Below are positions 1-64,000 of a stretch of DNA of 64,000 nucleotides, in pieces (within the stretch, counting starts at the first letter, position 1; each line of letters begins with the position of its first letter). Under the pieces are notes generated by a model. That model did not search any database. It was given only the letters and a program-made list of their open reading frames with translations, and was not told the DNA's origin. The position numbers were made by a program, and so were the translations under genes. Source of the stretch: Candidatus Nitrospira neomarina (GTDB lineage Bacteria; Nitrospirota; Nitrospiria; Nitrospirales; UBA8639); NCBI RefSeq assembly GCF_032051675.1, contig NZ_CP116968.1, forward strand, positions 1 to 64,000. The letters run 5' to 3'.

Positions 1-137
1 AATCGTACCGCACGCAAGGCTGGAGCACGACAGCCTCGTTGGTGATCATCGCTCGTAAAATCGCCCGGGCCGCTTGGTCGATTCATCATTACCGTACAAC
101 ATTTCATCCAGAGCGGATCACACAAGGCTTGACATGA
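1..137 (+). CDS. C-terminal end of an unidentified, possibly transposase, protein
   Basis: An open frame enters from the left edge and stops at the TGA at 135-137, giving about 44 residues. It includes the stretch VIIARKIARAAWSIHH, followed by a basic-aromatic tail. An ARKIAR-AW pattern resembles the C-terminal end of some transposases (IS110-like ends carry LANKLARIAW), but I cannot name the family. There is no start in the window. The stretch from here to 310 has no gene; it holds an imperfect inverted repeat with GATCTG near 169 and CAGATC near 202. Confidence 0.35.
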   Translation, partial: SYRTQGWSTTASLVIIARKIARAAWSIHHYRTTFHPERITQGLT

Positions 138-310
138 ACCATAGAATCTCAGGGCAGGCGCGCGAAGGATCTGGCTGAGCCATGGCCTGGTTGGGCTAAG
201 CTCAGATCCTACGTTGCTCTCAGGATGACAAGCAGAGGCACGAAGACTTCTAGAGCTTGTCCGGAGAGTAACGTCGAAGGTCTCGACCCATAATTTCCAT
301 ATGATTCATC

Positions 311-1180
311 TTACTTCACCAAACGTTTACGGATTGACTGCAATTCTTTCTGGCGCGCCTTGGTTATGGTCGGGTAACTCATGTTGAGACTCTTCAATGT
401 TTCGACGATCACATTCGAAATGATGAGCCTGGCGTTCTTTTTGTCATCGGCAGGCACGATATACCAGGGAGCGGTCTCTGTGCTTGTGGCACTCAAACAG
501 GCGGCATAGGCCTGCATATACTCTTTCCAGTACTTTCGTTCCTTGATATCGGCCAGGCTGAATTTCCAGTTCTTTTCGGGTTCATCAATCCGTTGAAGGA
601 ACCGCTTTCGCTGCTCCTCCTCTGAAAGATGAAGAAAAAATTTTATGATTCGCGTGCCATTGCGGTAGAGATGGCTCTCCAAATCGATGATGGAGCGATA
701 CCGGTCTTGCCAAAGATTTTTTTCGTCAAGCAATTCGTTTGGCAGCCCCTGGCTCAACAGAATCTCCGGATGCACTCGCACGATGAGAACCTCCTCGTAA
801 TAGGAACGATTGAAGATACCGATGCGTCCGCGTTCAGGCAGAGATTGCGTGGTGCGCCACAGAAAATCATGGTCCAACTCCTCAGCGCTGGGATGTTTGA
901 AGCTGAACACCTGGCACCCTTGTGGATTCACTCCTGACATGACATGCCGGATGGCCCCGTCCTTACCTGCGGCATCCATGGCCTGAAATATAAGCAACAA
1001 CGCATAACGGTTCGACGCATAGAGGAGTCGTTGCAGGTCGCTGAGCTCTTCAATATGTTTTTTGAGAACCTGCTTGTACTGTTTTTTCGAGTTATAGATA
1101 TCCTTTACCCTGGTTGGTCTTTTGCTGAGATCGACCGTTGTGCCTTCAGCTATGCGGAATCCTTTGGTTTGAATGTTCAT
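311..1180 (-). CDS. ppk2: Polyphosphate kinase 2 family protein (PPK2)
   Basis: PPK2 enzymes transfer phosphate between polyphosphate and nucleotides in the cytoplasm. The 289-residue protein carries the family P-loop AMDAAGKDG at about residues 67-75, the lid/Walker B region with [10 protein letters not shown] near 121-130, and the HPS-EEL segment just before it. The frame is open 40 codons further upstream, but the ATG at 1178-1180 has an AAGGA Shine-Dalgarno at good spacing, and the conserved protein begins there. Length is normal for class I PPK2. Whether it prefers ADP, GDP or AMP cannot be read from the sequence. It lies downstream of the N-ATPase remnant on the same strand. Confidence 0.92.
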
Positions 1181-1193
1181 GCTTGTTCGTCCT

Positions 1194-1382
1194 TCATAGT
1201 GAGATGTGTGGGGCATTTGCATGGCCTTCCCTGGCGGCTGGTTTGTCGGCCAGGGCCTCAAAGCCGGAGATGACGTCAAAGAGTTCCTCGTCGATACCAC
1301 GTTGGCGCAACTGGTGGAAGTGCCGATTGAGGTCCTCCAGAAGCTCGTCGATGTTTTTCTCGGCGCGTTGCATGGCGGTCAA
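1194..1382 (-). pseudogene. atpG: Remnant of N-ATPase gamma subunit (C-terminus)
   Basis: About 60 codons read [17 protein letters not shown], then [19 protein letters not shown]. This matches what I recall of the C-terminal helix of the gamma subunit of N-type (Na+-translocating) F1Fo ATPases, where a TAMQ-A-NI segment is followed by a charged helix and an (I)TEELL-IV-GAEAL ending. Only the end of the gene is present, and its upstream junction touches the truncated beta-subunit remnant. In N-ATPase operons the beta gene is first and the gamma gene last, so the pair marks the outer ends of a deleted operon. Confidence 0.65.
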
Positions 1383-1803
1383 TCGTCAATGATTTTGATT
1401 CCTGCCTCGAAGACCTCGGTTGTGGTGGAGCGCCGGGCTAGCGACGGCGGGGTTCGATGGACAGGGTGGTATTGGATATCTGATGGTGCCGGTTCGCCGT
1501 CGATGGCCTTTCCAAACACATCGAACATCCGGGAGAGAATGCCCTTGCCGACCGGTGCCATGAGCGTCCCCCCGGTTTCTTCCACTGCCATGCCACGCGC
1601 GAGGCCTTGTGTGGGTGTCAGCGCAATTCCGCGCCCGCAATGTGTGTCGATGTGAGACAACACCTCAATGGCGATTCTTCCTTCCTGTCCTGTGCGCAAC
1701 AACGAATAGGGGGCGGTAGATGTTCTTTGACCCGGATATCCACCACACTGCCACGCACTGAGACGACTGTGCCGGGATTGGGGGGATGGGTCTTCATGTT
1801 CAC
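1383..1803 (-). pseudogene. atpD: Remnant of N-ATPase beta subunit (N-terminus, frameshifted)
   Basis: The first part reads NPGTVVSVRGSVVDIRVKEHLPP, the N-terminal barrel of an F1 beta subunit. It then changes frame in a run of five C (G at 1709-1713 on the plus strand) and continues as LLRTGQEGRIAIEVLSHID and VGKGILSRMFDVFGKAIDG. One extra C would restore the frame. The coding ends abruptly at FEAGIKIID, where intact beta subunits continue into LLAP and the P-loop. All catalytic residues are therefore missing. The residue pattern fits the N-ATPase type better than the housekeeping enzyme. Confidence 0.8.
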
Positions 1804-2081
1804 CTCATGCCTCTTTGGATACCCGTAGCCCCGAGTCAGGGCGGTGGATGAGCCGTCGTGTGTCCGTAATCAACCCGGATTTCCTCTCTCTTGCAGAGGA
1901 TGCCGGGCTGTGACATCCGGTCTTTCATTCAACCTCCGCTCGCATTCATGAGTCAACGGCAATCGCTGATATCCAAGTGAAAAAATCCGGCCATCCATCA
2001 AATTCGCAGACAATGTTCAATCATCCTGTTTCAGATTTCACCAAGTCGAATAGGGTCACCCCGATCATCCATTCCTGTTTG

Positions 2082-3272
2082 TCATGTCACCATCCTATGG
2101 TTTTTCTGCCCTTCGCCGGCGTTTATGAGGGCTTTTCGGGTCATGACCGGTCCGATAAATTCGAAGATGATCGTGGAGCCAATGGCAATCGGAAGAATCA
2201 CTTCCTTGAGGTCGGGCAGGTGTTGACTGGCTAATAACGCCATGCCCAACGCGACTCCGGCTTGCGGCCAGAGCGCCATGCCCATCCATTGTCGGATGAG
2301 AGGGGATGCTCCGCTGACGAGTCCTCCCCCCCAGGATCCCATCACCCGGCCTATGAGTCGCAGGATGATGTAGGCAACGCCTAGCAGGCTTGTTGCTTGT
2401 AAGGCATGCAGGTCCAATGAGGCCCCGGCCAGGATAAAAAAGAGGATCATGAACGGCCACTCAATTCCTTCAATGGCGGTAAAGGGCCGTCGGTGGTGAA
2501 CGGCTAAATTGGCGACGGTGGCTCCTAAGACCATACCCGCTAGAATAAAAGAGACATGCAAGAAAACGGCAAGGCCTCCACACAGCAGGACCAGTCCTAA
2601 CGCCTCAGCTTGAGTGGGCTCCCCTTGCTTGATGCGTCCGGTTAAATAGGCCATGGGAATCCCCAGCACCAGTCCCAGCAGCATGGCCCCGGCGATTTCC
2701 CATACTCCCAGCAGGAGCATGTCCCACACGGTTCCCTGTCCGGAAAACGTTTGGGCCATAGCCAGGAGAACGCTAAAGATCAGGAGGCCCCAGACGTCAT
2801 CAATGGCCACGACACTTTCCAATGTCTTGGCAAATTCCCCTTTCGCCCGAATCTCCCGGATAACATCTATGGTGGCGGCAGGATCGGTCGCCAGGGCAAT
2901 GCCCGCCAGGATGAGTGCAATTTCTATCTGGACGCCGAGGGCCAGAAGTCCAATAAAGACGGTTGTGGCGGTTGCCAGGACTGCTCCAATCGAGACCCAC
3001 AAAACGACGGTACCCCGTTTTTGTAGAGACGAACCGGTCATATGATGTCCAAGAAGGAACCCCACCATGGATAAGGCGATGTTTGTCACGACAGAAAACC
3101 AGTCTTCCCGGAAGTCCGGTAAGAGATCGAGTCCGGATGGACCGATGGCAAACCCGGCAAGCAGTAACAAGGTGACTCTTGGGATAAACGTTCGGCGTCC
3201 CAACAGATCGGTGAGCAGCCCTAACAGAAATATGGCGCCAAGTGTAACCAGTATTTGGGGGATAACGTCCAT
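2082..3272 (-). CDS. CPA2-type cation/proton antiporter
   Basis: This is a 396-residue polytopic membrane protein of the Na+/H+ exchanger superfamily (Pfam Na_H_Exchanger), made almost entirely of hydrophobic segments (about 11-12 helices). It holds the unwound-helix motif ATDPAATIDV and the paired acidic residues in AIDDVWG, the usual ion-binding site of electrogenic antiporters. It ends after the membrane domain, without the KTN/RCK domain found in KefB-type proteins. It presumably exchanges Na+ or K+ for protons at the inner membrane. Its neighbour is a collapsed sodium-type ATPase operon, which fits sodium homeostasis but does not prove the ion. The 278 bases between 1804 and 2081 hold no gene. 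Confidence 0.85.
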   Translation of the reverse strand: MDVIPQILVTLGAIFLLGLLTDLLGRRTFIPRVTLLLLAGFAIGPSGLDLLPDFREDWFSVVTNIALSMVGFLLGHHMTGSSLQKRGTVVLWVSIGAVLATATTVFIGLLALGVQIEIALILAGIALATDPAATIDVIREIRAKGEFAKTLESVVAIDDVWGLLIFSVLLAMAQTFSGQGTVWDMLLLGVWEIAGAMLLGLVLGIPMAYLTGRIKQGEPTQAEALGLVLLCGGLAVFLHVSFILAGMVLGATVANLAVHHRRPFTAIEGIEWPFMILFFILAGASLDLHALQATSLLGVAYIILRLIGRVMGSWGGGLVSGASPLIRQWMGMALWPQAGVALGMALLASQHLPDLKEVILPIAIGSTIIFEFIGPVMTRKALINAGEGQKNHRMVT

Positions 3273-3698
3273 CAGTTTTTCTCAAGAAACGGGGTGTCGG
3301 CATTGATAAGGAACCGAGCTAACGAAAAACCTGTTACCTCCAATCCAAGAGTGATCCGTTCCTGTCTGAATAACCGGTGGCATCACCTTGATGTCTTGGG
3401 TAAGAAATTCGAATGGTTCCGACCACGAGATGTGATGAGTGACGAGGTTAAGACCACTCCGCTGAGAGCGACAGACCCTGCCAGGCATGAGTGTGGATAA
3501 GGGGTAAGCACTGCTCTCGAAAATGTTAAAGGGGAAAGAGGTGATGGAGGGGCTCGTCATGAGGAACGTTGCTAGATTTCCATAAGGCATCAATGACGAA
3601 AGGTAGAGGAGACAGGGGGAACGGTTAGAGTTGGAACCGCCGTTCCGGGCAACAGGAAGCCCTTGGTGTATGCAAAGGGCTGAGGGTGTCGTCGACAA
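3273..3698. other. Intergenic region, no gene seen
   Basis: There are 426 bases between the universal stress gene and the antiporter gene, both on the minus strand. Open frames here have no family resemblance and no good ribosome binding site. It probably holds the antiporter promoter, but I see no clear sigma-70 or sigma-54 boxes. Confidence 0.4.
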
Positions 3699-4274
3699 TT
3701 ATTTCCTTTTTCTTGAAACAGGCGAGGATTTGGAACGCTTCTTTTTTGTTTCCGTTTTGAGCGGGTTGGATACCGCCTCAACATCGGTGAAGGGCTGTCG
3801 TTGATGATAAGGATGCGGGACGCAAAGCACTGGACATGTCACGGTGCGAACCACTTTTTCCGCCGTACTTCCAAAAAAGATCCTGGTAATATCGCCCGTT
3901 TGGCCCCCATAACTTCCCATGACAACAAGGTCGACTTGTTCTGTTCGTGTCATACGGGCAATTTCCATAAATGGTTTCCCTTCGCTGAGTAAACGCGTAA
4001 TTTTTAGCCCCTTGGTTTCAGGCAACGCCAGCAGGCCCCGTGCCAGAAGACGAGCCTGATGATGTAATCGTTTCTTTTGGACTTTTTCCTCCGAGGGCAG
4101 CGCGAGTCCGAGAGCGTTCAGGGCATCAAGGGATTTGGTGTCGATGACATGAAGGAGTATGACCTCTGATTGAAAACTTCGTGCGAGACGAAGACCAACC
4201 AGAAATGCCTCTCGTGAGGATGGAGCAAAATCGACGGGTATCAGAATTTTTTGAAACAGACCGTCACCACCCAT
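3699..4274 (-). CDS. Universal stress protein, single domain
   Basis: This is a 191-residue UspA-superfamily protein. It begins with KILIPVDFAPSSREAF (first strand and helix) and contains DLVVMGSYGG followed by FFGSTAEKVV and CPVLCV. The ATP-binding signature (G-x2-G-x9-G-S/T) is present with about two extra residues in the loop. The basic, serine-rich tail (KKKRSKSSPVSRKRK) is not part of the domain. The divergent neighbour at 4682 is a tandem-domain universal stress protein. A strong sigma-54 promoter match lies 62 bases upstream of the start. Confidence 0.9.
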   Translation of the reverse strand: MGGDGLFQKILIPVDFAPSSREAFLVGLRLARSFQSEVILLHVIDTKSLDALNALGLALPSEEKVQKKRLHHQARLLARGLLALPETKGLKITRLLSEGKPFMEIARMTRTEQVDLVVMGSYGGQTGDITRIFFGSTAEKVVRTVTCPVLCVPHPYHQRQPFTDVEAVSNPLKTETKKKRSKSSPVSRKRK

Positions 4275-4335
4275 GTTGTTGACCTCGTGATATGGTTGTC
4301 ATAGCGTAGATATTTTCGATAATGCATGAGAAAGC

Positions 4336-4351
4336 AGCAAAGTAAATGCCA
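4336..4351 (-). promoter_or_regulatory. Putative sigma-54 promoter of the universal stress gene at 4274
   Basis: On the minus strand the sequence is TGGCATTTACTTTGCT. It matches TGGCA(C/T)-N5-TTGC(A/T) at every conserved position, with the required GG and GC spacing. The start codon is 62 bases downstream. No rpoN gene is in the window, but an NtrC-type activator with a GAFTGA loop is encoded at 25935. Confidence 0.5.
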
Positions 4352-4589
4352 GACCATGTTTCACTAATGAGAGTCGGAGTTGAGCGAGAGTTAACCGAGA
4401 CAATACGTCGGCTCTTGGTCAATTAATGTTGCTGTTCTCCTCAGAAAGCGGAAAAAAGCCACACCATGCTGAAGGAAAATAGTCCCAAAAAAGGGCATGT
4501 GGAAGTAGCGTGAACGGTTATGAGCGTTTCTTTTCCTGTAAATTTCAAATTTCCGGCCAAAAAAACTGTTGGGTCAATACTTTTCCACT

Positions 4590-4605
4590 TGGCAGGATTC
4601 CTGCG
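4590..4605 (+). promoter_or_regulatory. Putative sigma-54 promoter of the tandem Usp gene at 4682
   Basis: TGGCAGGATTCCTGCG has the -24 GG and -12 GC at the right spacing, with mismatches at two other consensus positions. The start codon is about 77 bases downstream. The same bases form a near-palindrome (GCAGGA-T-TCCTGC), so a protein operator is the alternative reading. Confidence 0.4.
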
Positions 4606-4681
4606 AATGGAAGAGTGTGTCATCATGAACAATGGACTTGTTTAAAGCGTTCTGTGTGAATGAGATCGAGGGGATGCGCCA

Positions 4682-5590
4682 ATGAAAATCCTGTGTGCGG
4701 TTGATGAATCGGAGTTTTCTCTCTGGGCACTGGAATGTATAGGCAAGCTGTTTCGCCATTCGGTAAAAGAGTTGGTGCTGTTGCACGCGGTTGATCCACG
4801 GATCTTGAAAGGTGGTGGGGGGAAGCGACCCAAAAAGCATGAGCCAAGAACCAAAGATATATCTGTAAAACTAGAGACAGCGGGTCAGAAGGTCTTGACG
4901 GGTTGTGCGCACCGAATCGAAGTGGCATTAAGCCAAGCCACCACGAAACCCTTCGCGGCGATTAAGACGGCCTTGGTGAAAGGGCATGTGGCTGATTCCA
5001 TTATTAACTATGCCGAGCGAAGCCTCCCTGATTTGGTGGTTGTGGGATCACGCGGAATGAACGATCTCCCGGGATATCTGCTTGGAAGTATTTCCAGGAC
5101 GATTCTGACTCATGGTCCCTGCTCCGTCCTGACGGTCAAGAGTCCGCTCGAGGTGCCGGCTTCCGTCCTCCTCGCCTTGGATGGGTCCAAGCCATCCAAG
5201 TTTGCGGCAAACAAGGTGAAAGAATGGTTGTCTCCCGAAGAGGTGACCCTTCACCTGGTGTCGGTTGTGCCCGATATTTTGACGGATGCGTCCAAGAAGA
5301 TATTCCCGAAATCACGGCTGAAGACCCTGGTGGCACCTCTTCGGCAGCATGCTCAGGAATGCCTTGAGCAATATCGAGAACTGTTTCTTAAGGAAGGGTT
5401 TCAAGTGGTGGGAGAACGTCTTCAGGGGAATCCACGGGAGAAAATTGTCGAGTCGGTTCCAGCCTGTCACGCCCAATTGGTGGTCATGGGATCCAAGGGG
5501 CTTACGGGTGTGGAACGATTTACCATGGGAAGTGTCTCGGAATGGGTGAGCGCGTATGCGCCTTCGTCCGTGCTGGTCGTCCGGCGTTAA
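4682..5590 (+). CDS. Tandem-domain universal stress protein
   Basis: The 302 residues comprise two UspA domains. Domain 1 begins MKILCAVDESEFS and ends with the ATP-binding loop GSRGMNDLPGYLLGS. Domain 2 starts near residue 158 (ASVLLALDGSKPS) and ends with GSKGLTGVERFTMGS and SSVLVV. Both loops have the full G-x2-G-x9-G-S pattern, so both halves could bind ATP. A GAGGGG element precedes the ATG. It is divergent from the single-domain universal stress gene, and both have sigma-54-like promoters. Confidence 0.92.
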   Translation: MKILCAVDESEFSLWALECIGKLFRHSVKELVLLHAVDPRILKGGGGKRPKKHEPRTKDISVKLETAGQKVLTGCAHRIEVALSQATTKPFAAIKTALVKGHVADSIINYAERSLPDLVVVGSRGMNDLPGYLLGSISRTILTHGPCSVLTVKSPLEVPASVLLALDGSKPSKFAANKVKEWLSPEEVTLHLVSVVPDILTDASKKIFPKSRLKTLVAPLRQHAQECLEQYRELFLKEGFQVVGERLQGNPREKIVESVPACHAQLVVMGSKGLTGVERFTMGSVSEWVSAYAPSSVLVVRR

Positions 5591-5689
5591 CCTCAATCGC
5601 ATGAATGCCGAATGTTTTATCTGCCTTCATAGATGACCATCTGATGAAGCTCGGAATTAACACGACATAAAGAATAAAAAGGAGGGATA

Positions 5690-7009
5690 TTGTTGAACAC
5701 AGGAAAGACAGGTTATTCGCATGTGAGGTCGGTGAAACCCAGAGGGTCGTGGGTCGGAGGGCTGATGGGATTCATATTCATCGGATGGCTTATGGCTACC
5801 GGAGCCTATGGGGAGCATCTGGATGTGTCCGGTGGCCTCACAGGAACCTCCCCGGACTGTCATGGGGCATTTCTCGGAAAACAGGTTCCGGAAGAGACGC
5901 TGGTCCGGATGTTTGCCGCACATGCCCGATGGCTTGCCGATCATCAGGACCCGAAAGGGGTGCAGGCCGATTTATGCGGGGCCGATCTGGCCGGAGTCGA
6001 TTTTCGGGAAGAGGATTTGAGCGGGGCCAACTTTCAAGGCGCCAACCTGACGCGTGCCGTGTTCACCACGGCCAAGTTAGTCCATGTGAACTTTCAAAAA
6101 GCTAACCTCACGGAAGCCTCTTTCTACTCGGTTGATATGCGCGGAGCCAAAGTCTCAGGTGCCAGGGCCCGGTTGGCGGATTTTCGAAAAGCCGATTTGA
6201 CACAGGCCAATTTCACGGGAGCCGATCTGCGAGAAGCGAATCTCGCCGAGTCCCGTCTCCGCCTGGGTATTTTACGAGGCGCCGATTTGGAGGAGGCCTA
6301 TCTGGTGAGGGCGAATTTCGAAATGGCCAATTTGGCGGAGGCGTCTCTTATTCGAGCGGATGGTCAAGAAGCCAATTTTCTGCGAGCCTTACTTGTCAAT
6401 GTCAAACTTTTGGATGCGGATTTAAACCGAAGCAACTTGCAAGAAGCCGATCTTCGCTCGGCCGATTTGTCCGGGGCGGATTTGGGATTAGCCAATCTGA
6501 ATGAGGCCGTGCTGACGCAGGCCAATCTCCGTGAAGCGAATTTGGACAGGGCCGTCCTGTTTCAGGCCAATCTCGAAGGAGCCAATTGCGCCGGGGCAAG
6601 TTTTCAGAATGCCGACTTGCTTGAGGCGAATTTAGCGAATAGCAATCTTTTGCGGGCAACATTGGATGAAGCCTATCTCGCGAAGGCGAATTTGCAGGGG
6701 GCAAATCTGGAAGGCGCCGATGTCTCGTGGGCGAATCTGGTTGAAGCGGATCTTTCGGAGAGCAATCTGGAATTTGCTGTGCTGTTCCGTACCAATCTGC
6801 AGGAGGCAAAACTGGATGGGGCGAGGTTTTATGGGGCCGATCTTCGGGGAGCGAATTTCGAAAAAGCCTCTATGCAGGGCACGCGTTTGGAGGGTGTGGC
6901 CATTCGGTATGCCCAAGGTTTCAACCAGGCACAACTAAGTCAGGCTTGTGTCGATGCACGAACCCGGTTGCCGGAAAGATTGCTGGGACCGTCTCCATGC
7001 CTGCGCTGA
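5690..7009 (+). CDS. Exported pentapeptide-repeat protein
   Basis: The protein has 439 residues. An N-terminal hydrophobic segment (GGLMGFIFIGWLMATGAYG) looks like a signal peptide. From about residue 90 to 420 it is an almost unbroken run of A(D/N)Lxx pentapeptides, such as ANFQGANLTRAVF and ADLSGADLGLANL, which fold as a right-handed quadrilateral beta helix. Short cysteine-containing segments cap both ends. Translation starts at one of two adjacent TTG codons (5690 or 5693) behind a clear GGAGG. Most pentapeptide proteins are cytoplasmic; an exported one of about 65 repeats suggests an envelope scaffold, but the partner is unknown. Confidence 0.88.
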   Translation: MLNTGKTGYSHVRSVKPRGSWVGGLMGFIFIGWLMATGAYGEHLDVSGGLTGTSPDCHGAFLGKQVPEETLVRMFAAHARWLADHQDPKGVQADLCGADLAGVDFREEDLSGANFQGANLTRAVFTTAKLVHVNFQKANLTEASFYSVDMRGAKVSGARARLADFRKADLTQANFTGADLREANLAESRLRLGILRGADLEEAYLVRANFEMANLAEASLIRADGQEANFLRALLVNVKLLDADLNRSNLQEADLRSADLSGADLGLANLNEAVLTQANLREANLDRAVLFQANLEGANCAGASFQNADLLEANLANSNLLRATLDEAYLAKANLQGANLEGADVSWANLVEADLSESNLEFAVLFRTNLQEAKLDGARFYGADLRGANFEKASMQGTRLEGVAIRYAQGFNQAQLSQACVDARTRLPERLLGPSPCLR

Positions 7010-7115
7010 GGATGAAAATTTGGGCCTTGCAAAAACGGTGGGGCAACAAACATGCGCCATGTCTCATACACAAGTATAGAGTGTGAATCCATGCAACCAG
7101 ACACGGAGTGTCGGA

Positions 7116-7760
7116 ATGTTCACTTTATTTGAGCCGGGAGGCATGCGGGTTCCCTATGTGCCGGGTGCGTTCAGGCAGAGAAATGTCGAGAAAATTTCCA
7201 AGGCCTCTCCAACCGTCGAGGTGAAGGTTGGACAGGAAAATTCTCCCTCGGATTCTCAGAAGAATGCCGGCCCATCTTCCTTGCAGGCCCGCTTGTATGA
7301 ACAGGTTGAATCGTTCACGCAATCTTCTCGAGCAAAGATTTTTGCCCGGGATATCATGTCCTCCCCTGTCGTCACGCTTCCTGTGACCTCCTCACTGGCC
7401 CTAGCCTGGGATGTGGTTCATTCCAGGCGATTTCGACACATTCCAATTCTCGGTGCAGAGGACATGGTGGTCGGGATGTTGTCTGATCGGGATCTGTTCC
7501 GTGGAACCATGGAGTCGGTTCTTTCAGGGGCAACGGAGTCAAATACAAAGGCCGGGGGTTCTATTCAACATCTGGTCAGTCGCCCGGTCCTCGTCGCGTC
7601 CCCGGAAGCCGAGCTTTGCGCACTCGCGAGGGTGCTGTTGGAGGAACACATTGGCGCATTGCCGATTGTGTCCGAAGCCGTGGGCTTAGTGGGCATGATT
7701 ACCAGAAGTGATATTCTGCGTGCCCTGGTCGCCCATCCTGACTTTGACCAATGGGTATAA
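7116..7760 (+). CDS. CBS-domain pair protein
   Basis: About 214 residues. The first 80 are low in structure, then a pair of CBS motifs follows: ARDIMSSPVVTLPVTSSLALAWDV with HIPILGAEDMVVGMLSDRDL, and VSRPVLVASPEAELCALARVLL with ALPIVSEAVGLVGMITRSDIL. CBS pairs bind adenine nucleotides and regulate partners. No effector domain is attached, so it probably acts as a free energy sensor. I prefer the ATG at 7116, with a GGAG upstream, over the in-frame GTG at 7083, which has no ribosome binding site. It is the first of four CBS proteins in the window. Confidence 0.85.
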   Translation: MFTLFEPGGMRVPYVPGAFRQRNVEKISKASPTVEVKVGQENSPSDSQKNAGPSSLQARLYEQVESFTQSSRAKIFARDIMSSPVVTLPVTSSLALAWDVVHSRRFRHIPILGAEDMVVGMLSDRDLFRGTMESVLSGATESNTKAGGSIQHLVSRPVLVASPEAELCALARVLLEEHIGALPIVSEAVGLVGMITRSDILRALVAHPDFDQWV

Positions 7761-7840
7761 ACGAAAGAGATTTTCGGCCCACTGGTGAGGAAGCGGACAA
7801 TTCCTCTCTTATCCTTTTGCCGAATTAAAGGAGGATACGC

Positions 7841-8194
7841 ATGCTTAACCAAGGAGAGAAACTGTTAATCGTTCATCGCCGACTATTTGAAAAAGATACG
7901 CCACGGTTTTTTGTGGGAGAAGTGCTGATGTATGAAGCCGGGATCGTCAAAGTGAAGGGGTATACGTTTGTCAAAGATATGTTTAGCGGAAACATGCAAA
8001 AGAAGTCCGATTTACGCACAAAGGTCATGTCGATTGTCTCAGGGACCCTTATAGTCTATCAATTGCCGGTGACGGCTCTCCTGGATTCGATGAGATTTAG
8101 TCTGGATCAGGACGGAGGGCTGGTGCTCACGGATGAGGGAGGATTTTCGATGGATGTGTCGGAATCCCTCTATAAACACGAAACGCATCAATAA
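7841..8194 (+). CDS. Conserved-looking small hypothetical protein
   Basis: This 117-residue protein has an excellent AAAGGAGG ribosome binding site before the ATG. It is beta-rich: LLIVHRRLFEKDTPRFFVGEV, then a KVKGYTFVKDMFSG segment, then TKVMSIVSGTLIVYQLP. It has no signal peptide or membrane segment and no motif I recognise. The segment pattern suggests a small beta barrel, possibly regulatory, by inference only. It follows the CBS gene by 80 bases and may be cotranscribed. The convergent 180 bases to 8375 contain a 12-bp perfect palindrome (GAATGGCCATTC at 8327) but no terminator. Confidence 0.75.
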   Translation: MLNQGEKLLIVHRRLFEKDTPRFFVGEVLMYEAGIVKVKGYTFVKDMFSGNMQKKSDLRTKVMSIVSGTLIVYQLPVTALLDSMRFSLDQDGGLVLTDEGGFSMDVSESLYKHETHQ

Positions 8195-8374
8195 CAACAC
8201 GTCCTTGTTTTTTCCTTTTCCAAGGCCTGCCTCCTTCCTTCTTTTTTTGTTTAAGCATTCAGTCTCCTATGGTCAGCCTATGGTCTATGCATGGATTGCA
8301 TGGGTGCGAGTTGCCCTTTAGCGAGAGAATGGCCATTCCGAAAAGAGTCAGCGGGAGGAAAGTGTCGTGAAAGT

Positions 8375-9631
8375 TCAGGAGGGATTGGCGACCCCGTCAA
8401 AGGTGCTACGGAATTGGTCGGGGGTCATATTTAGGATTTCCGCATACTGCGAAACGGTTTCCATGTTTGCCAAATCTTCCGGTTCCAATCGGGCCATATA
8501 GGCACGGGCAATCTTATAGGATTCCGAATCCACGTCGACCATGCGTACGCGGGTGCGGCCGGTGGCGGAGTCCACGATGTCTGTAAAAGGCAGGGGGGTA
8601 AAGCGTCCGTTCACGATGGACACCATGGCGCCATTTCCTCCATCCAGAAGAAATTGGGCGGCGCAATACCCCAAGTCCCGTGTATATTCCATGTCGAACG
8701 GAATCGGGTCGGCGCAGCGAAGTTCATACCCGATATTTTTGAACACGATGGTGATCTTGATGCCGGAGTGTTTCAGCTTTTGGGTGACGGTTTCCTTCAG
8801 GACCTTTCCGATATCCAGTTCCGCCAGTCGGATATTGCCATGTTCATCTCGTTCAACTCCGCCTAAGAGGGCGAGGTCGTCCTGATCCAAAAACTCCGAC
8901 AGTCCTTCAGCTAACACGGCCACGCCATCCGAGCGGCCCTGGACCAGACGTTTGGTCATGGCTCCCACCAGAATGTTGGTTAAGTGCCCAAGCTTGAGTG
9001 TGGTCCCCTTGAACTCCTCAGGAATCAGGGTGAGGGTCGCCCCTGCCGCTTTACCGATGCCTAAGGCCAGGTGTCCCGCCTTACGTCCCATGGTGACCAC
9101 AAAATACCATCGGGAGGTGGTGTGCGCGTCAATCATGAGATTTTTGACCAGCTCGACTCCCATGTGCCGGGCCGTTTGAAATCCGAAGGTCGGCATGCCA
9201 TGGGGAAGGCACAAATCGTTATCAATCGTTTTGGGCACGTGAACAACGTGCAATCGCCCACTGGCCAGTTCCGCCAGTTTTAATGCGGAAAAGGCCGTAT
9301 CATCCCCGCCAATGGTGATAAGGCCGGTTACATCCAATTTTTGGAGGGAGGTCAACGTGGTTGATAAATCTTGGGGACGTTTGGTCGGATTGGCTCGAGA
9401 TGTGCCTAATAAGGAGCCACCACGAAAGTGCAAGTGGCTGACCGTTTCGCGGGTGAGAAGTTGAGTGTGGGAAAGGTCGTTTTTCATCAACCATTGGAAT
9501 CCATCTTCAATCCCAAGCACCTCTACCCCACAGAGACGACTTCGAATCGTGGCGGCCTCAATGACACTATTAATGCCGGGAGCAGGTCCGCCCCCGACTA
9601 GAATGGCGAATTTAGGAGATGGGGAATCCAT
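8375..9631 (-). CDS. pfp: 6-phosphofructokinase, PPi-dependent type
   Basis: 418 residues of the PfkA superfamily. GGGPAPGIN (about 13-21) is the phosphate-donor loop. GGDDT (about 108-112) has Asp where ATP-PFKs have Gly, and PKTIDND (about 133-139) has Lys where ATP-PFKs have Gly. Both are recognised markers of pyrophosphate-dependent enzymes. MGRKAGHLAL supplies the substrate-binding Met-Gly-Arg. The reaction, fructose 6-phosphate plus PPi to the bisphosphate, is reversible and works in glycolysis and gluconeogenesis. The C-terminal extension is longer than in E. coli PfkA, as in group III enzymes. It is transcribed alone. Confidence 0.9.
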   Translation of the reverse strand: MDSPSPKFAILVGGGPAPGINSVIEAATIRSRLCGVEVLGIEDGFQWLMKNDLSHTQLLTRETVSHLHFRGGSLLGTSRANPTKRPQDLSTTLTSLQKLDVTGLITIGGDDTAFSALKLAELASGRLHVVHVPKTIDNDLCLPHGMPTFGFQTARHMGVELVKNLMIDAHTTSRWYFVVTMGRKAGHLALGIGKAAGATLTLIPEEFKGTTLKLGHLTNILVGAMTKRLVQGRSDGVAVLAEGLSEFLDQDDLALLGGVERDEHGNIRLAELDIGKVLKETVTQKLKHSGIKITIVFKNIGYELRCADPIPFDMEYTRDLGYCAAQFLLDGGNGAMVSIVNGRFTPLPFTDIVDSATGRTRVRMVDVDSESYKIARAYMARLEPEDLANMETVSQYAEILNMTPDQFRSTFDGVANPS

Positions 9632-9691
9632 GTGTCGGTTCTCGCGCTAAAGATTATAGGAGGCCATCATAGGGAGAGGCCGTTAGCGTAA

Positions 9692-10609
9692 TCAAGCCGG
9701 AGCGTGTGAGGGTGGTTCACGAATCAAGAGCACGGAACAGGGGGAGTGGTGAATGGTTGCATGAGACACACTCCCGTGTGCCAGTCGTTGAAGCGGTGAA
9801 CGACCGGGAGTACCCATGAGGACTAATTGGGGTTGAAGACGTGAGATCTGTCGTTGAATGACTGAGGAAGGAGCTCCTGGTTCGACTAGACTCTCTACGG
9901 AATATCCCTGGCTTGAGATTTTGTCCGAGACGTCTTTCGTTAAACGGGCTCCTCCATCCTGGAGTTCCTTCTTCCAGGAGTCGAGTAGGAGTGCGCCAAT
10001 CGGGAGAAGAGGCTGGGCAAAGGGGATGACATGCAGCACGGAGACATGAGGAGTGCCTCGAAAAGGCTTCCTGGATAAAAACTCAATGGCCCATTCGGCA
10101 TCAAGAGAATTTTCGACGAGAAGAAGAATGTTGTTGAACGGGACAATGGGAGCCTTGACGAGAAGGACGTGGCACGATGCGTGGGTTGCGATCCGGTGCG
10201 AGACGCTTCCGATCAGGTGTTCTTTAATGGTTCCCAGCCCGCGCGACCCCATGATGATAAGGTCCGCCGATTCGCGCACCGCCATCGAGAGAATGACTGA
10301 AGCGGGAATCCCAATTTCAAGGTATTGGGAGACCTTCCCGCATTCCGGTGGCAAAAGGGAAGCGGACTTTTCGAGGATTCGAGCGCCTTCTTCCCGCAAC
10401 ACCTTTTCTGCGGCCCCGGAAAAATCATGACCGACACTCATCCCTGTACCTGGATAGGCGAGTTGAGGTATGGAAATGGTATGGAGCAGCAGTACGCGTT
10501 CTGGAAGAGATAAAGCCTGTACGCTTCGAACAGCTTCCTCCGCCTGTGACGAATCATCCACAGGAATCAAAATCGTTTTGGATTTCACTGGCGCGGTTGG
10601 AGTTTTCAT
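9692..10609 (-). CDS. Tandem-domain universal stress protein
   Basis: The 305 residues form two UspA domains. The first has KTILIPVDDSSQAEEAV and ends at GSRGLGTIKEHLIGS. The second starts near residue 158 (NNILLLVENSLDAEWAI) and ends at GTPGRSPLQRLAHGS with CSVLLI. Both ATP-binding loops are complete. It is similar in layout to the gene at 4682 but clearly diverged. It lies between phosphofructokinase and the DUF2892 gene on the same strand, 147 bases below the latter, with an inverted repeat between. Confidence 0.92.
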   Translation of the reverse strand: MKTPTAPVKSKTILIPVDDSSQAEEAVRSVQALSLPERVLLLHTISIPQLAYPGTGMSVGHDFSGAAEKVLREEGARILEKSASLLPPECGKVSQYLEIGIPASVILSMAVRESADLIIMGSRGLGTIKEHLIGSVSHRIATHASCHVLLVKAPIVPFNNILLLVENSLDAEWAIEFLSRKPFRGTPHVSVLHVIPFAQPLLPIGALLLDSWKKELQDGGARLTKDVSDKISSQGYSVESLVEPGAPSSVIQRQISRLQPQLVLMGTPGRSPLQRLAHGSVSHATIHHSPCSVLLIREPPSHAPA

Positions 10610-10689
10610 GTGCCCTGGGTTTTATTGGGACCCCACCAGACTGCGGGATGAGGCTCCGTGTCATCCGGTAGAAGCATCTGTCGTCGTAT

Positions 10690-10723
10690 CCTGGCATGGT
10701 TTACGTGACGGTTTCATGCCAGG
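10690..10723. repeat. Inverted repeat between DUF2892 and Usp genes
   Basis: CCTGGCATG at 10690-10698 is the exact complement of CATGCCAGG at 10715-10723, with a 16-base loop. No T-run follows on either strand, so it is not a standard terminator. Its place about 80 bases upstream of the Usp start suggests an operator or an mRNA processing hairpin. Confidence 0.45.
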
Positions 10724-10755
10724 GAGTTGGATCATCAAGTTGAAACTCTGCTTCT

Positions 10756-11037
10756 TTACGATCTGTGGGATGAGGGATCCGCCTGTTCATGAACTGTTTG
10801 ATTAGAGTGTGAAAGCGGATGCTCAGATTTTTTGAGTGGGCATGTATTAATTCCCAACGCTTGCGACGCCGGACAGTATCCTATAATGCCGGTCAACAAG
10901 GCGATAAGGCCGACAATCATAAGGATGAGATCCCCCCACCCCGGCAAGAAGGAAAATCCTGACAAGGCAAGAAGAAAAAACCCTACTCCGACGCGAATCA
11001 CTCGTTCATGGTGTCCGATGTTACGATACTTTTTCAT
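10756..11037 (-). CDS. DUF2892 (YgaP-like) inner-membrane protein
   Basis: From the ATG at 11035-11037 (GAGGTGTGAT upstream) the protein has 93 residues. It opens with KKYRNIGHHERVIRVGVGFFLLALSG and has two hydrophobic helices around a short turn, then YCPASQALGINTCP. This is the DUF2892 pattern: an N-terminal N(I/V)G--ER--R motif, two membrane helices and a C-P--LGI(N/D)TC ending. The two cysteines are conserved in the family. The longer frame adds 14 residues with no ribosome binding site. Function of the domain is unknown, though it is often linked to rhodanese domains. It follows the receiver gene directly. Confidence 0.85.
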   Translation of the reverse strand: MKKYRNIGHHERVIRVGVGFFLLALSGFSFLPGWGDLILMIVGLIALLTGIIGYCPASQALGINTCPLKKSEHPLSHSNQTVHEQADPSSHRS

Positions 11038-11079
11038 ATCACACCTCTTCGGATGGAAAAGGCCAATTTGGTAGGTCAC

Positions 11080-11439
11080 TTAGTCTAAGTCGCCACTGGC
11101 GACTCGTACTGCGCCCAGAACCTGGTTGGCATTGAAAGGACGTCCGATAATTTGAATGGCACCCAGTTGACTGGCTTCTGGAGCAAGGCTTTGGTTAGAT
11201 TGCCCTCCCAATACCACCACCTTTCCTGAGAATCCATTTTCGCGGAGTTGACGTAAAATTTCCAGACCGCTCGGCTGGGTCAAATATAGATCCACCACGA
11301 CCAGGGAAGGGTTATGACATATGACGGATTCAATAATATTTTCTCCCTCATCCAACAAAAGAAAAGGATCGCCCTTTTCCGTTAAAGTCCGCTCTAAGCT
11401 TTTTCGTAAGATGGGGTCGATGGTGGCAATGAGTAACAT
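11080..11439 (-). CDS. Single-domain response-regulator receiver, divergent
   Basis: 119 residues with a receiver fold: LLIATIDPILRKSLERTL, the acceptor strand SLVVVDLYLTQPSG, and GKVVVLGGQS. The usual phosphoacceptor Asp is present in VVVDLYL. The acidic pair at the end of strand 1 is reduced to one Asp (TID), and the invariant Lys of the last strand is Arg (IIGRPF). Phosphorylation may therefore be impaired or atypical. It has no output domain. It probably forms a two-gene operon with the DUF2892 protein. Confidence 0.8.
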   Translation of the reverse strand: MLLIATIDPILRKSLERTLTEKGDPFLLLDEGENIIESVICHNPSLVVVDLYLTQPSGLEILRQLRENGFSGKVVVLGGQSNQSLAPEASQLGAIQIIGRPFNANQVLGAVRVASGDLD

Positions 11440-11482
11440 AAGAAGAGATATCCGTTATGGAAATATTGTACAATCTGATTAC

Positions 11483-11498
11483 ATCAAAACCTGTGCCA
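11483..11498 (-). promoter_or_regulatory. Possible sigma-54 promoter for the receiver/DUF2892 operon
   Basis: Read on the minus strand: TGGCACAGGTTTTGAT. The -24 box TGGCAC is perfect; the -12 box is TTGAT instead of TTGC(A/T), so the otherwise conserved C is A. The start codon is 44 bases downstream. The rest of the 343-base gap up to 11782 is AT-rich without other clear signals. Confidence 0.33.
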
Positions 11499-11782
11499 AA
11501 ATGCCGGAAAGAGATGACTTTGATTTTTTAGGAAAGAAAATCTTCCAACATGATAACGTGGCGCAAAAATCCTCATTTCAGCTTAGGAGAGGTGTTGCGC
11601 TTGTCCTCAGTTTCACCAGGTTTAGAACCTTCCTTTTAGGAATATTTCATCTTAAAAATATGTAATGTTCATTTCATTCCATTGACGACAAACATGAGAA
11701 TCGAGGTGGGATATGGAAGTATGTTGGTCTGATGGGCTGTCACAAACGTGTCGTCATATTTTTCAAAAGGAGTCATAAGTTC

Positions 11783-12325
11783 ATGAGGGCGTTATTAGTA
11801 TTCCTTTGCTTCTTGGGATGTTCGGGAACAGGATGGGCCAAAGATATTGCATTGGTGACCCTGGGGGTGAGAGGTGGCATGAACTTTAAAGATGCCGGTT
11901 TGCAGCCTGGCGAAAAAGAAGATTTTGAACAATTCGACGTCTTTGGCATCCTGGGACTTCCCTGGAGGTGGGAGGCTGCGTCCGGGTGGGAGGTGCGTTC
12001 GCAAGTCTGGGGTTCTGCGGGTGCGTTAAGGGGAGCCGGGGATCTCGGTTTTATCACCACGCTCACACCGGGTTTAGCTTTAAAAATTCCAAGTTGGTGG
12101 TTGATCATTGATGGCGGAGTCGGAGGAGCGCTCATCAGCAAATGGAAGTTTGGCCGCCAAGATATCGGTGGTCCGTTTCAATTCATTGCACACGTTGGTG
12201 TGGGTGTTCAGCTCCCCAAAAATCTGGTTGTGGGCTGGCGATTTCATCATATGTCTGATGCGACGATTTATGGAGACAGTCGTGGTGTAGACTTACACAT
12301 GCTTGAACTGAGTTACGCTTTCTGA
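11783..12325 (+). CDS. PagL-like lipid A 3-O-deacylase (acyloxyacyl hydrolase)
   Basis: 180 residues from the ATG at 11783, preceded by AAGGAG. A signal peptide (RALLVFLCFLGCSGTGWA) is followed by amphipathic strands typical of an eight-stranded outer-membrane barrel, ending in LSYAF with the terminal Phe that barrel assembly needs. Near the end, FHHMSDATIYGDSRGVDLH matches the PagL active-site region, where His and Ser (H-x-S) with a downstream Glu remove a lipid A acyl chain. Here the residue after Ser is Asp rather than Asn. The downstream acid may be Glu in MLELSY. Assignment rests on this motif plus barrel form. Confidence 0.7.
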   Translation: MRALLVFLCFLGCSGTGWAKDIALVTLGVRGGMNFKDAGLQPGEKEDFEQFDVFGILGLPWRWEAASGWEVRSQVWGSAGALRGAGDLGFITTLTPGLALKIPSWWLIIDGGVGGALISKWKFGRQDIGGPFQFIAHVGVGVQLPKNLVVGWRFHHMSDATIYGDSRGVDLHMLELSYAF

Positions 12326-12555
12326 AGCAGTTCATGGTCTTTGCATATGGCTCTTTTCGCAAGCATTGGTGAAGAGAACGACGTCTGGTCCCTTTCCCCA
12401 TTCATGACGTCCTCCCTGTCCTGACGTTTTCTAGAGATGGAAGAAGAGTGGTCGGAAAGGCACTGCCTTCTTGGGACCGAAACAGCCTTCAACCTGACCG
12501 ACTTTCGAGGAAGCCACATCCTCCTCGATGCTTGAAAAATTGACTTCCCCGGCTG

Positions 12556-12975
12556 CTAACCTCCATAGACATTAATCAAATGGTTGTCAATCAGGTGATT
12601 TAATAGATCTGTGCGGGAAATCATACCCAGCAGCTTGCCATCACGTACGACGGGAATCCGGATAATCTGATGCTTGATCATGTGTTGGACGATTTCCTCC
12701 GCTGTTGCGGTTTCTTCAACCGTCACCGGGTTCATGGTCATGACGTCTTCGGCCGTTAGCCCGTGCAAATCCTTTCCAGCGACCAGGGCTTTCAATACAT
12801 CAAATTCGGTGACCATTCCTACCAGATGATTGCCGGGTTCAATGACAGGTACTCCGCTAAACGTGCCGGAATGGATGAGGATCGAGAGGTCACGAGCACT
12901 ATACTGACGAGTGACCGCGACCATACGTGTTTGCATAAGATCACGGGCCTTAATGTGAAGATTCGGTGTAGCCAT
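12556..12975 (-). CDS. CBS-domain pair protein
   Basis: 139 residues, all CBS pair: ARDLMQTRMVAVTRQYSARDLSIL with GVPVIEPGNHLVGMVTEFDVL, then EDVMTMNPVTVEETATAEEIVQHM with RIPVVRDGKLLGMISRTDLL. The ATG is preceded by TAGGAGG. It is a stand-alone adenylate-sensing module with no enzyme or channel attached and no operon partner. It converges with the PagL-like gene across about 230 bases. Confidence 0.9.
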   Translation of the reverse strand: MATPNLHIKARDLMQTRMVAVTRQYSARDLSILIHSGTFSGVPVIEPGNHLVGMVTEFDVLKALVAGKDLHGLTAEDVMTMNPVTVEETATAEEIVQHMIKHQIIRIPVVRDGKLLGMISRTDLLNHLIDNHLINVYGG

Positions 12976-13511
12976 GAAACCTCCTAAAAGATGAATGAAA
13001 ATTCCCTATGGGACGATCCTGGATAGGATCATGTGGACGTGTATATTAAACTCGCACAGTAGTTCTAGGAAAACATAGGCCCTACGATTTCAGGATTCTT
13101 CTCGTTATTCTCGATGTCACCATCTTTTCTCTGCAATTTTTGAATGGATCGGGCGCGAGGGATGACTATACAAAATGGCGAGGCCTGAGGTCTCATGCGG
13201 AGAGGTTTTTTTACCATGACAAAAGAATAGGTAGAAATTCAGGGGAAAGGCCTGTAAACAAATCAGGGCTTACCCGGCACAGGCTGAGTCTGTAAGAGCA
13301 TTCAGGAGGCCGGCAACCATGATTCCTTATTGAGTAATTGGAAAGCTGGCTTGGTGTTTTGAAGGTTTACCGGGATCTGGCAGAATAGAGATGGTTTGAC
13401 TAAAAGCCGGCACCTCTTGAGAAAAGGGGGACTACATTTTCAAGAAAGATGTCCATGTGAGTGAGATCGCCATTTTATAAGGATGGCGCCCTCCTAAGCC
13501 GGGGCATAAAC
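12976..13511. other. Intergenic region, no gene seen
   Basis: 536 bases between the divergent CBS and Ap4A-phosphorylase genes. I see no open frame with a ribosome binding site and no convincing promoter boxes. It should hold both promoters. Confidence 0.4.
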
Positions 13512-14426
13512 ATGTCTGGCATCATTCAGCCATTCGAGCCAGGAACCTTGCAGGTTAAGGTGCAAGCCAGAACCGCTCACGCCCTGCACCGAGCCGCGAT
13601 TCATAGAATTCTCACCCGTTTCGAGTTGGTGGAGCAAGCTGGGGTCAATTTTCTCATTCGAATGGTCTCCAATCTAGTCATGAAAGCTCAGGCAAACACT
13701 GATCAACGGCATTCTTCCAAGTCTGCTAATATGGAACAGGACCCCTTTCTGCCTTACGATCCGGATTTGTTTGTGGCGGATATTTCCGATACCCATGTGT
13801 GTTTATTGAATAAATTTAATGTTTTGGATCATCACATCCTCATGGTGACGCGATCGTTTCAGGAACAGGAATCCTTCCTCACACGGAGTGATTTCGAAGC
13901 CGTGTTATTGTGTTTGACCGAATTCGAAGGATTGGCCTTTTATAACGCGGGAGAAGCTGCTGGGGCGAGTCAACGACATAAGCATTTGCAAATGGTCCCT
14001 CTTCCCTTCACGGCTGAAATGTCCCATCTTCCCATTGAACCTCTTTTGGATAGAGCCCGATTTGGGGGGACGATTGGGAGAGTTCCCGGTCTTCCTTTTT
14101 CCCATGTTTTGGTTCGGATGAACCCGGAATGGATTGCCTCTCCCTTGAAAGGGGCACAAGAGTTGCTGAATCACTATCTGCGTATGTTGCAGATTCTCGG
14201 CCTGACGGATGGTGGAACGGGAGAGGAAACCAGGAACCCTGGTCCTTACAATTTACTGGTCACCCGACAGTGGATGTTAGTGGTTCCTCGCTCAACCGAG
14301 TGTTTTGAGGGCATTTCCGTAAATGCCCTGGGGTTTGCCGGAGGCTTTTTGGTGAAGAATCAGACGCAGCTTGATCGATTGAAAACTCGTGGACCAATGA
14401 CCGCACTTCGTCACGTGGCCTTGTGA
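13512..14426 (+). CDS. Ap4A phosphorylase / ATP adenylyltransferase-like protein
   Basis: 304 residues from the ATG at 13512; an in-frame GTG at 13461 is possible. The order of features fits Apa1/Apa2-type enzymes: an N-terminal region with FLIRMVSNL, then PFLPYDPDLFVADISDTHVC, the core KFNVLDHHILMVTRSF, and the HIT-like active site ASQRHKHLQMVPL, in which the second His is the nucleophile. These enzymes split diadenosine tetraphosphate with phosphate to ATP and ADP, clearing a stress alarmone. A C-terminal NLLVTRQWMLVVPRS block completes the family pattern. No operon partner is obvious. Confidence 0.85.
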   Translation: MSGIIQPFEPGTLQVKVQARTAHALHRAAIHRILTRFELVEQAGVNFLIRMVSNLVMKAQANTDQRHSSKSANMEQDPFLPYDPDLFVADISDTHVCLLNKFNVLDHHILMVTRSFQEQESFLTRSDFEAVLLCLTEFEGLAFYNAGEAAGASQRHKHLQMVPLPFTAEMSHLPIEPLLDRARFGGTIGRVPGLPFSHVLVRMNPEWIASPLKGAQELLNHYLRMLQILGLTDGGTGEETRNPGPYNLLVTRQWMLVVPRSTECFEGISVNALGFAGGFLVKNQTQLDRLKTRGPMTALRHVAL

Positions 14427-14543
14427 GAGGGCAATTTCTTTCATGTTTCCCTCCTGCGCTCCCATGAGTATACTGAAAGCCTCGTTCGTGGTGATGTGAG
14501 TGTCTGTTGTCTCTAATACTCAATCGAGAGGGAAGAAAACATT

Positions 14544-15110
14544 ATGGATCTTCAAATTGACAGTCGAAATGTGACAATGACTCCACGGTGGAAAACGGAG
14601 ATTGAAAGTCGGATGGCCGATCTCCAGGCCGGCCATGAGGATCTGATCCACGGGCGGGTGACGCTCACAAAAAACGCCCATCACAAAAAATCCCAAAATG
14701 TGGCAGAAGCCCTGGTGGTTGTCACGATGCCTGGACGGCATACCCTGACGGCGAGAAAAGAGGAAAAGACGTTCGAAGAAGCTATCCGTGCGGCATTCTT
14801 TGCCATGGCCATCGAAGTGAAGAAGTTCAGGGACAAACGGGCCTCCAAAGAAATACGGGTCCCCCCTATTCCGTTACGCGGTGTGATCTCTAAATTGTTT
14901 CCCAAGGAAGGATATGGGTTTCTTCTCCAGGACGGAGGAGGCGAGGTCTATTTTCACAAAAATGCAGTACACGGAATGAAATTCGAGGAACTTGAGGATG
15001 GGGTGGAGGTTTCCTTCAATGTGGAAGACGGGGAGAAGGGGCCACAGGCAACCACGGTGAATCCACTTCCCAGTGTCCCGGGAGCCGTTGATAAAGCTGC
15101 CTTCTCCTGA
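14544..15110 (+). CDS. Ribosome hibernation factor fused to cold-shock domain
   Basis: 188 residues. Residues 1-100 are an HPF/RaiA domain (MDLQIDSRNVTMTPRWKTEI, then AEALVVVTMPGRHTLTA and FEEAIRAAFFAMAIEVKKF). Residues 107-170 are a cold-shock domain: RGVISKLFPKEGYGFLLQDG and GEVYFHKNAVHG, containing versions of the RNP1 (GYGFL) and RNP2 (VYFHK) motifs. HPF binds the 30S decoding site and silences ribosomes; the cold-shock domain binds single-stranded RNA. It differs from long HPF, whose C-terminal domain dimerises ribosomes. Confidence 0.88.
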   Translation: MDLQIDSRNVTMTPRWKTEIESRMADLQAGHEDLIHGRVTLTKNAHHKKSQNVAEALVVVTMPGRHTLTARKEEKTFEEAIRAAFFAMAIEVKKFRDKRASKEIRVPPIPLRGVISKLFPKEGYGFLLQDGGGEVYFHKNAVHGMKFEELEDGVEVSFNVEDGEKGPQATTVNPLPSVPGAVDKAAFS

Positions 15111-15269
15111 AGCGACTTGACCAGGAACCTCAGGGATCACGGAAGAATTTTCCTCCTTCTGAGGGAGAGCTATCTGCTTACGGGTCGAGGCAGCTATCAG
15201 GTAGCCGGATCACCAAAGCCCGAGGCTCTGTGAAGCCGACGGGCTATGATGTTTATCTGCCGGGCGGCT

Positions 15270-15809
15270 TTAAGGGGTACGTTTTTGTAAAATCGGATTT
15301 CGAGGACTTTGTAGTATCGGGCTAAGGGGCTTCTGCCTATTCACCGTCGGATTTATGGGTTCTGGTCTTTGTACATTCGTGGAACATCCCGGTGAGATCT
15401 GTCCAATGACACAATCTGGTGAGGGATTAACAGTCGGAGTGTCGATCCTTCGTTCGAGCAAATTATTGGGGTTTAGGAAAAATATCATCAAGAAATGATC
15501 CAGTGAGGCCGCCTCACCGGAAGTCACACCTCCGGCTCCGGGACCCATCACAAACCCTCTGACTAATAACTTTTGCACAGCTGCTGCACAATCCAACCCT
15601 CTATTGATTTCCACATCGAAGGTCGATGACATATTATCAACCACAAAAGTATTTGTGGCACTCTCGACACAATCCAAAAGAACAACATTCCGATCGAAAA
15701 AGGGAATCTTCTGGGCCTCAGATACTCCCCCGGTTAGAAAAACTATCGTCAAACCTCCAAGTACCAGCGCTATTCCAAAAATGTTTTTATTTGGTGAAAT
15801 GTGCCTCAT
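15270..15809 (-). CDS. Secreted hypothetical protein
   Basis: 179 residues from an ATG with GGAGG eight bases upstream. A signal peptide (IFGIALVLGGLTIVFLTGGVSEAQ) is followed by a mature part with three cysteines in two regions (LLDCVESATN and GLDCAAAVQKLL), a glycine-rich stretch, and a proline/asparagine-rich tail ending in RNPILQKRTP. The LLDC-E---N-FVVDN segment is the most structured-looking part. I recognise no family. The low-complexity tail suggests a surface or cell-wall contact region. Confidence 0.7.
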   Translation of the reverse strand: MRHISPNKNIFGIALVLGGLTIVFLTGGVSEAQKIPFFDRNVVLLDCVESATNTFVVDNMSSTFDVEINRGLDCAAAVQKLLVRGFVMGPGAGGVTSGEAASLDHFLMIFFLNPNNLLERRIDTPTVNPSPDCVIGQISPGCSTNVQRPEPINPTVNRQKPLSPILQSPRNPILQKRTP

Positions 15810-15988
15810 TTGGGTCCTCCGTCTGTGTAATTGTAAGAGCGATGCCGAGACCATTCCTTAACCTTTTTCACTTCCCGCCTGTGAGGGAGAATTGTTCTTT
15901 TTTGTCTTTTAGTCCTTGTTGCGCTCAGAGGATGTGTTGCGAAAACAACCTCCGGCGCAAACGTCGAGTTCCTCCTTTGATGAAGTTG

Positions 15989-16030
15989 AAAAAAAAACGG
16001 CCTTTGAGGCTTTCATCTTCCTCAAAGGCC
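15989..16030 (-). terminator. Rho-independent terminator
   Basis: Read on the minus strand: an 11-bp perfect stem (GGCCTTTGAGG ... CCTCAAAGGCC) with a 10-base loop, then G and nine T. It sits 180 bases upstream of the secreted-protein start and would stop minus-strand transcripts arriving from the CBS remnant/DUF72 side. Confidence 0.85.
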
Positions 16031-16133
16031 CTCCATTGCCTTAGCCCGATGTGCTCAACCACCTATCAACCGATCTTATGATAAACGAGGGAAATTTTTA
16101 CCACAATTTGAATGAGAAAGTCCCACCCCTTGT

Positions 16134-16221
16134 GGGAGTGTTGAATAATAATATCTAAGGGCAAATTGACCCACAGGCACGTTGCATATTAGAGGCCTCG
16201 GGGCTTTTTTCAACAGCCCCC
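16134..16221. repeat. Intergenic repeat, copy 1
   Basis: GGAGTGTTGAATAA at 16135, TAAGGGCAAATTGACCCA near 16155-16172 and GGCTTTTTTCAACAG near 16202-16216 recur in the same order at 51051-51240. The second copy is longer and diverged between the conserved blocks. The remaining bases from 16222 to 16486 hold no gene. Confidence 0.5.
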
Positions 16222-16486
16222 TTGTGAGCTTTGCGGGGTGTTGGACTCGACAGCCTCAGAGGCAGGCCACATAGAAATCTGACCTGACTCTGAAATCCCA
16301 GCCGGAAATCCGCAGGGTAATTGGGATCAACATGGGGTCGTGTTTATGACAATAGTTAAGGAAAACTCTCATGTTGCTTGGGAGAGGAATGCGCAGAAGG
16401 TCAGGAATGAAATCATCTGACAGACGTCTCCGGTTTGCTGAGGGGGGAGTTTCAGGGTAGGGGTTCCTTCCAGATCAAGCCTCAAC

Positions 16487-16630
16487 CAAGATATTTCAAG
16501 ATGTCTTCAAGGCCATAATGCCGATGAGACAATTTTTGTCCATGACGATGAGCCGGCTGTTTCCGGTCCGGTTCATCAGTGAGAGTGCTTGCATGACTGT
16601 GTAGTCATAAAGCATTGGACCGGAAAACTT
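16487..16630 (-). pseudogene. Remnant of a CBS-domain protein end
   Basis: The frame LYDYTVMQALSLMNRTGNSRL followed by IVMDKNCLIGIMALK is the second half of a CBS motif. It is then knocked out of frame; inserting one base restores DILKYLG and a stop, a natural CBS ending. Upstream residues in the longer open frame (to 16894) show no domain. The MNRTGNSRL-V-D pattern resembles CBS domains attached to site-2 proteases, so the parent may have been one, by inference. It lies downstream of the DUF72 gene. Confidence 0.5.
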
Positions 16631-16906
16631 ATAAAAATCTGAATGGCACGGGAAGCTCTTTTTCCATATGAGCCACTCCGATAAAAAAATAAATAGCGTA
16701 ATCCGTGTCCCCACACCAACGCGCATGGGTTTCAGATCGGTCGTTCGGGGCGCGTGGGATTTCGTATAGCTCAATTCGGGAATGCTCCTGGAACCCTTCT
16801 GTTCACAAGAGTTATTGGGGGAACCGATGAAGCATGGCATTTTTTCAATGAGGTGGCCACGTGACGGATTTTCGCAAGGAGTGTTTTCATGCACGAGTCT
16901 GTTTAC

Positions 16907-17659
16907 TTAACGTCGCTTCTTTTTTAATCCTTGCACCCTTGTTTGCAGGGCAAGTGCGTTGATCGGGGCATATCCGTCTTGGTCATTGTCGAAATAGCAG
17001 TAGACGTTCTTTCCTGATTGTGCCCACGTGTGACATTTGTTGGCCCAAAGGCGAAGCGTTTGGGAATGATACTTTCCTTGATAGGCTTCGCCGGGGCCAT
17101 GAAGCCGGATATACACGAAATCTGTGGTGACGATTTCCGGTGCCCAGCGCCCGGCCAGATGATACAGGCAAAAGGCCGCATGATATTTTGTGAGCAGGTC
17201 GTAGACGGGTTGTGCAAACCAGCTTTTATCACGAAACTCAAATGCATACCGGAATGTTTTCGGTAGGGCCTTCAAAAATTCTTCCAGCCTGAGTGTGTTT
17301 ATCCTCCAACGCGGCGGCAACTGAAACAGGATCGGGCCCCGTTTGTTGCTCAGTTGGTTAATCGTTTTAAGAAAAGGTTGGAGGGTCTGCCCTGGATCTT
17401 TAAGCTTTTTCATATGTGTGATATACCGGCTGCCTTTACACGTGAATAAGAATTTCTTGGGTGTTTCGGTTTTCCACTCTGTCACTGTGTGAGGGGCAGG
17501 AAGATGATAAAACGTGTTGTTGATTTCAACAGTGCTGAAGTGGCGGGCATAAAACCGGAGAAACTCTTTACTGGCCATGCCTGACGGATAAAAGGGGCCC
17601 ACCCAATGTGGATAATGCCAGCCTGAAGTCCCAATGTAGATTCTCCCGATGGTCTTCAT
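16907..17659 (-). CDS. DUF72 family protein (YecE-like)
   Basis: 250 residues forming a TIM-barrel-like DUF72 domain: IYIGTSGWHYPHWVGPFYP, FLRFYARHFSTVEINNTFYHLP, FLFTCKGSRYITHMKKL, GPILFQLPPRW, YAFEFRDKSWF, FVYIRLHGPGEAYQGKY and VYCYFDNDQDGYAPINAL. These are the hallmark strands of the family, and the length is typical. The biochemical role is not settled. It has no operon partner except the CBS remnant below it. Confidence 0.93.
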   Translation of the reverse strand: MKTIGRIYIGTSGWHYPHWVGPFYPSGMASKEFLRFYARHFSTVEINNTFYHLPAPHTVTEWKTETPKKFLFTCKGSRYITHMKKLKDPGQTLQPFLKTINQLSNKRGPILFQLPPRWRINTLRLEEFLKALPKTFRYAFEFRDKSWFAQPVYDLLTKYHAAFCLYHLAGRWAPEIVTTDFVYIRLHGPGEAYQGKYHSQTLRLWANKCHTWAQSGKNVYCYFDNDQDGYAPINALALQTRVQGLKKKRR

Positions 17660-17739
17660 GGGGGGTAATCATGTCATGCTGAAATGACACCTACAGGGCA
17701 GCTGTTCAGGTTGATAAGGTTTCTTATCCCTTTCAAGAT

Positions 17740-18093
17740 CTAGTTATCGGGGTGTTCCAGGGCCCTACAGGGCCCTAGAACAGTCATGATGATAATTCCC
17801 TGACGAAGGTCCGCTTTATTGCGTATACGAAGCCGGCTGGCGGTCCGGCGTTTCGGAGTGGTCGTGGGTCTGAATTTCTGTATGGGCCGTTTTGGTGACG
17901 ATGGAGAAAGGTTCGTGATGTCGGGTGTCTCGGGGGGACCTTGGTTTGCGGAGTCATCCTCTGAAAGAAAGAGATCCTTCAGATCTCTGAGAGCGATGTC
18001 TCTCCGTATTCGTTCGTTCAGCCATCGAATGGCAAGAGCGATCAACGACAGAATGAGAAAAATGGTAAAAGAAATAAATGCTTCCAAACTCAT
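17740..18093 (-). CDS. Small single-pass membrane protein after FloA
   Basis: 117 residues from the third of three consecutive ATGs, six bases after AAGGAG. A hydrophobic helix (AFISFTIFLILSLIALAIRWL) is followed by a charged cytoplasmic-looking region (RIRRDIALRDLKDLFLS) and a basic, proline-rich tail. It starts 10 bases after the floA stop and so is the third gene of the nfeD-floA operon; a role in the flotillin membrane complex is inferred. The last codons contain a near-perfect inverted repeat (17755-17780, AGGGCCCT twice), possibly an mRNA end hairpin, although no T-run follows. Confidence 0.65.
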   Translation of the reverse strand: MSLEAFISFTIFLILSLIALAIRWLNERIRRDIALRDLKDLFLSEDDSANQGPPETPDITNLSPSSPKRPIQKFRPTTTPKRRTASRLRIRNKADLRQGIIIMTVLGPCRALEHPDN

Positions 18094-18103
18094 CATCATC
18101 TCC

Positions 18104-19078
18104 TTATTTGGAAGGTCCCGGCGGTTCCTCCTCCGTGCCGGCAATGGCTCCTCGCATGGCCGTATCGGCTTGTACATTTTTCATCCGGTAATAATCCATG
18201 ATCCCTAAATTTCCCTGACGAAAGGCTTCGGACATGGCCTTGGGAACCTCTGCTTCCGCCTCCACGACACGGGCGCGCATTTCCTGTTCCAAGGCGACCG
18301 CCATGGCCCGCCGTTCTTCCGCTTTGGCTTGAGCAATCTGCTTGTCCGCATTGGCCTGATCGATTTGCAGCTTTGCCCCGATATTTTCTCCCACATCGAC
18401 ATCGGCAATATCGATGGACAAAATTTCGAACGCCGTCCCGGCATCCAGGCCCCTTCCCAATATATTTTTGGAAATATGGTCCGGGTTCTCCAGGACATCC
18501 TTATGTGTGGCGGAGGAGCCAATGGTGCTCACCATCCCTTCTCCCACCCGCGCAATAACCGTTTCTTCACCGGCTCCGCCGACCAACCGGTCAATATTGG
18601 CTCGAACGGTGACTCGTGAGACCGCGATGAGCTGGATGCCGTCCTTGGCCACGGCAGTTATTCGGGGAGTTTCGATGACTTTTGGAAGGACTGACATTTT
18701 GACGGCCTCAAGGACATCACGGCCGGCCAGGTCAATGGCGGCGGCGCGTTTAAAGGTCATGGGGATATTGGCCTTGTCGGCTGAGATCATGGCATTGACG
18801 ACTTTGACCACATTGCCTCCGGCCAGAAAGTGAGCTTCCAGATCGTCCACGGGAATATCGAGTCCTGCCTTGACCCCGCTGATTCTGGCATTGATCACGG
18901 TGACCGGGGGAACCCGGCGCAACCGCATGCCGACCAGTGTAAAGAGTCCAACGTAGGCGTTTGAAGCCCATGCCGCGATCCAAAGGGGAATGGGAATGAC
19001 ATACAGAAACCCAAACAGAAGTACCAGAACCAAGACAAGGAGCCCGAGGGAACCGAATGCCTGAGTTTCAATTTCCAT
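18104..19078 (-). CDS. floA: Flotillin-like protein FloA
   Basis: 324 residues of the FloA (YqfA) family. A membrane hairpin ([26 protein letters not shown]) is followed by an SPFH/PHB-type domain with [37 protein letters not shown] and [20 protein letters not shown], then a coiled coil rich in A, E and K. FloA scaffolds ordered membrane microdomains, usually with an NfeD partner. The start codon overlaps the stop of the NfeD gene (TAATG), so the two are translationally coupled. Confidence 0.95.
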
Positions 19079-20466
19079 TATTTGGAGTCCTTTTCTGATT
19101 GGGGTGGTGCGAGTCGAACCACCACCCGATTGCCATCGATGCGCACGACTTCAAGAGGTTGACCGGCATCAATAAAAGTTCCGTCGGATACCACATCCAC
19201 CCGTTCTCTATCAAAGCGAGCAATGCCGGAAGGGTGCAGGTCGGATACGGCGATTCCCTGCTTGCCCAACCAACGATGATCTGCCTCCGGACTCGATTCA
19301 TATCCCTCTTGAGCCTGCAGGTTGGTTTCCAGGATCAGTCGCCTTCCATATGGAAGGCGGGGGAAATAGCGGAGCAGAATGAGGGTGGCGAGGATGGCCA
19401 CCAGAATTGAAAAGGCCACTTGACCAAGGGCGGAAAGCATGGAATCCCAGGTGGCCCCGGTTCCGATAAGACTCAGTCCCAATCCTCCCATAAGCGCCAT
19501 GATTCCTAAGATTCCAGCAATGCCAAAGCCGGGGATGACAAAAATTTCCAGTCCGACCAATAATAGGCCAAGTCCAACTAGGAGAAATTCTTCTAATCCT
19601 GCGAGTTGGACAAGCCCATGTCCCCAAAAAAAGAGGGCAAGGCTGATGAGCCCGAGGGCGCCAGGAACCCCAAAACCTGGCATCCGCATTTCCAGCATAA
19701 TTCCCAATATCCCAACGGTCATCAATAGGGAGCTGACCACGGGATGGGTGAGGAACCGCACCAGGGACTCAGCCCAGGTTTCTGACGCGTAGCGAATGTC
19801 AGCATCAGCGAGGTTCACAGATTCTAGCACAGCCTCCAGCGAATTGGCTTGGAAGTCTGCGATGTCGGCCTGTAACGCCTCTTTGGTGGTGAGGGTCAGC
19901 AATTTACTTTTTTCAATCAGGTCTGGAACTTCCACATCCGCATCGACCATTGCTTCGGCGACGAGCGGTGGACGATTCCGTTGCTCAGCGGTTGCCCGGA
20001 ACTCTTTGCGCATATACGAGACGGTTTTTTCTTCAACGGGTTGGGCCGGCGAACCTGGGAGACCGATCTGCACGGGTGTGGCGGCACCGATGGTGCCGCC
20101 GTCTGCCATCGCAATTTTTTCGGAGGCCAGGCTAATGAGAGCGCCGGCGGAAATGGCTCGTTTGTTAATGAACGCGATGGTGAGAACTTTGGAGTTCAGG
20201 AGCGCATCACGAATCAGCACGGCGGCATCGACCCGACCACCAAAGGTATTAATCTCTAATATGACGGCTTTGGCTCCAGCGGCGGTGGCTTCGTCTAATA
20301 CCCGTTGCACAAATGGTGCAAGGCCTAGATCGATGACCCCCTCAATGGGAGCCACAAATACGATAGGCTTCGGCATGACGGCCTGGCACACACCGAAAAC
20401 CATGAAGACAGACAGATAAATCGCCAGCATGGAAAGCACATGGTGTAATCGTATATGTGCCAGCAT
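19078..20466 (-). CDS. NfeD family membrane-bound serine protease
   Basis: 462 residues. A signal peptide ([19 protein letters not shown]) leads into a ClpP-class protease domain with [33 protein letters not shown] and the nucleophile region [15 protein letters not shown], followed by IGAATPVQ. Four to five membrane helices follow (residues about 245-370), then a C-terminal OB-fold NfeD domain ([40 protein letters not shown]). This is the long NfeD1b form, which pairs with flotillins or stomatins in membrane quality control. Confidence 0.93.
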
Positions 20467-20521
20467 TAATCAGAACCCTCTCATTCTATCCTACCTTGTT
20501 TGATGGGACTCAGGCGATGGC

Positions 20522-20638
20522 ATGCCTATGGAGGTGCTTGAGTCGCGGGAATATTGTGATTTGGGTCCATTAGACATCTCTGATCTTATCGAATCATTAA
20601 AATCCAATGTGGAAGAGTTTTGGCGAAGGATAATATGA
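20522..20638 (+). pseudogene. Degenerate 3' end of a second beta/gamma-crystallin gene
   Basis: From 20558 the plus strand reads DLGPLDISDLIESLKSN, closely matching the end of the intact gene just downstream (DLADLDLSDDIESLKIN). The DNA is also alike: TATCGAATCATTAAAA occurs in both. The matching frame stays open to a TGA at 20636 but has lost the final CGKD. Nothing upstream matches the rest of the gene. It is the tail of a tandem duplicate whose front was deleted. Confidence 0.7.
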
Positions 20639-20689
20639 GCCATAATAACTCATTTTAAATGGACCTTATAACTTATACGGAGGTGTTAC

Positions 20690-21100
20690 ATGAAATTTTC
20701 ATACATGCTTAACGGGGCATTGGCTCTGACGTTCATCACAGGAGTGGCCTACGGCCAAGAAAACATGGTCGCAGGTGCGAGTGATATGGAAATGCAAGTT
20801 GTCGATAAGAATTGTTGGGTAGAGTTATATGAGGATACTGATTTTGATGTTGACGATCCCCATGTCCGTGTAGCGGGACCTTTCCAATCTTCCACATTAG
20901 AGGATGTGGCTGGTCAGAATTGGAATAATGAAATCGAGAGTTTGATTGTAGGACCCAATGCCATGGTTTACGCCTATGAGGATCCGGATTTTTCCGGAAC
21001 CGAAGTAGCGTTTGTCGCCAATCAACGAAACAGTGATTTAGCGGATTTAGATCTGTCTGACGATATCGAATCATTAAAAATCAACTGTGGAAAAGATTAA
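20690..21100 (+). CDS. Secreted beta/gamma-crystallin domain protein
   Basis: 136 residues with a signal peptide (FSYMLNGALALTFITGVAYGQ), RBS GGAGGTG before the ATG. The mature part is one beta/gamma-crystallin domain: CWVELYEDTDFDVDDPHVRVAG, NWNNEIESLIVG, then AMVYAYEDPDFSGTEVAF and LSDDIESLKINCG. NNEIES and SDDIES sit where these domains carry (N/D)(N/D)xx(S/T)S calcium sites, with Glu at the fifth position. The two Cys (first and last strand) could form a disulfide. A periplasmic calcium-stabilised stress protein is likely. Confidence 0.85.
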   Translation: MKFSYMLNGALALTFITGVAYGQENMVAGASDMEMQVVDKNCWVELYEDTDFDVDDPHVRVAGPFQSSTLEDVAGQNWNNEIESLIVGPNAMVYAYEDPDFSGTEVAFVANQRNSDLADLDLSDDIESLKINCGKD

Positions 21101-21294
21101 GTTTGTGTTGTATTACATCTCCCCGTCCTTAAAAAGTATCAGATTGTAAAGTGGGCACTTCAAAGGTTCTCATTGCATTGGTTATCAGTGTACAAACTAG
21201 AGGTCTCGGGTGAGGAAAAGTGTGGCGATGCGTCCCCTGGAGGGGCTCCGGCATAAACTTAATTGCCGATACGGAGTGCTAAACCGAAATCGCG

Positions 21295-23463
21295 TCATCT
21301 GACTGCCACAATGCTCAGTTGATCATCTTTTCGAGTCACATTGATCATGACATCTGATTCTGTTCGTGTAAATTCCAGATCTGCCGAAACCTTTCCTATC
21401 CGAAGATTTTTAATCTGGATGGCCGGTAAAAACTCGGGAAGAGAGGGATGCGTGAATCGGATTTCTCGATCGGTCCCGTGAAAGGAAATGCCGAGACAGG
21501 CCTGTAACAATAAAAACACGGCTCCTGCCGCCCATGCTTGAGGAGCGCAGGCGACCGGGTAGAGAATTGGACCCTCTCCAGGTTTTCGAGGAAACCCGCA
21601 AATCAACTCAGGGAGTCGATGAAGGTCCACCTGAATACTCAAATCAAAAAGTCCTCCTAAGAGCCGTTCGACACCTTGTGTCAAACCATACCGACTCATT
21701 CCTAAGGCAATGAGAGCGTTGTCGTGTGGCCAGATCGATCCATTATGATAGGCCATGGGGTTGTATCGAATTTCAGTGGTGGGGATTGTCCGGATTCCCC
21801 AACCAGAAAAAAAATCCTCCTCTAATAATCCTTTCGCGATGCGTTCGGCTCGATCCTGTGTGGCAATTTCAGTAAAGAGCGTATGCCCGGCGTTGGTAGA
21901 ACGAATTGCACAGGGTTGTTTGATTCTATCAAGGGCAAGGATGTACGTGCCTAATTCGTCTGACCAAAATTGCAAATTGAATTGGTGGCGGAGTGTTTGA
22001 GCTTCACGTAACAGTGATTCTGCTCGATCATGGTAATTAAGAAGTCTCGCTAAATGAGACGCCGCCCGTTTTGCGGCATACACATATCCTTGAACCTCAC
22101 AGAGGGCAATTGGTCCCTCGGCGATGGTGCCGTCTGCATGGAACACCGCATCATTGGAATCCTTCCAGCCCTGCTGAGCGAGGCCGTTGGGGGTTTGCCG
22201 AACATACTCCACGAATCCGTCCTTGTCTGGATCTCCATATTCATCAATCCATGCCAACGCCCGTTCCAGGTGAGGCCAGAGTGAGACGATAAAATCTTTG
22301 TCTCCCGTTCGATCGAAATATGCTCCGGCCAAGAGCACAAAAAGCGGGGTCGAATCGACGCTTCCATAATACTGCTCGAAGGGAATTTCCTTGAGGGCCG
22401 CCATTTCGCCCTTTCGGGTTTCATGCAAAATTTTACCTGGTTGTGCATCTTGATCCGGAATAATATCCGTGGCTTGGGTGGAAGCCAAAAAGGTCAATAC
22501 CCCTCGCGCGAGATCCGGATTAATCCATAAACATTCCAGCGCCGTAATAATGCCATCTCTCCCAAAAGCGGTGCTAAACCATGGCACACCCGCATAGGGA
22601 TAGGCACCCTGGGGAAGATCAGTGGTCATCATGCAGATGTCATCGAGAGACCGATTCAGCCAGTCATTGAATTGTTCATTCCCGCTGTAAATCTTACAGT
22701 ACTGTGCCTTGGCCGTTTGCAAAGCATGGGCGGCATGGACTCGAGCCGTGGAAAAATTCATTGGCTCCGGCACCTGACCCTCCACCGAACAGGCGACATT
22801 GATATGAAAAGATTTTTCTTCATGCGGAGCCAGGGATACCTCAAAAACCATCGATTTGGTGGAGGCTGTTGTTGGCGAAGGATCGACGGTAAGATACGTG
22901 ATCCTTTTGATATGATCCAACCCCTGATACTCAAAAACGACAGCTTTGCTTTTCAGGAGCGTCGTGGTCATCACCCCTCGCTGGGGACGTTGTTCACCCC
23001 GTACTTCAAAGATATCCGCAAAGTCCGCCTCAAATTGGATCGAAAAACTCAGGATTAACGGATTTAATGAGTAATTGGTGAACTGAAATTGTTCATAACA
23101 CCGAGCTTGCCAAAGAAGCTTTGTTCGAGAAATATGGAGGGTGCCCCTAGGGAGGAACGTCAGATCATTTTGATACCGATCAGGATTAGTCAGGTCCACA
23201 GCAAGTAAGGCATTGTCTTCCTTGATGGTGGAGCTGAGAAGAAAAGGATGGGATTCTTCTAGATTAAATTCCAATTTGGAAAGAAACCGAGTTCCTTCAT
23301 GATACAGTCCCTGCTCGCCCAACCCAATGCGTTGAATATCACCGTACCGATTAAAAATGCCAAATGTTTCTCCATGCTTTAAGACATGCGTTCGGGCATC
23401 GGCAAGGGCGGATGTCGCCAGAATATAATGCTCATCTCCTATCCGGATAATTTTCTTCTCCAT
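21295..23463 (-). CDS. Amylo-alpha-1,6-glucosidase (glycogen debranching type)
   Basis: 722 residues. The N-terminal beta domain (HVLKHGETFGIFNRYGDIQR, YHEGTRFLSKLEF, LTFLPRGTLHISRTKL) is the GDE_N_bis type. The C-terminal (alpha/alpha)6 barrel carries GVPWFSTAFGRDGIITALE, VEYVRQTPNGLAQQGWKDS and YHNGSIWPHDNALIALGMSRYG, the catalytic-site blocks of the family. It likely hydrolyses alpha-1,6 branch points of glycogen-like glucan, or a related glucoside. A glycosyltransferase lies upstream on the same strand, 417 bases away. Confidence 0.9.
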   Translation of the reverse strand: MEKKIIRIGDEHYILATSALADARTHVLKHGETFGIFNRYGDIQRIGLGEQGLYHEGTRFLSKLEFNLEESHPFLLSSTIKEDNALLAVDLTNPDRYQNDLTFLPRGTLHISRTKLLWQARCYEQFQFTNYSLNPLILSFSIQFEADFADIFEVRGEQRPQRGVMTTTLLKSKAVVFEYQGLDHIKRITYLTVDPSPTTASTKSMVFEVSLAPHEEKSFHINVACSVEGQVPEPMNFSTARVHAAHALQTAKAQYCKIYSGNEQFNDWLNRSLDDICMMTTDLPQGAYPYAGVPWFSTAFGRDGIITALECLWINPDLARGVLTFLASTQATDIIPDQDAQPGKILHETRKGEMAALKEIPFEQYYGSVDSTPLFVLLAGAYFDRTGDKDFIVSLWPHLERALAWIDEYGDPDKDGFVEYVRQTPNGLAQQGWKDSNDAVFHADGTIAEGPIALCEVQGYVYAAKRAASHLARLLNYHDRAESLLREAQTLRHQFNLQFWSDELGTYILALDRIKQPCAIRSTNAGHTLFTEIATQDRAERIAKGLLEEDFFSGWGIRTIPTTEIRYNPMAYHNGSIWPHDNALIALGMSRYGLTQGVERLLGGLFDLSIQVDLHRLPELICGFPRKPGEGPILYPVACAPQAWAAGAVFLLLQACLGISFHGTDREIRFTHPSLPEFLPAIQIKNLRIGKVSADLEFTRTESDVMINVTRKDDQLSIVAVR

Positions 23464-23879
23464 TGGATCTCCTTTGACCCTGGGAAGGGAAATTGATCAA
23501 TTTTATAGCCTTAGTATCAAAAGGTGGATATTCAGAGAAATACCTATGAATGAAGCATTTCAGGAATTTCCATTAAGTTTTCGAAATGGGTGATTCACGA
23601 ACATAGGGGCATCCCTCGTGAATAAATGAGATGATTCCAAACATACTTGATTACCTATCTGCATGCCAAGATCGTGCCTGGAGAGTTTATGATGTGGTCA
23701 AAAATGCTTCAAGAAAGAAGGCTGCTGTCATAACCTCGACGGTTGCTTTCTGCCGGAAAAACTTTTTTCGTTATCAGGTGGTGAGGCTATGGACCTGCCT
23801 GCCTCACTTTACTCCCCCTGCACTAAAATGAAGAAGGGAGCCATGAATAATTCCTTCAGGCTCTGCGTTGTTGTTGTGA
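23464..23879. other. Intergenic region, no gene seen
   Basis: 416 AT-rich bases between the glycosyltransferase stop and the glucosidase start, both minus strand. Short open frames on the plus strand lack a ribosome binding site and family resemblance. I see no hairpin with a T-run. Confidence 0.4.
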
Positions 23880-24926
23880 TTACGCTGCCTCCAATTGAGG
23901 CCCCAAGCGAATGAGTGAGGAGTAGAGAGCAAGATATTTTTTCGCCATAACTTCTGCAGTAAACCGTTCTTCGAATATTTGCCGACATGCGGTTCTTTTG
24001 AGAGTCTCAAGGTTTTCAACAGCTTTCACCGCCTCGTGAATATCTTGAACGATAAATCCCGCTACACCCTGTGTTAACACTTCGGGAACCGATCCGCGAT
24101 GGTAGGCAATGACAGGAGTCCCGCACGCTAATGCCTCAATCATGACCAACCCGAAGGGTTCCGGCCAATCAATGGGAAACAGGAGAGCTTTGGCTTTTCC
24201 TAAAAACGCATCTTTTTCTCTTTCCCCAATTTCCCCCAAAAATTCCACCAGGGGATGATTCAGAAGAGGTTTGATCGTTTCCTCAAAATAGGCATGATCC
24301 ACTTTGTCCACTTTCGCGGCGATACGAATAGGGATACCTACGCGTTTTGCCACGGCAATGGCGCGATCCACCCTCTTTTCCGGCGATATCCTTCCAATGA
24401 AAGCCAAATACTCACCAGGCTCTTCCCGGAAGGTGTAGTGCTCCGCAGGCAAGCCATGATAAACATTCCCAACCCAATTAACCCATGGCAGGGGTTCTCG
24501 CTGAGAAAAGGAAATAGAAGTCAGCGGCATATCGCTGAATTGTTTATATAACGGCACGAGATCAGGGATATCCAATCGGCCATGCAAGGTGGTCAATGTT
24601 TTATGTTTGATCTGTTGGAAAAGGAGAAAATGCAGGTAATCCGTATGGAAATGAATGATATCGAATTGTTGGGAGTCTCGATGAACCAGTTCCAGCATCG
24701 TAACATGGTGGGCCAGGGGATCAATGCAATGGCGATCAAGCCGGAGAGCCCTCTGACAGGGTGCAACCAAATGCGCCGTGGTCACCGAATCTCCACTCGC
24801 AAACAACGTCACTTGATGGCCTTGCCGCACCAGTTCGTCAGTTAGATACGAGACGACCCGTTCCGTTCCTCCATAGAGTTTCGGGGGCACACTTTCATAT
24901 AAGGGAGCGACCTGCGCTATTCGCAT
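23880..24926 (-). CDS. Glycosyltransferase family 4
   Basis: 348 residues with a GT-B fold. The N-terminal domain has MRIAQVAPLYESVPPKLYGG and ERVVSYLTDELVRQGHQVTL. The C-terminal nucleotide-sugar domain has EYLAFIGRISPEKRVDRAI and the E-x7-E signature in WPEPFGLVMIEALACGTPVI, then RGSVPEVLTQGVAGFIV. Donor and acceptor are unknown. It is a close relative of the gene at 36118: the openings match almost word for word. Being upstream of a debranching-type glucosidase, it may act in storage glucan or osmolyte metabolism. Confidence 0.9.
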   Translation of the reverse strand: MRIAQVAPLYESVPPKLYGGTERVVSYLTDELVRQGHQVTLFASGDSVTTAHLVAPCQRALRLDRHCIDPLAHHVTMLELVHRDSQQFDIIHFHTDYLHFLLFQQIKHKTLTTLHGRLDIPDLVPLYKQFSDMPLTSISFSQREPLPWVNWVGNVYHGLPAEHYTFREEPGEYLAFIGRISPEKRVDRAIAVAKRVGIPIRIAAKVDKVDHAYFEETIKPLLNHPLVEFLGEIGEREKDAFLGKAKALLFPIDWPEPFGLVMIEALACGTPVIAYHRGSVPEVLTQGVAGFIVQDIHEAVKAVENLETLKRTACRQIFEERFTAEVMAKKYLALYSSLIRLGPQLEAA

Positions 24927-25934
24927 ACCAACAGCCCTCAGTTTTTCACATTGAAGGAAAATGACATATCCGTATTTCTATAGACATGAGAGCCTCTGGA
25001 ACGTATATCCTTTTCTGCGGAAAATTCACGAAATTTAAAAACAATTCTTGAGATTTCTCCTCCGGCCCAAGTCAGGAATTTTACCTCCAGGTTTGTGAAC
25101 GTCCCGTCATATATAATTGACGACAAAAAACTTGAAACGTTTGGGCCACTCAATGAAATTGTCACAATGTTGGGGAATAAATAATCTCTCCCTAAACAAA
25201 GTCAAGTATTATGGTGCAAGCACATGTTTCCATTTCGATAAGACAAAGAAAGCATTGAATGCCATAGTGGTGTCTTTCTCTTTGCGCACAATAAGCACTT
25301 GTCACCGGATCTTTTTTTTGGCGCATTAAGCCAGCCCTCGCCTCTGGTCATCCCACTCATGCTTGCCCGCCCATATCCTGACTTCCTTTTATTCCTGTTT
25401 GTTCCCAGATGAGTTTTACATCACTGTCCTCCACAATCGGATCTCGTCGAGCAGTGCCTTCAATTGATGTGCTCTGAGGGAATACTCTGAAGATATGGAT
25501 CCCCGGTCGTTTCCCAACGATTGATCAGATAGGTTTGCCCTTCTCTTTCTTGCCTCCAAAGCAGAGGTGGGAAACTCAAACAGACATTTTTCAAGCTTGG
25601 GTAATCAACATGTACCTATCATTAAAGTCCCCAAAATGCCTATTTTTGAGCTTCAATTCCTGGGGGTGTCTCAAATGGCCCATTCATGGAATATGAGACA
25701 AAAAGGAAATTCCTCGAATAAACCCTACACTCTTTCCCGTCCCGGGCAGCGAACGACTTTAAAGTGTTTTTGAGAACAACGAATGGCTGGTAATACTCAT
25801 AGCTGTTCTTTTGTGATGAAGATTCTTCAGCCAAAGTATATAATTTTGAGAAGTTACACGATGACCTCATAAAAAAGCGTAAACCTATGATCTGAATGAC
25901 CTCGGATCATGAATGCCGCAGTGCGAGACGAAAC
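24927..25934. other. Long intergenic region with one copy of a dispersed repeat
   Basis: 1008 bases between the divergent glycosyltransferase and NtrC-type regulator genes. Apart from the repeat at 25339-25478 I see no gene. The bases 25560-25900 are AT-rich and presumably hold the regulator promoter. Confidence 0.4.
25339..25478 (-). repeat. Dispersed 140-bp repeat, copy 1
   Basis: On the minus strand it begins CTCAGAGCACATCAATTGAAGG and ends TGAGTGGGATGACCAGAG. Both ends and several inner blocks (CGACGAGATCCG, GGAATAAAAGG) match the minus strand of 41781-41918. I recognise no transposase or known element. A small RNA, a mobile non-coding element or an old gene fragment are possible. Confidence 0.6.
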
Positions 25935-27314
25935 ATGCCAAAAAAAATCTTTGTGGTTGATGATGAAGAGGCTTCTCGTGAAGGGTTGGCAATCCTTTTG
26001 GCGAAATGGGGCTATGAAGTGGAACAAGCTGGGGATGGGAAGGAAGCTCTGACTAAAATCCCTCACTTGCATCCTGATGTGGTCATTACCGATTTGGTTA
26101 TGCCTGGATTTAATGGACTCGAGCTCATTCAGTTTCTTCAGAAAGAATTAATATTCAGTCCGGTCATCGTCCTGACTGGTCACGGGACCATTGAGACGGC
26201 TGTTTCGGCTATCAAGCAGGGCGCGTACGATTATTTGACTAAACCCCTGGATGTGGCCAGGCTGCGCATTATGGTGGAAAAAGCATTGGAAAGAGGAGAG
26301 ACCCATCGAGAAATGGTTTTGTTGCGTAAACGACTGAAAGGGTTGTGGGGACTGGGTAAATTGGTGGGTAAGAGTAAGCCCATGCAGGAAATTTACAGTC
26401 TCATTGAACTGGCAGCCCCGACGCCGGCTAGAGTCCTCATTCTCGGGGAGAGTGGCACAGGAAAAGAATTAGTCGCACAAAGTCTCCACGAACTATCCGA
26501 CCGAAGTAAAGGGCCCTTTATTCCGGTAAATTGTACGGCCATCCCTGAAACCCTCCTGGAGAGCGAAATTTTCGGACATGAAAAAGGCGCGTTTACGGGC
26601 GCCTTGGATAGAAAACCGGGGTGTTTCGAACTGGCACATGGCGGGACACTTTTTCTGGATGAAGTGGCCGAAATGAGTCCTTCCATTCAAGCCAAATTTC
26701 TGAGAATTCTTCAAGATTCTTCAGTCAAAAGGATTGGCGGAACAGTTCCCATCCAGGTGGATGTTCGTGTCGTAGCGGCGACGAATAAGGATCCTTTGAA
26801 GGCCATGCAGGATGGATCATTGCGCGAAGATCTTTATTATCGCTTGAATGTGTGTGTCATCCATCTCCCGCCTCTCCGGGACAGAAAAGACGATATTCCT
26901 TTATTGGTAAAGGCCTTAATTGAAGAATTTAATGTCAATTATTCGAGAACCGTCCAGTCAATGAATGATGAAGCCTTAGAGCGCTTAATGAATCATACCT
27001 GGCCCGGAAATGTCCGTGAATTGCGTAATGCCGTTGAACGGGCCGTGATGACGTGTACGGCTGATGTGATTACGACTGCGCATCTTCCCGAATTTGCCAA
27101 AATAGCGGACAGTGAAAGTCCAGAGGAGAGGGAGGGCGCAGTGCGACTGCCGATGGGATCGACAATCGAAGATGCTGAACGCCAACTTATCATTCAGACC
27201 TTAAAACATCATCATAACAATAAGACACGGGCAGCGGAGATTCTCGGTGTCAGTTTGAAAACTCTTCACAATAAGCTTCACCGGTACGGATTACACGATG
27301 CGATTGAACGTTAA
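25935..27314 (+). CDS. NtrC-family sigma-54-dependent response regulator
   Basis: 459 residues. A receiver domain (acceptor Asp53 in VVITDLVMPG, Lys in YLTKPLD) is followed by an AAA+ domain with Walker A GESGTGKE (about 171-178), the sigma-54-contacting GAFTGA loop (218-223) and Walker B GTLFLDE (237-243), and a Fis-type HTH (ETLKHHHNNKTRAAEILGVS). It therefore activates sigma-54 promoters when phosphorylated. I start at MPKKIFVVDD; the open frame extends 13 codons further. The histidine kinase gene overlaps its end by 17 bases. A likely target lies at 30414-30498. Confidence 0.95.
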   Translation: MPKKIFVVDDEEASREGLAILLAKWGYEVEQAGDGKEALTKIPHLHPDVVITDLVMPGFNGLELIQFLQKELIFSPVIVLTGHGTIETAVSAIKQGAYDYLTKPLDVARLRIMVEKALERGETHREMVLLRKRLKGLWGLGKLVGKSKPMQEIYSLIELAAPTPARVLILGESGTGKELVAQSLHELSDRSKGPFIPVNCTAIPETLLESEIFGHEKGAFTGALDRKPGCFELAHGGTLFLDEVAEMSPSIQAKFLRILQDSSVKRIGGTVPIQVDVRVVAATNKDPLKAMQDGSLREDLYYRLNVCVIHLPPLRDRKDDIPLLVKALIEEFNVNYSRTVQSMNDEALERLMNHTWPGNVRELRNAVERAVMTCTADVITTAHLPEFAKIADSESPEEREGAVRLPMGSTIEDAERQLIIQTLKHHHNNKTRAAEILGVSLKTLHNKLHRYGLHDAIER

Positions 27315-29112
27315 GGGAAAGGAAGCGTTTGGCGTTACAGTCCTTACCCTGGTGGTGGTGGTTGGTAGTACATTCCTCAATCTTTCTCAGTTAAGCAGTG
27401 TCATCGTCCAGGAAACCTCGGAGCAGGTTTCTCTCATTAAACGACAAATTTTTGAGTACAGTAAGCGGGTGGTGCTGAATGCTCAGTCACCCGATATGCA
27501 TCCTGTTGTCTTGCTGGCCACCAATCAGGAACTCAAAAAATTTCTTGAAGCCAGCGTGGGGTACTCGCCCCATCTCCTCTATGCCCTCATTGTTGATCCT
27601 CAAGGGAAAACCCTTTTACATTCCGAAGGGGCTAAAACTGAACGTACGCATCCGATCAGGCCCAAACTTGAAGATCTTCTTTCCTTGGGACCCATTGACC
27701 GTTTCACTGTGCTTTATCAGGAAGGATCCATTTTTGACAGTACGCTTCCCATAACCTGGGAGAATGTCCCCATCGGCAAAGTCATTGTCGGAATCCATAC
27801 CAGTCTGCTTCGTGAAAGAATGACCTCTTCTTTGAAAACCAGTGTTGTGTTTGCTTTGGTGGCCTTGCCAATTGCCTGGTTGTTAACTATGGGCCTGGCG
27901 ACGTTGACCTTGCGCCCTATCCATGCCCTGGCCGAGCAAATGGAGCAACTTCGTCAAGGACGTTTTGATGTGTTAACGGATTTAAGCCGGACCGATGAAT
28001 TTCGAGAATTGGCTTCGCAGCTTCAGTTGTTGGGGCAACAACTGAAATCGGATCGTCTCAAAACCCTGAGTGAGGAGACACACCTTCAAGGAGTGATCGA
28101 ACATTTGGAAGATGGGGTGATTGTCATTGATGATCAAGGAAAAACGTTATTTCTCAACCAAGCCATGGAATTCATGGTGGATATCCCTGGGCCTCATCTT
28201 CCAGGTCATCGATTGGAGTCTTTGGGAGAATCCTTTACCCCACTGATTCGATTGGTTAACCAAGCGTTAGCGGAAAAGAAAGACCTGAAGGCCGTCCCCT
28301 GCTCTTTGCCCAGAAAAGGAGAATTGAAGTCGTTTTATATTTCGGTGATCTATTTAAGATCCTCCCCACGGTTTCATGGTGCGATGATTTTATGCAGAGA
28401 TATAGAATCCATGAAGACTCTCCAATCGTTGGTTCGATATGCTGCCCAGCTCACGACTTTGGGGCAACTGACTTCAGGGCTCGCCCATGAGGTCAAAAAT
28501 CCTCTGAACGCAATGGTTATTCATCTTGAAATATTAAAGGAGGAAGCCAAAGGCCTCAATGGAGACTTCCAGAAAAGTTTGGAGGTCCTGGAAGGGGAAG
28601 TCCATCGTTTGGATCGTGTCGTACTTGGTTTTTTGAAATTCATGCGTCCGCAAGAGCTGGAACTTTCCTCCGTGAATGTCAATCAGTTGCTCCAGAGGGA
28701 GTTGAGCCTAGTAGAAAGGGAATGGGGAAATAAGGGCATCCGCTTTGTCCTGGACTTTGAGTCTGACCTGCCAGCCATTTCCGCAGATCCTGATCTCTTA
28801 AGTCAGGTTTTTCTCAACATTATCTTGAATGCCTGTCAAGCCATGGAAGAACAAGGCGGGGATATTAGGGTTGCCACCTCGACCCATCAAGATAATGAAA
28901 TACGGATTTCTATCAGCGACCAAGGTCCTGGTATTCCTCCTGAAATGCAAGAAAAAATTTTCCAATTATATTACACTACCAAACATCATGGAAGCGGTCT
29001 GGGTCTCTCGTTGGTCTATCGCTTTATTCAATTGCATGAAGGAGTGATTGATGTTCAAACGGAAATGGGAAAAGGCACCACCTTTAACATCCGATTACCA
29101 AGAAACATCTGA
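27298..29112 (+). CDS. Membrane sensor histidine kinase
   Basis: 604 residues. TM1 (about 11-30) and TM2 (181-203) bracket a periplasmic sensor domain of about 150 residues containing YALIVDPQGKTLLHSEG, resembling single-Cache sensors. HAMP (LTLRPIHALAEQMEQLRQGR), a PAS domain (IEHLEDGVIVIDDQGKTLFL), HisKA with His397 in LTSGLAHEVKNPLNAM, and HATPase_c with the G boxes SDQGPGIP and GSGLGLSLVYR follow. It surely partners the overlapping NtrC-type regulator. The sensed signal is unknown. Confidence 0.95.
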   Translation: MRLNVKGKEAFGVTVLTLVVVVGSTFLNLSQLSSVIVQETSEQVSLIKRQIFEYSKRVVLNAQSPDMHPVVLLATNQELKKFLEASVGYSPHLLYALIVDPQGKTLLHSEGAKTERTHPIRPKLEDLLSLGPIDRFTVLYQEGSIFDSTLPITWENVPIGKVIVGIHTSLLRERMTSSLKTSVVFALVALPIAWLLTMGLATLTLRPIHALAEQMEQLRQGRFDVLTDLSRTDEFRELASQLQLLGQQLKSDRLKTLSEETHLQGVIEHLEDGVIVIDDQGKTLFLNQAMEFMVDIPGPHLPGHRLESLGESFTPLIRLVNQALAEKKDLKAVPCSLPRKGELKSFYISVIYLRSSPRFHGAMILCRDIESMKTLQSLVRYAAQLTTLGQLTSGLAHEVKNPLNAMVIHLEILKEEAKGLNGDFQKSLEVLEGEVHRLDRVVLGFLKFMRPQELELSSVNVNQLLQRELSLVEREWGNKGIRFVLDFESDLPAISADPDLLSQVFLNIILNACQAMEEQGGDIRVATSTHQDNEIRISISDQGPGIPPEMQEKIFQLYYTTKHHGSGLGLSLVYRFIQLHEGVIDVQTEMGKGTTFNIRLPRNI

Positions 29113-29152
29113 AATGACATGTACGTTGTCATGTTTTCAGCAGAGGGCCTTC

Positions 29153-29701
29153 ATGGGTGGTCGTCAATTTCTAATGTTGGGAATGACTGTGATCTGTAGT
29201 GGATGCTCATTTGATGGTGTTATATCAGGATTAGACCGTTGGTATCCTAATCAGATCACACAAAGGATAGAGGCCTTTTCCCAGTCATTCATTCATCTTT
29301 CCTCCAATGCATCTCCTCTGAAGCCGGTTTCTGTGAACGATCCCACGCCGTCTAAGCCTATCCCCGTGAAAAATGAAATCCCATCCGATATGCCTCAACA
29401 ACAAGTCCCGCCTTCTCAAGAGCAAAAACCGGCAATCCTTGTCCCCGAGATTCCTCATAAAGATAATCGTCAGGAAATTGTGACCTACAAGACTCAAATA
29501 GATGAGACGCAAAATTTGTTGCGTACCATTAATGAAAGCCACCTGTCCAAGGAACAGCACGATACCTACGTTTCTATTAATAGTTTTCTGGAAAAAGCCG
29601 AAGAGGCTTTTTCACAAAATGATTTGTCAATGGCATTGAATTTATCGGAAAAAGCCCATACCTTGACCAAAGAAATTGTCAATAATTCCACAAAACCTTA
29701 G
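29153..29701 (+). CDS. Probable lipoprotein or secreted protein of the kinase operon
   Basis: 182 residues from the ATG at 29153 (AGAGG upstream); 29114 is an alternative start. A hydrophobic segment ending TVICSGCSF could be a signal peptide with a poor lipobox. The middle is proline- and serine-rich. The C-terminal half is helical (DETQNLLRTINESHLSKEQH, then FLEKAEEAFSQNDLSMALNL), recalling DUF4398-type proteins. It follows the kinase gene closely, so it may be an accessory to that signalling system in the envelope. Confidence 0.65.
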   Translation: MGGRQFLMLGMTVICSGCSFDGVISGLDRWYPNQITQRIEAFSQSFIHLSSNASPLKPVSVNDPTPSKPIPVKNEIPSDMPQQQVPPSQEQKPAILVPEIPHKDNRQEIVTYKTQIDETQNLLRTINESHLSKEQHDTYVSINSFLEKAEEAFSQNDLSMALNLSEKAHTLTKEIVNNSTKP

Positions 29702-29820
29702 GCGAAATAGTGTTGAAAATTGACGAGGAAGACGTACAAGATTGGCAATGAACCCTTGGGAAAGAAGAGAAGATCATTTTTTTATGGGGCTAAGAAAAAT
29801 GCCCCATCAATTGGTGGCGA

Positions 29821-30189
29821 ATGGCTAAAAAAAACGTTTTAATCGTCGAAGATGATATGAATAGTCGTGAGGGCCTCAAGGCCATGCTTGGAATGTATGG
29901 ATATAATGCCGACACCTCCAAGGACGGGTTGCAAGCCATTAAGAAAATAAAGGAAAAATTTTTTGAAGTGGCCGTCATCGATATCAACCTTCCCCCCGTG
30001 TTGAATGTAGAAATCAACGGATGGGATCTCATTAGAATTTTTCGATCGTATAATCCAAGTATCGATATCATCGTCGTCAGCGGAGAAAAGGGCATTCAAT
30101 CTCGAGCTCAACATCTCAATTTGGTCGGATGCTTGGAAAAGCCCATTCGGCCATCCCATCTTAAATCTCTCATGGAGGCACTAGGCTGA
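29821..30189 (+). CDS. Single-domain response-regulator receiver
   Basis: 122 residues, receiver only: NVLIVEDDMNSREGLKAML with the acidic pair, the acceptor Asp in VAVIDINLPP, a Ser in IIVVSGEKG and Lys in CLEKPIRP. A short insertion (PPVLNVEINGWD) lengthens the loop after the acceptor. It is CheY-like without output domain and could relay phosphate from the neighbouring kinase. Confidence 0.88.
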   Translation: MAKKNVLIVEDDMNSREGLKAMLGMYGYNADTSKDGLQAIKKIKEKFFEVAVIDINLPPVLNVEINGWDLIRIFRSYNPSIDIIVVSGEKGIQSRAQHLNLVGCLEKPIRPSHLKSLMEALG

Positions 30190-30413
30190 TTCCAACCGGT
30201 TGAAATCCTAACGGTTCTGGAATTTGCTTCTTTTTTGCCTTTTCTCCAGTTTCCTCTGTTCTAATCCTTTCCCAATATCCTCGATCCCTCTAAGCGGGAC
30301 CTTGCCCAATATCATTATCTTTTCCATCTTTTATGGGTTTGTAAAAATTTCACCATTTTTTGTAATTTTTTCCCGATCCGAGGAATTATTACATGTTTGT
30401 CTTTCGTGTGGCT

Positions 30414-30437
30414 GATATTTCGAACAGTTGAAATATC
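30414..30437. promoter_or_regulatory. Perfect inverted repeat, likely activator site
   Basis: GATATTTC at 30414-30421 and GAAATATC at 30430-30437 are exact complements with an 8-base spacer. The repeat lies 46 bases upstream of a sigma-54 promoter match, a usual position for an NtrC-type enhancer, and 3 kb from such a regulator gene. Confidence 0.6.
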
Positions 30438-30482
30438 CTGATTTGGCAATGAATTAACCGGAAAAAATGGCTCAAATTGTTC

Positions 30483-30498
30483 TGGCCTGAAGTTTGCG
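30483..30498 (+). promoter_or_regulatory. Sigma-54 promoter of the secreted-protein gene at 30586
   Basis: TGGCCTGAAGTTTGCG matches TGGC at -24 and TTGC at -12 with exact spacing. It lies 88 bases before the start codon and just downstream of the inverted repeat at 30414. The rest of the 396-base gap (30190-30585) is AT-rich and without a gene. Confidence 0.55.
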
Positions 30499-30585
30499 CT
30501 TAGAAAAATAATAGCGTTCAAATGAAATCTTCACCAGGGAAGAAAGGAGCACTCTATTATTACCCAATACTGTAGGGAGGATACT

Positions 30586-30897
30586 ATGAAAACATTTTCT
30601 TATTTCATCGTGGGGTTTTTCATTTTCGTTTGTGGTGTATCGTTCGCCCAGGCTGCGGAAAATATGGGGGTGGCAGAGAATACAGAAAGGGAAATTCTGT
30701 CTATGACCATGTTGAGCGGAGAAGTGAAAGACGTACAAGGAGATTGGTGCGTCGTACAAGATTCTGAAGGGACTGAATGGAAAATCCAAGTTGACAACTA
30801 TACGGAAACTATAGGGAAAGTTCTCCCGGGTGTCACGATAGCCGCCTTGATAGAACCGGGGGGGCATGCCAAAGAAGTGAAAGTGATACCGGAGTAA
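30586..30897 (+). CDS. Small secreted protein with OB-like domain
   Basis: 103 residues. A signal peptide (FSYFIVGFFIFVCGVSFAQAA) is followed by about 60 residues of alternating strands: LSGEVKDVQGDWCVVQDSEG, EWKIQVDNYTETIGKVLPGV, AALIEPGGHAKEVKVI. The layout (GEV-VQG, a polar-sequence turn, G--V-A-I, K-V) recurs in the next gene and looks like a small beta barrel of the OB type. Function unknown. GGGAGG precedes the ATG. It is probably induced by the NtrC-type system. Confidence 0.8.
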   Translation: MKTFSYFIVGFFIFVCGVSFAQAAENMGVAENTEREILSMTMLSGEVKDVQGDWCVVQDSEGTEWKIQVDNYTETIGKVLPGVTIAALIEPGGHAKEVKVIPE

Positions 30898-31006
30898 GAT
30901 GTGAAATTCCTGGAATTGGGGAAGGTCAGAAAAAGGGAGGTCTGAACGTGCTCTACTTTTTTAAGGTATTCAAATTTCGGGAAGAACCAAATAGCAGGAG
31001 GGTGAT

Positions 31007-31639
31007 ATGTCTAGAAAATACTTGAGAAAAACCAAACACCATTTTTCGGTGAGGAAAGGGTTTGTTCTAATGGTCGTGGTCGGAATTGTGGGCTTGAATA
31101 CCTCCATGAGTATGGGATTAATTTCGGAGGATAGGAAGGGTGTCATTCAAGGAGATCCAGAAAAAGGTTTGACCATTATTGAAGGAGAAGTCACGAGGGT
31201 GCAGGGTGAATTTACAGGAGAAGATTTTTCTCAAATGAAGGATCAGCGGTACAGAGTGGAAACGCCTTTTGGAAAGGCCTGGGATCTTCATTTTGGAGAA
31301 AACACCCGAAAAATAGGGGACATATTTTTAGGTGATCATGTGAAGGCCAGTATTGGCAAGGATGGTTCGCTTCAAATAGTTCAAAAAATTGAGCAGAATA
31401 AGTCGAATCCCAAACATGCCATGGTGCATCGGAGCATTCAAGGGATGCTCGAGAAAAGGAATGGAAATTTTCTCTATGTGAAACACGGTGACCACACAGA
31501 AATAGTGCATCTTGATCCCGAAAGTGTTCTGGAAGGCAACATTCGAGAGGGAAGTAAGATTGTTGCACAATTAGGAGAGGCTGGATATGGGATTAAGATT
31601 CAGGAATTGAAAGGAGAGTCCGAAGCAAACTCTAACTAA
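31007..31639 (+). CDS. Secreted protein with two OB-like repeats
   Basis: 210 residues. An N-terminal hydrophobic stretch (FVLMVVVGIVGLNTSMSMG) follows a basic leader and may be a signal peptide or anchor. Two copies of the domain seen in the preceding gene follow: IIEGEVTRVQGEF ... GDIFLGDHVKASIGKDG ... QIVQKI, and QGMLEKRNGNFLYVKHGDHT ... GSKIVAQLGEAGYGIKIQEL. The two genes are thus paralogous in domain and probably one operon (110 bases apart). RBS GGAGGGTG is clear. Confidence 0.75.
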   Translation: MSRKYLRKTKHHFSVRKGFVLMVVVGIVGLNTSMSMGLISEDRKGVIQGDPEKGLTIIEGEVTRVQGEFTGEDFSQMKDQRYRVETPFGKAWDLHFGENTRKIGDIFLGDHVKASIGKDGSLQIVQKIEQNKSNPKHAMVHRSIQGMLEKRNGNFLYVKHGDHTEIVHLDPESVLEGNIREGSKIVAQLGEAGYGIKIQELKGESEANSN

Positions 31640-31847
31640 GCCTATATCGGTCCGGAAATCCTTTTTGATAACTATGCCTGATTGGAGGACGTGCATTAAG
31701 TTCGCGTTGCCGAAGCCCAAGGTAATGGCATCTTTCGAGAAAAGATAACATTTTTTAAGAATATTTTCTGGTAAAAATCAATATTTCTCTAGCTGCATGG
31801 AATAGTTTTTTCAGAAAAAATAAATAAACGAGATAAAGGAGTACGCG

Positions 31848-32294
31848 ATGACCAACGAGTTACTGTTGAACATATTCAATCGTGATTATTTAGTGAGGAA
31901 AAGGGAAACAAAATCTCAGAACCCATCAGTAGGAAAAATCGTCATGATTGTTGATGATGATAAAGACTTTCGATTCCTTTTGCGTGACCGCTTGGTCCGA
32001 TTAGGACTGACATGTGTTGAAGCAGAAAATGGGGAGGTTGCCAAAAATCAACTCAATAAAAAGGATGTCGATTTGGTGATTACGGATTATCGCATGCCCA
32101 AGATGAATGGGTTAGAATTAATTGATTGGCTACAGCACACTCACAGATATGTTCCCATAATTTTGGTGTCAGGGGACTTAAGTGTGCCCATCCGAAACAA
32201 AGCTAAACATGTAGGGGTTTATGCCATTGTGGAAAAACCCTGTTCTCTCTCTGAACTTTCGACAAAAGTTCAAGAAATTTTCAACGAATTTTGA
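31848..32294 (+). CDS. Single-domain response-regulator receiver
   Basis: 148 residues; the receiver starts at about residue 28 (GKIVMIVDDDKDFRFLLRDRL) after a short leader. Acceptor Asp in LVITDYRMPKMNG, Ser in IILVSGDLS and Lys in IVEKPCSLSEL are present. RBS AAAGGAG precedes the ATG. It is the last gene of the signalling cluster and converges on the MFS gene; the 244 bases between are AT-rich with no clear terminator. Confidence 0.88.
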   Translation: MTNELLLNIFNRDYLVRKRETKSQNPSVGKIVMIVDDDKDFRFLLRDRLVRLGLTCVEAENGEVAKNQLNKKDVDLVITDYRMPKMNGLELIDWLQHTHRYVPIILVSGDLSVPIRNKAKHVGVYAIVEKPCSLSELSTKVQEIFNEF

Positions 32295-32538
32295 AAAATT
32301 TTCGGCAAAGTGATCTTTCCCCGGACAATCGCCAATTACAGGGAAGCGATATCTCGAATTTTGGGTTGCAAAGGGATCCAAAAATTTCTGTTCCTCCTCG
32401 ATAACATCATTGAAATTCTATTTCCCCGTTTTTTGGGAATTACCCTTCTAAACCAATTCCTGGTTGATGGTGGTCCATGGGCTGTTTCAGTCAAAAAGCC
32501 CTTAGGTTGGAAAACGTCTAAAAAGCTGTATAGGGAAT

Positions 32539-33855
32539 TTATTTTTCAAGACCATTCATCTCCGCTGTAGAATTTCGGACTCGTCGGGAGATTGTAAACG
32601 CGATATAGGACGTCAGCAATAGAACCATTCCCATCCCCAGTAGGGTCCAAAATTCTCCGAACTGTTCCGTCACCCAGCCAAATGTGGTCATTCCCCCAAT
32701 AGCAGCGAGCATGGCCAATGTTCCATACAGGGCCAACACTCGTCCGATAAGTTGTGGAGGAGAAATTTCCTGGATTATTCCCCATTCAATAGGTGTTAAG
32801 ACCCCACTTCCCATTCCAATAAGGAGGACGACCAGGAGACTGAGGGATAACTCCGATATCCCGGTGAATCCCCAAAGAGCGAATGCCGTGAATAGGCTAG
32901 TGGTCACCAGAAGGCGAATGCGTTGCCAAGGTGCTCCCAGGGCAACTTTCGCCAGGAATACAGAGGCCAAAAATAGGCCCACACCCACGCCGGAAGTGAT
33001 ATACCCAACCTCCACCGGACCCAGTTTCAACATATTCCTGCCGAGGACCGGCAATAACGTATGAAAGGCACTGATGACGAAGCTATACAATCCTGCTGTC
33101 AAAATAAGCAGACGGATGACAGGCTGACGGAAGAAAGTAAATTGAACGCCTTCTTGTAGGTCTTTGACATAGCTGCTGATGGAAGTTCTTAGGGTTGCCT
33201 CCGGGAAAGGCGCTTCGTGTGGCACTTCCGGAATGGAAATAAATACAAGGCATATGGCCGACCCGATATACGTCAGGACATTGAGGCAGAGAACGTTCTG
33301 GGAATTTAATAGGGCGATCCCCAGTCCGCTTAACAGGGGGCCGAAAATCACTCCCAAACTCATGGTGCTCTGCAGTAAGGCATTGGCAGCCGTTAAAGCC
33401 GATTTTTTCACGATGAATGGAATGGTGGCGAATAAGGCCGGCGCGAATAAGGAAGTTGCAACGGCATTGCAAAACACCAAGACATACAAATATTCAACGG
33501 TAAACGCCTCATGAGAGACCAGGCAGGGAATGAGGCCGATAAGCAGGGCTCGTATGAGGTCGGTGGTGATGAGAATAATTTTTTTGGGAAAACGATCAAT
33601 AAATACCCCTATGAAGGGACCGAGTAAAATCGGAGGGAGTGTTTGCAAGATTCCAATGACTGTGGTTTGGAGAGCGGAACCGGTCACCGCATAGACAAAC
33701 CATAACAATGCCAGCTTGGTCACCCCATCCCCGATTTGGGAAATTAGCTGACTCCACCAAAGCAGTCCAAAATTCCGTTGAAATAAAAGGGGGGGATTAG
33801 AGGGGAGAGCTAGAGGTTGAGGAATGCCGGAAGAAGATAGAGAAAGATTGGACAT
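32539..33855 (-). CDS. MFS transporter (MFS_3 type)
   Basis: About 438 residues with 12 hydrophobic helices. It opens with RNFGLLWWSQLISQIGDGVT and has the loop motif GVFIDRFPKKIILITTDLIRA, a signature of the MFS_3/enterobactin-exporter-like group. The start may instead be a TTG at 33879, which overlaps the preceding BON gene. It is a paralog of the gene at 34585 with a BON protein gene between them. Substrate unknown; an exporter role is the family default. Confidence 0.85.
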   Translation of the reverse strand: MSNLSLSSSGIPQPLALPSNPPLLFQRNFGLLWWSQLISQIGDGVTKLALLWFVYAVTGSALQTTVIGILQTLPPILLGPFIGVFIDRFPKKIILITTDLIRALLIGLIPCLVSHEAFTVEYLYVLVFCNAVATSLFAPALFATIPFIVKKSALTAANALLQSTMSLGVIFGPLLSGLGIALLNSQNVLCLNVLTYIGSAICLVFISIPEVPHEAPFPEATLRTSISSYVKDLQEGVQFTFFRQPVIRLLILTAGLYSFVISAFHTLLPVLGRNMLKLGPVEVGYITSGVGVGLFLASVFLAKVALGAPWQRIRLLVTTSLFTAFALWGFTGISELSLSLLVVLLIGMGSGVLTPIEWGIIQEISPPQLIGRVLALYGTLAMLAAIGGMTTFGWVTEQFGEFWTLLGMGMVLLLTSYIAFTISRRVRNSTAEMNGLEK

Positions 33856-33875
33856 GATGTGCCAATTGGGTTCCT

Positions 33876-34544
33876 TCAATCATTCCCTGCCTCGAGACGA
33901 ACATTTTGAGTATTGACTGCGATGACGCCAGGAATTTCACGGGCCGCTTGTGCCCCCTCCAAGACAATCACCTGAAATCGGGTCCGCCCGCTCAGAGAAA
34001 CCACTCCCCGAATCGTCATGATCTCAAAATTGGCTTCCCGCAGCGTTTGACTATGAGCAAACCGTTGTTTCACCAATTCAGTCAGGCGAGCGTCCATTTT
34101 GGCCTGTATGGCGGCGCGCAAAGAGGGGCGAACTTCGATGTGATTGATAATTTCTTTCCCCTTGATCAGATTGGTGGTGATGGCTGTGACTATGGTCTTT
34201 TCTTCCTCCACAGAAACTTCACCTCTCAATTCCACCGTTTTTTCCTGGATCCGGCAATCAATTTCGTATGGAAAGAGGCGAGAATCCTCCATAAATGCCA
34301 GTTTTAATGACAAGTTCTGGGATTGGACAATGTTGTCTTGGTCTGATGGTTTCTGCCGGGTTTTCTCGGAAGATTCCAGTTTCGGGGTGGGTTTCGCTTG
34401 ATGATCCTGGACTTGGAGCACAAGAGTTCCGTCAGGAACAGAGGAAGTCAATTCCAAGAGAATTGGTGAGCCGAATACCTGGCTCCAGGCAATTAGCGTC
34501 ACGGCCAGACTCATGACTGAAAGATCACGAGAGTGATGTTTCAT
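33876..34544 (-). CDS. Periplasmic BON-domain protein
   Basis: 222 residues from the ATG at 34542-34544, preceded by GAAGGAG. A signal peptide (VMSLAVTLIAWSQVFGS) and a linker precede two BON-like domains: the first with VELRGEVSVEEEKTIVTAIT and EIINHIEVRP, the second with EIMTIRGVVSLSGRTRFQVI and AREIPGVIAVNTQNVRL. BON domains bind membranes or support envelope integrity. Being embedded between two MFS genes suggests it supports their export function, by inference. Confidence 0.82.
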   Translation of the reverse strand: MKHHSRDLSVMSLAVTLIAWSQVFGSPILLELTSSVPDGTLVLQVQDHQAKPTPKLESSEKTRQKPSDQDNIVQSQNLSLKLAFMEDSRLFPYEIDCRIQEKTVELRGEVSVEEEKTIVTAITTNLIKGKEIINHIEVRPSLRAAIQAKMDARLTELVKQRFAHSQTLREANFEIMTIRGVVSLSGRTRFQVIVLEGAQAAREIPGVIAVNTQNVRLEAGND

Positions 34545-34584
34545 TCTAAACTTCTCCTTCTCAGGGAATAGCACCGTGAATTTA

Positions 34585-36063
34585 TTATGTGTATTTTCTT
34601 GACCATGGTGGTGCGCGAGACCCGCGTTTTGGGGAAATATTCGGTTTTGTATCAGAAGAATACGGCGAGATATCCACCATCCACAGGTGGTTCTTCCTCC
34701 TTGATCTATGGATGGAGAGTGGCATGGAACAGGAAATTCTGACGGGACTCCAAACTCTTTTCGGATCATCATGGGCAGAAAGTTCCATTTTCTTCCATGG
34801 GAGAAGCCATTCTCCCTGAAAGGAGGAGCGATTCAATAAAATCACGACCATGCCTGTAACAAAAAATACGAAACCAATCATCGAAATGCCAGCCACTGAA
34901 CCAAAGTTATCAGCCACCCCTCCAAAGGCCACCATTCCTCCGCTGGCCATGGCCATGCTCGCAGTATTGATTAAGGTAAACACTCGTCCCATTAAATGGT
35001 TGGGGGTTGTTTCTTGAATGATAGACCAGGCAATAGGCGTGAATGCAGCCGTACTGGCCCCAATAAGTGTGACGAGAATAAAACCCCATACGACCGAGTG
35101 TGAATGAGCGAGAAATTGCAACGCACCTCCTCCCGCAACCATTGAAAGGGCGATGAGAAAAATCCGATTATTTTGCCCCAGGTTCTTCACGCAACTCAGG
35201 CCAAAGGAGGTAGCCAGCATTCCTGCTCCCATAGCCGACCACAGCCACCCCAACCATCGAGGATCGGCTTCAATGTGATCGTTGACGAAAAGTGGAAGCA
35301 CATAGATAAAGGCGCTGGCTCCCAATGTATAAAAGACTGTCGTAATGAGGAGGGCGCGAAGTATGGGTTTTTCTCTAAAGACAAATTGCATTCCGACAGC
35401 CAAGTCCTGACTTACTTTCGACGCGACATTGGCCATCCTGGGAGCGGTCGTCAATAAATGACCTTTGATCGGCAATAGGCACAAGGCGGATAACAGAAAC
35501 GTGGCTGCATCTACATAGAGAACATTCTGGGTGCCCAGCCATGCGATCAAGATTCCGCATATGGCCGGCCCGATGAGTATGCCCATATTTGTCGTTGATT
35601 GAAGTAGGGAATTGGCGGACATGAGTTCAGAGGGTTTGACCAGAAGGGGAAGCGATGCAGCCAGGGCCGGCCCAAACGCTGTAGAGAAGACTGCTGTGAA
35701 AAACACCAAAATAAACAGCACTTCCAAGGTTAGGGCATCAAAAAGATATAAGACAGGAATGAGAACAATTAAAAAAGCTCGGATGACATCAAGAATCACC
35801 ATCACGGGTTTTTTAGGCAATCGATCTAAATACACACCCACGATGGGGCTCAGGACCAGCGGGGGGATCGTTTGCAACAGTCCGATGATCGTCATTTTTA
35901 GGGCTGATCCCGTCAGTTGGTACACAAACCATAAGAGAGCCACTTTGGTTAATCCGTCTCCAATTTGAGAGACAGCCTGTGAGGCCCACAGCATACGAAA
36001 ATTTCTATTTCTAAATAGATCCCATCTATTGGGCGAGAGGTGAGAATGATTGGAAGCACCCAT
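34585..36063 (-). CDS. MFS transporter (MFS_3 type) with unusual tail
   Basis: 492 residues, 12 helices, with NRNFRMLWASQAVSQIGDGL and the GVYLDRLPKKPVMVILDVIR loop as in its paralog at 32539. After the last helix (VFFVTGMVVILLN) there is a 65-residue tail rich in Ser, Pro and Arg that the paralog lacks. It looks like out-of-frame or relaxed sequence, and the gene may once have ended earlier. It starts 54 bases after the glycosyltransferase, RBS AGGAAAACC. Confidence 0.85.
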   Translation of the reverse strand: MGASNHSHLSPNRWDLFRNRNFRMLWASQAVSQIGDGLTKVALLWFVYQLTGSALKMTIIGLLQTIPPLVLSPIVGVYLDRLPKKPVMVILDVIRAFLIVLIPVLYLFDALTLEVLFILVFFTAVFSTAFGPALAASLPLLVKPSELMSANSLLQSTTNMGILIGPAICGILIAWLGTQNVLYVDAATFLLSALCLLPIKGHLLTTAPRMANVASKVSQDLAVGMQFVFREKPILRALLITTVFYTLGASAFIYVLPLFVNDHIEADPRWLGWLWSAMGAGMLATSFGLSCVKNLGQNNRIFLIALSMVAGGGALQFLAHSHSVVWGFILVTLIGASTAAFTPIAWSIIQETTPNHLMGRVFTLINTASMAMASGGMVAFGGVADNFGSVAGISMIGFVFFVTGMVVILLNRSSFQGEWLLPWKKMELSAHDDPKRVWSPVRISCSMPLSIHRSRRKNHLWMVDISPYSSDTKPNISPKRGSRAPPWSRKYT

Positions 36064-36117
36064 GGTTTTCCTGGTCTTACATGAAATGGTTTTTAAGATC
36101 CGGTCAAAATTATGAGG

Positions 36118-37197
36118 CTAAAAATTCATAACCGTTTCACGACTGGTAAATGAAGGTTGGTAACTCTCCTCCGGTATGTTCAACAGGTTTTCATAGGCCC
36201 TTATGTAATCTTGAACCATTCGTTTAACGGTAAACCGTTGTTCAAAGGCCAGTCGGCAAGGTTGACGGTCAAGGGAGGAAATGCAGGGGACGGCTTTGAT
36301 CATGTGTTCCATGGTGTCGCAGATGAATCCGGTATGCCCGTCATCGATGATTTCGGGGACGGAACCTCGCCGATAGGCTAGAACGGGGGTGCCGCATGCC
36401 AACGCTTCGATAAAGACCAAGCCGAACGGTTCCGGCCAATCAAACGGTGCAACCAGAGCATAGGCATTGCCGATTAAGTCATTTTTTTCGGCATCCGTGA
36501 CTTCACCCACGAATTCCACCAAGGGATCCGATAAAAGCGGTTTAATGACGGCACGAAAATATTCCTGGTCAACCGGATCGACTTTCGCGGCTATTTTTAG
36601 AGGCATGCCCACACGCTTGGCAATTTCAATGGCGTGATCGGGTCGTTTTTCGGGAGTTAACCGACCAACAAAGATAAGGTAGGACCCTGATTGAGGATGA
36701 AAGCTATACAGGTCTTCGGGTAACCCATGGTGGATGGTTTGTTGCCAATTTGCCCATGGTAGGGGATTCCGTTGAGCATTCGAAATGGAAATAAGCGGGC
36801 AATCTAAAAATTCTGCAAATATAGGTTTCAATTCGGGAAGGTCTAGGCGGCCATGCAGTGTGGTGAGGACCGGAGTCCCACACCGCCGCGCTAAGGGAAA
36901 GGCCAGGAAATCCAAATGAGAATGGAAGAGGTCAAATTGGGTCGCAGAGGAAAATGTTTTTTCCAACATCATCGTGAAGGGAGCCTGGGGATTGGAAACC
37001 CCATTAGTTTTTCGAAGGCCTTCCCGACACATTGATTTGAGATGAGCGCTGGTCTGAGAATCACCGGAAGCAAACAGCGTGACTTCATGCCCCTGACGAA
37101 CAAGTTCTTCGGTTAAATATGAAACGATCCGTTCGGTTCCTCCATATTGTTTGGGTGGAACACTTTCAGCCAAGGGAGCCAGTTGGGCGATTCTCAT
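36118..37197 (-). CDS. Glycosyltransferase family 4
   Basis: 359 residues from ATG 37195-37197 (AAGGAG upstream). GT-B glycosyltransferase: MRIAQLAPLAESVPPKQYGG, IVSYLTEELVRQGHEVTLFA, YLIFVGRLTPEKRPDHAIEI, and the E-x7-E site in WPEPFGLVFIEALACGTPVL with RGSVPEIIDDGHTGFI. It is paralogous to the gene at 23880. It heads an apparent operon with the two MFS genes and the BON gene, so the sugar product may be linked to export. A sigma-54 promoter match lies 72 bases upstream. Confidence 0.9.
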   Translation of the reverse strand: MRIAQLAPLAESVPPKQYGGTERIVSYLTEELVRQGHEVTLFASGDSQTSAHLKSMCREGLRKTNGVSNPQAPFTMMLEKTFSSATQFDLFHSHLDFLAFPLARRCGTPVLTTLHGRLDLPELKPIFAEFLDCPLISISNAQRNPLPWANWQQTIHHGLPEDLYSFHPQSGSYLIFVGRLTPEKRPDHAIEIAKRVGMPLKIAAKVDPVDQEYFRAVIKPLLSDPLVEFVGEVTDAEKNDLIGNAYALVAPFDWPEPFGLVFIEALACGTPVLAYRRGSVPEIIDDGHTGFICDTMEHMIKAVPCISSLDRQPCRLAFEQRFTVKRMVQDYIRAYENLLNIPEESYQPSFTSRETVMNF

Positions 37198-37268
37198 TGG
37201 AAACTCCTTTCTAGTAAATGACAAAAATTGAAAAATCGGGGGAAACTGTTTATTTGTATTCGTCTTAC

Positions 37269-37284
37269 AGCAAACCTGATGCCG
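37269..37284 (-). promoter_or_regulatory. Putative sigma-54 promoter of the GT-MFS-BON-MFS operon
   Basis: Minus-strand CGGCATCAGGTTTGCT matches the consensus except the first T. The -24 GG and -12 GC are exactly spaced. It lies 72 bases upstream of the glycosyltransferase start. Confidence 0.5.
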
Positions 37285-38073
37285 AGAAAATTCTTAAATA
37301 AATGCCAGGGTAAGTGATTGATTGTTTGGCAATTTTTTTTGGTATGAAATGAAAATTCCAAAGAAACGTGAAATCAGATCAAAATAGAAAATGTAAAAAC
37401 TACCAAAGGCGTGTAAGGGTTACACGAATGAGATCAAAGAAATAATTTGTGGAATTGGAACGAAAAGGTTTTCGCCAATAGAGAAAATTAGTTGTTGGTA
37501 GATTGGTGCGTGCCAGGAAGCGTTGAGAAGGAAAGAACACAGAGAAGGAATAGATTTCCCAAGCCAACCAGGGTATTTAGATAAACAGGATGAATTTGTG
37601 AATGAGAAGGTGATGAGAAACAGCGTGACAAAATGGAGCGTCTTTCATCGTCCCAATTCCGACTTCGGGTAAAATGAATGTGAGTAGGGAATGATGGGAA
37701 TCGGTACCTGAGCATTCTACATTGCACTCACGATAGTAAATCGGGGCGAGTTGAACCTGCTTGTCCTGTCATGGGTTAGAACCAGGGGAAGGACCCATCG
37801 AATGCAATAATCAATGGTGGCAATAATCCTTCCATGATTGTTGTTTCAGTCTTCATATCTGTAGGATTTACTCGAGTCCCTGTAGTTTTTACTTCAATTG
37901 AGTCCTCTTGGATATTTCTTGGAGAGGATTCCCTCACGGCAGATCTTCGCAATCCAATGAAAAATAAGAAATAATTTACATGTAGCTGAAGGAGTGGGTT
38001 TTGGGCCCACCTTTTGCTTTGAAGTAAGTTAATAGTAGGTCAGTAAACCTTAAAAAAAGAGAGAAAGGAGGGC
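37285..38073. other. Long AT-rich intergenic region
   Basis: About 790 bases between divergent operons. I see no gene with a ribosome binding site. A possible sigma-54 promoter at 38003-38018 (GGGCCCACCTTTTGCT, two mismatches) lies 55 bases before the CBS gene, and a GATATTTC half-site like that at 30414 occurs at 37911. GTGGG and CCCAC near 37994-38010 can also pair. Confidence 0.35.
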
Positions 38074-38505
38074 GTGATGACTATAGCGGGTATGTCGGCA
38101 ACAGGGTATTCAACAGTAGGAGATATCGTACCGACTCATATGTTGATCTATCATGCTCAATCAGAGGGAAATACTGCCGTTATGGATATTCTTTCCAGCC
38201 ATGCGGTAATGGCTCCTGTGGTCGACGACGATGGGCATCTGGTGGGATTCCTTGGAGAGTCGGAAATCCTTCATGCCTTGTATTCCGGGAAAGATATTAA
38301 TCAAGTAAAAGTTGAAGACATCATGACAGAAGATCGGACTTCAACGGTAACGGAAATGACGCCCATCTCTGCGGTCGTCACACTATTTCAGGACGATGAA
38401 TTACAGATAGTACCAATCACGAGAGAGGGACGAGTCATTGGTTCCCTGTCTCGACATGATCTTATTCGAGCCTTAACAGGAGCCGGATTGGGCGTAGAAA
38501 AATGA
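38074..38505 (+). CDS. CBS-domain pair protein
   Basis: 143 residues: TVGDIVPTHMLIYHAQSEGN with APVVDDDGHLVGFLGESEIL, then VEDIMTEDRTSTVTEMTPISAV with QIVPITREGRVIGSLSRHDLI. The pair is complete and stand-alone. RBS AAAGGAGGG is strong. It heads a set with the DUF4168 and lipoprotein genes, spaced 90-95 bases apart. Confidence 0.9.
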   Translation: MMTIAGMSATGYSTVGDIVPTHMLIYHAQSEGNTAVMDILSSHAVMAPVVDDDGHLVGFLGESEILHALYSGKDINQVKVEDIMTEDRTSTVTEMTPISAVVTLFQDDELQIVPITREGRVIGSLSRHDLIRALTGAGLGVEK

Positions 38506-38596
38506 GTTGGTAGGATTGACCGAAGCATATGAAAAGTATGTGTAAAACGGCATGTAAAATTATGATATTCATTAATTAACTCAAAAGGAGAGGACT

Positions 38597-38980
38597 ATGA
38601 AATCACCACAATCCAGTTTTAAAAATTTTAGAATTATGGCGTGTTTCGTCGGCGTCTGTTTAGTGATGCCAGCGGCTGTTCTACCTGCCGCTGATGGATT
38701 TTCCCAATCTGCCCCTGAGGAAATGGTTCGAAAAAATCTTGAGCCTTTTGCAGGAGCGTACAAAGAAGTGTCTGAGCTGAGTAGCACATATGCACAGCGG
38801 ATTATTCAATCCGAGCCGGATCAGGCTGACGTATTGCAAGAGGAAGCCAACCAAAAAATGACTCAGGCTGTCACGAATCATGGGCTTTCTGTTGAAGACT
38901 ATAATTTCATTTTTCACACGATCCAAAGTGAGCCTGACCTTCAGGAGGAATTTATGATTGCACTGCAACGAGCTCAGTGA
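38597..38980 (+). CDS. Secreted DUF4168 domain protein
   Basis: 127 residues; the signal peptide (FRIMACFVGVCLVMPAAVLPAA) follows a short basic leader. The mature part is helical: LEPFAGAYKEVSELSSTYAQR, EEANQKMTQAVTNHGLSVED and YNFIFHTIQSEPDLQEEF, matching DUF4168, found in envelope proteins of many stress-tolerant bacteria. Role unknown. AAAGGAGAGG precedes the ATG. Confidence 0.8.
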   Translation: MKSPQSSFKNFRIMACFVGVCLVMPAAVLPAADGFSQSAPEEMVRKNLEPFAGAYKEVSELSSTYAQRIIQSEPDQADVLQEEANQKMTQAVTNHGLSVEDYNFIFHTIQSEPDLQEEFMIALQRAQ

Positions 38981-39073
38981 ACAATATGTCATTTACCCAT
39001 CAATGCCTCGATCATGCAACAGGATGAGGTCTGTCGAAGAGCGGTATGATCGGGGAAGGACAGAGGAAAAACC

Positions 39074-39703
39074 ATGATGATAAAATTTTTCAAGTTGACC
39101 ATACTGAGTTTTATTCTCACGACAGGATTCCTCGTGGGGTGTTCCGATTCATCCACCGATAAAAGTCATCCCGAGTCCATGAGTGAACACCCCGGATTTA
39201 TGGCCAATGTAGACGGGGCTGTTCATGCCGAAATATCGGGAGATGGAATTGTGACCTACCTCCCACCGAAGGAACGGGATCCCGTGACCGGAAATCGTCC
39301 CGGTTACTATATGCTTTTTAACAATCTACCCACAGATGCTATGGAAAGAAGAGAATTGGTCATCATATTTCGAATACCTGATGGAGCCCAACCTGGCCAC
39401 TATAACCTGATGACACCCGATCCTCTCATGGTGGGACAGCATTTTGATGTGCAGGTAGAAGCGGTAGAACAAGGGCAATCCATTCCCTATCAAACGAATA
39501 CGGAGGGAACGATTACTTTGGATAATTTCACTCCTGACCGCATATCTCCAGAAGCCAGTAGGATTAAAGGTACCTTTCAATTTGTTGCAGAGAACACTGT
39601 TGGAGAAAAGGTTTCAGTAAATGGGGCATTCGATTTTCCCTCGAAACAGAACGCCGTATCTGTGAATGCAGGATATTCGGTTAAGAAAGAGTTAGGGGCC
39701 TGA
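39074..39703 (+). CDS. Lipoprotein of unknown function
   Basis: 209 residues with a lipoprotein signal (FKLTILSFILTTGFLVGCS; lipobox LVGC). The mature part is beta-rich: FMANVDGAVHAEISGDGIVT, RRELVIIFRIPDGAQPGHYN, GTITLDNFTPDRISPEASRI and KGTFQFVAENTVGEKVSVNG. The G-I--F---E--G--V-V-G-F order resembles the immunoglobulin-like or calycin folds of small secreted proteins, but I recognise no family. It is third in the CBS-DUF4168 set. Confidence 0.75.
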   Translation: MMIKFFKLTILSFILTTGFLVGCSDSSTDKSHPESMSEHPGFMANVDGAVHAEISGDGIVTYLPPKERDPVTGNRPGYYMLFNNLPTDAMERRELVIIFRIPDGAQPGHYNLMTPDPLMVGQHFDVQVEAVEQGQSIPYQTNTEGTITLDNFTPDRISPEASRIKGTFQFVAENTVGEKVSVNGAFDFPSKQNAVSVNAGYSVKKELGA

Positions 39704-40053
39704 AGGAAAGATAAGAAATTATCCCGACGTGCAGTGTAAATTTTTCAATTCGTTTTTTCCGGCCATCAGAAAACGATGCCGCGGAAGGTGGGGCATTCTA
39801 GAAAAATAAAACATGTGGTGAGGTTCGGCTCGAAGGATATTCGAAGCATACAACCACTATGGCCAGAACAGACATGTAGAGCTTCTTGGCCCTGGTGGGA
39901 GAAGTCATTGTTGGTAGGGTCTAACGGCTGCTGAGTCTTTCGGAGATTCTGTTTTTCGTCTTTAGGGAGTGACAGGTGTGTCTTTCCCCCCGCGGATAAA
40001 AACATTGGTCAGGTGTCAAACGAAACCAAGACGCTTAAACGAAATGAAGAGGC
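39704..40053. other. Convergent intergenic region, no gene seen
   Basis: 350 bases between the lipoprotein gene and the end of the sigma factor gene. No family-like frame and no hairpin with a T-run. Confidence 0.4.
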
Positions 40054-41706
40054 TTAATTGTTTAGTAAACTCTCCAATTGTTGTCGAACAATCGGTTCCC
40101 GCAATTTTTTTAAGGCGATGGCTTCGATCTGCCGGATCCGTTCTCGAGTGACCCCTAAGCTTTGTCCGATTTCTTCCAATGTGGATTCTTCGTCGTGCCC
40201 GATGCCAAACCGCATGCGAAGGATGCGTTCCTCTCGTGGGCTCAACGCTTTAAGGAGGCGGGAGATGGCGGCTTTCGAGCTGTATTCCTCCGAAATCTTT
40301 AAGGGTGAAGGCGCTTCGTGGTCCTCAAGTATATCTCCGAGTGTACCCTCACCATGTTCATCTAAGGGGGAGTCCAGGGAAACGGGATCATGGGAGCCCT
40401 CCAAGATTCCTTGCACTTTTGCAACCGGTAGCCCGGTGTTTTCCGCCAGTTCTTGTAGAGTGGGCGTTCGTCTCAATCGTTGAGTAAGATGCTGTGAGGT
40501 CTTCTTAATTTTTTGGGTAATCTCATAGATATGTACGGGCCTTCGAATAGTGTTCCCCTTTTCGGCAATGGCTCTGGTGATGCCCTGTCGAATCCACCAT
40601 GTGGCATAGGTGCTAAACTTATAGCCACGTGCATAATCAAATTTATCGACCGCTCTCAACAACCCAATGTTGCCCTCTTGGATTAAATCCAAAAAATGTA
40701 ACCCCCGGTTCGTGTAGTGCTTGGCCACACTCACGACTAAGCGCAGATTGGCTTCAACCATTTTGGCTTTTGCCTGATGAACCTGGGCGACGGTCTGCTC
40801 GAGGATTTCACAGGAATACAAAAATTCCAGGTGCGGCATCAAAATAAGAGACGTTTCGATCTCCCGAATACGTGCCAGAGCTTTTCTGGAGGCATTCCCG
40901 GGTTGTTTGCTGCCGCTGGTTTCCAAGACCCGTTGGTGGGTGAGAATTTCTTCTTTAATCTGGTGAATTCCCTGAATCAGGGTTTCCTGTACGTCGGGGC
41001 GCAAGTTCAAGGCATCTATTCTTTTTATCAATTGTTGAATAGGTTTTTTGAAGGAGGCAGAAGTACGGAAATTATCTGGTGCGGAGCCATGCAGGGTCAG
41101 ACGTTGTGCAAAATGGGACAGAAATGGTTTGGCTAACCGGGCGATCGCATCCAGATGCTTGAGAGTCTTGTGGAAATTTTGTCCTGCCTCGTGCCGGGTT
41201 TCAGATACAGGAGTTTCGCCTTCTGACTCAGCTGCGGAACTCATGATGACCAGATCACTGACACGGAGGTCTCCTGTGCGTAATTGATCTCGAAACGCAA
41301 GGAGACGAACAAGGATGACGGGTAAGCTGAAAAGGGTCAAGACTAAATTATTGGTTCCCTCTTTGATCTGTTGAGCAAGCTGGAGCTCGGTATCTCGTGT
41401 CAACAGCGGGACCCGACCAATGTCTTTCAAAAAGAGAGGGATCGTCATATTAGCGGTCACGGGATCTTCCTGATATGGATGGGTGGGTTCCATGAATTCG
41501 TCAGGATAGGAGTCTGGAATCTTATTGCCGGTCTTTGGGCCCTGTTCCTCAAAAGATGAGCGAAAAGACTGAAATGAGGTTGATAATTCCGGAGAAGTAC
41601 CGGATGAATACATCAGGCCATCCTGCTGGAGGGAGTAATTTTTCAAGACCCGGTTTTTCTTTCCCGATCGTTGCAAGGGTTGATGGAGGAATTCACTTGA
41701 TGCCAT
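40054..41706 (-). CDS. RNA polymerase sigma-70 family factor (RpoD/RpoS-like)
   Basis: 550 residues from the ATG with GAGGACACC upstream. Region 1.2 ([20 protein letters not shown]) precedes a long acidic/variable insert, then region 2 ([40 protein letters not shown]), region 3 and region 4 ([40 protein letters not shown]). The domain order fits a primary-type sigma factor, but the N-terminal 1.1 domain is not evident and the insert is shorter than in E. coli RpoD. It may be a second, alternative primary-like factor for stress. Confidence 0.93.
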
Positions 41707-41780
41707 GGTGTCCTCGCTTTCTCTTGCACACAATTTCACTTCCAACCGAATCGTTCGTGCTTAGCGTATGAAGCAAATTC

Positions 41781-41918
41781 TTCGCTCTGGTCATTCCACT
41801 CATTCTTCATGTTCATAACCGAAAATCCCTTTATTCCAGTCCCTCTTCCAGTTTGGATTCTGGGTTGTGCTCCCAACCGGATCCCGTCGAACATTTCCTT
41901 CAATTGACGTACCCTGAG
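41781..41918 (-). repeat. Dispersed 140-bp repeat, copy 2
   Basis: Minus strand starts CTCAGGGTACGTCAATTGAAGG and ends TGAGTGGAATGACCAGAG, aligned end to end with 25339-25478. It overlaps the last codons and stop of the zinc-ribbon gene at 41900, so this copy supplies that protein's C-terminus. Confidence 0.6.
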
Positions 41919-42127
41919 GCAAGCTGGAGTTCCTTTTTTCCACTCTGGTCATTTATCATTCCGCGGGCTTTGAGAATGGTCGTATCTACCGTTTCTCCGC
42001 AGTTGAGGCACCTCAATACTTCCAGATGGTGAAACTGCCCCTCGAGATTATAAATGCTATCTCGTACTAACAGCCCTTTACACCGTTGGCATTTCATCAT
42101 CTCTGCACCCATCTGTTCAGTTGTCAT
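41900..42127 (-). CDS. Small zinc-ribbon protein
   Basis: 75 residues with two CxxC knuckles, MKCQRCKGLLVRDSIYN and LRCLNCGETVDTTIL, separated by about 25 residues, so a zinc ribbon. RBS AAGGAGG precedes the ATG. Paralogs lie at 43905 and 52599. It is divergent from the hxlR gene, with operator repeats between them. The C-terminus overlaps the dispersed repeat. Zinc sensing, RNA binding or protein docking are possible roles; nothing decides. Confidence 0.8.
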   Translation of the reverse strand: MTTEQMGAEMMKCQRCKGLLVRDSIYNLEGQFHHLEVLRCLNCGETVDTTILKARGMINDQSGKKELQLASGYVN

Positions 42128-42184
42128 GAAATTATTTCCTCCTTTTGGAAGCGGTTACTTGCACCTTAATCCCATGCTAGTTAT

Positions 42185-42230
42185 GATAAGTAACTAGTTA
42201 CAAAAGTAAAGTAGGTACTATAAAGTAACC
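42185..42230. promoter_or_regulatory. Operator region between zinc-ribbon and hxlR genes
   Basis: A perfect palindrome GTAACTAGTTAC (42190-42201) is followed by a second imperfect site (GTAGGTAC ... AAAGTAAC) that abuts the hxlR start. HxlR/YodB-type repressors bind such GTA-TAC dyads. A near-identical stretch lies at 44151-44196, upstream of the second zinc-ribbon gene. Confidence 0.65.
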
Positions 42231-42671
42231 ATGAAATTGCCTCCCAGTTCCTTCGGATGTCCGTTGGATTCTCTTCTTCGTGTTCTTGCCGGACCGTGGA
42301 CGATTTATATCCTCTGTCGCCTGCATAACAATGGGGAAACCCGTTTTGGCCAGCTCAAGCGCCAAATGCCGGGTATTTCCTCAAAAATGTTGACCGAGCG
42401 ATTGCGGTCGTTGGAGAAGGCTGAAATTATCTTTCGTCACCAAGCCCCGACCATTCCTCCCCAGGTGACCTATGGGCTCACTACAGAGGGACGGGAACTC
42501 ACCACGATTCTTGATCAAATTAATACATTGGCTGGCCGATGGCAGGATCTTGAGACCAAAAAGACCGCAAACACCAACATTCAGGGAAAAGACACAAAAG
42601 GAAGAAAAACGGTAGCTCAATATTCCAGGATTTCTCCCTCCAAAAAAGAAAAAACTGAACGGAAAAATTAG
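42231..42671 (+). CDS. HxlR-family transcriptional regulator
   Basis: 146 residues; winged-helix HxlR domain: CPLDSLLRVLAGPWTIYILC, RFGQLKRQMPGISSKMLTER, LRSLEKAEIIFRHQ, PPQVTYGLTTEGREL. The Cys10 before the first helix is the residue used for thiol or electrophile sensing in YodB/HypR relatives; a further Cys29 is present. A basic tail (KDTKGRKTVAQYSRISPSKK) is unusual. It probably represses itself and the zinc-ribbon genes through the GTAAC-GTTAC sites. Confidence 0.9.
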   Translation: MKLPPSSFGCPLDSLLRVLAGPWTIYILCRLHNNGETRFGQLKRQMPGISSKMLTERLRSLEKAEIIFRHQAPTIPPQVTYGLTTEGRELTTILDQINTLAGRWQDLETKKTANTNIQGKDTKGRKTVAQYSRISPSKKEKTERKN

Positions 42672-43096
42672 GTGAACATGGTTCTCGCCAAAGGGTGTAA
42701 GGCCTTGGCATCAACAGGACATGGGAATTTCCCTCGGGAATGTGAGACAATTTTGTCTCTAAACCAGTCTGAAAGTCATCTGCCAAGTAATCCTCATCAC
42801 CCAACCACTTGCTGGAAGGAATGCGTGATATCGTCCGGGGCTTTGACTGTCGTGGAAAGGCGATCTGCCGCAATGGAGGGAATGTATGTCCGGCCAGACC
42901 CGAACAGCTTTCGCTGGAAATGTTCCTGAGCTGAGGATTCTCCCGGACGAAAAAGGACTGCAGCCGATTAAGTCGAAAGGGAGAGAATTGAAGGAATCCG
43001 GCTAGGAAGGTACTTTTCTGGTTTTAACAATCCCGCCACCTTCGGTTTTTTAAGTGTGAAGTCCGCTCCCGATTTCGGAAATGAACGCTAGCCGGT
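42672..43096. other. Intergenic region, no gene seen
   Basis: 425 bases between convergent hxlR and PDZ genes. One open frame (42672-42929) follows hxlR directly but has no family character. Hairpin evidence is weak. Confidence 0.35.
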
Positions 43097-43591
43097 TTAA
43101 CTTTTTTCAACTCGGACAAAGTGAAAGTTAATTCCGCCGCTGATTCCCTGGTTGTCGGGGTCAGACGGTTCATAAGTTGCCACGGAAAAATTTTCTGTGG
43201 GCAACGCGTCCTGTAGAGCCAGGCCGAAATCCTCCAGGGTGGTCACCTCGACAGAATTGATTTCCTTGATGAGGGCGCGGGGTTTTATGCCGGCAAGGGC
43301 CGCAGGTTTTCCCCCGATCACCTCAAAAACGACCACGCCTTTTGCGCGCTCTAAGCCCAGAAAATCCCGTATTTCTTCGTCCACTTCTCCGACGATGATG
43401 CCGAAGTCTTCTCCCAATTTTATGGCCTGTTCTTTGGTCATGGCCTGAGGAGCGGTTTCAGCATGAAGCAGATAGGGGTTTCCCAACGAGAAAGCCAAGA
43501 TCATGCTCACAATCGCCCCCTGCCCAATATGAGCAAGTAGTCCGCCGAGCCGGTGGATTCTATGTTGGATAGTCGGACGAATCATGTTCAT
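43097..43591 (-). CDS. Secreted/periplasmic PDZ-domain protein
   Basis: 164 residues from an ATG after GGGAGG (an ATG two codons later is equally possible). A hydrophobic signal or anchor (GAIVSMILAFSLGNPYLLHA) is followed by one PDZ domain: LGEDFGIIVGEVDEEIRDFL, GVVVFEVIGGKPAALAGIKP, LIKEINSVEVTTLEDF. PDZ domains bind C-termini; here no protease is attached. It probably serves as an envelope adaptor. Confidence 0.82.
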   Translation of the reverse strand: MNMIRPTIQHRIHRLGGLLAHIGQGAIVSMILAFSLGNPYLLHAETAPQAMTKEQAIKLGEDFGIIVGEVDEEIRDFLGLERAKGVVVFEVIGGKPAALAGIKPRALIKEINSVEVTTLEDFGLALQDALPTENFSVATYEPSDPDNQGISGGINFHFVRVEKS

Positions 43592-43700
43592 CATTACCTC
43601 CCTTTTAGCCGGACAGATTCCTGCAGAAAATGATTTACCCAATACATGAATTTTCCTTCTTGGTCGAATTCATGAAGGGCGATTTTTTTAGGCACACTAA

Positions 43701-43847
43701 TCACCGGCATCCATTGGGATGTTGCGTTAGTCTCCGCCTGAATAACGGGATCATCCTGGCTGCCAAGCACTGTCCGCTAAAGAGTCCGGCCAGGATCATG
43801 CCCATGAGAAAGTACTGAAAGTTAAGTTCTCCGAAAATTTCTGCCAT
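43701..43847 (-). CDS. Possible 48-residue membrane protein
   Basis: An open frame starts at an ATG (43845-43847) preceded by AGGAAAGGGAA and reads MAEIFGELNFQYFLMGMILA, then GLFSGQCLAARMIPLF. One hydrophobic helix and a basic tail (RRRLTQHPNGCR) give the form of a small membrane protein. It lies between the PDZ gene and the second zinc-ribbon gene on the same strand, so it may be part of one operon. No homolog recognised. Confidence 0.45.
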   Translation of the reverse strand: MAEIFGELNFQYFLMGMILAGLFSGQCLAARMIPLFRRRLTQHPNGCR

Positions 43848-43904
43848 CGGCAATTCCCTTTCCTGTTTTCATGAGACCAAATCGAATCGATACAAATAAG
43901 GTGT

Positions 43905-44093
43905 TTAGACCAGGACCTCTTCTTGCTTAGCTGTCACGCTACTCTTTTCCACTTGACGGGTTTTCAATAGAGTGAGATCAACGACATGGCCGCAATTGAG
44001 GCATCTTCCCATTTCAATTTCTAAAAATTGTCCGTCCACGTTAAAAATACTGTCTCTCACCATGAATCCTTTGCAGCGTTCGCATTCTCCCAT
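43905..44093 (-). CDS. Small zinc-ribbon protein
   Basis: 62 residues: MGECERCKGFMVRDSIFNVD and MGRCLNCGHVVDLTLLKTRQ. This is clearly a paralog of the gene at 41900 (same CxxC spacing and the VRDSI-N--GQF core). Its upstream region duplicates the 42185 operator. It heads a possible minus-strand operon with the small membrane ORF and PDZ gene. Confidence 0.8.
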   Translation of the reverse strand: MGECERCKGFMVRDSIFNVDGQFLEIEMGRCLNCGHVVDLTLLKTRQVEKSSVTAKQEEVLV

Positions 44094-44150
44094 TTTGTCA
44101 CCTTCAGTTACATTATAACCATTTTTGCCACGGCCCGCTTTTTAGGTTAA

Positions 44151-44196
44151 GATAAGTAACCAGTTACTAAAGTAAAGTAGTTACCGAAAAGTGACT
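44151..44196. promoter_or_regulatory. Duplicate of the HxlR operator
   Basis: GTAACCAGTTAC (44156-44167) and the following GTAGTTACCG-AAAGTGAC closely copy the operator at 42185. The match continues about 30 bases into the start of hxlR (TTGAAATGCCT ... TCGGATG), but no hxlR coding remains. The 327-base gap 44094-44420 holds no other gene. Confidence 0.7.
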
Positions 44197-44230
44197 TTGA
44201 AATGCCTTTGAAAGTTTTTCGGATGATTCC
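44197..44230 (+). pseudogene. Vestige of a second hxlR start
   Basis: TTTGAAATGCCT ... AGTTTTTCGGATG aligns to the first codons of hxlR at 42231 (TGAAATTGCCT ... AGTTCCTTCGGATG). The homology then ends. Only this piece of a second, divergent regulator gene survives. Confidence 0.5.
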
Positions 44231-44420
44231 AGGCTACTCTCTGGTGGGGTGGGCCTCGACTTTTCCCAACACGATTGAAAGAAAGGTGTAATTGGTCGCT
44301 AGCCCAATGATGTACATGGCTGTACCGGGTTAAAAGGTCCTCCTGGGCTTCGCTGAAGGCAATGACGAAAGATTTCAACGCCCTTTCTGCGATTAACCGT
44401 TTAATAAGCTCCCGGAAAGA

Positions 44421-45704
44421 ATGTCGATGCCCAAAAATATTTTTGTCATAGGCCTGGATGAGTTTAACCTGGCCTTGCTCAAGCCGATCGGGTCGAAAAA
44501 ATCCTATGAATTTCATTCCCTGCTATCGGTTGAGGAGGTGAAAAGGCGGGAACACTACGATCCCGATGAATTGCTAGGAACAGCCGAAAAAAAGCTGAAA
44601 CTGTTTACGGGGACCATTGATGGGATCGTGGGATATTGGGATTTCCCCACGACCTGCCTCGTCCCGTTTCTGAATCAGAAGATGGGGTTGCCAGGGCCAA
44701 CCCTTGAGAGTGTCTTGAAATGTGAACACAAGTATTGGAGCCGGGTGGAGCAACAGCAGGTACTCACGGACATTCCAAAGTTCTGTGCGGTCAACCCGTT
44801 TGAAACCAATCCACGGTCCATGGTCGATTTGGCCTTTCCATGTTGGATAAAGCCGGTTAAAGCATTTGCCTCGCAATTGGGGTTTCGTATTCATAACGAC
44901 AAGGAATTTGAGAAGGCCATTGAGATCATCCGGCAAAAACTTTCCCACTTTGCCGAACCCTTCAATTATTTTCTCGACCAGGTTGTTTTGCCTCCATCGG
45001 TTGCGGGTATTGGTGGGGACTGGTGTATTGCTGAATCCATTGTTTCAGGACGGCAATGCACGCTTGAAGGATATGTGTATCAGGGGGAAGTCGAGGTCTA
45101 TGGTGTGATTGATTCCATCAGGGAGCCCAATCGCTCCACATTTGCCCGATACCAATATCCCTCGCAATTGCCCAAACGTATACAAAACCGGATGGGGGAC
45201 GTGGCTCAAAAAATTATGACACATCTAAAGTATGACCAGGCTCCCTTCAATATGGAGTTCTTTTACGATGAACCCCATGACCGTATCTGGCTGCTGGAAA
45301 TCAATCCGCGTATCTCTCAATCGCATTGCGATGTTTTTCGAAAAGTCGATGGCGCATCTCATCATGAGGTCATGATTGACCTGGCACTTGGGAAGAAACC
45401 GGAATTTCCGCATAGGGAAGGGGAGTTTGGTTGTGCGGGAAAATTTTTTCTTCGTGCTCATAAAGATGCGGTCCTGAAACATGTTCCGGGTGAAAAAGAA
45501 ATTCAACTGGTGAAAGAGCGGTTTCCCGGGAGCCTTGTCAATATTCATGTAAAAGAAGGCATGCGACTGTCAGAGTTGCCCAACCAGGAAAGCTATAGTT
45601 ATGAATTAGGCTATGTCTGTCTGGGGGCAAGCAATGAGCATGAACTGCTGGAGCGTTCCCGAACATGTCAGGAGTATTTGAAATTCACATATTCTCCTTC
45701 TTAG
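44421..45704 (+). CDS. ATP-grasp domain protein
   Basis: 427 residues. The N-terminal part (KNIFVIGLDEFNLALLKPIG) and DGIVGYWDFPTTCLVPFL form a Rossmann-like pre-ATP-grasp domain. The ATP-grasp core has FPCWIKPVKAFASQLGFRIH (nucleotide-binding Lys), VEVYGVIDSIREPNRSTFAR and the metal site FNMEFFYDEPHDRIWLLEIN with EINPR. The family ligates a carboxylate to an amine or thiol using ATP. The acceptor is unknown. It is transcribed alone and converges on the broken small gene at 45710. Confidence 0.85.
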   Translation: MSMPKNIFVIGLDEFNLALLKPIGSKKSYEFHSLLSVEEVKRREHYDPDELLGTAEKKLKLFTGTIDGIVGYWDFPTTCLVPFLNQKMGLPGPTLESVLKCEHKYWSRVEQQQVLTDIPKFCAVNPFETNPRSMVDLAFPCWIKPVKAFASQLGFRIHNDKEFEKAIEIIRQKLSHFAEPFNYFLDQVVLPPSVAGIGGDWCIAESIVSGRQCTLEGYVYQGEVEVYGVIDSIREPNRSTFARYQYPSQLPKRIQNRMGDVAQKIMTHLKYDQAPFNMEFFYDEPHDRIWLLEINPRISQSHCDVFRKVDGASHHEVMIDLALGKKPEFPHREGEFGCAGKFFLRAHKDAVLKHVPGEKEIQLVKERFPGSLVNIHVKEGMRLSELPNQESYSYELGYVCLGASNEHELLERSRTCQEYLKFTYSPS

Positions 45705-45709
45705 GCTTG

Positions 45710-46024
45710 TTACCGTTCTTCTTGCATGTTGACCTTTTCCAAAAACGCCTCAAGTTCCGAATTGGCGTAGATGCCATAGGCATCGACAATGGTTCCCCGC
45801 AAACCATCATGCGTTTCGACGGCATACACCACCGACTCATCATCGGAATCACTGATGCCTTCAAACCGATGATGCTCACGGATTAAGAGTTCTTCCGGTT
45901 TGAACGTCTTCCAGCTTTCTATAGCTCAAAAGGTATGATGAAGAAAGGTAAAGTTGGTGGTAAAGCCCCGGCTTCTTAATCCCTTTGACGCTTCGGTCAT
46001 TGTCATATATTCATGATGTGACAT
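45710..46024 (-). pseudogene. Small conserved protein with one in-frame TGA
   Basis: The minus-strand frame from ATG 46022-46024 (AAAGGAG upstream) reads 32 residues, TGA at 45926-45928, then 71 more codons to TAA. Both sides fit one protein: MTMTEASKGLRSRGFTTNFT before the stop; FKPEELLIREHHRFEGISDS, DDESVVYAVETHDGLRGTIV and DAYGIYAN after it. This is the small family often mislabelled phosphoribosylpyrophosphate synthetase (about 100 residues; RFEG-SD-DD--VVYAI). The single stop makes it a probable pseudogene; a coding alternative is read-through. It is 90 bases below ppsA. Confidence 0.6.
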
Positions 46025-46114
46025 GGCGTCTATGGCTCCTTTCTCTTTTGGTGGGTACGTGGGAGCGTGACATCCTCCTTCTTGGTCAACCTTTTCGATG
46101 GCGGCGTCTTAGGA

Positions 46115-48538
46115 TCAATTCTTATTTAAAGACTGTTCCATTTCCAGAATTTTGACCGTGGTTTTGAGAATAGCATCGGGATTCAAGGAGATGCTGTCGA
46201 TGCCCTGTTCCACCAGGAACTGCGCAAACTCGGGATAGTCACTGGGGGCCTGGCCACAGATGCCGATCTTCCGCCCTTTGGTCTTCGCGGCCTTTATGAC
46301 CTGGGCGATGAATGTTTTGACTGCGGGATTACGCTCATCAAACACATGAGCCACAATTTCTGAATCCCGGTCCACGCCCAGCACCAACTGTGTCAAATCA
46401 TTTGAGCCGATGGAAAATCCATCGAAGATCCCGGCAAAGTCTTCGGCCAGAATGACATTACTGGGAATTTCGCACATCACATAGACTTCCAGGCCCTTGT
46501 CGCCACGTTTCAGTCCCTGCTTGGCCATTTCCTCGAGAACCTTTTTGCCTTCCTCAACTGTCCGGCAAAATGGAATCATCAGCTTCACGTTCGTGAGTCC
46601 CATCTTTTCCCTGACTTTTTTCATGGCCTGACATTCCAAGGCAAAGCCGTCCCGGTAACGGGGATCGTAGTAGCGGGACGCGCCACGAAATCCGAGCATG
46701 GGGTTCTCCTCTGTCGGTTCATAAGCCCTGCCGCCAATTAAATTCGCGTATTCGTTCGACTTAAAGTCGCTCATGCGGACAATGACGTCTTTGGGGTAGA
46801 AGGCTGCCCCGATCATCCCGACCCCTTGAGCGAGTTTGTCGATAAAGTATTGCCTTTTGTCGGGATAGGCCGTGGTGAGATGATCAATCTCAGCTTTTAC
46901 GCCGGCATCCTTTATTCGGCCATACTCCAGCAACGCCAAGGGATGGATTTTTATGAAGGTGCTGATAATAAATTCTAGGCGAGCCAACCCGACGCCGTCA
47001 TTGGGAATACCGGCAAGCGAAAAGGCTTCTTCAGGATTTCCAATATTCATCATGACTTTGGTGCGGGGATGACCCAAATTTTTCAGAGAAACCCGCTCGA
47101 CATCAAATGGGAGCCGGCCTTCATAGACGAACCCGGTGTCACCTTCCGCACAAGACACCGTCACCGATTGCTCGTTCTTGAGGGCGTCGGTCGCCCGCTC
47201 TGCCCCGACGATGGCCGGAAGACCGAGTTCCCGACTGACGATCGCCGCATGGCAGGTCCGTCCTCCTCGATTGGTTACGATGGCCGACGCTTTTTTCATG
47301 ATCGGTTCCCAGTCCGGATCGGTTTTGTCTGTAACCAACACGTCTCCTTCTCGAAAGTCCTGCAGGTGTTGGACATGGGTGATGACCCGAACCGCGCCCT
47401 GACCGATTTTCTCTCCCACGCTCCGGCCTTGAATGAGAACCTGTCCCCGCTTGGTCAGGTGATAGGTTTCCATCACATCGGGATCTTTTCTGGACTGAAC
47501 CGTTTCGGGCCGGGCTTGGACAATGAACAGCTCCCCTGTCTGTCCGTCCTTGGCCCATTCGATGTCCATGGGACACACTCGGCCTTTCTTCTCGCTGTAA
47601 TGGTCTTCAATGAGGCAACCCCATCGGGCCAATGTCAGAATTTCCTCATGGTTCATGGCAAAACGGTTTCGGTCATCGGGGGAGACCGGCACGTTTTTGA
47701 CCATCTTGCTTCCCCCGATATCATAAATCAGTTTGAATTCCTTGCTTCCCGCAATTTTATGAAGAATGGGCTGAAACCCCTGCTTGAGGGTGGGCTTAAA
47801 GACATAATACTCATCAGGATTAACGGCGCCTTGCACGACATTTTCCCCAAGCCCATAGGAGGCGTTAATCAGAACAACATCGGGGAAGCCGGTTTCCGTA
47901 TCAATCGTGAAGAGCACGCCTGCTGAGGCCAAATCGGAACGCACCATTTGTTGCACCCCGATAGACAGGGCGATTTGGAGATGGTCGAACCCTTTATCGA
48001 CTCGATAGGAAATGGCCCGGTCGGTGAACAACGACGCAAAGCATCGCTTGCAGGTTTCAAGGAGCGCCTGATGGCCCTGCACATTGAGATAGGTTTCTTG
48101 TTGTCCGGCAAAACTGGCATCCGGTAAATCCTCCGCTGTCGCACTGCTTCGTACGGCGACGTCGGCTCCTTCGGTTGATTGGGTACTCAGTCGGGCATAG
48201 GCTTCCTCTATGGCCTGTTCGATTGCTGGAGGAAGGGTTGCACCAATAATCGCCTGTCGGATTTGTCGCCCTCGTTGACGGAGGTTGGACATATCCCCGG
48301 TATCCAGGTCGCCCAGGATCTGTTGGATTTTGGTGTCGAGTCCGGCCTCACGAAGCACATAGCGATAGGCCTCAGCCGTGATGGCGAAACCGTTGGGAAT
48401 CCTGACCCCCTGGGGAGTGAGCTCCCGGTACATTTCGCCAAGAGAGGCATTTTTACCTCCCACTCGACTGATATCCTGTAAGCCAATTTCTTCAAACCAG
48501 AGGATGTAGGATTCAGGTGATGAGGCAGGAGGTTTCAT
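46115..48538 (-). CDS. ppsA: Phosphoenolpyruvate synthase
   Basis: 807 residues. The N-terminal ATP-binding domain has ISRVGGKNASLGEMYREL and VAVRSSATAEDLPDASFAGQ. The swivelling His domain has GGRTCHAAIVSRELGLPAIV with phospho-His430. The PEP/pyruvate domain has RMSDFKSNEYANLIGG, MLGFRGASRYYDPRYRD and the acid/base Cys in KIGICGQAPSDYP. It makes PEP from pyruvate and ATP, giving AMP and phosphate, the entry to gluconeogenesis. Length and motif order separate it from PPDK. It is next to the coiled-coil/zinc gene at 48591, possibly one operon. Confidence 0.97.
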   Translation of the reverse strand: MKPPASSPESYILWFEEIGLQDISRVGGKNASLGEMYRELTPQGVRIPNGFAITAEAYRYVLREAGLDTKIQQILGDLDTGDMSNLRQRGRQIRQAIIGATLPPAIEQAIEEAYARLSTQSTEGADVAVRSSATAEDLPDASFAGQQETYLNVQGHQALLETCKRCFASLFTDRAISYRVDKGFDHLQIALSIGVQQMVRSDLASAGVLFTIDTETGFPDVVLINASYGLGENVVQGAVNPDEYYVFKPTLKQGFQPILHKIAGSKEFKLIYDIGGSKMVKNVPVSPDDRNRFAMNHEEILTLARWGCLIEDHYSEKKGRVCPMDIEWAKDGQTGELFIVQARPETVQSRKDPDVMETYHLTKRGQVLIQGRSVGEKIGQGAVRVITHVQHLQDFREGDVLVTDKTDPDWEPIMKKASAIVTNRGGRTCHAAIVSRELGLPAIVGAERATDALKNEQSVTVSCAEGDTGFVYEGRLPFDVERVSLKNLGHPRTKVMMNIGNPEEAFSLAGIPNDGVGLARLEFIISTFIKIHPLALLEYGRIKDAGVKAEIDHLTTAYPDKRQYFIDKLAQGVGMIGAAFYPKDVIVRMSDFKSNEYANLIGGRAYEPTEENPMLGFRGASRYYDPRYRDGFALECQAMKKVREKMGLTNVKLMIPFCRTVEEGKKVLEEMAKQGLKRGDKGLEVYVMCEIPSNVILAEDFAGIFDGFSIGSNDLTQLVLGVDRDSEIVAHVFDERNPAVKTFIAQVIKAAKTKGRKIGICGQAPSDYPEFAQFLVEQGIDSISLNPDAILKTTVKILEMEQSLNKN

Positions 48539-48590
48539 ACCAATGACGTTCCTTTTTTATATTTCAAAACCAGTAAAACGGCATGGCCAC

Positions 48591-48974
48591 TCAATACACA
48601 TCGTAAGGGTCGAAGGCGGTCATTGCCGTACCCGGTGCCTGTCGACCGGAAAGCGAAAGTGTTTTCCCGCAAATGGGACAGGTGAATTGTTCAACCTTTG
48701 TTTCATTTGAATAGTGGCTGCTGGCCATCACCTGAGGGGGCCATGTGCAGTGACAGAGTTGAAAGCCCAGGGATTGCCCCATGGCTGCATGACCAACCTG
48801 TATCATCCGTTCCGCTTCTTCAATCTTTTTTTGAATGGTTTTTCTTTGTTCGCCTGACGGCAGATGATCGTTCGCGGAATGGACGAGGGCCATGGCCTCC
48901 TTTAAGGAGGTCAACCCTTTCGTGAAGGCTTCCAAGACCTTGAGAAGACTCTGTTCCCTTTGAGCGTGATCCAT
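48591..48974 (-). CDS. Coiled-coil protein with C-terminal zinc ribbon
   Basis: 127 residues. The N-terminal 60 are helical and charged (LLKVLEAFTKGLTSLKEAMA and KKIEEAERMIQVGH). The C-terminal part has FTCPICGKTLSLSG; the earlier pair LCHCTW could complete a zinc site. RBS AAGGGG precedes the ATG. It lies between RtcB and PEP synthase genes, same strand. No family recognised. Confidence 0.75.
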   Translation of the reverse strand: MDHAQREQSLLKVLEAFTKGLTSLKEAMALVHSANDHLPSGEQRKTIQKKIEEAERMIQVGHAAMGQSLGFQLCHCTWPPQVMASSHYSNETKVEQFTCPICGKTLSLSGRQAPGTAMTAFDPYDVY

Positions 48975-49060
48975 ACCAATTTCCCCTTGTCTTGATGCTT
49001 GTGTTGATGAACGATGCGATGGCGGCGTCCCTGGTACAGTTGTTTGAGATGGTCAAACTC

Positions 49061-50491
49061 TTATCCCTTAATGCAGATTAACGGGCGCATTTTCGCTACC
49101 TTACGGGCCAAGTGCGCCTGTTCAGCCGCATCGACCACGGCGGTGACGTCTTTATAGGCACCCGGCGCTTCTTCGGCGACCCCCCGTGCGGATGGACTTC
49201 TGATCAGGATTCCCTGAGCCGCTAATTCCTGAATCACCCTCTGACCTTTCCATTGGCGGGTGGCTTGATGACGACTCATACTGCGCCCTGCTCCATGGCA
49301 GGCGGACCCATAGGCCAAACCCATGCCTTCTTTCGTTCCGACCAAAAGATAGGAGGCTGTACCCATGGTTCCCCCGATAAGGACTGGTTGACCGAAAGCT
49401 TGGAGATCAGGAGGGATGGCAGCATGTCCCGGACCAAACGCACGCGTGGCACCTTTCCGATGGACAAAGACGCGCCGACTCCGGCCGCCGATTTGATGCT
49501 CCTCCATTTTGCAGGTGTTGTGTGACACATCGTAGAGCAGCGGCAGGGATGTCTGAGGAAAAATTTCCGAAAAGGCTTGGCGCACTAAATGCGTGACGAT
49601 TTCACGATTGGCTAAGGCACAATTCATCGCCGCTCGCATGACCCCTAAATACTCCTGCCCCAAGGGGGAGTCGATCGGGGCACAGGCCAATTCGCGGTCC
49701 GGCAATGTAATGCCATACTGGCTTGCCGCCACCACCATTTTCTTGAGGTATTCGGTGCCGATTTGATGCCCAAGCCCTCGGGATCCGCAATGAATGCTGA
49801 CAAGGATATCTCCGGAATGAATCCCGAGTTTTTCCGACAAGGGATCGTGATAGGTTTCCACGACCTCCTGAATTTCCAAATAATGATTCCCTGATCCTAA
49901 CGTGCCCATTTCGTCCTGCTGGCGCTTCTTGGCCTGATCGGATACGTACGCGGGTTTTGCCCCGGTCATGCAGCCGTGCTCTTCGATGTGCGATAAATCT
50001 TTTGCTGTCCCATAGCCTCGTTGGACCGCCCATTGAGCGCCTCCGGCGAGCATGTCATCCATTTCCTTGGGTTTCAGGTGCAATCGACCGGTACTCCCCA
50101 CGCCTGCGGGCACCTGTGCAAATAAGAGGTCTGCCAGTTTTTCTTTCACAGGAGTAATATCCTCCGTCCGTAAACCCGTATAGAGGGCCCGTACGCCGCA
50201 GGAAATATCAAACCCCACACCGCCGGCCGACACCACCCCGCCCTGTTGAGGGTCGAAGGCAGCGACTCCGCCTATGGGAAACCCGTAGCCCCAATGAGCG
50301 TCGGGCATGGCAAACGAGGCTTGGACAATTCCCGGGAGTGTGGCCACATTGACGACCTGTTCATACACCTTCAGATCCATGTCACGGATGAGTGACTCAT
50401 CTGCATAAATAATTCCCGGCACCCGCATCCTTCCCTTCTGAGGAATGTGCCACTCATACGCAGAGACACGGGACAAGAGATTCAGGTCCAT
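49061..50491 (-). CDS. rtcB: RNA-splicing ligase RtcB
   Basis: 476 residues. RtcB joins 2',3'-cyclic phosphate or 3'-phosphate and 5'-OH RNA ends using GTP and Mn2+. Visible motifs: MPDAHWGYGFPIGGVAAFD, GGVGFDISCGVRAL (metal Asp95 and Cys98), GSGNHYLEIQ, HCGSRGLGHQIG, YDVSHN and HRKGATRAFGPG. The guanylylated His is likely in LAYGSACHGAGR. The C-terminal DVTAVVDAAEQAHLA is complete. Archease is upstream on the same strand, its known partner for multiple turnover. Confidence 0.97.
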   Translation of the reverse strand: MDLNLLSRVSAYEWHIPQKGRMRVPGIIYADESLIRDMDLKVYEQVVNVATLPGIVQASFAMPDAHWGYGFPIGGVAAFDPQQGGVVSAGGVGFDISCGVRALYTGLRTEDITPVKEKLADLLFAQVPAGVGSTGRLHLKPKEMDDMLAGGAQWAVQRGYGTAKDLSHIEEHGCMTGAKPAYVSDQAKKRQQDEMGTLGSGNHYLEIQEVVETYHDPLSEKLGIHSGDILVSIHCGSRGLGHQIGTEYLKKMVVAASQYGITLPDRELACAPIDSPLGQEYLGVMRAAMNCALANREIVTHLVRQAFSEIFPQTSLPLLYDVSHNTCKMEEHQIGGRSRRVFVHRKGATRAFGPGHAAIPPDLQAFGQPVLIGGTMGTASYLLVGTKEGMGLAYGSACHGAGRSMSRHQATRQWKGQRVIQELAAQGILIRSPSARGVAEEAPGAYKDVTAVVDAAEQAHLARKVAKMRPLICIKG

Positions 50492-50576
50492 ACGGTTTGC
50501 CGCAAAAAAGAAGAGTGGATCAATCGGTGCCCTGACATAGTCGGCTCACCATGCATGCGATTTTTCACTCACAACA

Positions 50577-51011
50577 TTAGACATCCACGACACATTGGGC
50601 AACCCAGCCGTTTCCCTCAATTTGCCGGACCGATAATTCGGTATAGGTGGCCCCTTTGATTTCTACGGCTGGTTCATGTTTGATTCGATCGATTGGTTCC
50701 CCTCGCGCAATGGCTTTGAGGTGATGATCCGTGATCGTGACGTCAAACCGGCCGAATACCATGTGACCGCATGCCATTTCATAGATAAGGGCATTCAGCC
50801 AATCGACCAGTAATAATTCATCATCCGGCGCGTCGCAGGTGAAATGGCGCTCCATCAGAGGATCGACCTGTCGGGGATCCGTCACGACAGCCGTCAGAGC
50901 TACGGCAGCCTGTTCAAAGGCTTGGGGCTTGGTGATTCCGAAACCACGAATCCCCATATCCGCCTCATGGGGAAAATGCTCCCACCCTCTTGAAGCCTCA
51001 AGGCCGTCCAT
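50577..51011 (-). CDS. Archease
   Basis: 144 residues from an ATG near the conserved start (a TTG 13 codons upstream is possible). WEHFPHEADMGIRGFG is the archease metal motif (H-x-D), with DELLLVDWLNALIYEM and the C-terminal IKHEPAVEIKGATYTELSVR completing the fold; the final Asp is in CVVDV. Archease accelerates RtcB guanylylation. The genes are 86 bases apart on one strand. Confidence 0.93.
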   Translation of the reverse strand: MDGLEASRGWEHFPHEADMGIRGFGITKPQAFEQAAVALTAVVTDPRQVDPLMERHFTCDAPDDELLLVDWLNALIYEMACGHMVFGRFDVTITDHHLKAIARGEPIDRIKHEPAVEIKGATYTELSVRQIEGNGWVAQCVVDV

Positions 51012-51050
51012 GTGTGTCAATAGCCGGTTGTCAGCCTGAGCTTCAAGCAA

Positions 51051-51242
51051 AGGAGTGTTGAATAAAAAGGATGTTTAAGGGCAAATTTGCCCAGGATTAA
51101 ATTACTCATCAAAGGCTCCGGGTCGGTTCAAAAAAGTCCGTCCAGCAAGGCCGCAGCCGTTTTTTCGCGCGGAGCGTAGGCTTAGTACGTGAGCACGGGA
51201 AAATGGCGAGCACGCCGCTGGCGGCTTTTTTCAACAGATCCA
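51051..51242. repeat. Intergenic repeat, copy 2
   Basis: AGGAGTGTTGAATAA at 51051, TAAGGGCAAATTTGCCCA at 51075-51092 and GGCGGCTTTTTTCAACAG near 51221-51238 recur from 16134-16221. The middle is GC-rich and contains inverted pieces (GCACGGG, GGCGAGCACGCCGCTGGC). No gene is in 51012-51393. Confidence 0.5.
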
Positions 51243-51298
51243 GCAAAGGACCTGTGCCCAAGTTGACGGCACCATAGCTCAGCCACATCCTTCAGTGA

Positions 51299-51355
51299 AC
51301 CTTGCCCTGAGCCCCTTCGACTGCGCTCATGGCAGGCTTGTCGAATGGGTCAGCA
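51299..51355. repeat. REP-like inverted repeat
   Basis: CCCCTTCGAC (about 51312-51321) and GTCGAATGGG (51340-51349) form a 9-of-10 inverted repeat around CTGCGCTCATGGCAGGC. The sequence CCTGAGC-CCTTCGAC-GCTCA is a form seen in many bacterial extragenic palindromes. Lies just after dodecin on the opposite side. Confidence 0.4.
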
Positions 51356-51393
51356 TGACAAGGAGCGGGAAGCCATCTGCCTTTTGTTTCTGG

Positions 51394-51597
51394 CTATTCC
51401 AGCAGGAACGATATGTTCGCGTTAATTCGATATTTGGTGATCTTGTTATTTTCCACTTTGGCTTCCATATCTTTGATGTAAATTGATTTTATGCCGTGCA
51501 CGCTTTTGGCTGCTTTGGTCACGGCGTACGAAGCCGCATCCTCCCAACTCTTGTCTGATTCTGCTAACACTTCGATCACTTTTAACATATCTGACAT
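51394..51597 (-). CDS. Dodecin
   Basis: 67 residues: MSDMLKVIEVLAESDKSWED, TKAAKSVHGIKSIYIKDMEA, and the strand KITKYRINANISFLLE. Dodecins form hollow dodecamers that store flavin; the family Trp in SWEDA that stacks on flavin is present. RBS TAAGGAGG is optimal. Transcribed on the minus strand with archease downstream after the repeats; the cytochromes are upstream. Confidence 0.95.
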   Translation of the reverse strand: MSDMLKVIEVLAESDKSWEDAASYAVTKAAKSVHGIKSIYIKDMEAKVENNKITKYRINANISFLLE

Positions 51598-51668
51598 GGC
51601 TGAACCTCCTTAATATGAAATATAAAAATGAATGATAAACCGCTTCCCTGGAGACAGTGGTTGAGACA

Positions 51669-52070
51669 TTATCCGTGCCTCTCTGTTGAAGGATGAAGTT
51701 TGGCAATGGGATTAAAGGGAGCAAGGATTCTGATATATCGCAAGACATCCCAGCGCTCATCTTCCGTCAGGCGCTCTGACCACCCATGCATGGGAGAAAA
51801 TACGGCTCCATAGGTAATCACAGTCATCAATTCCCAATCGGTTTTTGATCGTGATTCCAACGAGTGAAAATTCGCGGGCTGTACCAACAAGAATTGGGTG
51901 TCCGGCCCGTCACCTGCCCCCTTTGGTCCATGGCAGTTCACGCAATGTTTTTCAAACAGGACTTGCCCATTTCGAGGGTTGCCTGGAACTTCTTGACTGA
52001 ACACCAGAATGGGCCAGGCCATGATGAGGATGAAACTGAGAAACCCAAGGTATTTGTGTGGTTGATGCAT
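51669..52070 (-). CDS. Small periplasmic cytochrome c
   Basis: 133 residues. Signal peptide (YLGFLSFILIMAWPILVFS), one heme motif CVNCH at about residue 43, followed by GPKGAGDGP, and a candidate axial Met in VFSPMHGW. The C-terminal helix EDERWDVLRYIR is usual for class I cytochromes c. It is adjacent to a second monoheme cytochrome, both minus strand and 60 bases apart. The partner oxidoreductase is not visible. Confidence 0.9.
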   Translation of the reverse strand: MHQPHKYLGFLSFILIMAWPILVFSQEVPGNPRNGQVLFEKHCVNCHGPKGAGDGPDTQFLLVQPANFHSLESRSKTDWELMTVITYGAVFSPMHGWSERLTEDERWDVLRYIRILAPFNPIAKLHPSTERHG

Positions 52071-52132
52071 GATGTCCTCCTGCTCGCTTAACTGTGGGGA
52101 TCTTCATCTATGGACGGTCAGAGTCTTCATCC

Positions 52133-52570
52133 TCATGGCTCCTGGATAGATTCCAGGTACGACAGCAATTGCCAGATTCGCCCTCGTACTTGGTCGGCCC
52201 ACTCCGTTTCAATCGAGACTTCATCATCCGGTATTCGGAACCATATTCCAAACACCGGCATATCACGCGTGCCATGACTCGGAATATGATCGCGCCCATC
52301 GATCGTGCGGTACGCGTGCCAAAAGGGAAATGATCCACCATGGTTGGCTGATAACCTGGTCAGATCCGCCGGCTTGGGCTTCAAAGATGCAGAAAGAGGA
52401 CCGTCTCCCTTGCCCTGGGTTCCATGACAGGATACGCAGAATTTTTGAAAGAGGTGCCTCCCTCCGGCTAAGACATCCTGTTCCTGAGCCCATGCCGAAC
52501 TCATCCCCATCCCCAAGATCAGCAGGGCGAGGCTCCCATTCCGCTGGAGAAGGCTAAGCAAATGATTCAT
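52133..52570 (-). CDS. Small periplasmic cytochrome c
   Basis: 145 residues from an ATG after the zinc-ribbon gene; the open frame extends further upstream. Signal peptide (SLALLILGMGMSSAWA), heme motif CVSCH with GTQGKGDGP, and probable axial Met in RDMPVFGIWF. The HFRTIDG-like AYRTIDGRDHIPSHGTRDMP segment is seen in soluble cytochromes of the cbb3/nitrite-oxidiser type. Its neighbour cytochrome at 51669 is related in the GxGDGP turn. Confidence 0.88.
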   Translation of the reverse strand: MNHLLSLLQRNGSLALLILGMGMSSAWAQEQDVLAGGRHLFQKFCVSCHGTQGKGDGPLSASLKPKPADLTRLSANHGGSFPFWHAYRTIDGRDHIPSHGTRDMPVFGIWFRIPDDEVSIETEWADQVRGRIWQLLSYLESIQEP

Positions 52571-52598
52571 AGTGCATCCGCTGGGTAAATGAAGCCAT

Positions 52599-52793
52599 TT
52601 AGGCAACCTCTTGAGCATGTTTGGGGGAGGATTTGTCTTGGCCATGTTTGCGATTGGATAGGGTTTGCACATCAAAGATTTCCCCGCAATTTACACATCG
52701 CCATTCATAAATCCACACAGTGTTATGAATATTTTCCATATTCAGACAGGTATCCATGACCATCAACCCATGGCAGCGGGAACAATCCATCAT
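52599..52793 (-). CDS. Small zinc-ribbon protein
   Basis: 64 residues from ATG after GGGAGG. MMDCSRCHGLMVMDTCLNME and YEWRCVNCGEIFDVQTLSNR place CxxC pairs with the same spacing as the proteins at 41900 and 43905. The basic tail differs. It lacks the GTAAC operator, so the three paralogs are not all under the HxlR site. Confidence 0.75.
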   Translation of the reverse strand: MMDCSRCHGLMVMDTCLNMENIHNTVWIYEWRCVNCGEIFDVQTLSNRKHGQDKSSPKHAQEVA

Positions 52794-53276
52794 GTCACCT
52801 CCCGGTATCAGTTTTTTCCCAAGGTATGTTCCTAAAGCAATAAAATGTATAACCCCTTTCAGCATGCCGTCTCAGTTTGTGAGCGAGGGAGAACATGAAT
52901 CCAATAACAAAGAGGATCTATCAAACCTTATGCCAAACCCGGAATATGGATTCGGGACGGAAAGAATGTTGAGGAATTTGGGCAGCAAAAGAATGCCCAA
53001 TCCCTTTGGGAATGGGGCGAAACCAAAAATAACCAGCGACGAAACCTTGAACCGGAATACAGTTAACCAGGCATGGTACGGCGGAGAAAAGAACGGGGAA
53101 AGAAGCAAATGTCAGTGGAACTGCCTGCGTACTGTAGCATCTTTCCCCAGAGCTTTCGAACAGTTGGTCCCAGTCTTCCTCACCCTGGATCCATTCGACA
53201 TACGAAAAATATATGTCTGGGACAGGCTATCGAAGAGGATGTATGGAGTGAGATTCCCGTCAACACCGGATGCTTG
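52794..53276. other. Intergenic region, no firm gene
   Basis: 483 bases upstream of the zinc-ribbon gene and below the superoxide dismutase stop. A plus-strand open frame (52756-53280) overlaps the zinc-ribbon gene in antisense and has no family character. I annotate nothing. Confidence 0.4.
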
Positions 53277-53915
53277 TTAGCGATCAGGGCGAGTGACGGG
53301 TTCGATAATGCCGCAGGCATCCCGCGGGCCACCCGCACAGCCCGCAACTAATTCATCCTCCCCCACCAGGTCACAATAGAGGTCTGGGTTGGTATGGATG
53401 ATGAATGCGCTATCCGCATCGTCTCCCGCACCCTCATCAAAAATACTGAGGCGCCCTTCCGAGAGCGTGATCCGGTTCGTGGTGGTATGCATGACACCTA
53501 TCCCATTGCGGACTTCAATATTCACGAGGTCTCCCATATGAAACGGGTGATTGAAATGAGGGCTGTCCGGTGCATTAGGGTTGCCGCTGTAAAGTTCAAT
53601 GGCTCCTGGATCATGATGGCCTTTGGCCGCGCTACATGGCTCGCAGGCGGCGGCTTCATGGATGTGGACCGCATGTTTGCCATCCGACAATCCCTTCACA
53701 AACATGGAGACTTCCACTTCCTTGATGCCTTCCTCGGTGAAACGTTCCTTCAGAGTCGCTCTTCCCTGAATCTCGGGATCGGTACAACCGGCGATTTCGG
53801 CCGTGGCCTTTTCGACTCCCTTGTTGAAAAGCCTCTTGGCATCCGCATCTGAGTAACCGAATCCCACCATCGCAAGGCAGGCAACGAACCCCCCGAACAG
53901 GAATGAAGACTTCAT
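53277..53915 (-). CDS. sodC: Cu/Zn superoxide dismutase-like protein
   Basis: 212 residues from the ATG after GGGAGG. Signal peptide (SFLFGGFVACLAMVGFGYSDA). The beta barrel has GKHAVHIHEAAACEPCSAAK (copper His pair H-x-H), GHHDPGAIELY, PHFNHPFHMGDLVNIEV, then NRITLSEGRLSIFDEGAGDD and SAFIIHTNPDLYCDL. The second Cys of the structural disulfide is in GPRDACGII. The His set for Cu and Zn appears complete. It would remove superoxide in the periplasm. A CTAGGG-type palindrome lies 106 bases upstream. Confidence 0.85.
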   Translation of the reverse strand: MKSSFLFGGFVACLAMVGFGYSDADAKRLFNKGVEKATAEIAGCTDPEIQGRATLKERFTEEGIKEVEVSMFVKGLSDGKHAVHIHEAAACEPCSAAKGHHDPGAIELYSGNPNAPDSPHFNHPFHMGDLVNIEVRNGIGVMHTTTNRITLSEGRLSIFDEGAGDDADSAFIIHTNPDLYCDLVGEDELVAGCAGGPRDACGIIEPVTRPDR

Positions 53916-54827
53916 GACACACCTCCCTGGGAAAAAAAATAGAATGGTCCATCCGGGAATGTTTCCGGACGTGTAAGAAATCAAAGCGACCAGGTTAACT
54001 TAAACGCACTATGGCTTGAACTAGGGTTTGCCCTAGGAAATAAGAAAAATTACCCTGGTTAAGAGACTGATGACTCACGCTTCATGACGGTTAGGACATG
54101 TCGCGTCTCTGTCATTCTCGTGATCTGGTGAGCGAGGACCCCAATCGCATACGGAGGAAGAGGAATGCACGATGCCATGCGTCGCAAGGTGAAGGAATGA
54201 GGGGCATATAGGAGGGGCAAAGACAGAGGGCTGTACCTTTTGAGCCAAAATGCCTATGATTAAAACTTTGGCGAGGTGTTTCAAAATTTACCCCTAGGGG
54301 GAAAGCTTCCCTAGCTATTGGAAAAAAGCTATTGCAATTCCAAAGACCTCCCGAAAAACCGAAGAGGAAAATTGTTTTCCCCAAAATGGGCTCCCCTCGG
54401 AGTCTTGTCACGGAGCAATCCAAAGTTTCACGATCACGTCCTCAGATTTCATCCCCATTCAAGATCATCCCTGATTCTTATAAATTTCCCGGACTTCAGC
54501 TAGCTTTTCCATCGTTGGATTTGAGGCAGTAAAGGATTTACCAACACCTGAAATAAGCCTAAATTGATGGATGGTGAACCTCACCCATCATTCCTTCGGC
54601 TATTTTAAAGGGCCCGGAACGTCACCAATGGATTTGCCCATGAATGCAATCATCGTCCCAATTGGCAAAATCTTTGGAAAGAATTCGTGTCACAACTGGA
54701 TTCCTGGTTGCATAGGCATGACAAGAATTTAGTGAGGGTGGATGTCCGATAAAAACCCTCGGGCATGAGATGAGACAGGCAAGGCAAGTCTTGCTATCCG
54801 CCTTCGCGCAAAGTGAGAAGCAAAGGC
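53916..54827. other. Long divergent intergenic region
   Basis: 912 bases between the divergent superoxide dismutase and PAS kinase genes. It contains the palindrome at 54021, a related but five-base-longer dyad at 54294-54314 (CTAGGGGG ... TTCCCTAG), and a possible sigma-54 promoter at 54697-54712 (TGGATTCCTGGTTGCA) 116 bases before the kinase. No gene is seen. Confidence 0.4.
54021..54036. promoter_or_regulatory. CTAGG-N6-CCTAG palindrome upstream of superoxide dismutase
   Basis: CTAGGGTTTGCCCTAG, perfect arms of six, 106 bases before the minus-strand sodC start. One of four sites of identical 16-base length. Confidence 0.6.
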
Positions 54828-57626
54828 ATGAGTCCAAAGAATAAACCAGCTACGGGAAGTCATCCTTTACGTCGAAAAGCTGTGACAGGGCTGTTGACCA
54901 CCCGCGAGCAGGTAAAAAAGATGACGCTGGAGGAGGTCCAGCACCTCGTGCATGAACTCCAGGTCCATCAAATCGAACTGGAAATGCAAAACGAAGAGTT
55001 GCGTCAGGCCCAACGAGAGCTTGAGGTGACACGTAATCGGTATGCCGCATTGTTTGATTTTTCAAGGGTAGGATACGTGACCCTTGATGATGGCCATAAC
55101 CGCATTCTAGAGGCCAATTTGACTTTTTGCCATTTGGTGGGTGTGTCACGGGTAGATATCCTCAATAAGAAGTTAGAACAATATGTCATCCCGGATGATC
55201 AACGGGCGTTTAAACGGTATTTGGATTTTCTGAGGCAGACCCCGGGCACGCCCCGTTCCGATCTTCTCACTCTGCAGCATTCCAACAATCCCCGTCGGGT
55301 CCGATTAGAAGGCTGTCTGGAGAGCAAGGAACCTTCAAGTAAGATAAGGGTGTTTCGAATCGCGGTGGAGGATGTCACGATACAGGAGCAAGTCGAATGC
55401 GCGCAGGATGAGCAAAGGGCCTTGATGGCGGTCGTGATGGGCGGAGTCATGGATGCCATCGTGACCATCGATGAAAGTCAACGAATTGTCCTGTTTAATA
55501 AAGCGGCGGAAGACATGTTTGGTTGTCCTGCCTCAAGCGCCCTTGGACAACCGATAGAGCGGTTTATTCCGGAGCGGTTTCGTGCAGTCCATCAGGAACA
55601 TTTTCAACAATTTGGCCGGAACCCGAAGCCCTTCCGTCAGATGGGTGGGGCAATGGAGATTTTCGGACTCCGGACCAGCGGAGAGGAATTTCCTATCGAA
55701 GCGACCATTTCACAAGTGCAGGTTAAAGAACAAGGCAAAAAGCTCTTCACCGTCGTGCTACGGGACGTCACCGAACGTCGACACGCTCAGGAGATGCTGA
55801 AAAAAGACCAGCAATTTATTACGGCCATTTTGGACACTGCCGGTGCTTTGGTGGTGGTCATGAATCGCCACGGGCAGATCATCCGGTTTAATCGCGCCTG
55901 TGAAAGGCTGACGGGGTATGCATTTGAAGAAGTCCGCCATAGGCTCATTTGGGATATACTCCAACCGCCCATGGTGGGGGTGGAGGAAGTGAAGGAATAT
56001 TTTCAGGCCATTCTCCAAGGCCAGGCCCCGACTTTTCAGGAAAATTATTGGGTCACGAAGGAGAATATCCGGCGCTGGATTGCGTGGTCTTATGCGGTGC
56101 TCAAGGACGACCAGGGTAGGGTGGACTTTGTGATCGTGACAGGGATTAATCTCACGGGACAACGGAACGCGCAAAGAGCGTTAAAAAACGAACAGCGGTT
56201 CATTGCCAATGTGTTAAATACGACAGGAGCCCTGGTGATCATCCTGGACCCCCAATGGAGAATTCTTCGCATGAATCGGGCCTCTGAGCAGAGGGTCAGG
56301 CACGCGTTTCAAGACTTGAAGGGACAGCCATTCTGGAATCTCCTGACTCCTTCGGAAGATGACAAAGAAGGAGCCACAGAGGTGCTGGAGGCTTACAAAA
56401 CAGGCCGGTTCCCTTGCACCTTTGAATCGGCCATTCTGGATAAGGCACGTCAGCTTTGTTGGATTCAGTGGAACACGACCGCCAGCTACAAAAAAAACGG
56501 AGGTGTGGAATATTTTATTGTGACCGGCACCGATATCACTAGGCGCAAGCACACTGAGCAGCTGCTTCAACAAAGCAAAGAGCAGCTTCAGGCGATTCTT
56601 GATCATAGTCCGGTCTCCATATGGCTCAAGGATCTTGAAGGTCGGTATCTGAAGGTCAATCGGCAGTTCGAAAAGAATGCGGGTCTGTCGGAGAAGGAGA
56701 TATTGGGCAAAACCGATATGCAAATTTTTCCCTCCGAACGGGCTTCGCGATTTTGGGAAATTGACCAAACCATTCTTCAAACCCGGCAGGCCTATGAATC
56801 CGATGAAATATCGGATCGTTCAGATGGAAAACACACCGAACATGTGTTTAAATTTTTATTGACGACTCCCAAAGGAAAACCCTATGCGCTCTGTGGAATT
56901 GCCACGGATATTACACAAAGAAAACAAGCGGAAACCATTCTTCAGGAAGCCTCTCAGCGCCTGGAAATACAACAGCTGGAGCTTCGCTCACTGGCTGCCC
57001 AACTCCTGACTGCGCAGGAAGAGGAGCGCCGGCGTCTATCCCGTGATCTGCACGATGATGTCAATCAACGGCTCGCGCTGATGAGTTTGAAACTGCAATC
57101 AGCACAAAATGATCTTCCGGAAATTCATCCTGTTTCGCAAAAGCTTCATGAGCTTTATGCCAATGTCGGGGATCTGTCCGATGATATTCGGCGTTTAGCC
57201 TACCAATATCATCCGTCGATCCTGGATGACCTTGGATTGGGCTCGGCTCTTCGCTCGTTGTGCGAAGACTTTGAGAAGTGGGAAGGGATTTCGGTCACGT
57301 GTGAGTTGCCTGAAGGAGCACCAAGAATTTCCCAAGCGGTGGGCACATGTCTGTACCGTGTGGCACAGGAGAGCCTGCGAAATGTGGTAAGACATGCTCA
57401 GGCTTCGGCCGTCCATCTCCTTTTGGGGGAAGGACAGGACATTATTCTCTCAATTCGCGACAATGGAAAAGGATTTGAGGTGGACGGGCTTCTTTCGCGA
57501 GGTTTGGGATTTGTCAGCATGAGAGAACGGGTTCGTCTGGTAAGTGGAACCCTGTCGGTGGAGAGTCAGCCTGGCCATGGCACTACCGTGACGGTCTCAA
57601 TTCCGGAGAGCGAACAACACGAGTAG
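54828..57626 (+). CDS. Five-PAS cytoplasmic sensor histidine kinase (NarX/DegS type)
   Basis: 932 residues, no membrane helix. Five PAS domains in order: NRYAALFDFSRVGYVTLDDG, VMDAIVTIDESQRIVLFNKA, ILDTAGALVVVMNRHGQIIR, VLNTTGALVIILDPQWRILR, and ILDHSPVSIWLKDLEGRYLK. A HisKA_3 domain (LTAQEEERRRLSRDLHDDVN, His in RDLHDD) and HATPase (ESLRNVVRHAQASAV, SIRDNGKGFEVDG, GLGFVSMRERVRL) follow. HisKA_3 kinases pair with NarL/FixJ regulators, two of which follow. An N-terminal coiled coil (HLVHELQVHQIELEMQNEEL) starts the protein. Confidence 0.95.
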   Translation: MSPKNKPATGSHPLRRKAVTGLLTTREQVKKMTLEEVQHLVHELQVHQIELEMQNEELRQAQRELEVTRNRYAALFDFSRVGYVTLDDGHNRILEANLTFCHLVGVSRVDILNKKLEQYVIPDDQRAFKRYLDFLRQTPGTPRSDLLTLQHSNNPRRVRLEGCLESKEPSSKIRVFRIAVEDVTIQEQVECAQDEQRALMAVVMGGVMDAIVTIDESQRIVLFNKAAEDMFGCPASSALGQPIERFIPERFRAVHQEHFQQFGRNPKPFRQMGGAMEIFGLRTSGEEFPIEATISQVQVKEQGKKLFTVVLRDVTERRHAQEMLKKDQQFITAILDTAGALVVVMNRHGQIIRFNRACERLTGYAFEEVRHRLIWDILQPPMVGVEEVKEYFQAILQGQAPTFQENYWVTKENIRRWIAWSYAVLKDDQGRVDFVIVTGINLTGQRNAQRALKNEQRFIANVLNTTGALVIILDPQWRILRMNRASEQRVRHAFQDLKGQPFWNLLTPSEDDKEGATEVLEAYKTGRFPCTFESAILDKARQLCWIQWNTTASYKKNGGVEYFIVTGTDITRRKHTEQLLQQSKEQLQAILDHSPVSIWLKDLEGRYLKVNRQFEKNAGLSEKEILGKTDMQIFPSERASRFWEIDQTILQTRQAYESDEISDRSDGKHTEHVFKFLLTTPKGKPYALCGIATDITQRKQAETILQEASQRLEIQQLELRSLAAQLLTAQEEERRRLSRDLHDDVNQRLALMSLKLQSAQNDLPEIHPVSQKLHELYANVGDLSDDIRRLAYQYHPSILDDLGLGSALRSLCEDFEKWEGISVTCELPEGAPRISQAVGTCLYRVAQESLRNVVRHAQASAVHLLLGEGQDIILSIRDNGKGFEVDGLLSRGLGFVSMRERVRLVSGTLSVESQPGHGTTVTVSIPESEQHE

Positions 57627-57822
57627 TGTGTGGCAAAGATCGGCTCATGACGCCAGGCTCCAGAATAGTTGGATTCCCCGTTCCTCAAGGGTATTTTTCA
57701 ATTACCGATTGTCGGGAATGAGGGGCAGGTGCTGAGGTTGGCAAGGCAGGGCATGGAAAAAGTTGAGGAATGTCTTCATGGTCAAGGTAATGGCTTTGCA
57801 TCAATAGCATAGGACAAGTTCC

Positions 57823-58470
57823 ATGGTGACCCGACCTCGTATAGTATTAGCCGATGACCATGCATTGGTTCTGGAAGGCCTGGCCAAACTGGTCACGGAG
57901 GGCTGTGACCTTGTCGGGAAAGTGGAGGATGGACGAGCTCTTCTCCAGGCCGCTCAGAAGTTGGAACCGGATGTCATCGTCTTAGACATTTCCATGCCAA
58001 AATTGAATGGACTGGATGCCGCCCGTCAACTGAAAAAATTACTTCCATCGATCAAGCTGATTTTTCTGACCATGCATGCGGACCCTCTGTATGCAAAGGA
58101 AGCTTTTCAAATCGGGGCCTCCGGATTTCTCTTGAAACGTTCTGCGGCTTCAGAGTTGATGCAAGCTATCAATGCCGTAATGAAAGGGCAGTACTATGTG
58201 ACCCCGGCCATTGCCAAGGATTTTCTGGGTACCATTACTCAGGAAATGCCGGCCTCTCCAGCTGAGGCAAACTCTCTCACGCCTCGGCAGCGGGAAGTAT
58301 TGCAACTCATCGCCGAAGGCCACAGCACCAAAGAGATGGCGACGATGTTACATGTATCTCCCAAAACCATTGAATTTCATCGAGCCAAGATTATCCGGGA
58401 GTTGAATTGTCAAAGCACGGCGGAATTAACGAGATATGCCATTACCCATGGTCTCGTGTCTCCGGAATAG
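57823..58470 (+). CDS. NarL/FixJ-family response regulator
   Basis: 215 residues: receiver (RIVLADDHALVLEGLAKLV, acceptor Asp in VIVLDISMPKLNG, Lys in FLLKRSAA) and LuxR-type HTH (LTPRQREVLQLIAEGHSTKE, LHVSPKTIEFHRAKII). Probably phosphorylated by the PAS kinase ending 196 bases before it. Its close paralog follows directly. No CTAGGG site precedes this gene. Confidence 0.95.
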   Translation: MVTRPRIVLADDHALVLEGLAKLVTEGCDLVGKVEDGRALLQAAQKLEPDVIVLDISMPKLNGLDAARQLKKLLPSIKLIFLTMHADPLYAKEAFQIGASGFLLKRSAASELMQAINAVMKGQYYVTPAIAKDFLGTITQEMPASPAEANSLTPRQREVLQLIAEGHSTKEMATMLHVSPKTIEFHRAKIIRELNCQSTAELTRYAITHGLVSPE

Positions 58471-58513
58471 AGAATTGGTGAATTCTTTACACCAGGGATA
58501 TTTCTCTCGAAAA

Positions 58514-58529
58514 CTAGGGATTTTCCTAG
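58514..58529. promoter_or_regulatory. CTAGG-N6-CCTAG palindrome upstream of the second NarL regulator
   Basis: CTAGGGATTTTCCTAG, arms of five, 72 bases before the TTG start. GGTATTACC follows 22 bases after it; GGTATCTTAC follows the 59346 site at about the same distance. Confidence 0.6.
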
Positions 58530-58600
58530 TGGTGATGTGCCCACGCTTGTTGGTATTACCTACCCCATTCAGACAGGTATCAATTTTTTGAAGGGTCAAG

Positions 58601-59293
58601 TTGCCGTTGCCGGTCTCACATCCTTACCCCAGCTCATGTGACGGGAAATCCTCAAGGGACCTTCCGCGTATTATGTTGGCAGATGATCATCCCATGGTCC
58701 TGGAGGGGGTGGCAAAGCTTGTGGAGGAATTCGGCGAGGTCGTGGGGAAAGTGGAAGATGGACGATCGCTGCTTGAAGTCGCTTCACATCTGAACCCGGA
58801 TGTGGTGATTATGGATATTTCGATGCCGAGTTTAAACGGGCTGGAATCGGCACGCCATCTTCAAAAACTTGTTCCCCGTTGTAAAATTATTTTTCTGACG
58901 ATGCATGCGGATTCCGCCTATATTACCGCGGCATTTGAGGCCGGAGCCTCTGGATATCTCATGAAACGGTCTGCCGGTTCTGAACTTCAATTGGCGGTCA
59001 AGACGGTGTTGGCGGGCCGCCGGTATGTCACGCCTCTTGCCCTGCGGGGGGAGGCCTCGCTTAAGGATTTTCTGGGAGGGGGAAAATCGTTGTTTAAGCT
59101 ACTCACTTCTCGTCAAAGGGAAGTCTTGCAGTTGATTGCCGAAGGCCGTTCCACCAAAGCTATGGCCAGCCTCCTCAATATTTCCACCAAGACGGTGGAA
59201 TTTCATAAAGCCAAGGTCATGGAGACGTTAGGGATGCATACCATTCCAGAATTGACTCAGTTTGCGGTTGCCCACGGCTTGATTGAGAAGTAG
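58601..59293 (+). CDS. NarL/FixJ-family response regulator
   Basis: 230 residues, TTG start after GAAGGG. Receiver (LPRIMLADDHPMVLEGVAKL, Asp in VVIMDISMPSLNG, Lys in YLMKRSAG) and HTH (LTSRQREVLQLIAEGRSTKA, LNISTKTVEFHKAKVM). About half the residues match its neighbour at 57823, so the pair arose by tandem duplication. The ATG at 58672 would cut the first receiver strand, so the TTG is preferred. A palindrome at 58514 suggests feedback control. Confidence 0.92.
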   Translation: MPLPVSHPYPSSCDGKSSRDLPRIMLADDHPMVLEGVAKLVEEFGEVVGKVEDGRSLLEVASHLNPDVVIMDISMPSLNGLESARHLQKLVPRCKIIFLTMHADSAYITAAFEAGASGYLMKRSAGSELQLAVKTVLAGRRYVTPLALRGEASLKDFLGGGKSLFKLLTSRQREVLQLIAEGRSTKAMASLLNISTKTVEFHKAKVMETLGMHTIPELTQFAVAHGLIEK

Positions 59294-59345
59294 ACGATTC
59301 CAATCATTTCTCCCCACTTTATCCTAGGATTTTTTCCGGAAAGGA

Positions 59346-59361
59346 CTAGGGGTTTCCCTAG
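59346..59361. promoter_or_regulatory. CTAGG-N6-CCTAG palindrome upstream of the CBS-receiver gene
   Basis: CTAGGGGTTTCCCTAG, arms of six with one non-pairing centre, 110 bases before the 59472 start. Confidence 0.6.
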
Positions 59362-59471
59362 TTCTTTTTTGTGACGTCGATCGGTATCTTACTCGCTCAC
59401 CTTAGCGGCAAAAACCCCCTTTACTCTGATGGTTTCTATGGTTGAAACCGATGTGAAAGAGAGGCTCTCGG

Positions 59472-60515
59472 ATGAACCACCTATTTTCATCTTCTCCGTT
59501 GGCGGAAGATCTGATGAACAGCGCAGCCGTTCCTCTTCGACCCGGTCGCTTTGAAAAGGGTCTGGCTTTGCAATTTCTCTCCGGGCAATACAGCGGCTGG
59601 CCGGTGGTCGATTCCACCAGAGAGATTCTTGGGGTCGTGACCGAACTTCGTCTGTTACAAGCCTGTTCACGCGTGAATTCTCTGGATGAACTCAGGGTCG
59701 AAGACACCATGACCACGCCGGTATATGTGTTTGAGCAGGATCCGCTCGATGTCGTGATGAAGGGGATGCTTCACAGTCAGGTTTTGAGGATGCCAGTGGT
59801 TCGTGATCGGCAACTTGTCGGAGTCATTTCCCGGGGAGAAGTCTTACGGCATAGCCTTCCGTTTTCTTCGCCTTCCTCCCAATTTGTGTTTTCCTGTGCC
59901 TGGTGTGAACGGGTTCATGACCCCTCTGAGGGGGGGGACGGAACAGAGGCCTGGCAAGTGTTGGATGCCTATTTGTCCAGGCATCAACTCACATTCTCTG
60001 ATATCGAGCCTGCACAAACCTATTGTCCTTCCTGTCTGGAAATTCTTCAAACGCTCCGAACCACATCGCCGAGCGTGTCGACTGTCGAGACCGAGGCTCA
60101 GGGTCAGGAAGTCCGTCCCTGTTTGTTGGTGGTCGATGATGATCCTTCCATCTCCGGATTGTTGGATCAGGCTCTTCAGGAATGGGGATATGAGGTGCTA
60201 GTTGCGAGAAATGGGAGGGAAGGCCTGGATCTATTGGGCGGCCGTTGCGTGGATGGAATTTTATTGGATATGCACATGCCCATTATGGATGGGCGGACGA
60301 TGCTGGATGAACTACGATGGCTGGGATATCAGATGCCGGTGCTCATGATGTCGGGCGCGTCGGAGGAACCATTGCTCCGGCGGATGGTGCAGGAAGGTGC
60401 TCAAGGATTTTTCCTCAAGCCGTTTCATCTCGTTTCTGTTCAACAAGCCTGCCGTAAGATCTTGCAAAACGATGGGGTCAAGGCAGAGGCAGCCTCTCGA
60501 TTCCATGTGACTTAA
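59472..60515 (+). CDS. CBS pair - zinc-type CxxC module - receiver fusion
   Basis: 347 residues. Residues 10-130 are a CBS pair (DLMNSAAVPLRP, GWPVVDSTREILGVVTELRL; EDTMTTPVYVFEQDP, RMPVVRDRQLVGVISRGEVL). Residues 140-200 hold CAWC and CPSC in a spacing (VFSCAWCERVHD ... QTYCPSCLEI) known from the zinc-like linkers of PAS proteins. Residues 215-330 are a receiver (CLLVVDDDPSISGLLDQALQ; acceptor in ILLDMHMPIMDG; Lys in FFLKPF). The order is unusual: an adenylate sensor and phosphorylation input in one protein, with no output domain. Confidence 0.9.
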   Translation: MNHLFSSSPLAEDLMNSAAVPLRPGRFEKGLALQFLSGQYSGWPVVDSTREILGVVTELRLLQACSRVNSLDELRVEDTMTTPVYVFEQDPLDVVMKGMLHSQVLRMPVVRDRQLVGVISRGEVLRHSLPFSSPSSQFVFSCAWCERVHDPSEGGDGTEAWQVLDAYLSRHQLTFSDIEPAQTYCPSCLEILQTLRTTSPSVSTVETEAQGQEVRPCLLVVDDDPSISGLLDQALQEWGYEVLVARNGREGLDLLGGRCVDGILLDMHMPIMDGRTMLDELRWLGYQMPVLMMSGASEEPLLRRMVQEGAQGFFLKPFHLVSVQQACRKILQNDGVKAEAASRFHVT

Positions 60516-60733
60516 TGGAAGACGGAATTCCGGCTAGAGCTGATGGATGTAAAGAGGGACGCATTCATGAACATAAGGCCGGTCGTGTGGATGGAACCCT
60601 AAAAACCGCCAGGAGAGAAGTCTGCGCCCATCAACGCCTGGTAGACGAACAGATCAACATTCAAGGCGAGAAAACGGGGCACCTGGTTTGTCGGGAATGT
60701 GGTGAGGTCATTCATAAACCGGTGGAAGCCTGA
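60515..60733 (+). CDS. Small cysteine-containing protein, coupled to the CBS-receiver gene
   Basis: 72 residues; its ATG overlaps the preceding stop (TAATG). The C-terminal half has CAHQRLVDEQINIQGEKTGH and LVCRECGEVIHKP, a Cys/His zinc site of the C--H ... C--C kind. The N-terminal half is charged. A zinc-binding partner of the upstream protein is the likely reading. I do not recognise the family. Confidence 0.65.
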   Translation: MEDGIPARADGCKEGRIHEHKAGRVDGTLKTARREVCAHQRLVDEQINIQGEKTGHLVCRECGEVIHKPVEA

Positions 60734-61017
60734 AATCCACTGAGATGAGTGTTATCTCCTGTGTCCTATCGAAAGGAGGTGAAGGTCTGTGACGCTTCTC
60801 GTGCTTCACGACACTGAATGTGCCAAAAAGAGTGCGCTGTCTTGGCCGCGACAAGCCACACGGGATTGAACGATTGTATATCTATCTCTTCATCCATGAA
60901 TGTTCAATCCGGTTTGATCGACGCAGGAAAGAATTTGTCAGAATTCTGCTCATCTGTCTTGAAGATGATATCGAGCTGACCATGATATCAAGGGAATACA
61001 AGGCGGAGGTTGATCCA

Positions 61018-61263
61018 ATGAAAGATTTTTCATTCGTGTCCAACAAAGAGGGAGAAATGCAAAATCTGCCAGTTTCTGTCAATGAAAACACGGACGTAAG
61101 GAACGATGGTTCTACTGATTCGCTAGAGATCAAAATTGACAATCGGGCCCATGAGATCTCCCAGCGGGGAGGTGAGCCTCGTGGCCCGACTTTAGCCAGT
61201 TGGTTGAAAGCCGCAAGGGAGATTTTGTCCGAGGATTCTGAAGGCCCGCAATTGACTGCCTAA
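61018..61263 (+). CDS. DUF2934-type small protein
   Basis: 81 residues from ATG 61018 (GGAGG eight bases upstream). After an acidic N-terminus, IDNRAHEISQRGGEPRGPTL and ASWLKAAREILSEDS give the DUF2934 pattern: A-EI--RGG-P-GP---WL-AE. The longer frame to 60820 lacks a start. The domain is of unknown function, common in stress-tolerant bacteria. Confidence 0.75.
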   Translation: MKDFSFVSNKEGEMQNLPVSVNENTDVRNDGSTDSLEIKIDNRAHEISQRGGEPRGPTLASWLKAAREILSEDSEGPQLTA

Positions 61264-61588
61264 AGCCCGTTTGCTGATGCAACCGGTTTAATTTAAATGG
61301 GTTCTCATCCCCACGCCGGAATTCTGACGAATCAAGAATTTTTTTCTCATCTCTCTTGAAGCTGGGTCTGCTGGTAACGGCGGGGATGACTAAGGAGGAG
61401 GGATAGACTCGGTATTTTGATTCGGACATCTGACAGAACCCTAAGAGAACTTTCTTGGTTTCCTAGAATAATACCCAATATTCCTCTTACTTCTATATCA
61501 GGGACCGCGTAGGTAAATTCATAGCTTTCATGACAACATAGCTTTTATACAATTTTTTCCTACATACAAAAGGAAGGAGCTCCGCCCT
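61264..61588. other. Intergenic region, no gene seen
   Basis: 325 AT-rich bases before the nucleotidyltransferase. No CTAGGG palindrome and no convincing promoter box. Confidence 0.35.
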
Positions 61589-62566
61589 ATGTCTCAATCC
61601 CATGCCTTATGGTCCATTATTCTCGCCGGTGGGGAGGGGGAACGAACGCGCCCGTTTATTGAACGATGGTTAGGCTATCCTAAACCCAAGCAGTACTGCA
61701 CATTCGTGGGAAACCGGTCGATGCTGCAACACACCTTAGACCGGGCGGATCGCCTTGGGGCTCCTCATCAAAAAATCACGGTGGTGGCCCAAACCCATCA
61801 AGGGTTCGCAGGTGAGGCCTTAGGAGGTCAGCGGGCAGGACAAGTGATTCTTGAACCGAACTATTGCGGCACCGCCTCCGGGATGTTTCTCCCTCTTACC
61901 TATCTCCGGGCGTGGGATCCAAGTGCCACGGTGGTCATCTTTCCTTCTGACCATTTTGTATTTCCGGAAAATCGTTTTCTGGAAATGGTTCGGCGTGCCG
62001 TACGCGGGAGTCGTATCCTTCAGGATCGCCTCCTGTTGCTGGGGGTACGCCCCACTCATCTTGAATTGGATTTTGGCTGGATGAATGTGGGCGGGGTGTT
62101 GGGTTGGAGTGGAGGATCCTGTGTTCGGCAAGTCGATTCCTTTGATGAGCAACTCGACCACGTCCAGGCCCTCAATGCCATGGCCAAAGGCGCACTCTGG
62201 AACACGTCGGTGATCGTGGGGAAAGTTTCCACCATCTGGAAGCTTGGCTGGCAATACGTTCCTGTCATCATGGAACGGTTTGAGCGATTAGGAAAAGCCA
62301 TCGGGAGCACTCATGAGGGTCGCATGCTTCGTCAGTTATATCAGAAAATGCCCATATTAGATGTATCTTCCGAATTGCTCCAGCGCGTTCCGGAACGCCT
62401 GGGGATGATTGAGCTGGAAGACGTGCTTTGGAGTGATTGGGAAGGCTCAGACCGCATTCGTGACACGCTGAATGTTATCGGAAAGGAGCCTGCGTTCCCC
62501 TCTGATCTTGTCACCATGCCCTGTTCCGCACCTCATGCACTCTCTTTCCTTGAGGTAACTCGATGA
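61589..62566 (+). CDS. Sugar nucleotidyltransferase (mannose-1-phosphate guanylyltransferase-like)
   Basis: 325 residues. N-terminal nucleotide motif ILAGGEGERTRPFIERWLGY with KPKQYCTFVGNRSMLQHTLD; ILEPNYCGTASGMFLPLTYL and VVIFPSDHFVFPENRFLEMV (metal Asp) match GDP-mannose pyrophosphorylases. The second metal region has ALWNTSVIVGKVSTIW in place of LWNSG. The usual FVEKP lysine loop is VDSFDEQ, lacking Lys. Activity may be altered. Its close copy begins at 63719, with the SpoIIAA-like gene between. Confidence 0.82.
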   Translation: MSQSHALWSIILAGGEGERTRPFIERWLGYPKPKQYCTFVGNRSMLQHTLDRADRLGAPHQKITVVAQTHQGFAGEALGGQRAGQVILEPNYCGTASGMFLPLTYLRAWDPSATVVIFPSDHFVFPENRFLEMVRRAVRGSRILQDRLLLLGVRPTHLELDFGWMNVGGVLGWSGGSCVRQVDSFDEQLDHVQALNAMAKGALWNTSVIVGKVSTIWKLGWQYVPVIMERFERLGKAIGSTHEGRMLRQLYQKMPILDVSSELLQRVPERLGMIELEDVLWSDWEGSDRIRDTLNVIGKEPAFPSDLVTMPCSAPHALSFLEVTR

Positions 62567-63099
62567 GTCGTAAACCCGTCTTAACAAGTGACGGGAAGGA
62601 ACCGGAAGAACTGCCTGGCTCAACTCGTCAAGGTAGGAGCGTGTCCGTTCTCTGCTCGGGTATCCCCCGCCGATCCTGAGGGGAACCTATCTTCGAACGA
62701 CTTAATTCCGTCTGGGTTCCTTTTAATAAATCCAGGGAATCACAATAGGTCTGATTAGCGCTTTTCCTCCCTTGTTGTTGCAATCTTCAACAGTTCCCCA
62801 TTAGTCCCTGTAGCTTTTTTGGCCAAGTAGACCTTTTCCGGCCTGGTTCGTTTTCTCTGAACCCATTGCAAACAGAGAGAATTGGTCCGAGGCCCTCTCC
62901 TGGCATAATCCTCGCTAGAAAAATAATACCGGGTCTAAACTGTTAGGGGCATGTGAAATGCTTTCAGGGCAAAGGAGGTGCGAGTGGAGCCAGGAAGAAA
63001 AATTTTAACCTGGGGTTCCTCCGTGGAACGTTCGCCGTGAGGGCCGGTCACGAATTGGTGTCTCGGGGGTGAAAGAAATGGGGGTGAAAGATATAAGAT
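62567..63099. other. Intergenic region with sigma-54 promoter match
   Basis: 533 bases. TGGCATAATCCTCGCT (62901-62916) matches -24/-12 with one -12 mismatch, about 185 bases before the SpoIIAA-like gene. A strong AAAGGAGG with GTG at 62984 opens only an 18-codon frame. No other gene. Confidence 0.4.
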
Positions 63100-63456
63100 A
63101 TGTATCGGATTTTAGATGAAAGTGAAGACGGAAGTGTGGGAATACGGGTTATGAGTAAATTATCAGCTGAAGAGTATGATCTCTTGAATGCATACCTGGA
63201 GCATCTGATGCAGGAGGTTGGCCCGATTAATTTCTTATGCGATATGGCAACCGTTGAAGGCGAAAATGGGCAAGCCTTATGGGAAGAGATGACCGATAAC
63301 CTTCGGAACGCTCAAGAATATCAACGAATTGCGGTGGTGGGACACCGACGATGGTTGGAGAGCGAACCAAGGGTTGCTGTTCCCTGGCCCAGTGCTCAAT
63401 TCAAATATTTCACACCAGACCAGACCGACGAGGCCTGGCATTGGGTAAAGGGGTGA
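63100..63456 (+). CDS. SpoIIAA-like (STAS-fold) protein
   Basis: 118 residues: GSVGIRVMSKLSAEEYDLLN, INFLCDMATVEGENGQALWE, QRIAVVGHRRWLESEPRVAV, FTPDQTDEAWHWVKG. This is the SpoIIAA-like family (formerly DUF3478), related to STAS anti-sigma antagonists. ATG follows GGGGGTGA. Between the two nucleotidyltransferases. Confidence 0.85.
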   Translation: MYRILDESEDGSVGIRVMSKLSAEEYDLLNAYLEHLMQEVGPINFLCDMATVEGENGQALWEEMTDNLRNAQEYQRIAVVGHRRWLESEPRVAVPWPSAQFKYFTPDQTDEAWHWVKG

Positions 63457-63610
63457 GGATGCTCATGGCCAATGGGGTTTCATCCGGATCCCAGAGAACG
63501 TGGCCGTGAATAGGCTTGTAGCGATCGTGGCTGGACAGCTTTTTTGAGTTGGAACCTCCAGCAGGTATCCTTGGACTTTTAATGTCACCTAGGAACTTTT
63601 TCCTGGTTGA

Positions 63611-63626
63611 CTAGGGAAATTCCTAG
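63611..63626. promoter_or_regulatory. CTAGG-N6-CCTAG palindrome upstream of the last gene
   Basis: CTAGGGAAATTCCTAG, arms of five, about 93 bases before the start. A half-similar CCTAGGAAC precedes it at 63588. Confidence 0.6.
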
Positions 63627-63676
63627 TTCCTTCCTTCCGGGTAATGTTTTATAAGGAACTTTTTATAATGGGGGGA

Positions 63677-63692
63677 TGGCCCTCATTGTGCT
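63677..63692 (+). promoter_or_regulatory. Putative sigma-54 promoter of the last gene
   Basis: TGGCCCTCATTGTGCT has -24 TGGC-C and -12 TGCT with correct spacing. The start codon is only 27-36 bases downstream, a normal leader. Confidence 0.45.
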
Positions 63693-63718
63693 TTAGCATT
63701 CACGACCCAGGGAGGGAG

Positions 63719-64000
63719 ATGAAGAACATGCTGAGAGCCGGGGCCAATCCGTTGTGGTCGATTATTTTAGCTGGTGGTGAGGGGGAAAGGACCCGCCCGT
63801 TTATCGAACAGTGGTTGGGCGGACATAAACCCAAGCAGTATTGTACCTTTACCGGAAATCGATCCATGCTTCAACATACGCTGGATCGGGCAGACCGATT
63901 GGTCAGAGCTGAACAGAAGGTCACGGTCATCGGTCGGAACCATCGGGAATTTTTGAATAAAGCTGTGGAGGGAGATATTTCTGGACATGTTATTGTTCAG
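63719..64000 (+). CDS. Sugar nucleotidyltransferase, cut by window end
   Basis: The first 94 residues read LWSIILAGGEGERTRPFIEQ and KPKQYCTFTGNRSMLQHTLD, nearly identical to the gene at 61589 in this block and less alike after it (DRLVRAEQKVTVIGRNHREF). Start is either ATG 63719 or ATG 63728 (in the same frame), after GGAGGGAG. It has both a CTAGGG palindrome and a sigma-54 match upstream, which the first copy lacks. Confidence 0.85.
   Translation, partial: MKNMLRAGANPLWSIILAGGEGERTRPFIEQWLGGHKPKQYCTFTGNRSMLQHTLDRADRLVRAEQKVTVIGRNHREFLNKAVEGDISGHVIVQ

Follow-up and report, generated by a model that had tools for sequence, protein, structure and literature searches.

The window analysed here, a stretch of 64,000 nucleotides, comes from the genome of Candidatus Nitrospira neomarina, a single contig of 4.8 Mb. 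Its closest relatives with names are MAGs of the Nitrospirales, among them NPIRA03, NPIRA06 and the isolate UBA8639. The family UBA8639 corresponds to lineage IV Nitrospira, nitrite oxidisers of marine and saline habitats (PMC12342949), and we infer that this genome belongs to that lineage. The comparison set contained 61 genomes, including same-genus and same-family relatives (Nitrospirales, UBA8639-like). The locus contained the following features:

40054–41745, minus strand: group-2 sigma-70 factor; the genome encodes several RpoD-like paralogues, of which this is one
41900–42127, minus strand: ZR1, an open reading frame for a small zinc-ribbon protein of 75 aa with two CxxC motifs
42183–42210, minus strand: predicted ZR1 promoter, TTTACT-N16-TATCAT (9 of 12 positions matched; conserved)
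42190–42201, no strand: op1 palindrome, GTAAC-TA-GTTAC
42214–42229, no strand: HxlR-typical box, GGTAC-N6-GTAAC, which overlaps the start of hxlR and whose conservation extends to other genera within the family
42231–42671, plus strand: hxlR, an intact HxlR/DUF24 regulator of 146 aa (PF01638)
43097–43642, minus strand: PDZ-domain protein, separating the two cassettes
43905–44093, minus strand: ZR2, a paralogous zinc ribbon of 62 aa, by similarity to ZR1
44149–44176, minus strand: predicted ZR2 promoter, TTTACT-N16-TATCTT, read directly from the sequence
44180–44195, no strand: second box of the HxlR type, GTTAC-N6-GTGAC, with erosion seen in several species
44196–44225, plus strand: hxlR2 remnant, the first codons (~30 nt) with no open frame, by similarity to the hxlR start

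A direct-repeat search matched positions 42180–42259 to 44146–44225 over 80 nt at 75% ungapped identity. The gapped local core of this repeat (42180–42242 against 44146–44207) scored 69, and the maximum among 500 dinucleotide-preserving shuffles was 34. Outside the palindrome and promoter core, 42214–42259 and 44180–44225 were identical at 29 of 46 positions, and 44180–44225 was the top match to 42214–42259 on both strands of the window (runner-up 26). Each repeat copy adjoined a small zinc-ribbon gene, and the two genes were paralogous (61% amino acid identity over 46 aa, E 7e-22). The original prediction, that the operator and the hxlR start recur beside paralogous zinc ribbons, was thus borne out; it was to fall if the alignment outside the palindrome proved no better than random, and because the best match in the window lay there, it stands. 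A chance repeat was ruled out by the shuffles, by the best-match status outside the palindrome and by the genome-wide uniqueness of the operator: the 25-nt core AGTAACNNGTTACNAAAGTAAAGTA occurred exactly twice in the 4.8-Mb genome, even with 3 mismatches.

ZR1 was divergent from hxlR and had a Shine-Dalgarno sequence, AGGAGG. The ZR proteins have two CxxC knuckles that would be placed for one Zn: residues C4, C7, C31 and C34 were invariant in 24 zinc-ribbon sequences, with a spacing that suits a single ion. The predicted fold (pLDDT 80) was strand-strand-strand-helix: a ribbon formed by a beta-hairpin, followed by a helix at the C terminus. The best hits of the fold search, RPB9, ZifS, MqsA-N and TFIIS, were non-significant (best Foldseek E 0.38). 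Searches of Pfam, NCBIfam, PDB sequences and folds gave no significant match that would indicate a function, and no Pfam model scored above cut-off. About 15 relatives of these zinc ribbons were present in the genome, and the operator was found only at ZR1 and ZR2. They form an expanded family of small zinc ribbons with the pattern CxRCxG...CxxCG, whose further members lie at 52620–52790 (minus strand) of the window and at about 12 other genomic sites. In one congener, G003, ZR1 (locus L046, 8703–8930, turned with hxlR on the plus strand) had an early stop and had lost the second CxxC; ZR1 may be decaying in this genome, where ZR2 is intact.

The hxlR product scored 88.2 bits against PF01638 (curated cut-off 20.8; E 3e-25). 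Its Cys10, a conserved N-terminal cysteine in the sensor position, was invariant in 21 orthologues and aligned with the sensor Cys of Bacillus subtilis HxlR and YodB; Cys29 was less conserved. The equivalent cysteine senses electrophiles in both YodB and HxlR (PMC8063818, PMC7835342). Thiol sensing by Cys10 is a conjecture that its invariance permits, and a one-cysteine switch responding to electrophiles or oxidants is possible. A related HxlR locus, L127, apparently lacks the Cys, which counts against sensing by Cys10. A formaldehyde switch of the Cys-Lys kind was rejected: CPL stood instead of CEK, so that the protein had no Cys-X-Lys pair. No Shine-Dalgarno sequence was found at hxlR, and its mRNA is probably leaderless. 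The gene had an operator of the family geometry upstream of its own start (GGTAC-N6-GTAAC, 42214–42229), likely its autoregulatory site.

The arrangement of these genes differed among relatives. Elsewhere in the family a single cassette was found, in the order sigma-70 factor, zinc ribbon, operator and hxlR (G029), or, in another genus of the family, sigma factor, PDZ, zinc ribbon and hxlR (G025). Nine members of the genus had the double arrangement: ZR1, op1, hxlR, PDZ, ZR2, op2 and the place of the lost hxlR2. In the zinc-ribbon tree, built from a short protein with a few rows on long branches, ZR1 and ZR2 formed sister clades inside the genus (ZR2 99/95, ZR1 88/82). An ancestor with one cassette, in the order seen in G029, and a tandem duplication near the base of the genus are well supported by these sequence comparisons.

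The decay of hxlR2 could be followed through the genus. Congener G020 retained a full-length hxlR2 pseudogene (E about 1e-41) with 87–89% amino acid identity over the first 56 codons, followed by a frameshift and stops; G012 had a faint remnant, and most other congeners had none left. Similarity to hxlR fell from z 61 in G020 to 6 in G012 and about 2 in the present genome. Past codon ~10 the second copy of this genome scored 222, below the shuffle maximum of 228, so its likeness to hxlR was not significant. These data confirm the original picture of a duplicated cassette with a decayed regulator, in which one hxlR is intact and the second is reduced to its start. G020 also contained a copy of the 3′ end of a pyruvate-phosphate dikinase (PPDK) gene between hxlR1 and PDZ (80% amino acid identity over 70 residues; L047, 769–1028, turned with hxlR on the plus strand), the scar expected of a tandem duplication. 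This PPDK fossil was found in G020 only and was undetectable between hxlR and PDZ in the window. The main PPDK gene of G020 aligned in only two pieces, with residues 365–472 unmatched.

The tree did not resolve how the G020 pseudogene branches relative to the hxlR1 of its congeners, and gene conversion between the hxlR copies may have occurred there. In G013 an intact hxlR lay beside a ZR2-type zinc ribbon that was partial at a contig edge (L054, 1–546, turned with hxlR on the plus strand); reciprocal loss in this lineage is possible. In G009 contigs L044 and L052 each contained a sigma factor, ZR1-type zinc ribbon, operator and hxlR; either the cassette was duplicated a second time there or the MAG is mixed.

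The second operator outlasted the second regulator. With the alignment register fixed on the palindrome, the 34-nt operator/promoter TTAAGATAAGTAACTAGTTACTAAAGTAAAGTAG was 98–100% identical in eight species that had lost hxlR2; identities were 72% at fourfold-degenerate sites of PDZ, 52% in the zinc-ribbon leader and 51–58% in the hxlR2 remnant. A search of the 61 genomes with up to 2 mismatches returned 26 operator matches, 25 of them at these cassettes. The operator was found in 13 of 13 congeners with an hxlR orthologue and in 0 of 8 without hxlR. Given this constraint on both operators and their co-occurrence with hxlR, the data are best read as one HxlR repressor with a regulon of two genes, and phylogenetic footprinting supports the predicted control of both zinc-ribbon genes, probably by the single surviving HxlR. 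A larger regulon was rejected: the genome had no further operator sites beyond the two cassettes, and a third GTAACNNGTTAC (1,102,619) fell within a pilin-like coding frame.

Within the conserved block, five GTAAC/GTTAC-like half-sites lay within 40 bp. The palindrome GTAACTAGTTAC was wholly inside the 16-nt spacer of the predicted ZR1 promoter, and GTAAC-CA-GTTAC (44156–44167) sat in the spacer of the predicted ZR2 promoter. Promoter-like sites were no more numerous than in shuffles; at the ZR2 promoter, every hexamer and half-site position was identical in nine species. The N6 box at the second site drifted (half-sites 0.73 and 0.89), while the promoter, the palindrome and a GTAAA half-site there were invariant. 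This pattern would fit an autoregulation that was lost with its gene and a zinc-ribbon control that was retained.

The part of the prediction that assigned this control to GTAAC-N2-GTTAC needs modification: that element is conserved at genus level inside the zinc-ribbon promoter spacer, but the geometry seen near other HxlR genes is GTTAC-N6-GTAAC, which forms a separate, adjacent box in the window. Of 19 distant HxlR genes, 6 had a match to GTTAC-N6-GTAAC upstream at 9 of 10 positions or better, against 0.07 expected; GTAAC-N2-GTTAC was not enriched in the same 19 regions. Perfect copies of GTTAC-N6-GTAAC, a candidate for a general HxlR operator, lay upstream of HxlR genes in L129 and L131, from MAGs labelled Alphaproteobacteria and Akkermansia muciniphila.

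Since the dyad does not have the family geometry, and since it stays intact at the second site where the N6 box erodes, an unlinked, different DNA-binding protein could recognise GTAAC-N2-GTTAC, with HxlR confined to the N6 box where its own gene starts. We consider this improbable: the operator was confined to genomes with hxlR and nearly always lay beside these cassettes, the dyad half-sites were identical to HxlR half-sites and matched those found next to HxlR genes in other phyla, and in related genera GTAAA and some of the dyad are retained at an unchanged distance from hxlR. Slightly less credit is due to the idea that the conserved 34 nt serve the adjacent group-2 sigma factor as a dedicated promoter, with HxlR regulating nothing but its own gene. 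The sigma gene (40054–41745) is the ancestral cassette neighbour in several genera, the conserved block holds plausible −35 and −10 hexamers, and the congeners without hxlR G008 and G010 also lack this sigma factor. Yet the sigma gene is missing from some congeners that keep their operators: G003, G014 and G016 had no orthologue (the best matches, at 53%, were different sigma paralogues), and their operators were perfect at both cassettes in G003 and G014 and at the only cassette seen in G016. For a promoter alone, an invariant spacer with strict dyad symmetry would also be unusual. That the second site is a non-functional duplication fossil, still uneroded, has hardly any probability left, for although the hxlR remnant downstream is plainly non-functional, conservation of the second site far above the fourfold-degenerate sites and the adjacent remnant excludes a neutral fossil.

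Control of both zinc-ribbon genes by the surviving HxlR could have arisen as follows. An ancestral divergent pair of a zinc-ribbon gene and hxlR, with a common operator-promoter region, was duplicated in tandem, after which hxlR2 became a pseudogene and was lost. Selection would have preserved the second operator, since it still serves the remaining HxlR dimer as a site of action in trans. With the dyad between the −35 and −10 of each zinc-ribbon promoter, binding should block RNA polymerase and repress transcription, and the HxlR-type box over the hxlR start would provide autorepression. If an electrophile or oxidant modified Cys10, the repressor would bind DNA less tightly, and ZR1 and ZR2 would be induced together. 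The duplication, the stages of decay, the constraint on both operators and their co-occurrence with hxlR are seen in the sequences themselves; HxlR binding, repression and Cys10 sensing are the steps that we infer. Taken as a whole, from duplication and regulator decay through the selected operator and joint repression to Cys10 sensing, we regard the model as likely.

We propose more tentatively, and with some doubt, that this is a thiol- or electrophile-sensing HxlR repressor whose whole regulon consists of two paralogous single-domain zinc ribbons, perhaps a zinc/thiol-buffering or an RNA-polymerase- or ribosome-associated stress module of nitrite oxidisers, the second member having been gained by duplication of cassette and operator and later loss of the duplicate regulator. 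The locus would be a natural case of how a regulon acquires a new member: once the cassette has doubled, the redundant regulator decays and its operator persists, with species at different stages of decay still extant. Small zinc ribbons also provide a specific, testable HxlR target in nitrite-oxidising bacteria, where control of thiol stress is little studied. In a full-text literature search, no paper was found that connects HxlR regulators with zinc-ribbon targets.

Several known systems resemble this one. TFIIS/RPB9/MqsA-N-type small zinc ribbons share the predicted fold and two CxxC knuckles with the ZR proteins, the fold matches being weak and non-significant. The nearest NCBIfam models to the HxlR protein were Campylobacter RrpA/RrpB (2e-14, below cut-off), which are autoregulated redox regulators of the HxlR type (PMC4508579); they act on katA-type peroxide defence, whereas zinc ribbons are the predicted targets here. 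The best characterised structural relative was B. subtilis HxlR, a formaldehyde-responsive activator (7bzd/7bze, E about 3e-16). Its Cys11 aligns with Cys10, but the Lys13 on which its Cys-Lys formaldehyde crosslink depends (PMC7835342) corresponds to Leu12, so that this mechanism is unavailable here, and no hxlAB lies near the present gene. Thiol-sensing repressors of the YodB/QsrR type (MarR/DUF24) are alike in the PF01638 fold, in an N-terminal Cys where helix 1 begins, in an autoregulated gene divergent from its target and in a dyad with TAC...GTA half-sites. The spacing is unlike that of YodB, which prefers TACT-N7-AGTA (PMC8063818). The present protein also differs in having only Cys10 and the less conserved Cys29, in a small zinc-ribbon target in place of a reductase or dioxygenase, and in two target promoters obtained through duplication. 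The system belongs to a kind already described, in which an HxlR regulator controls its own gene and a divergent target; its zinc-ribbon target is unusual and its duplication history clear.
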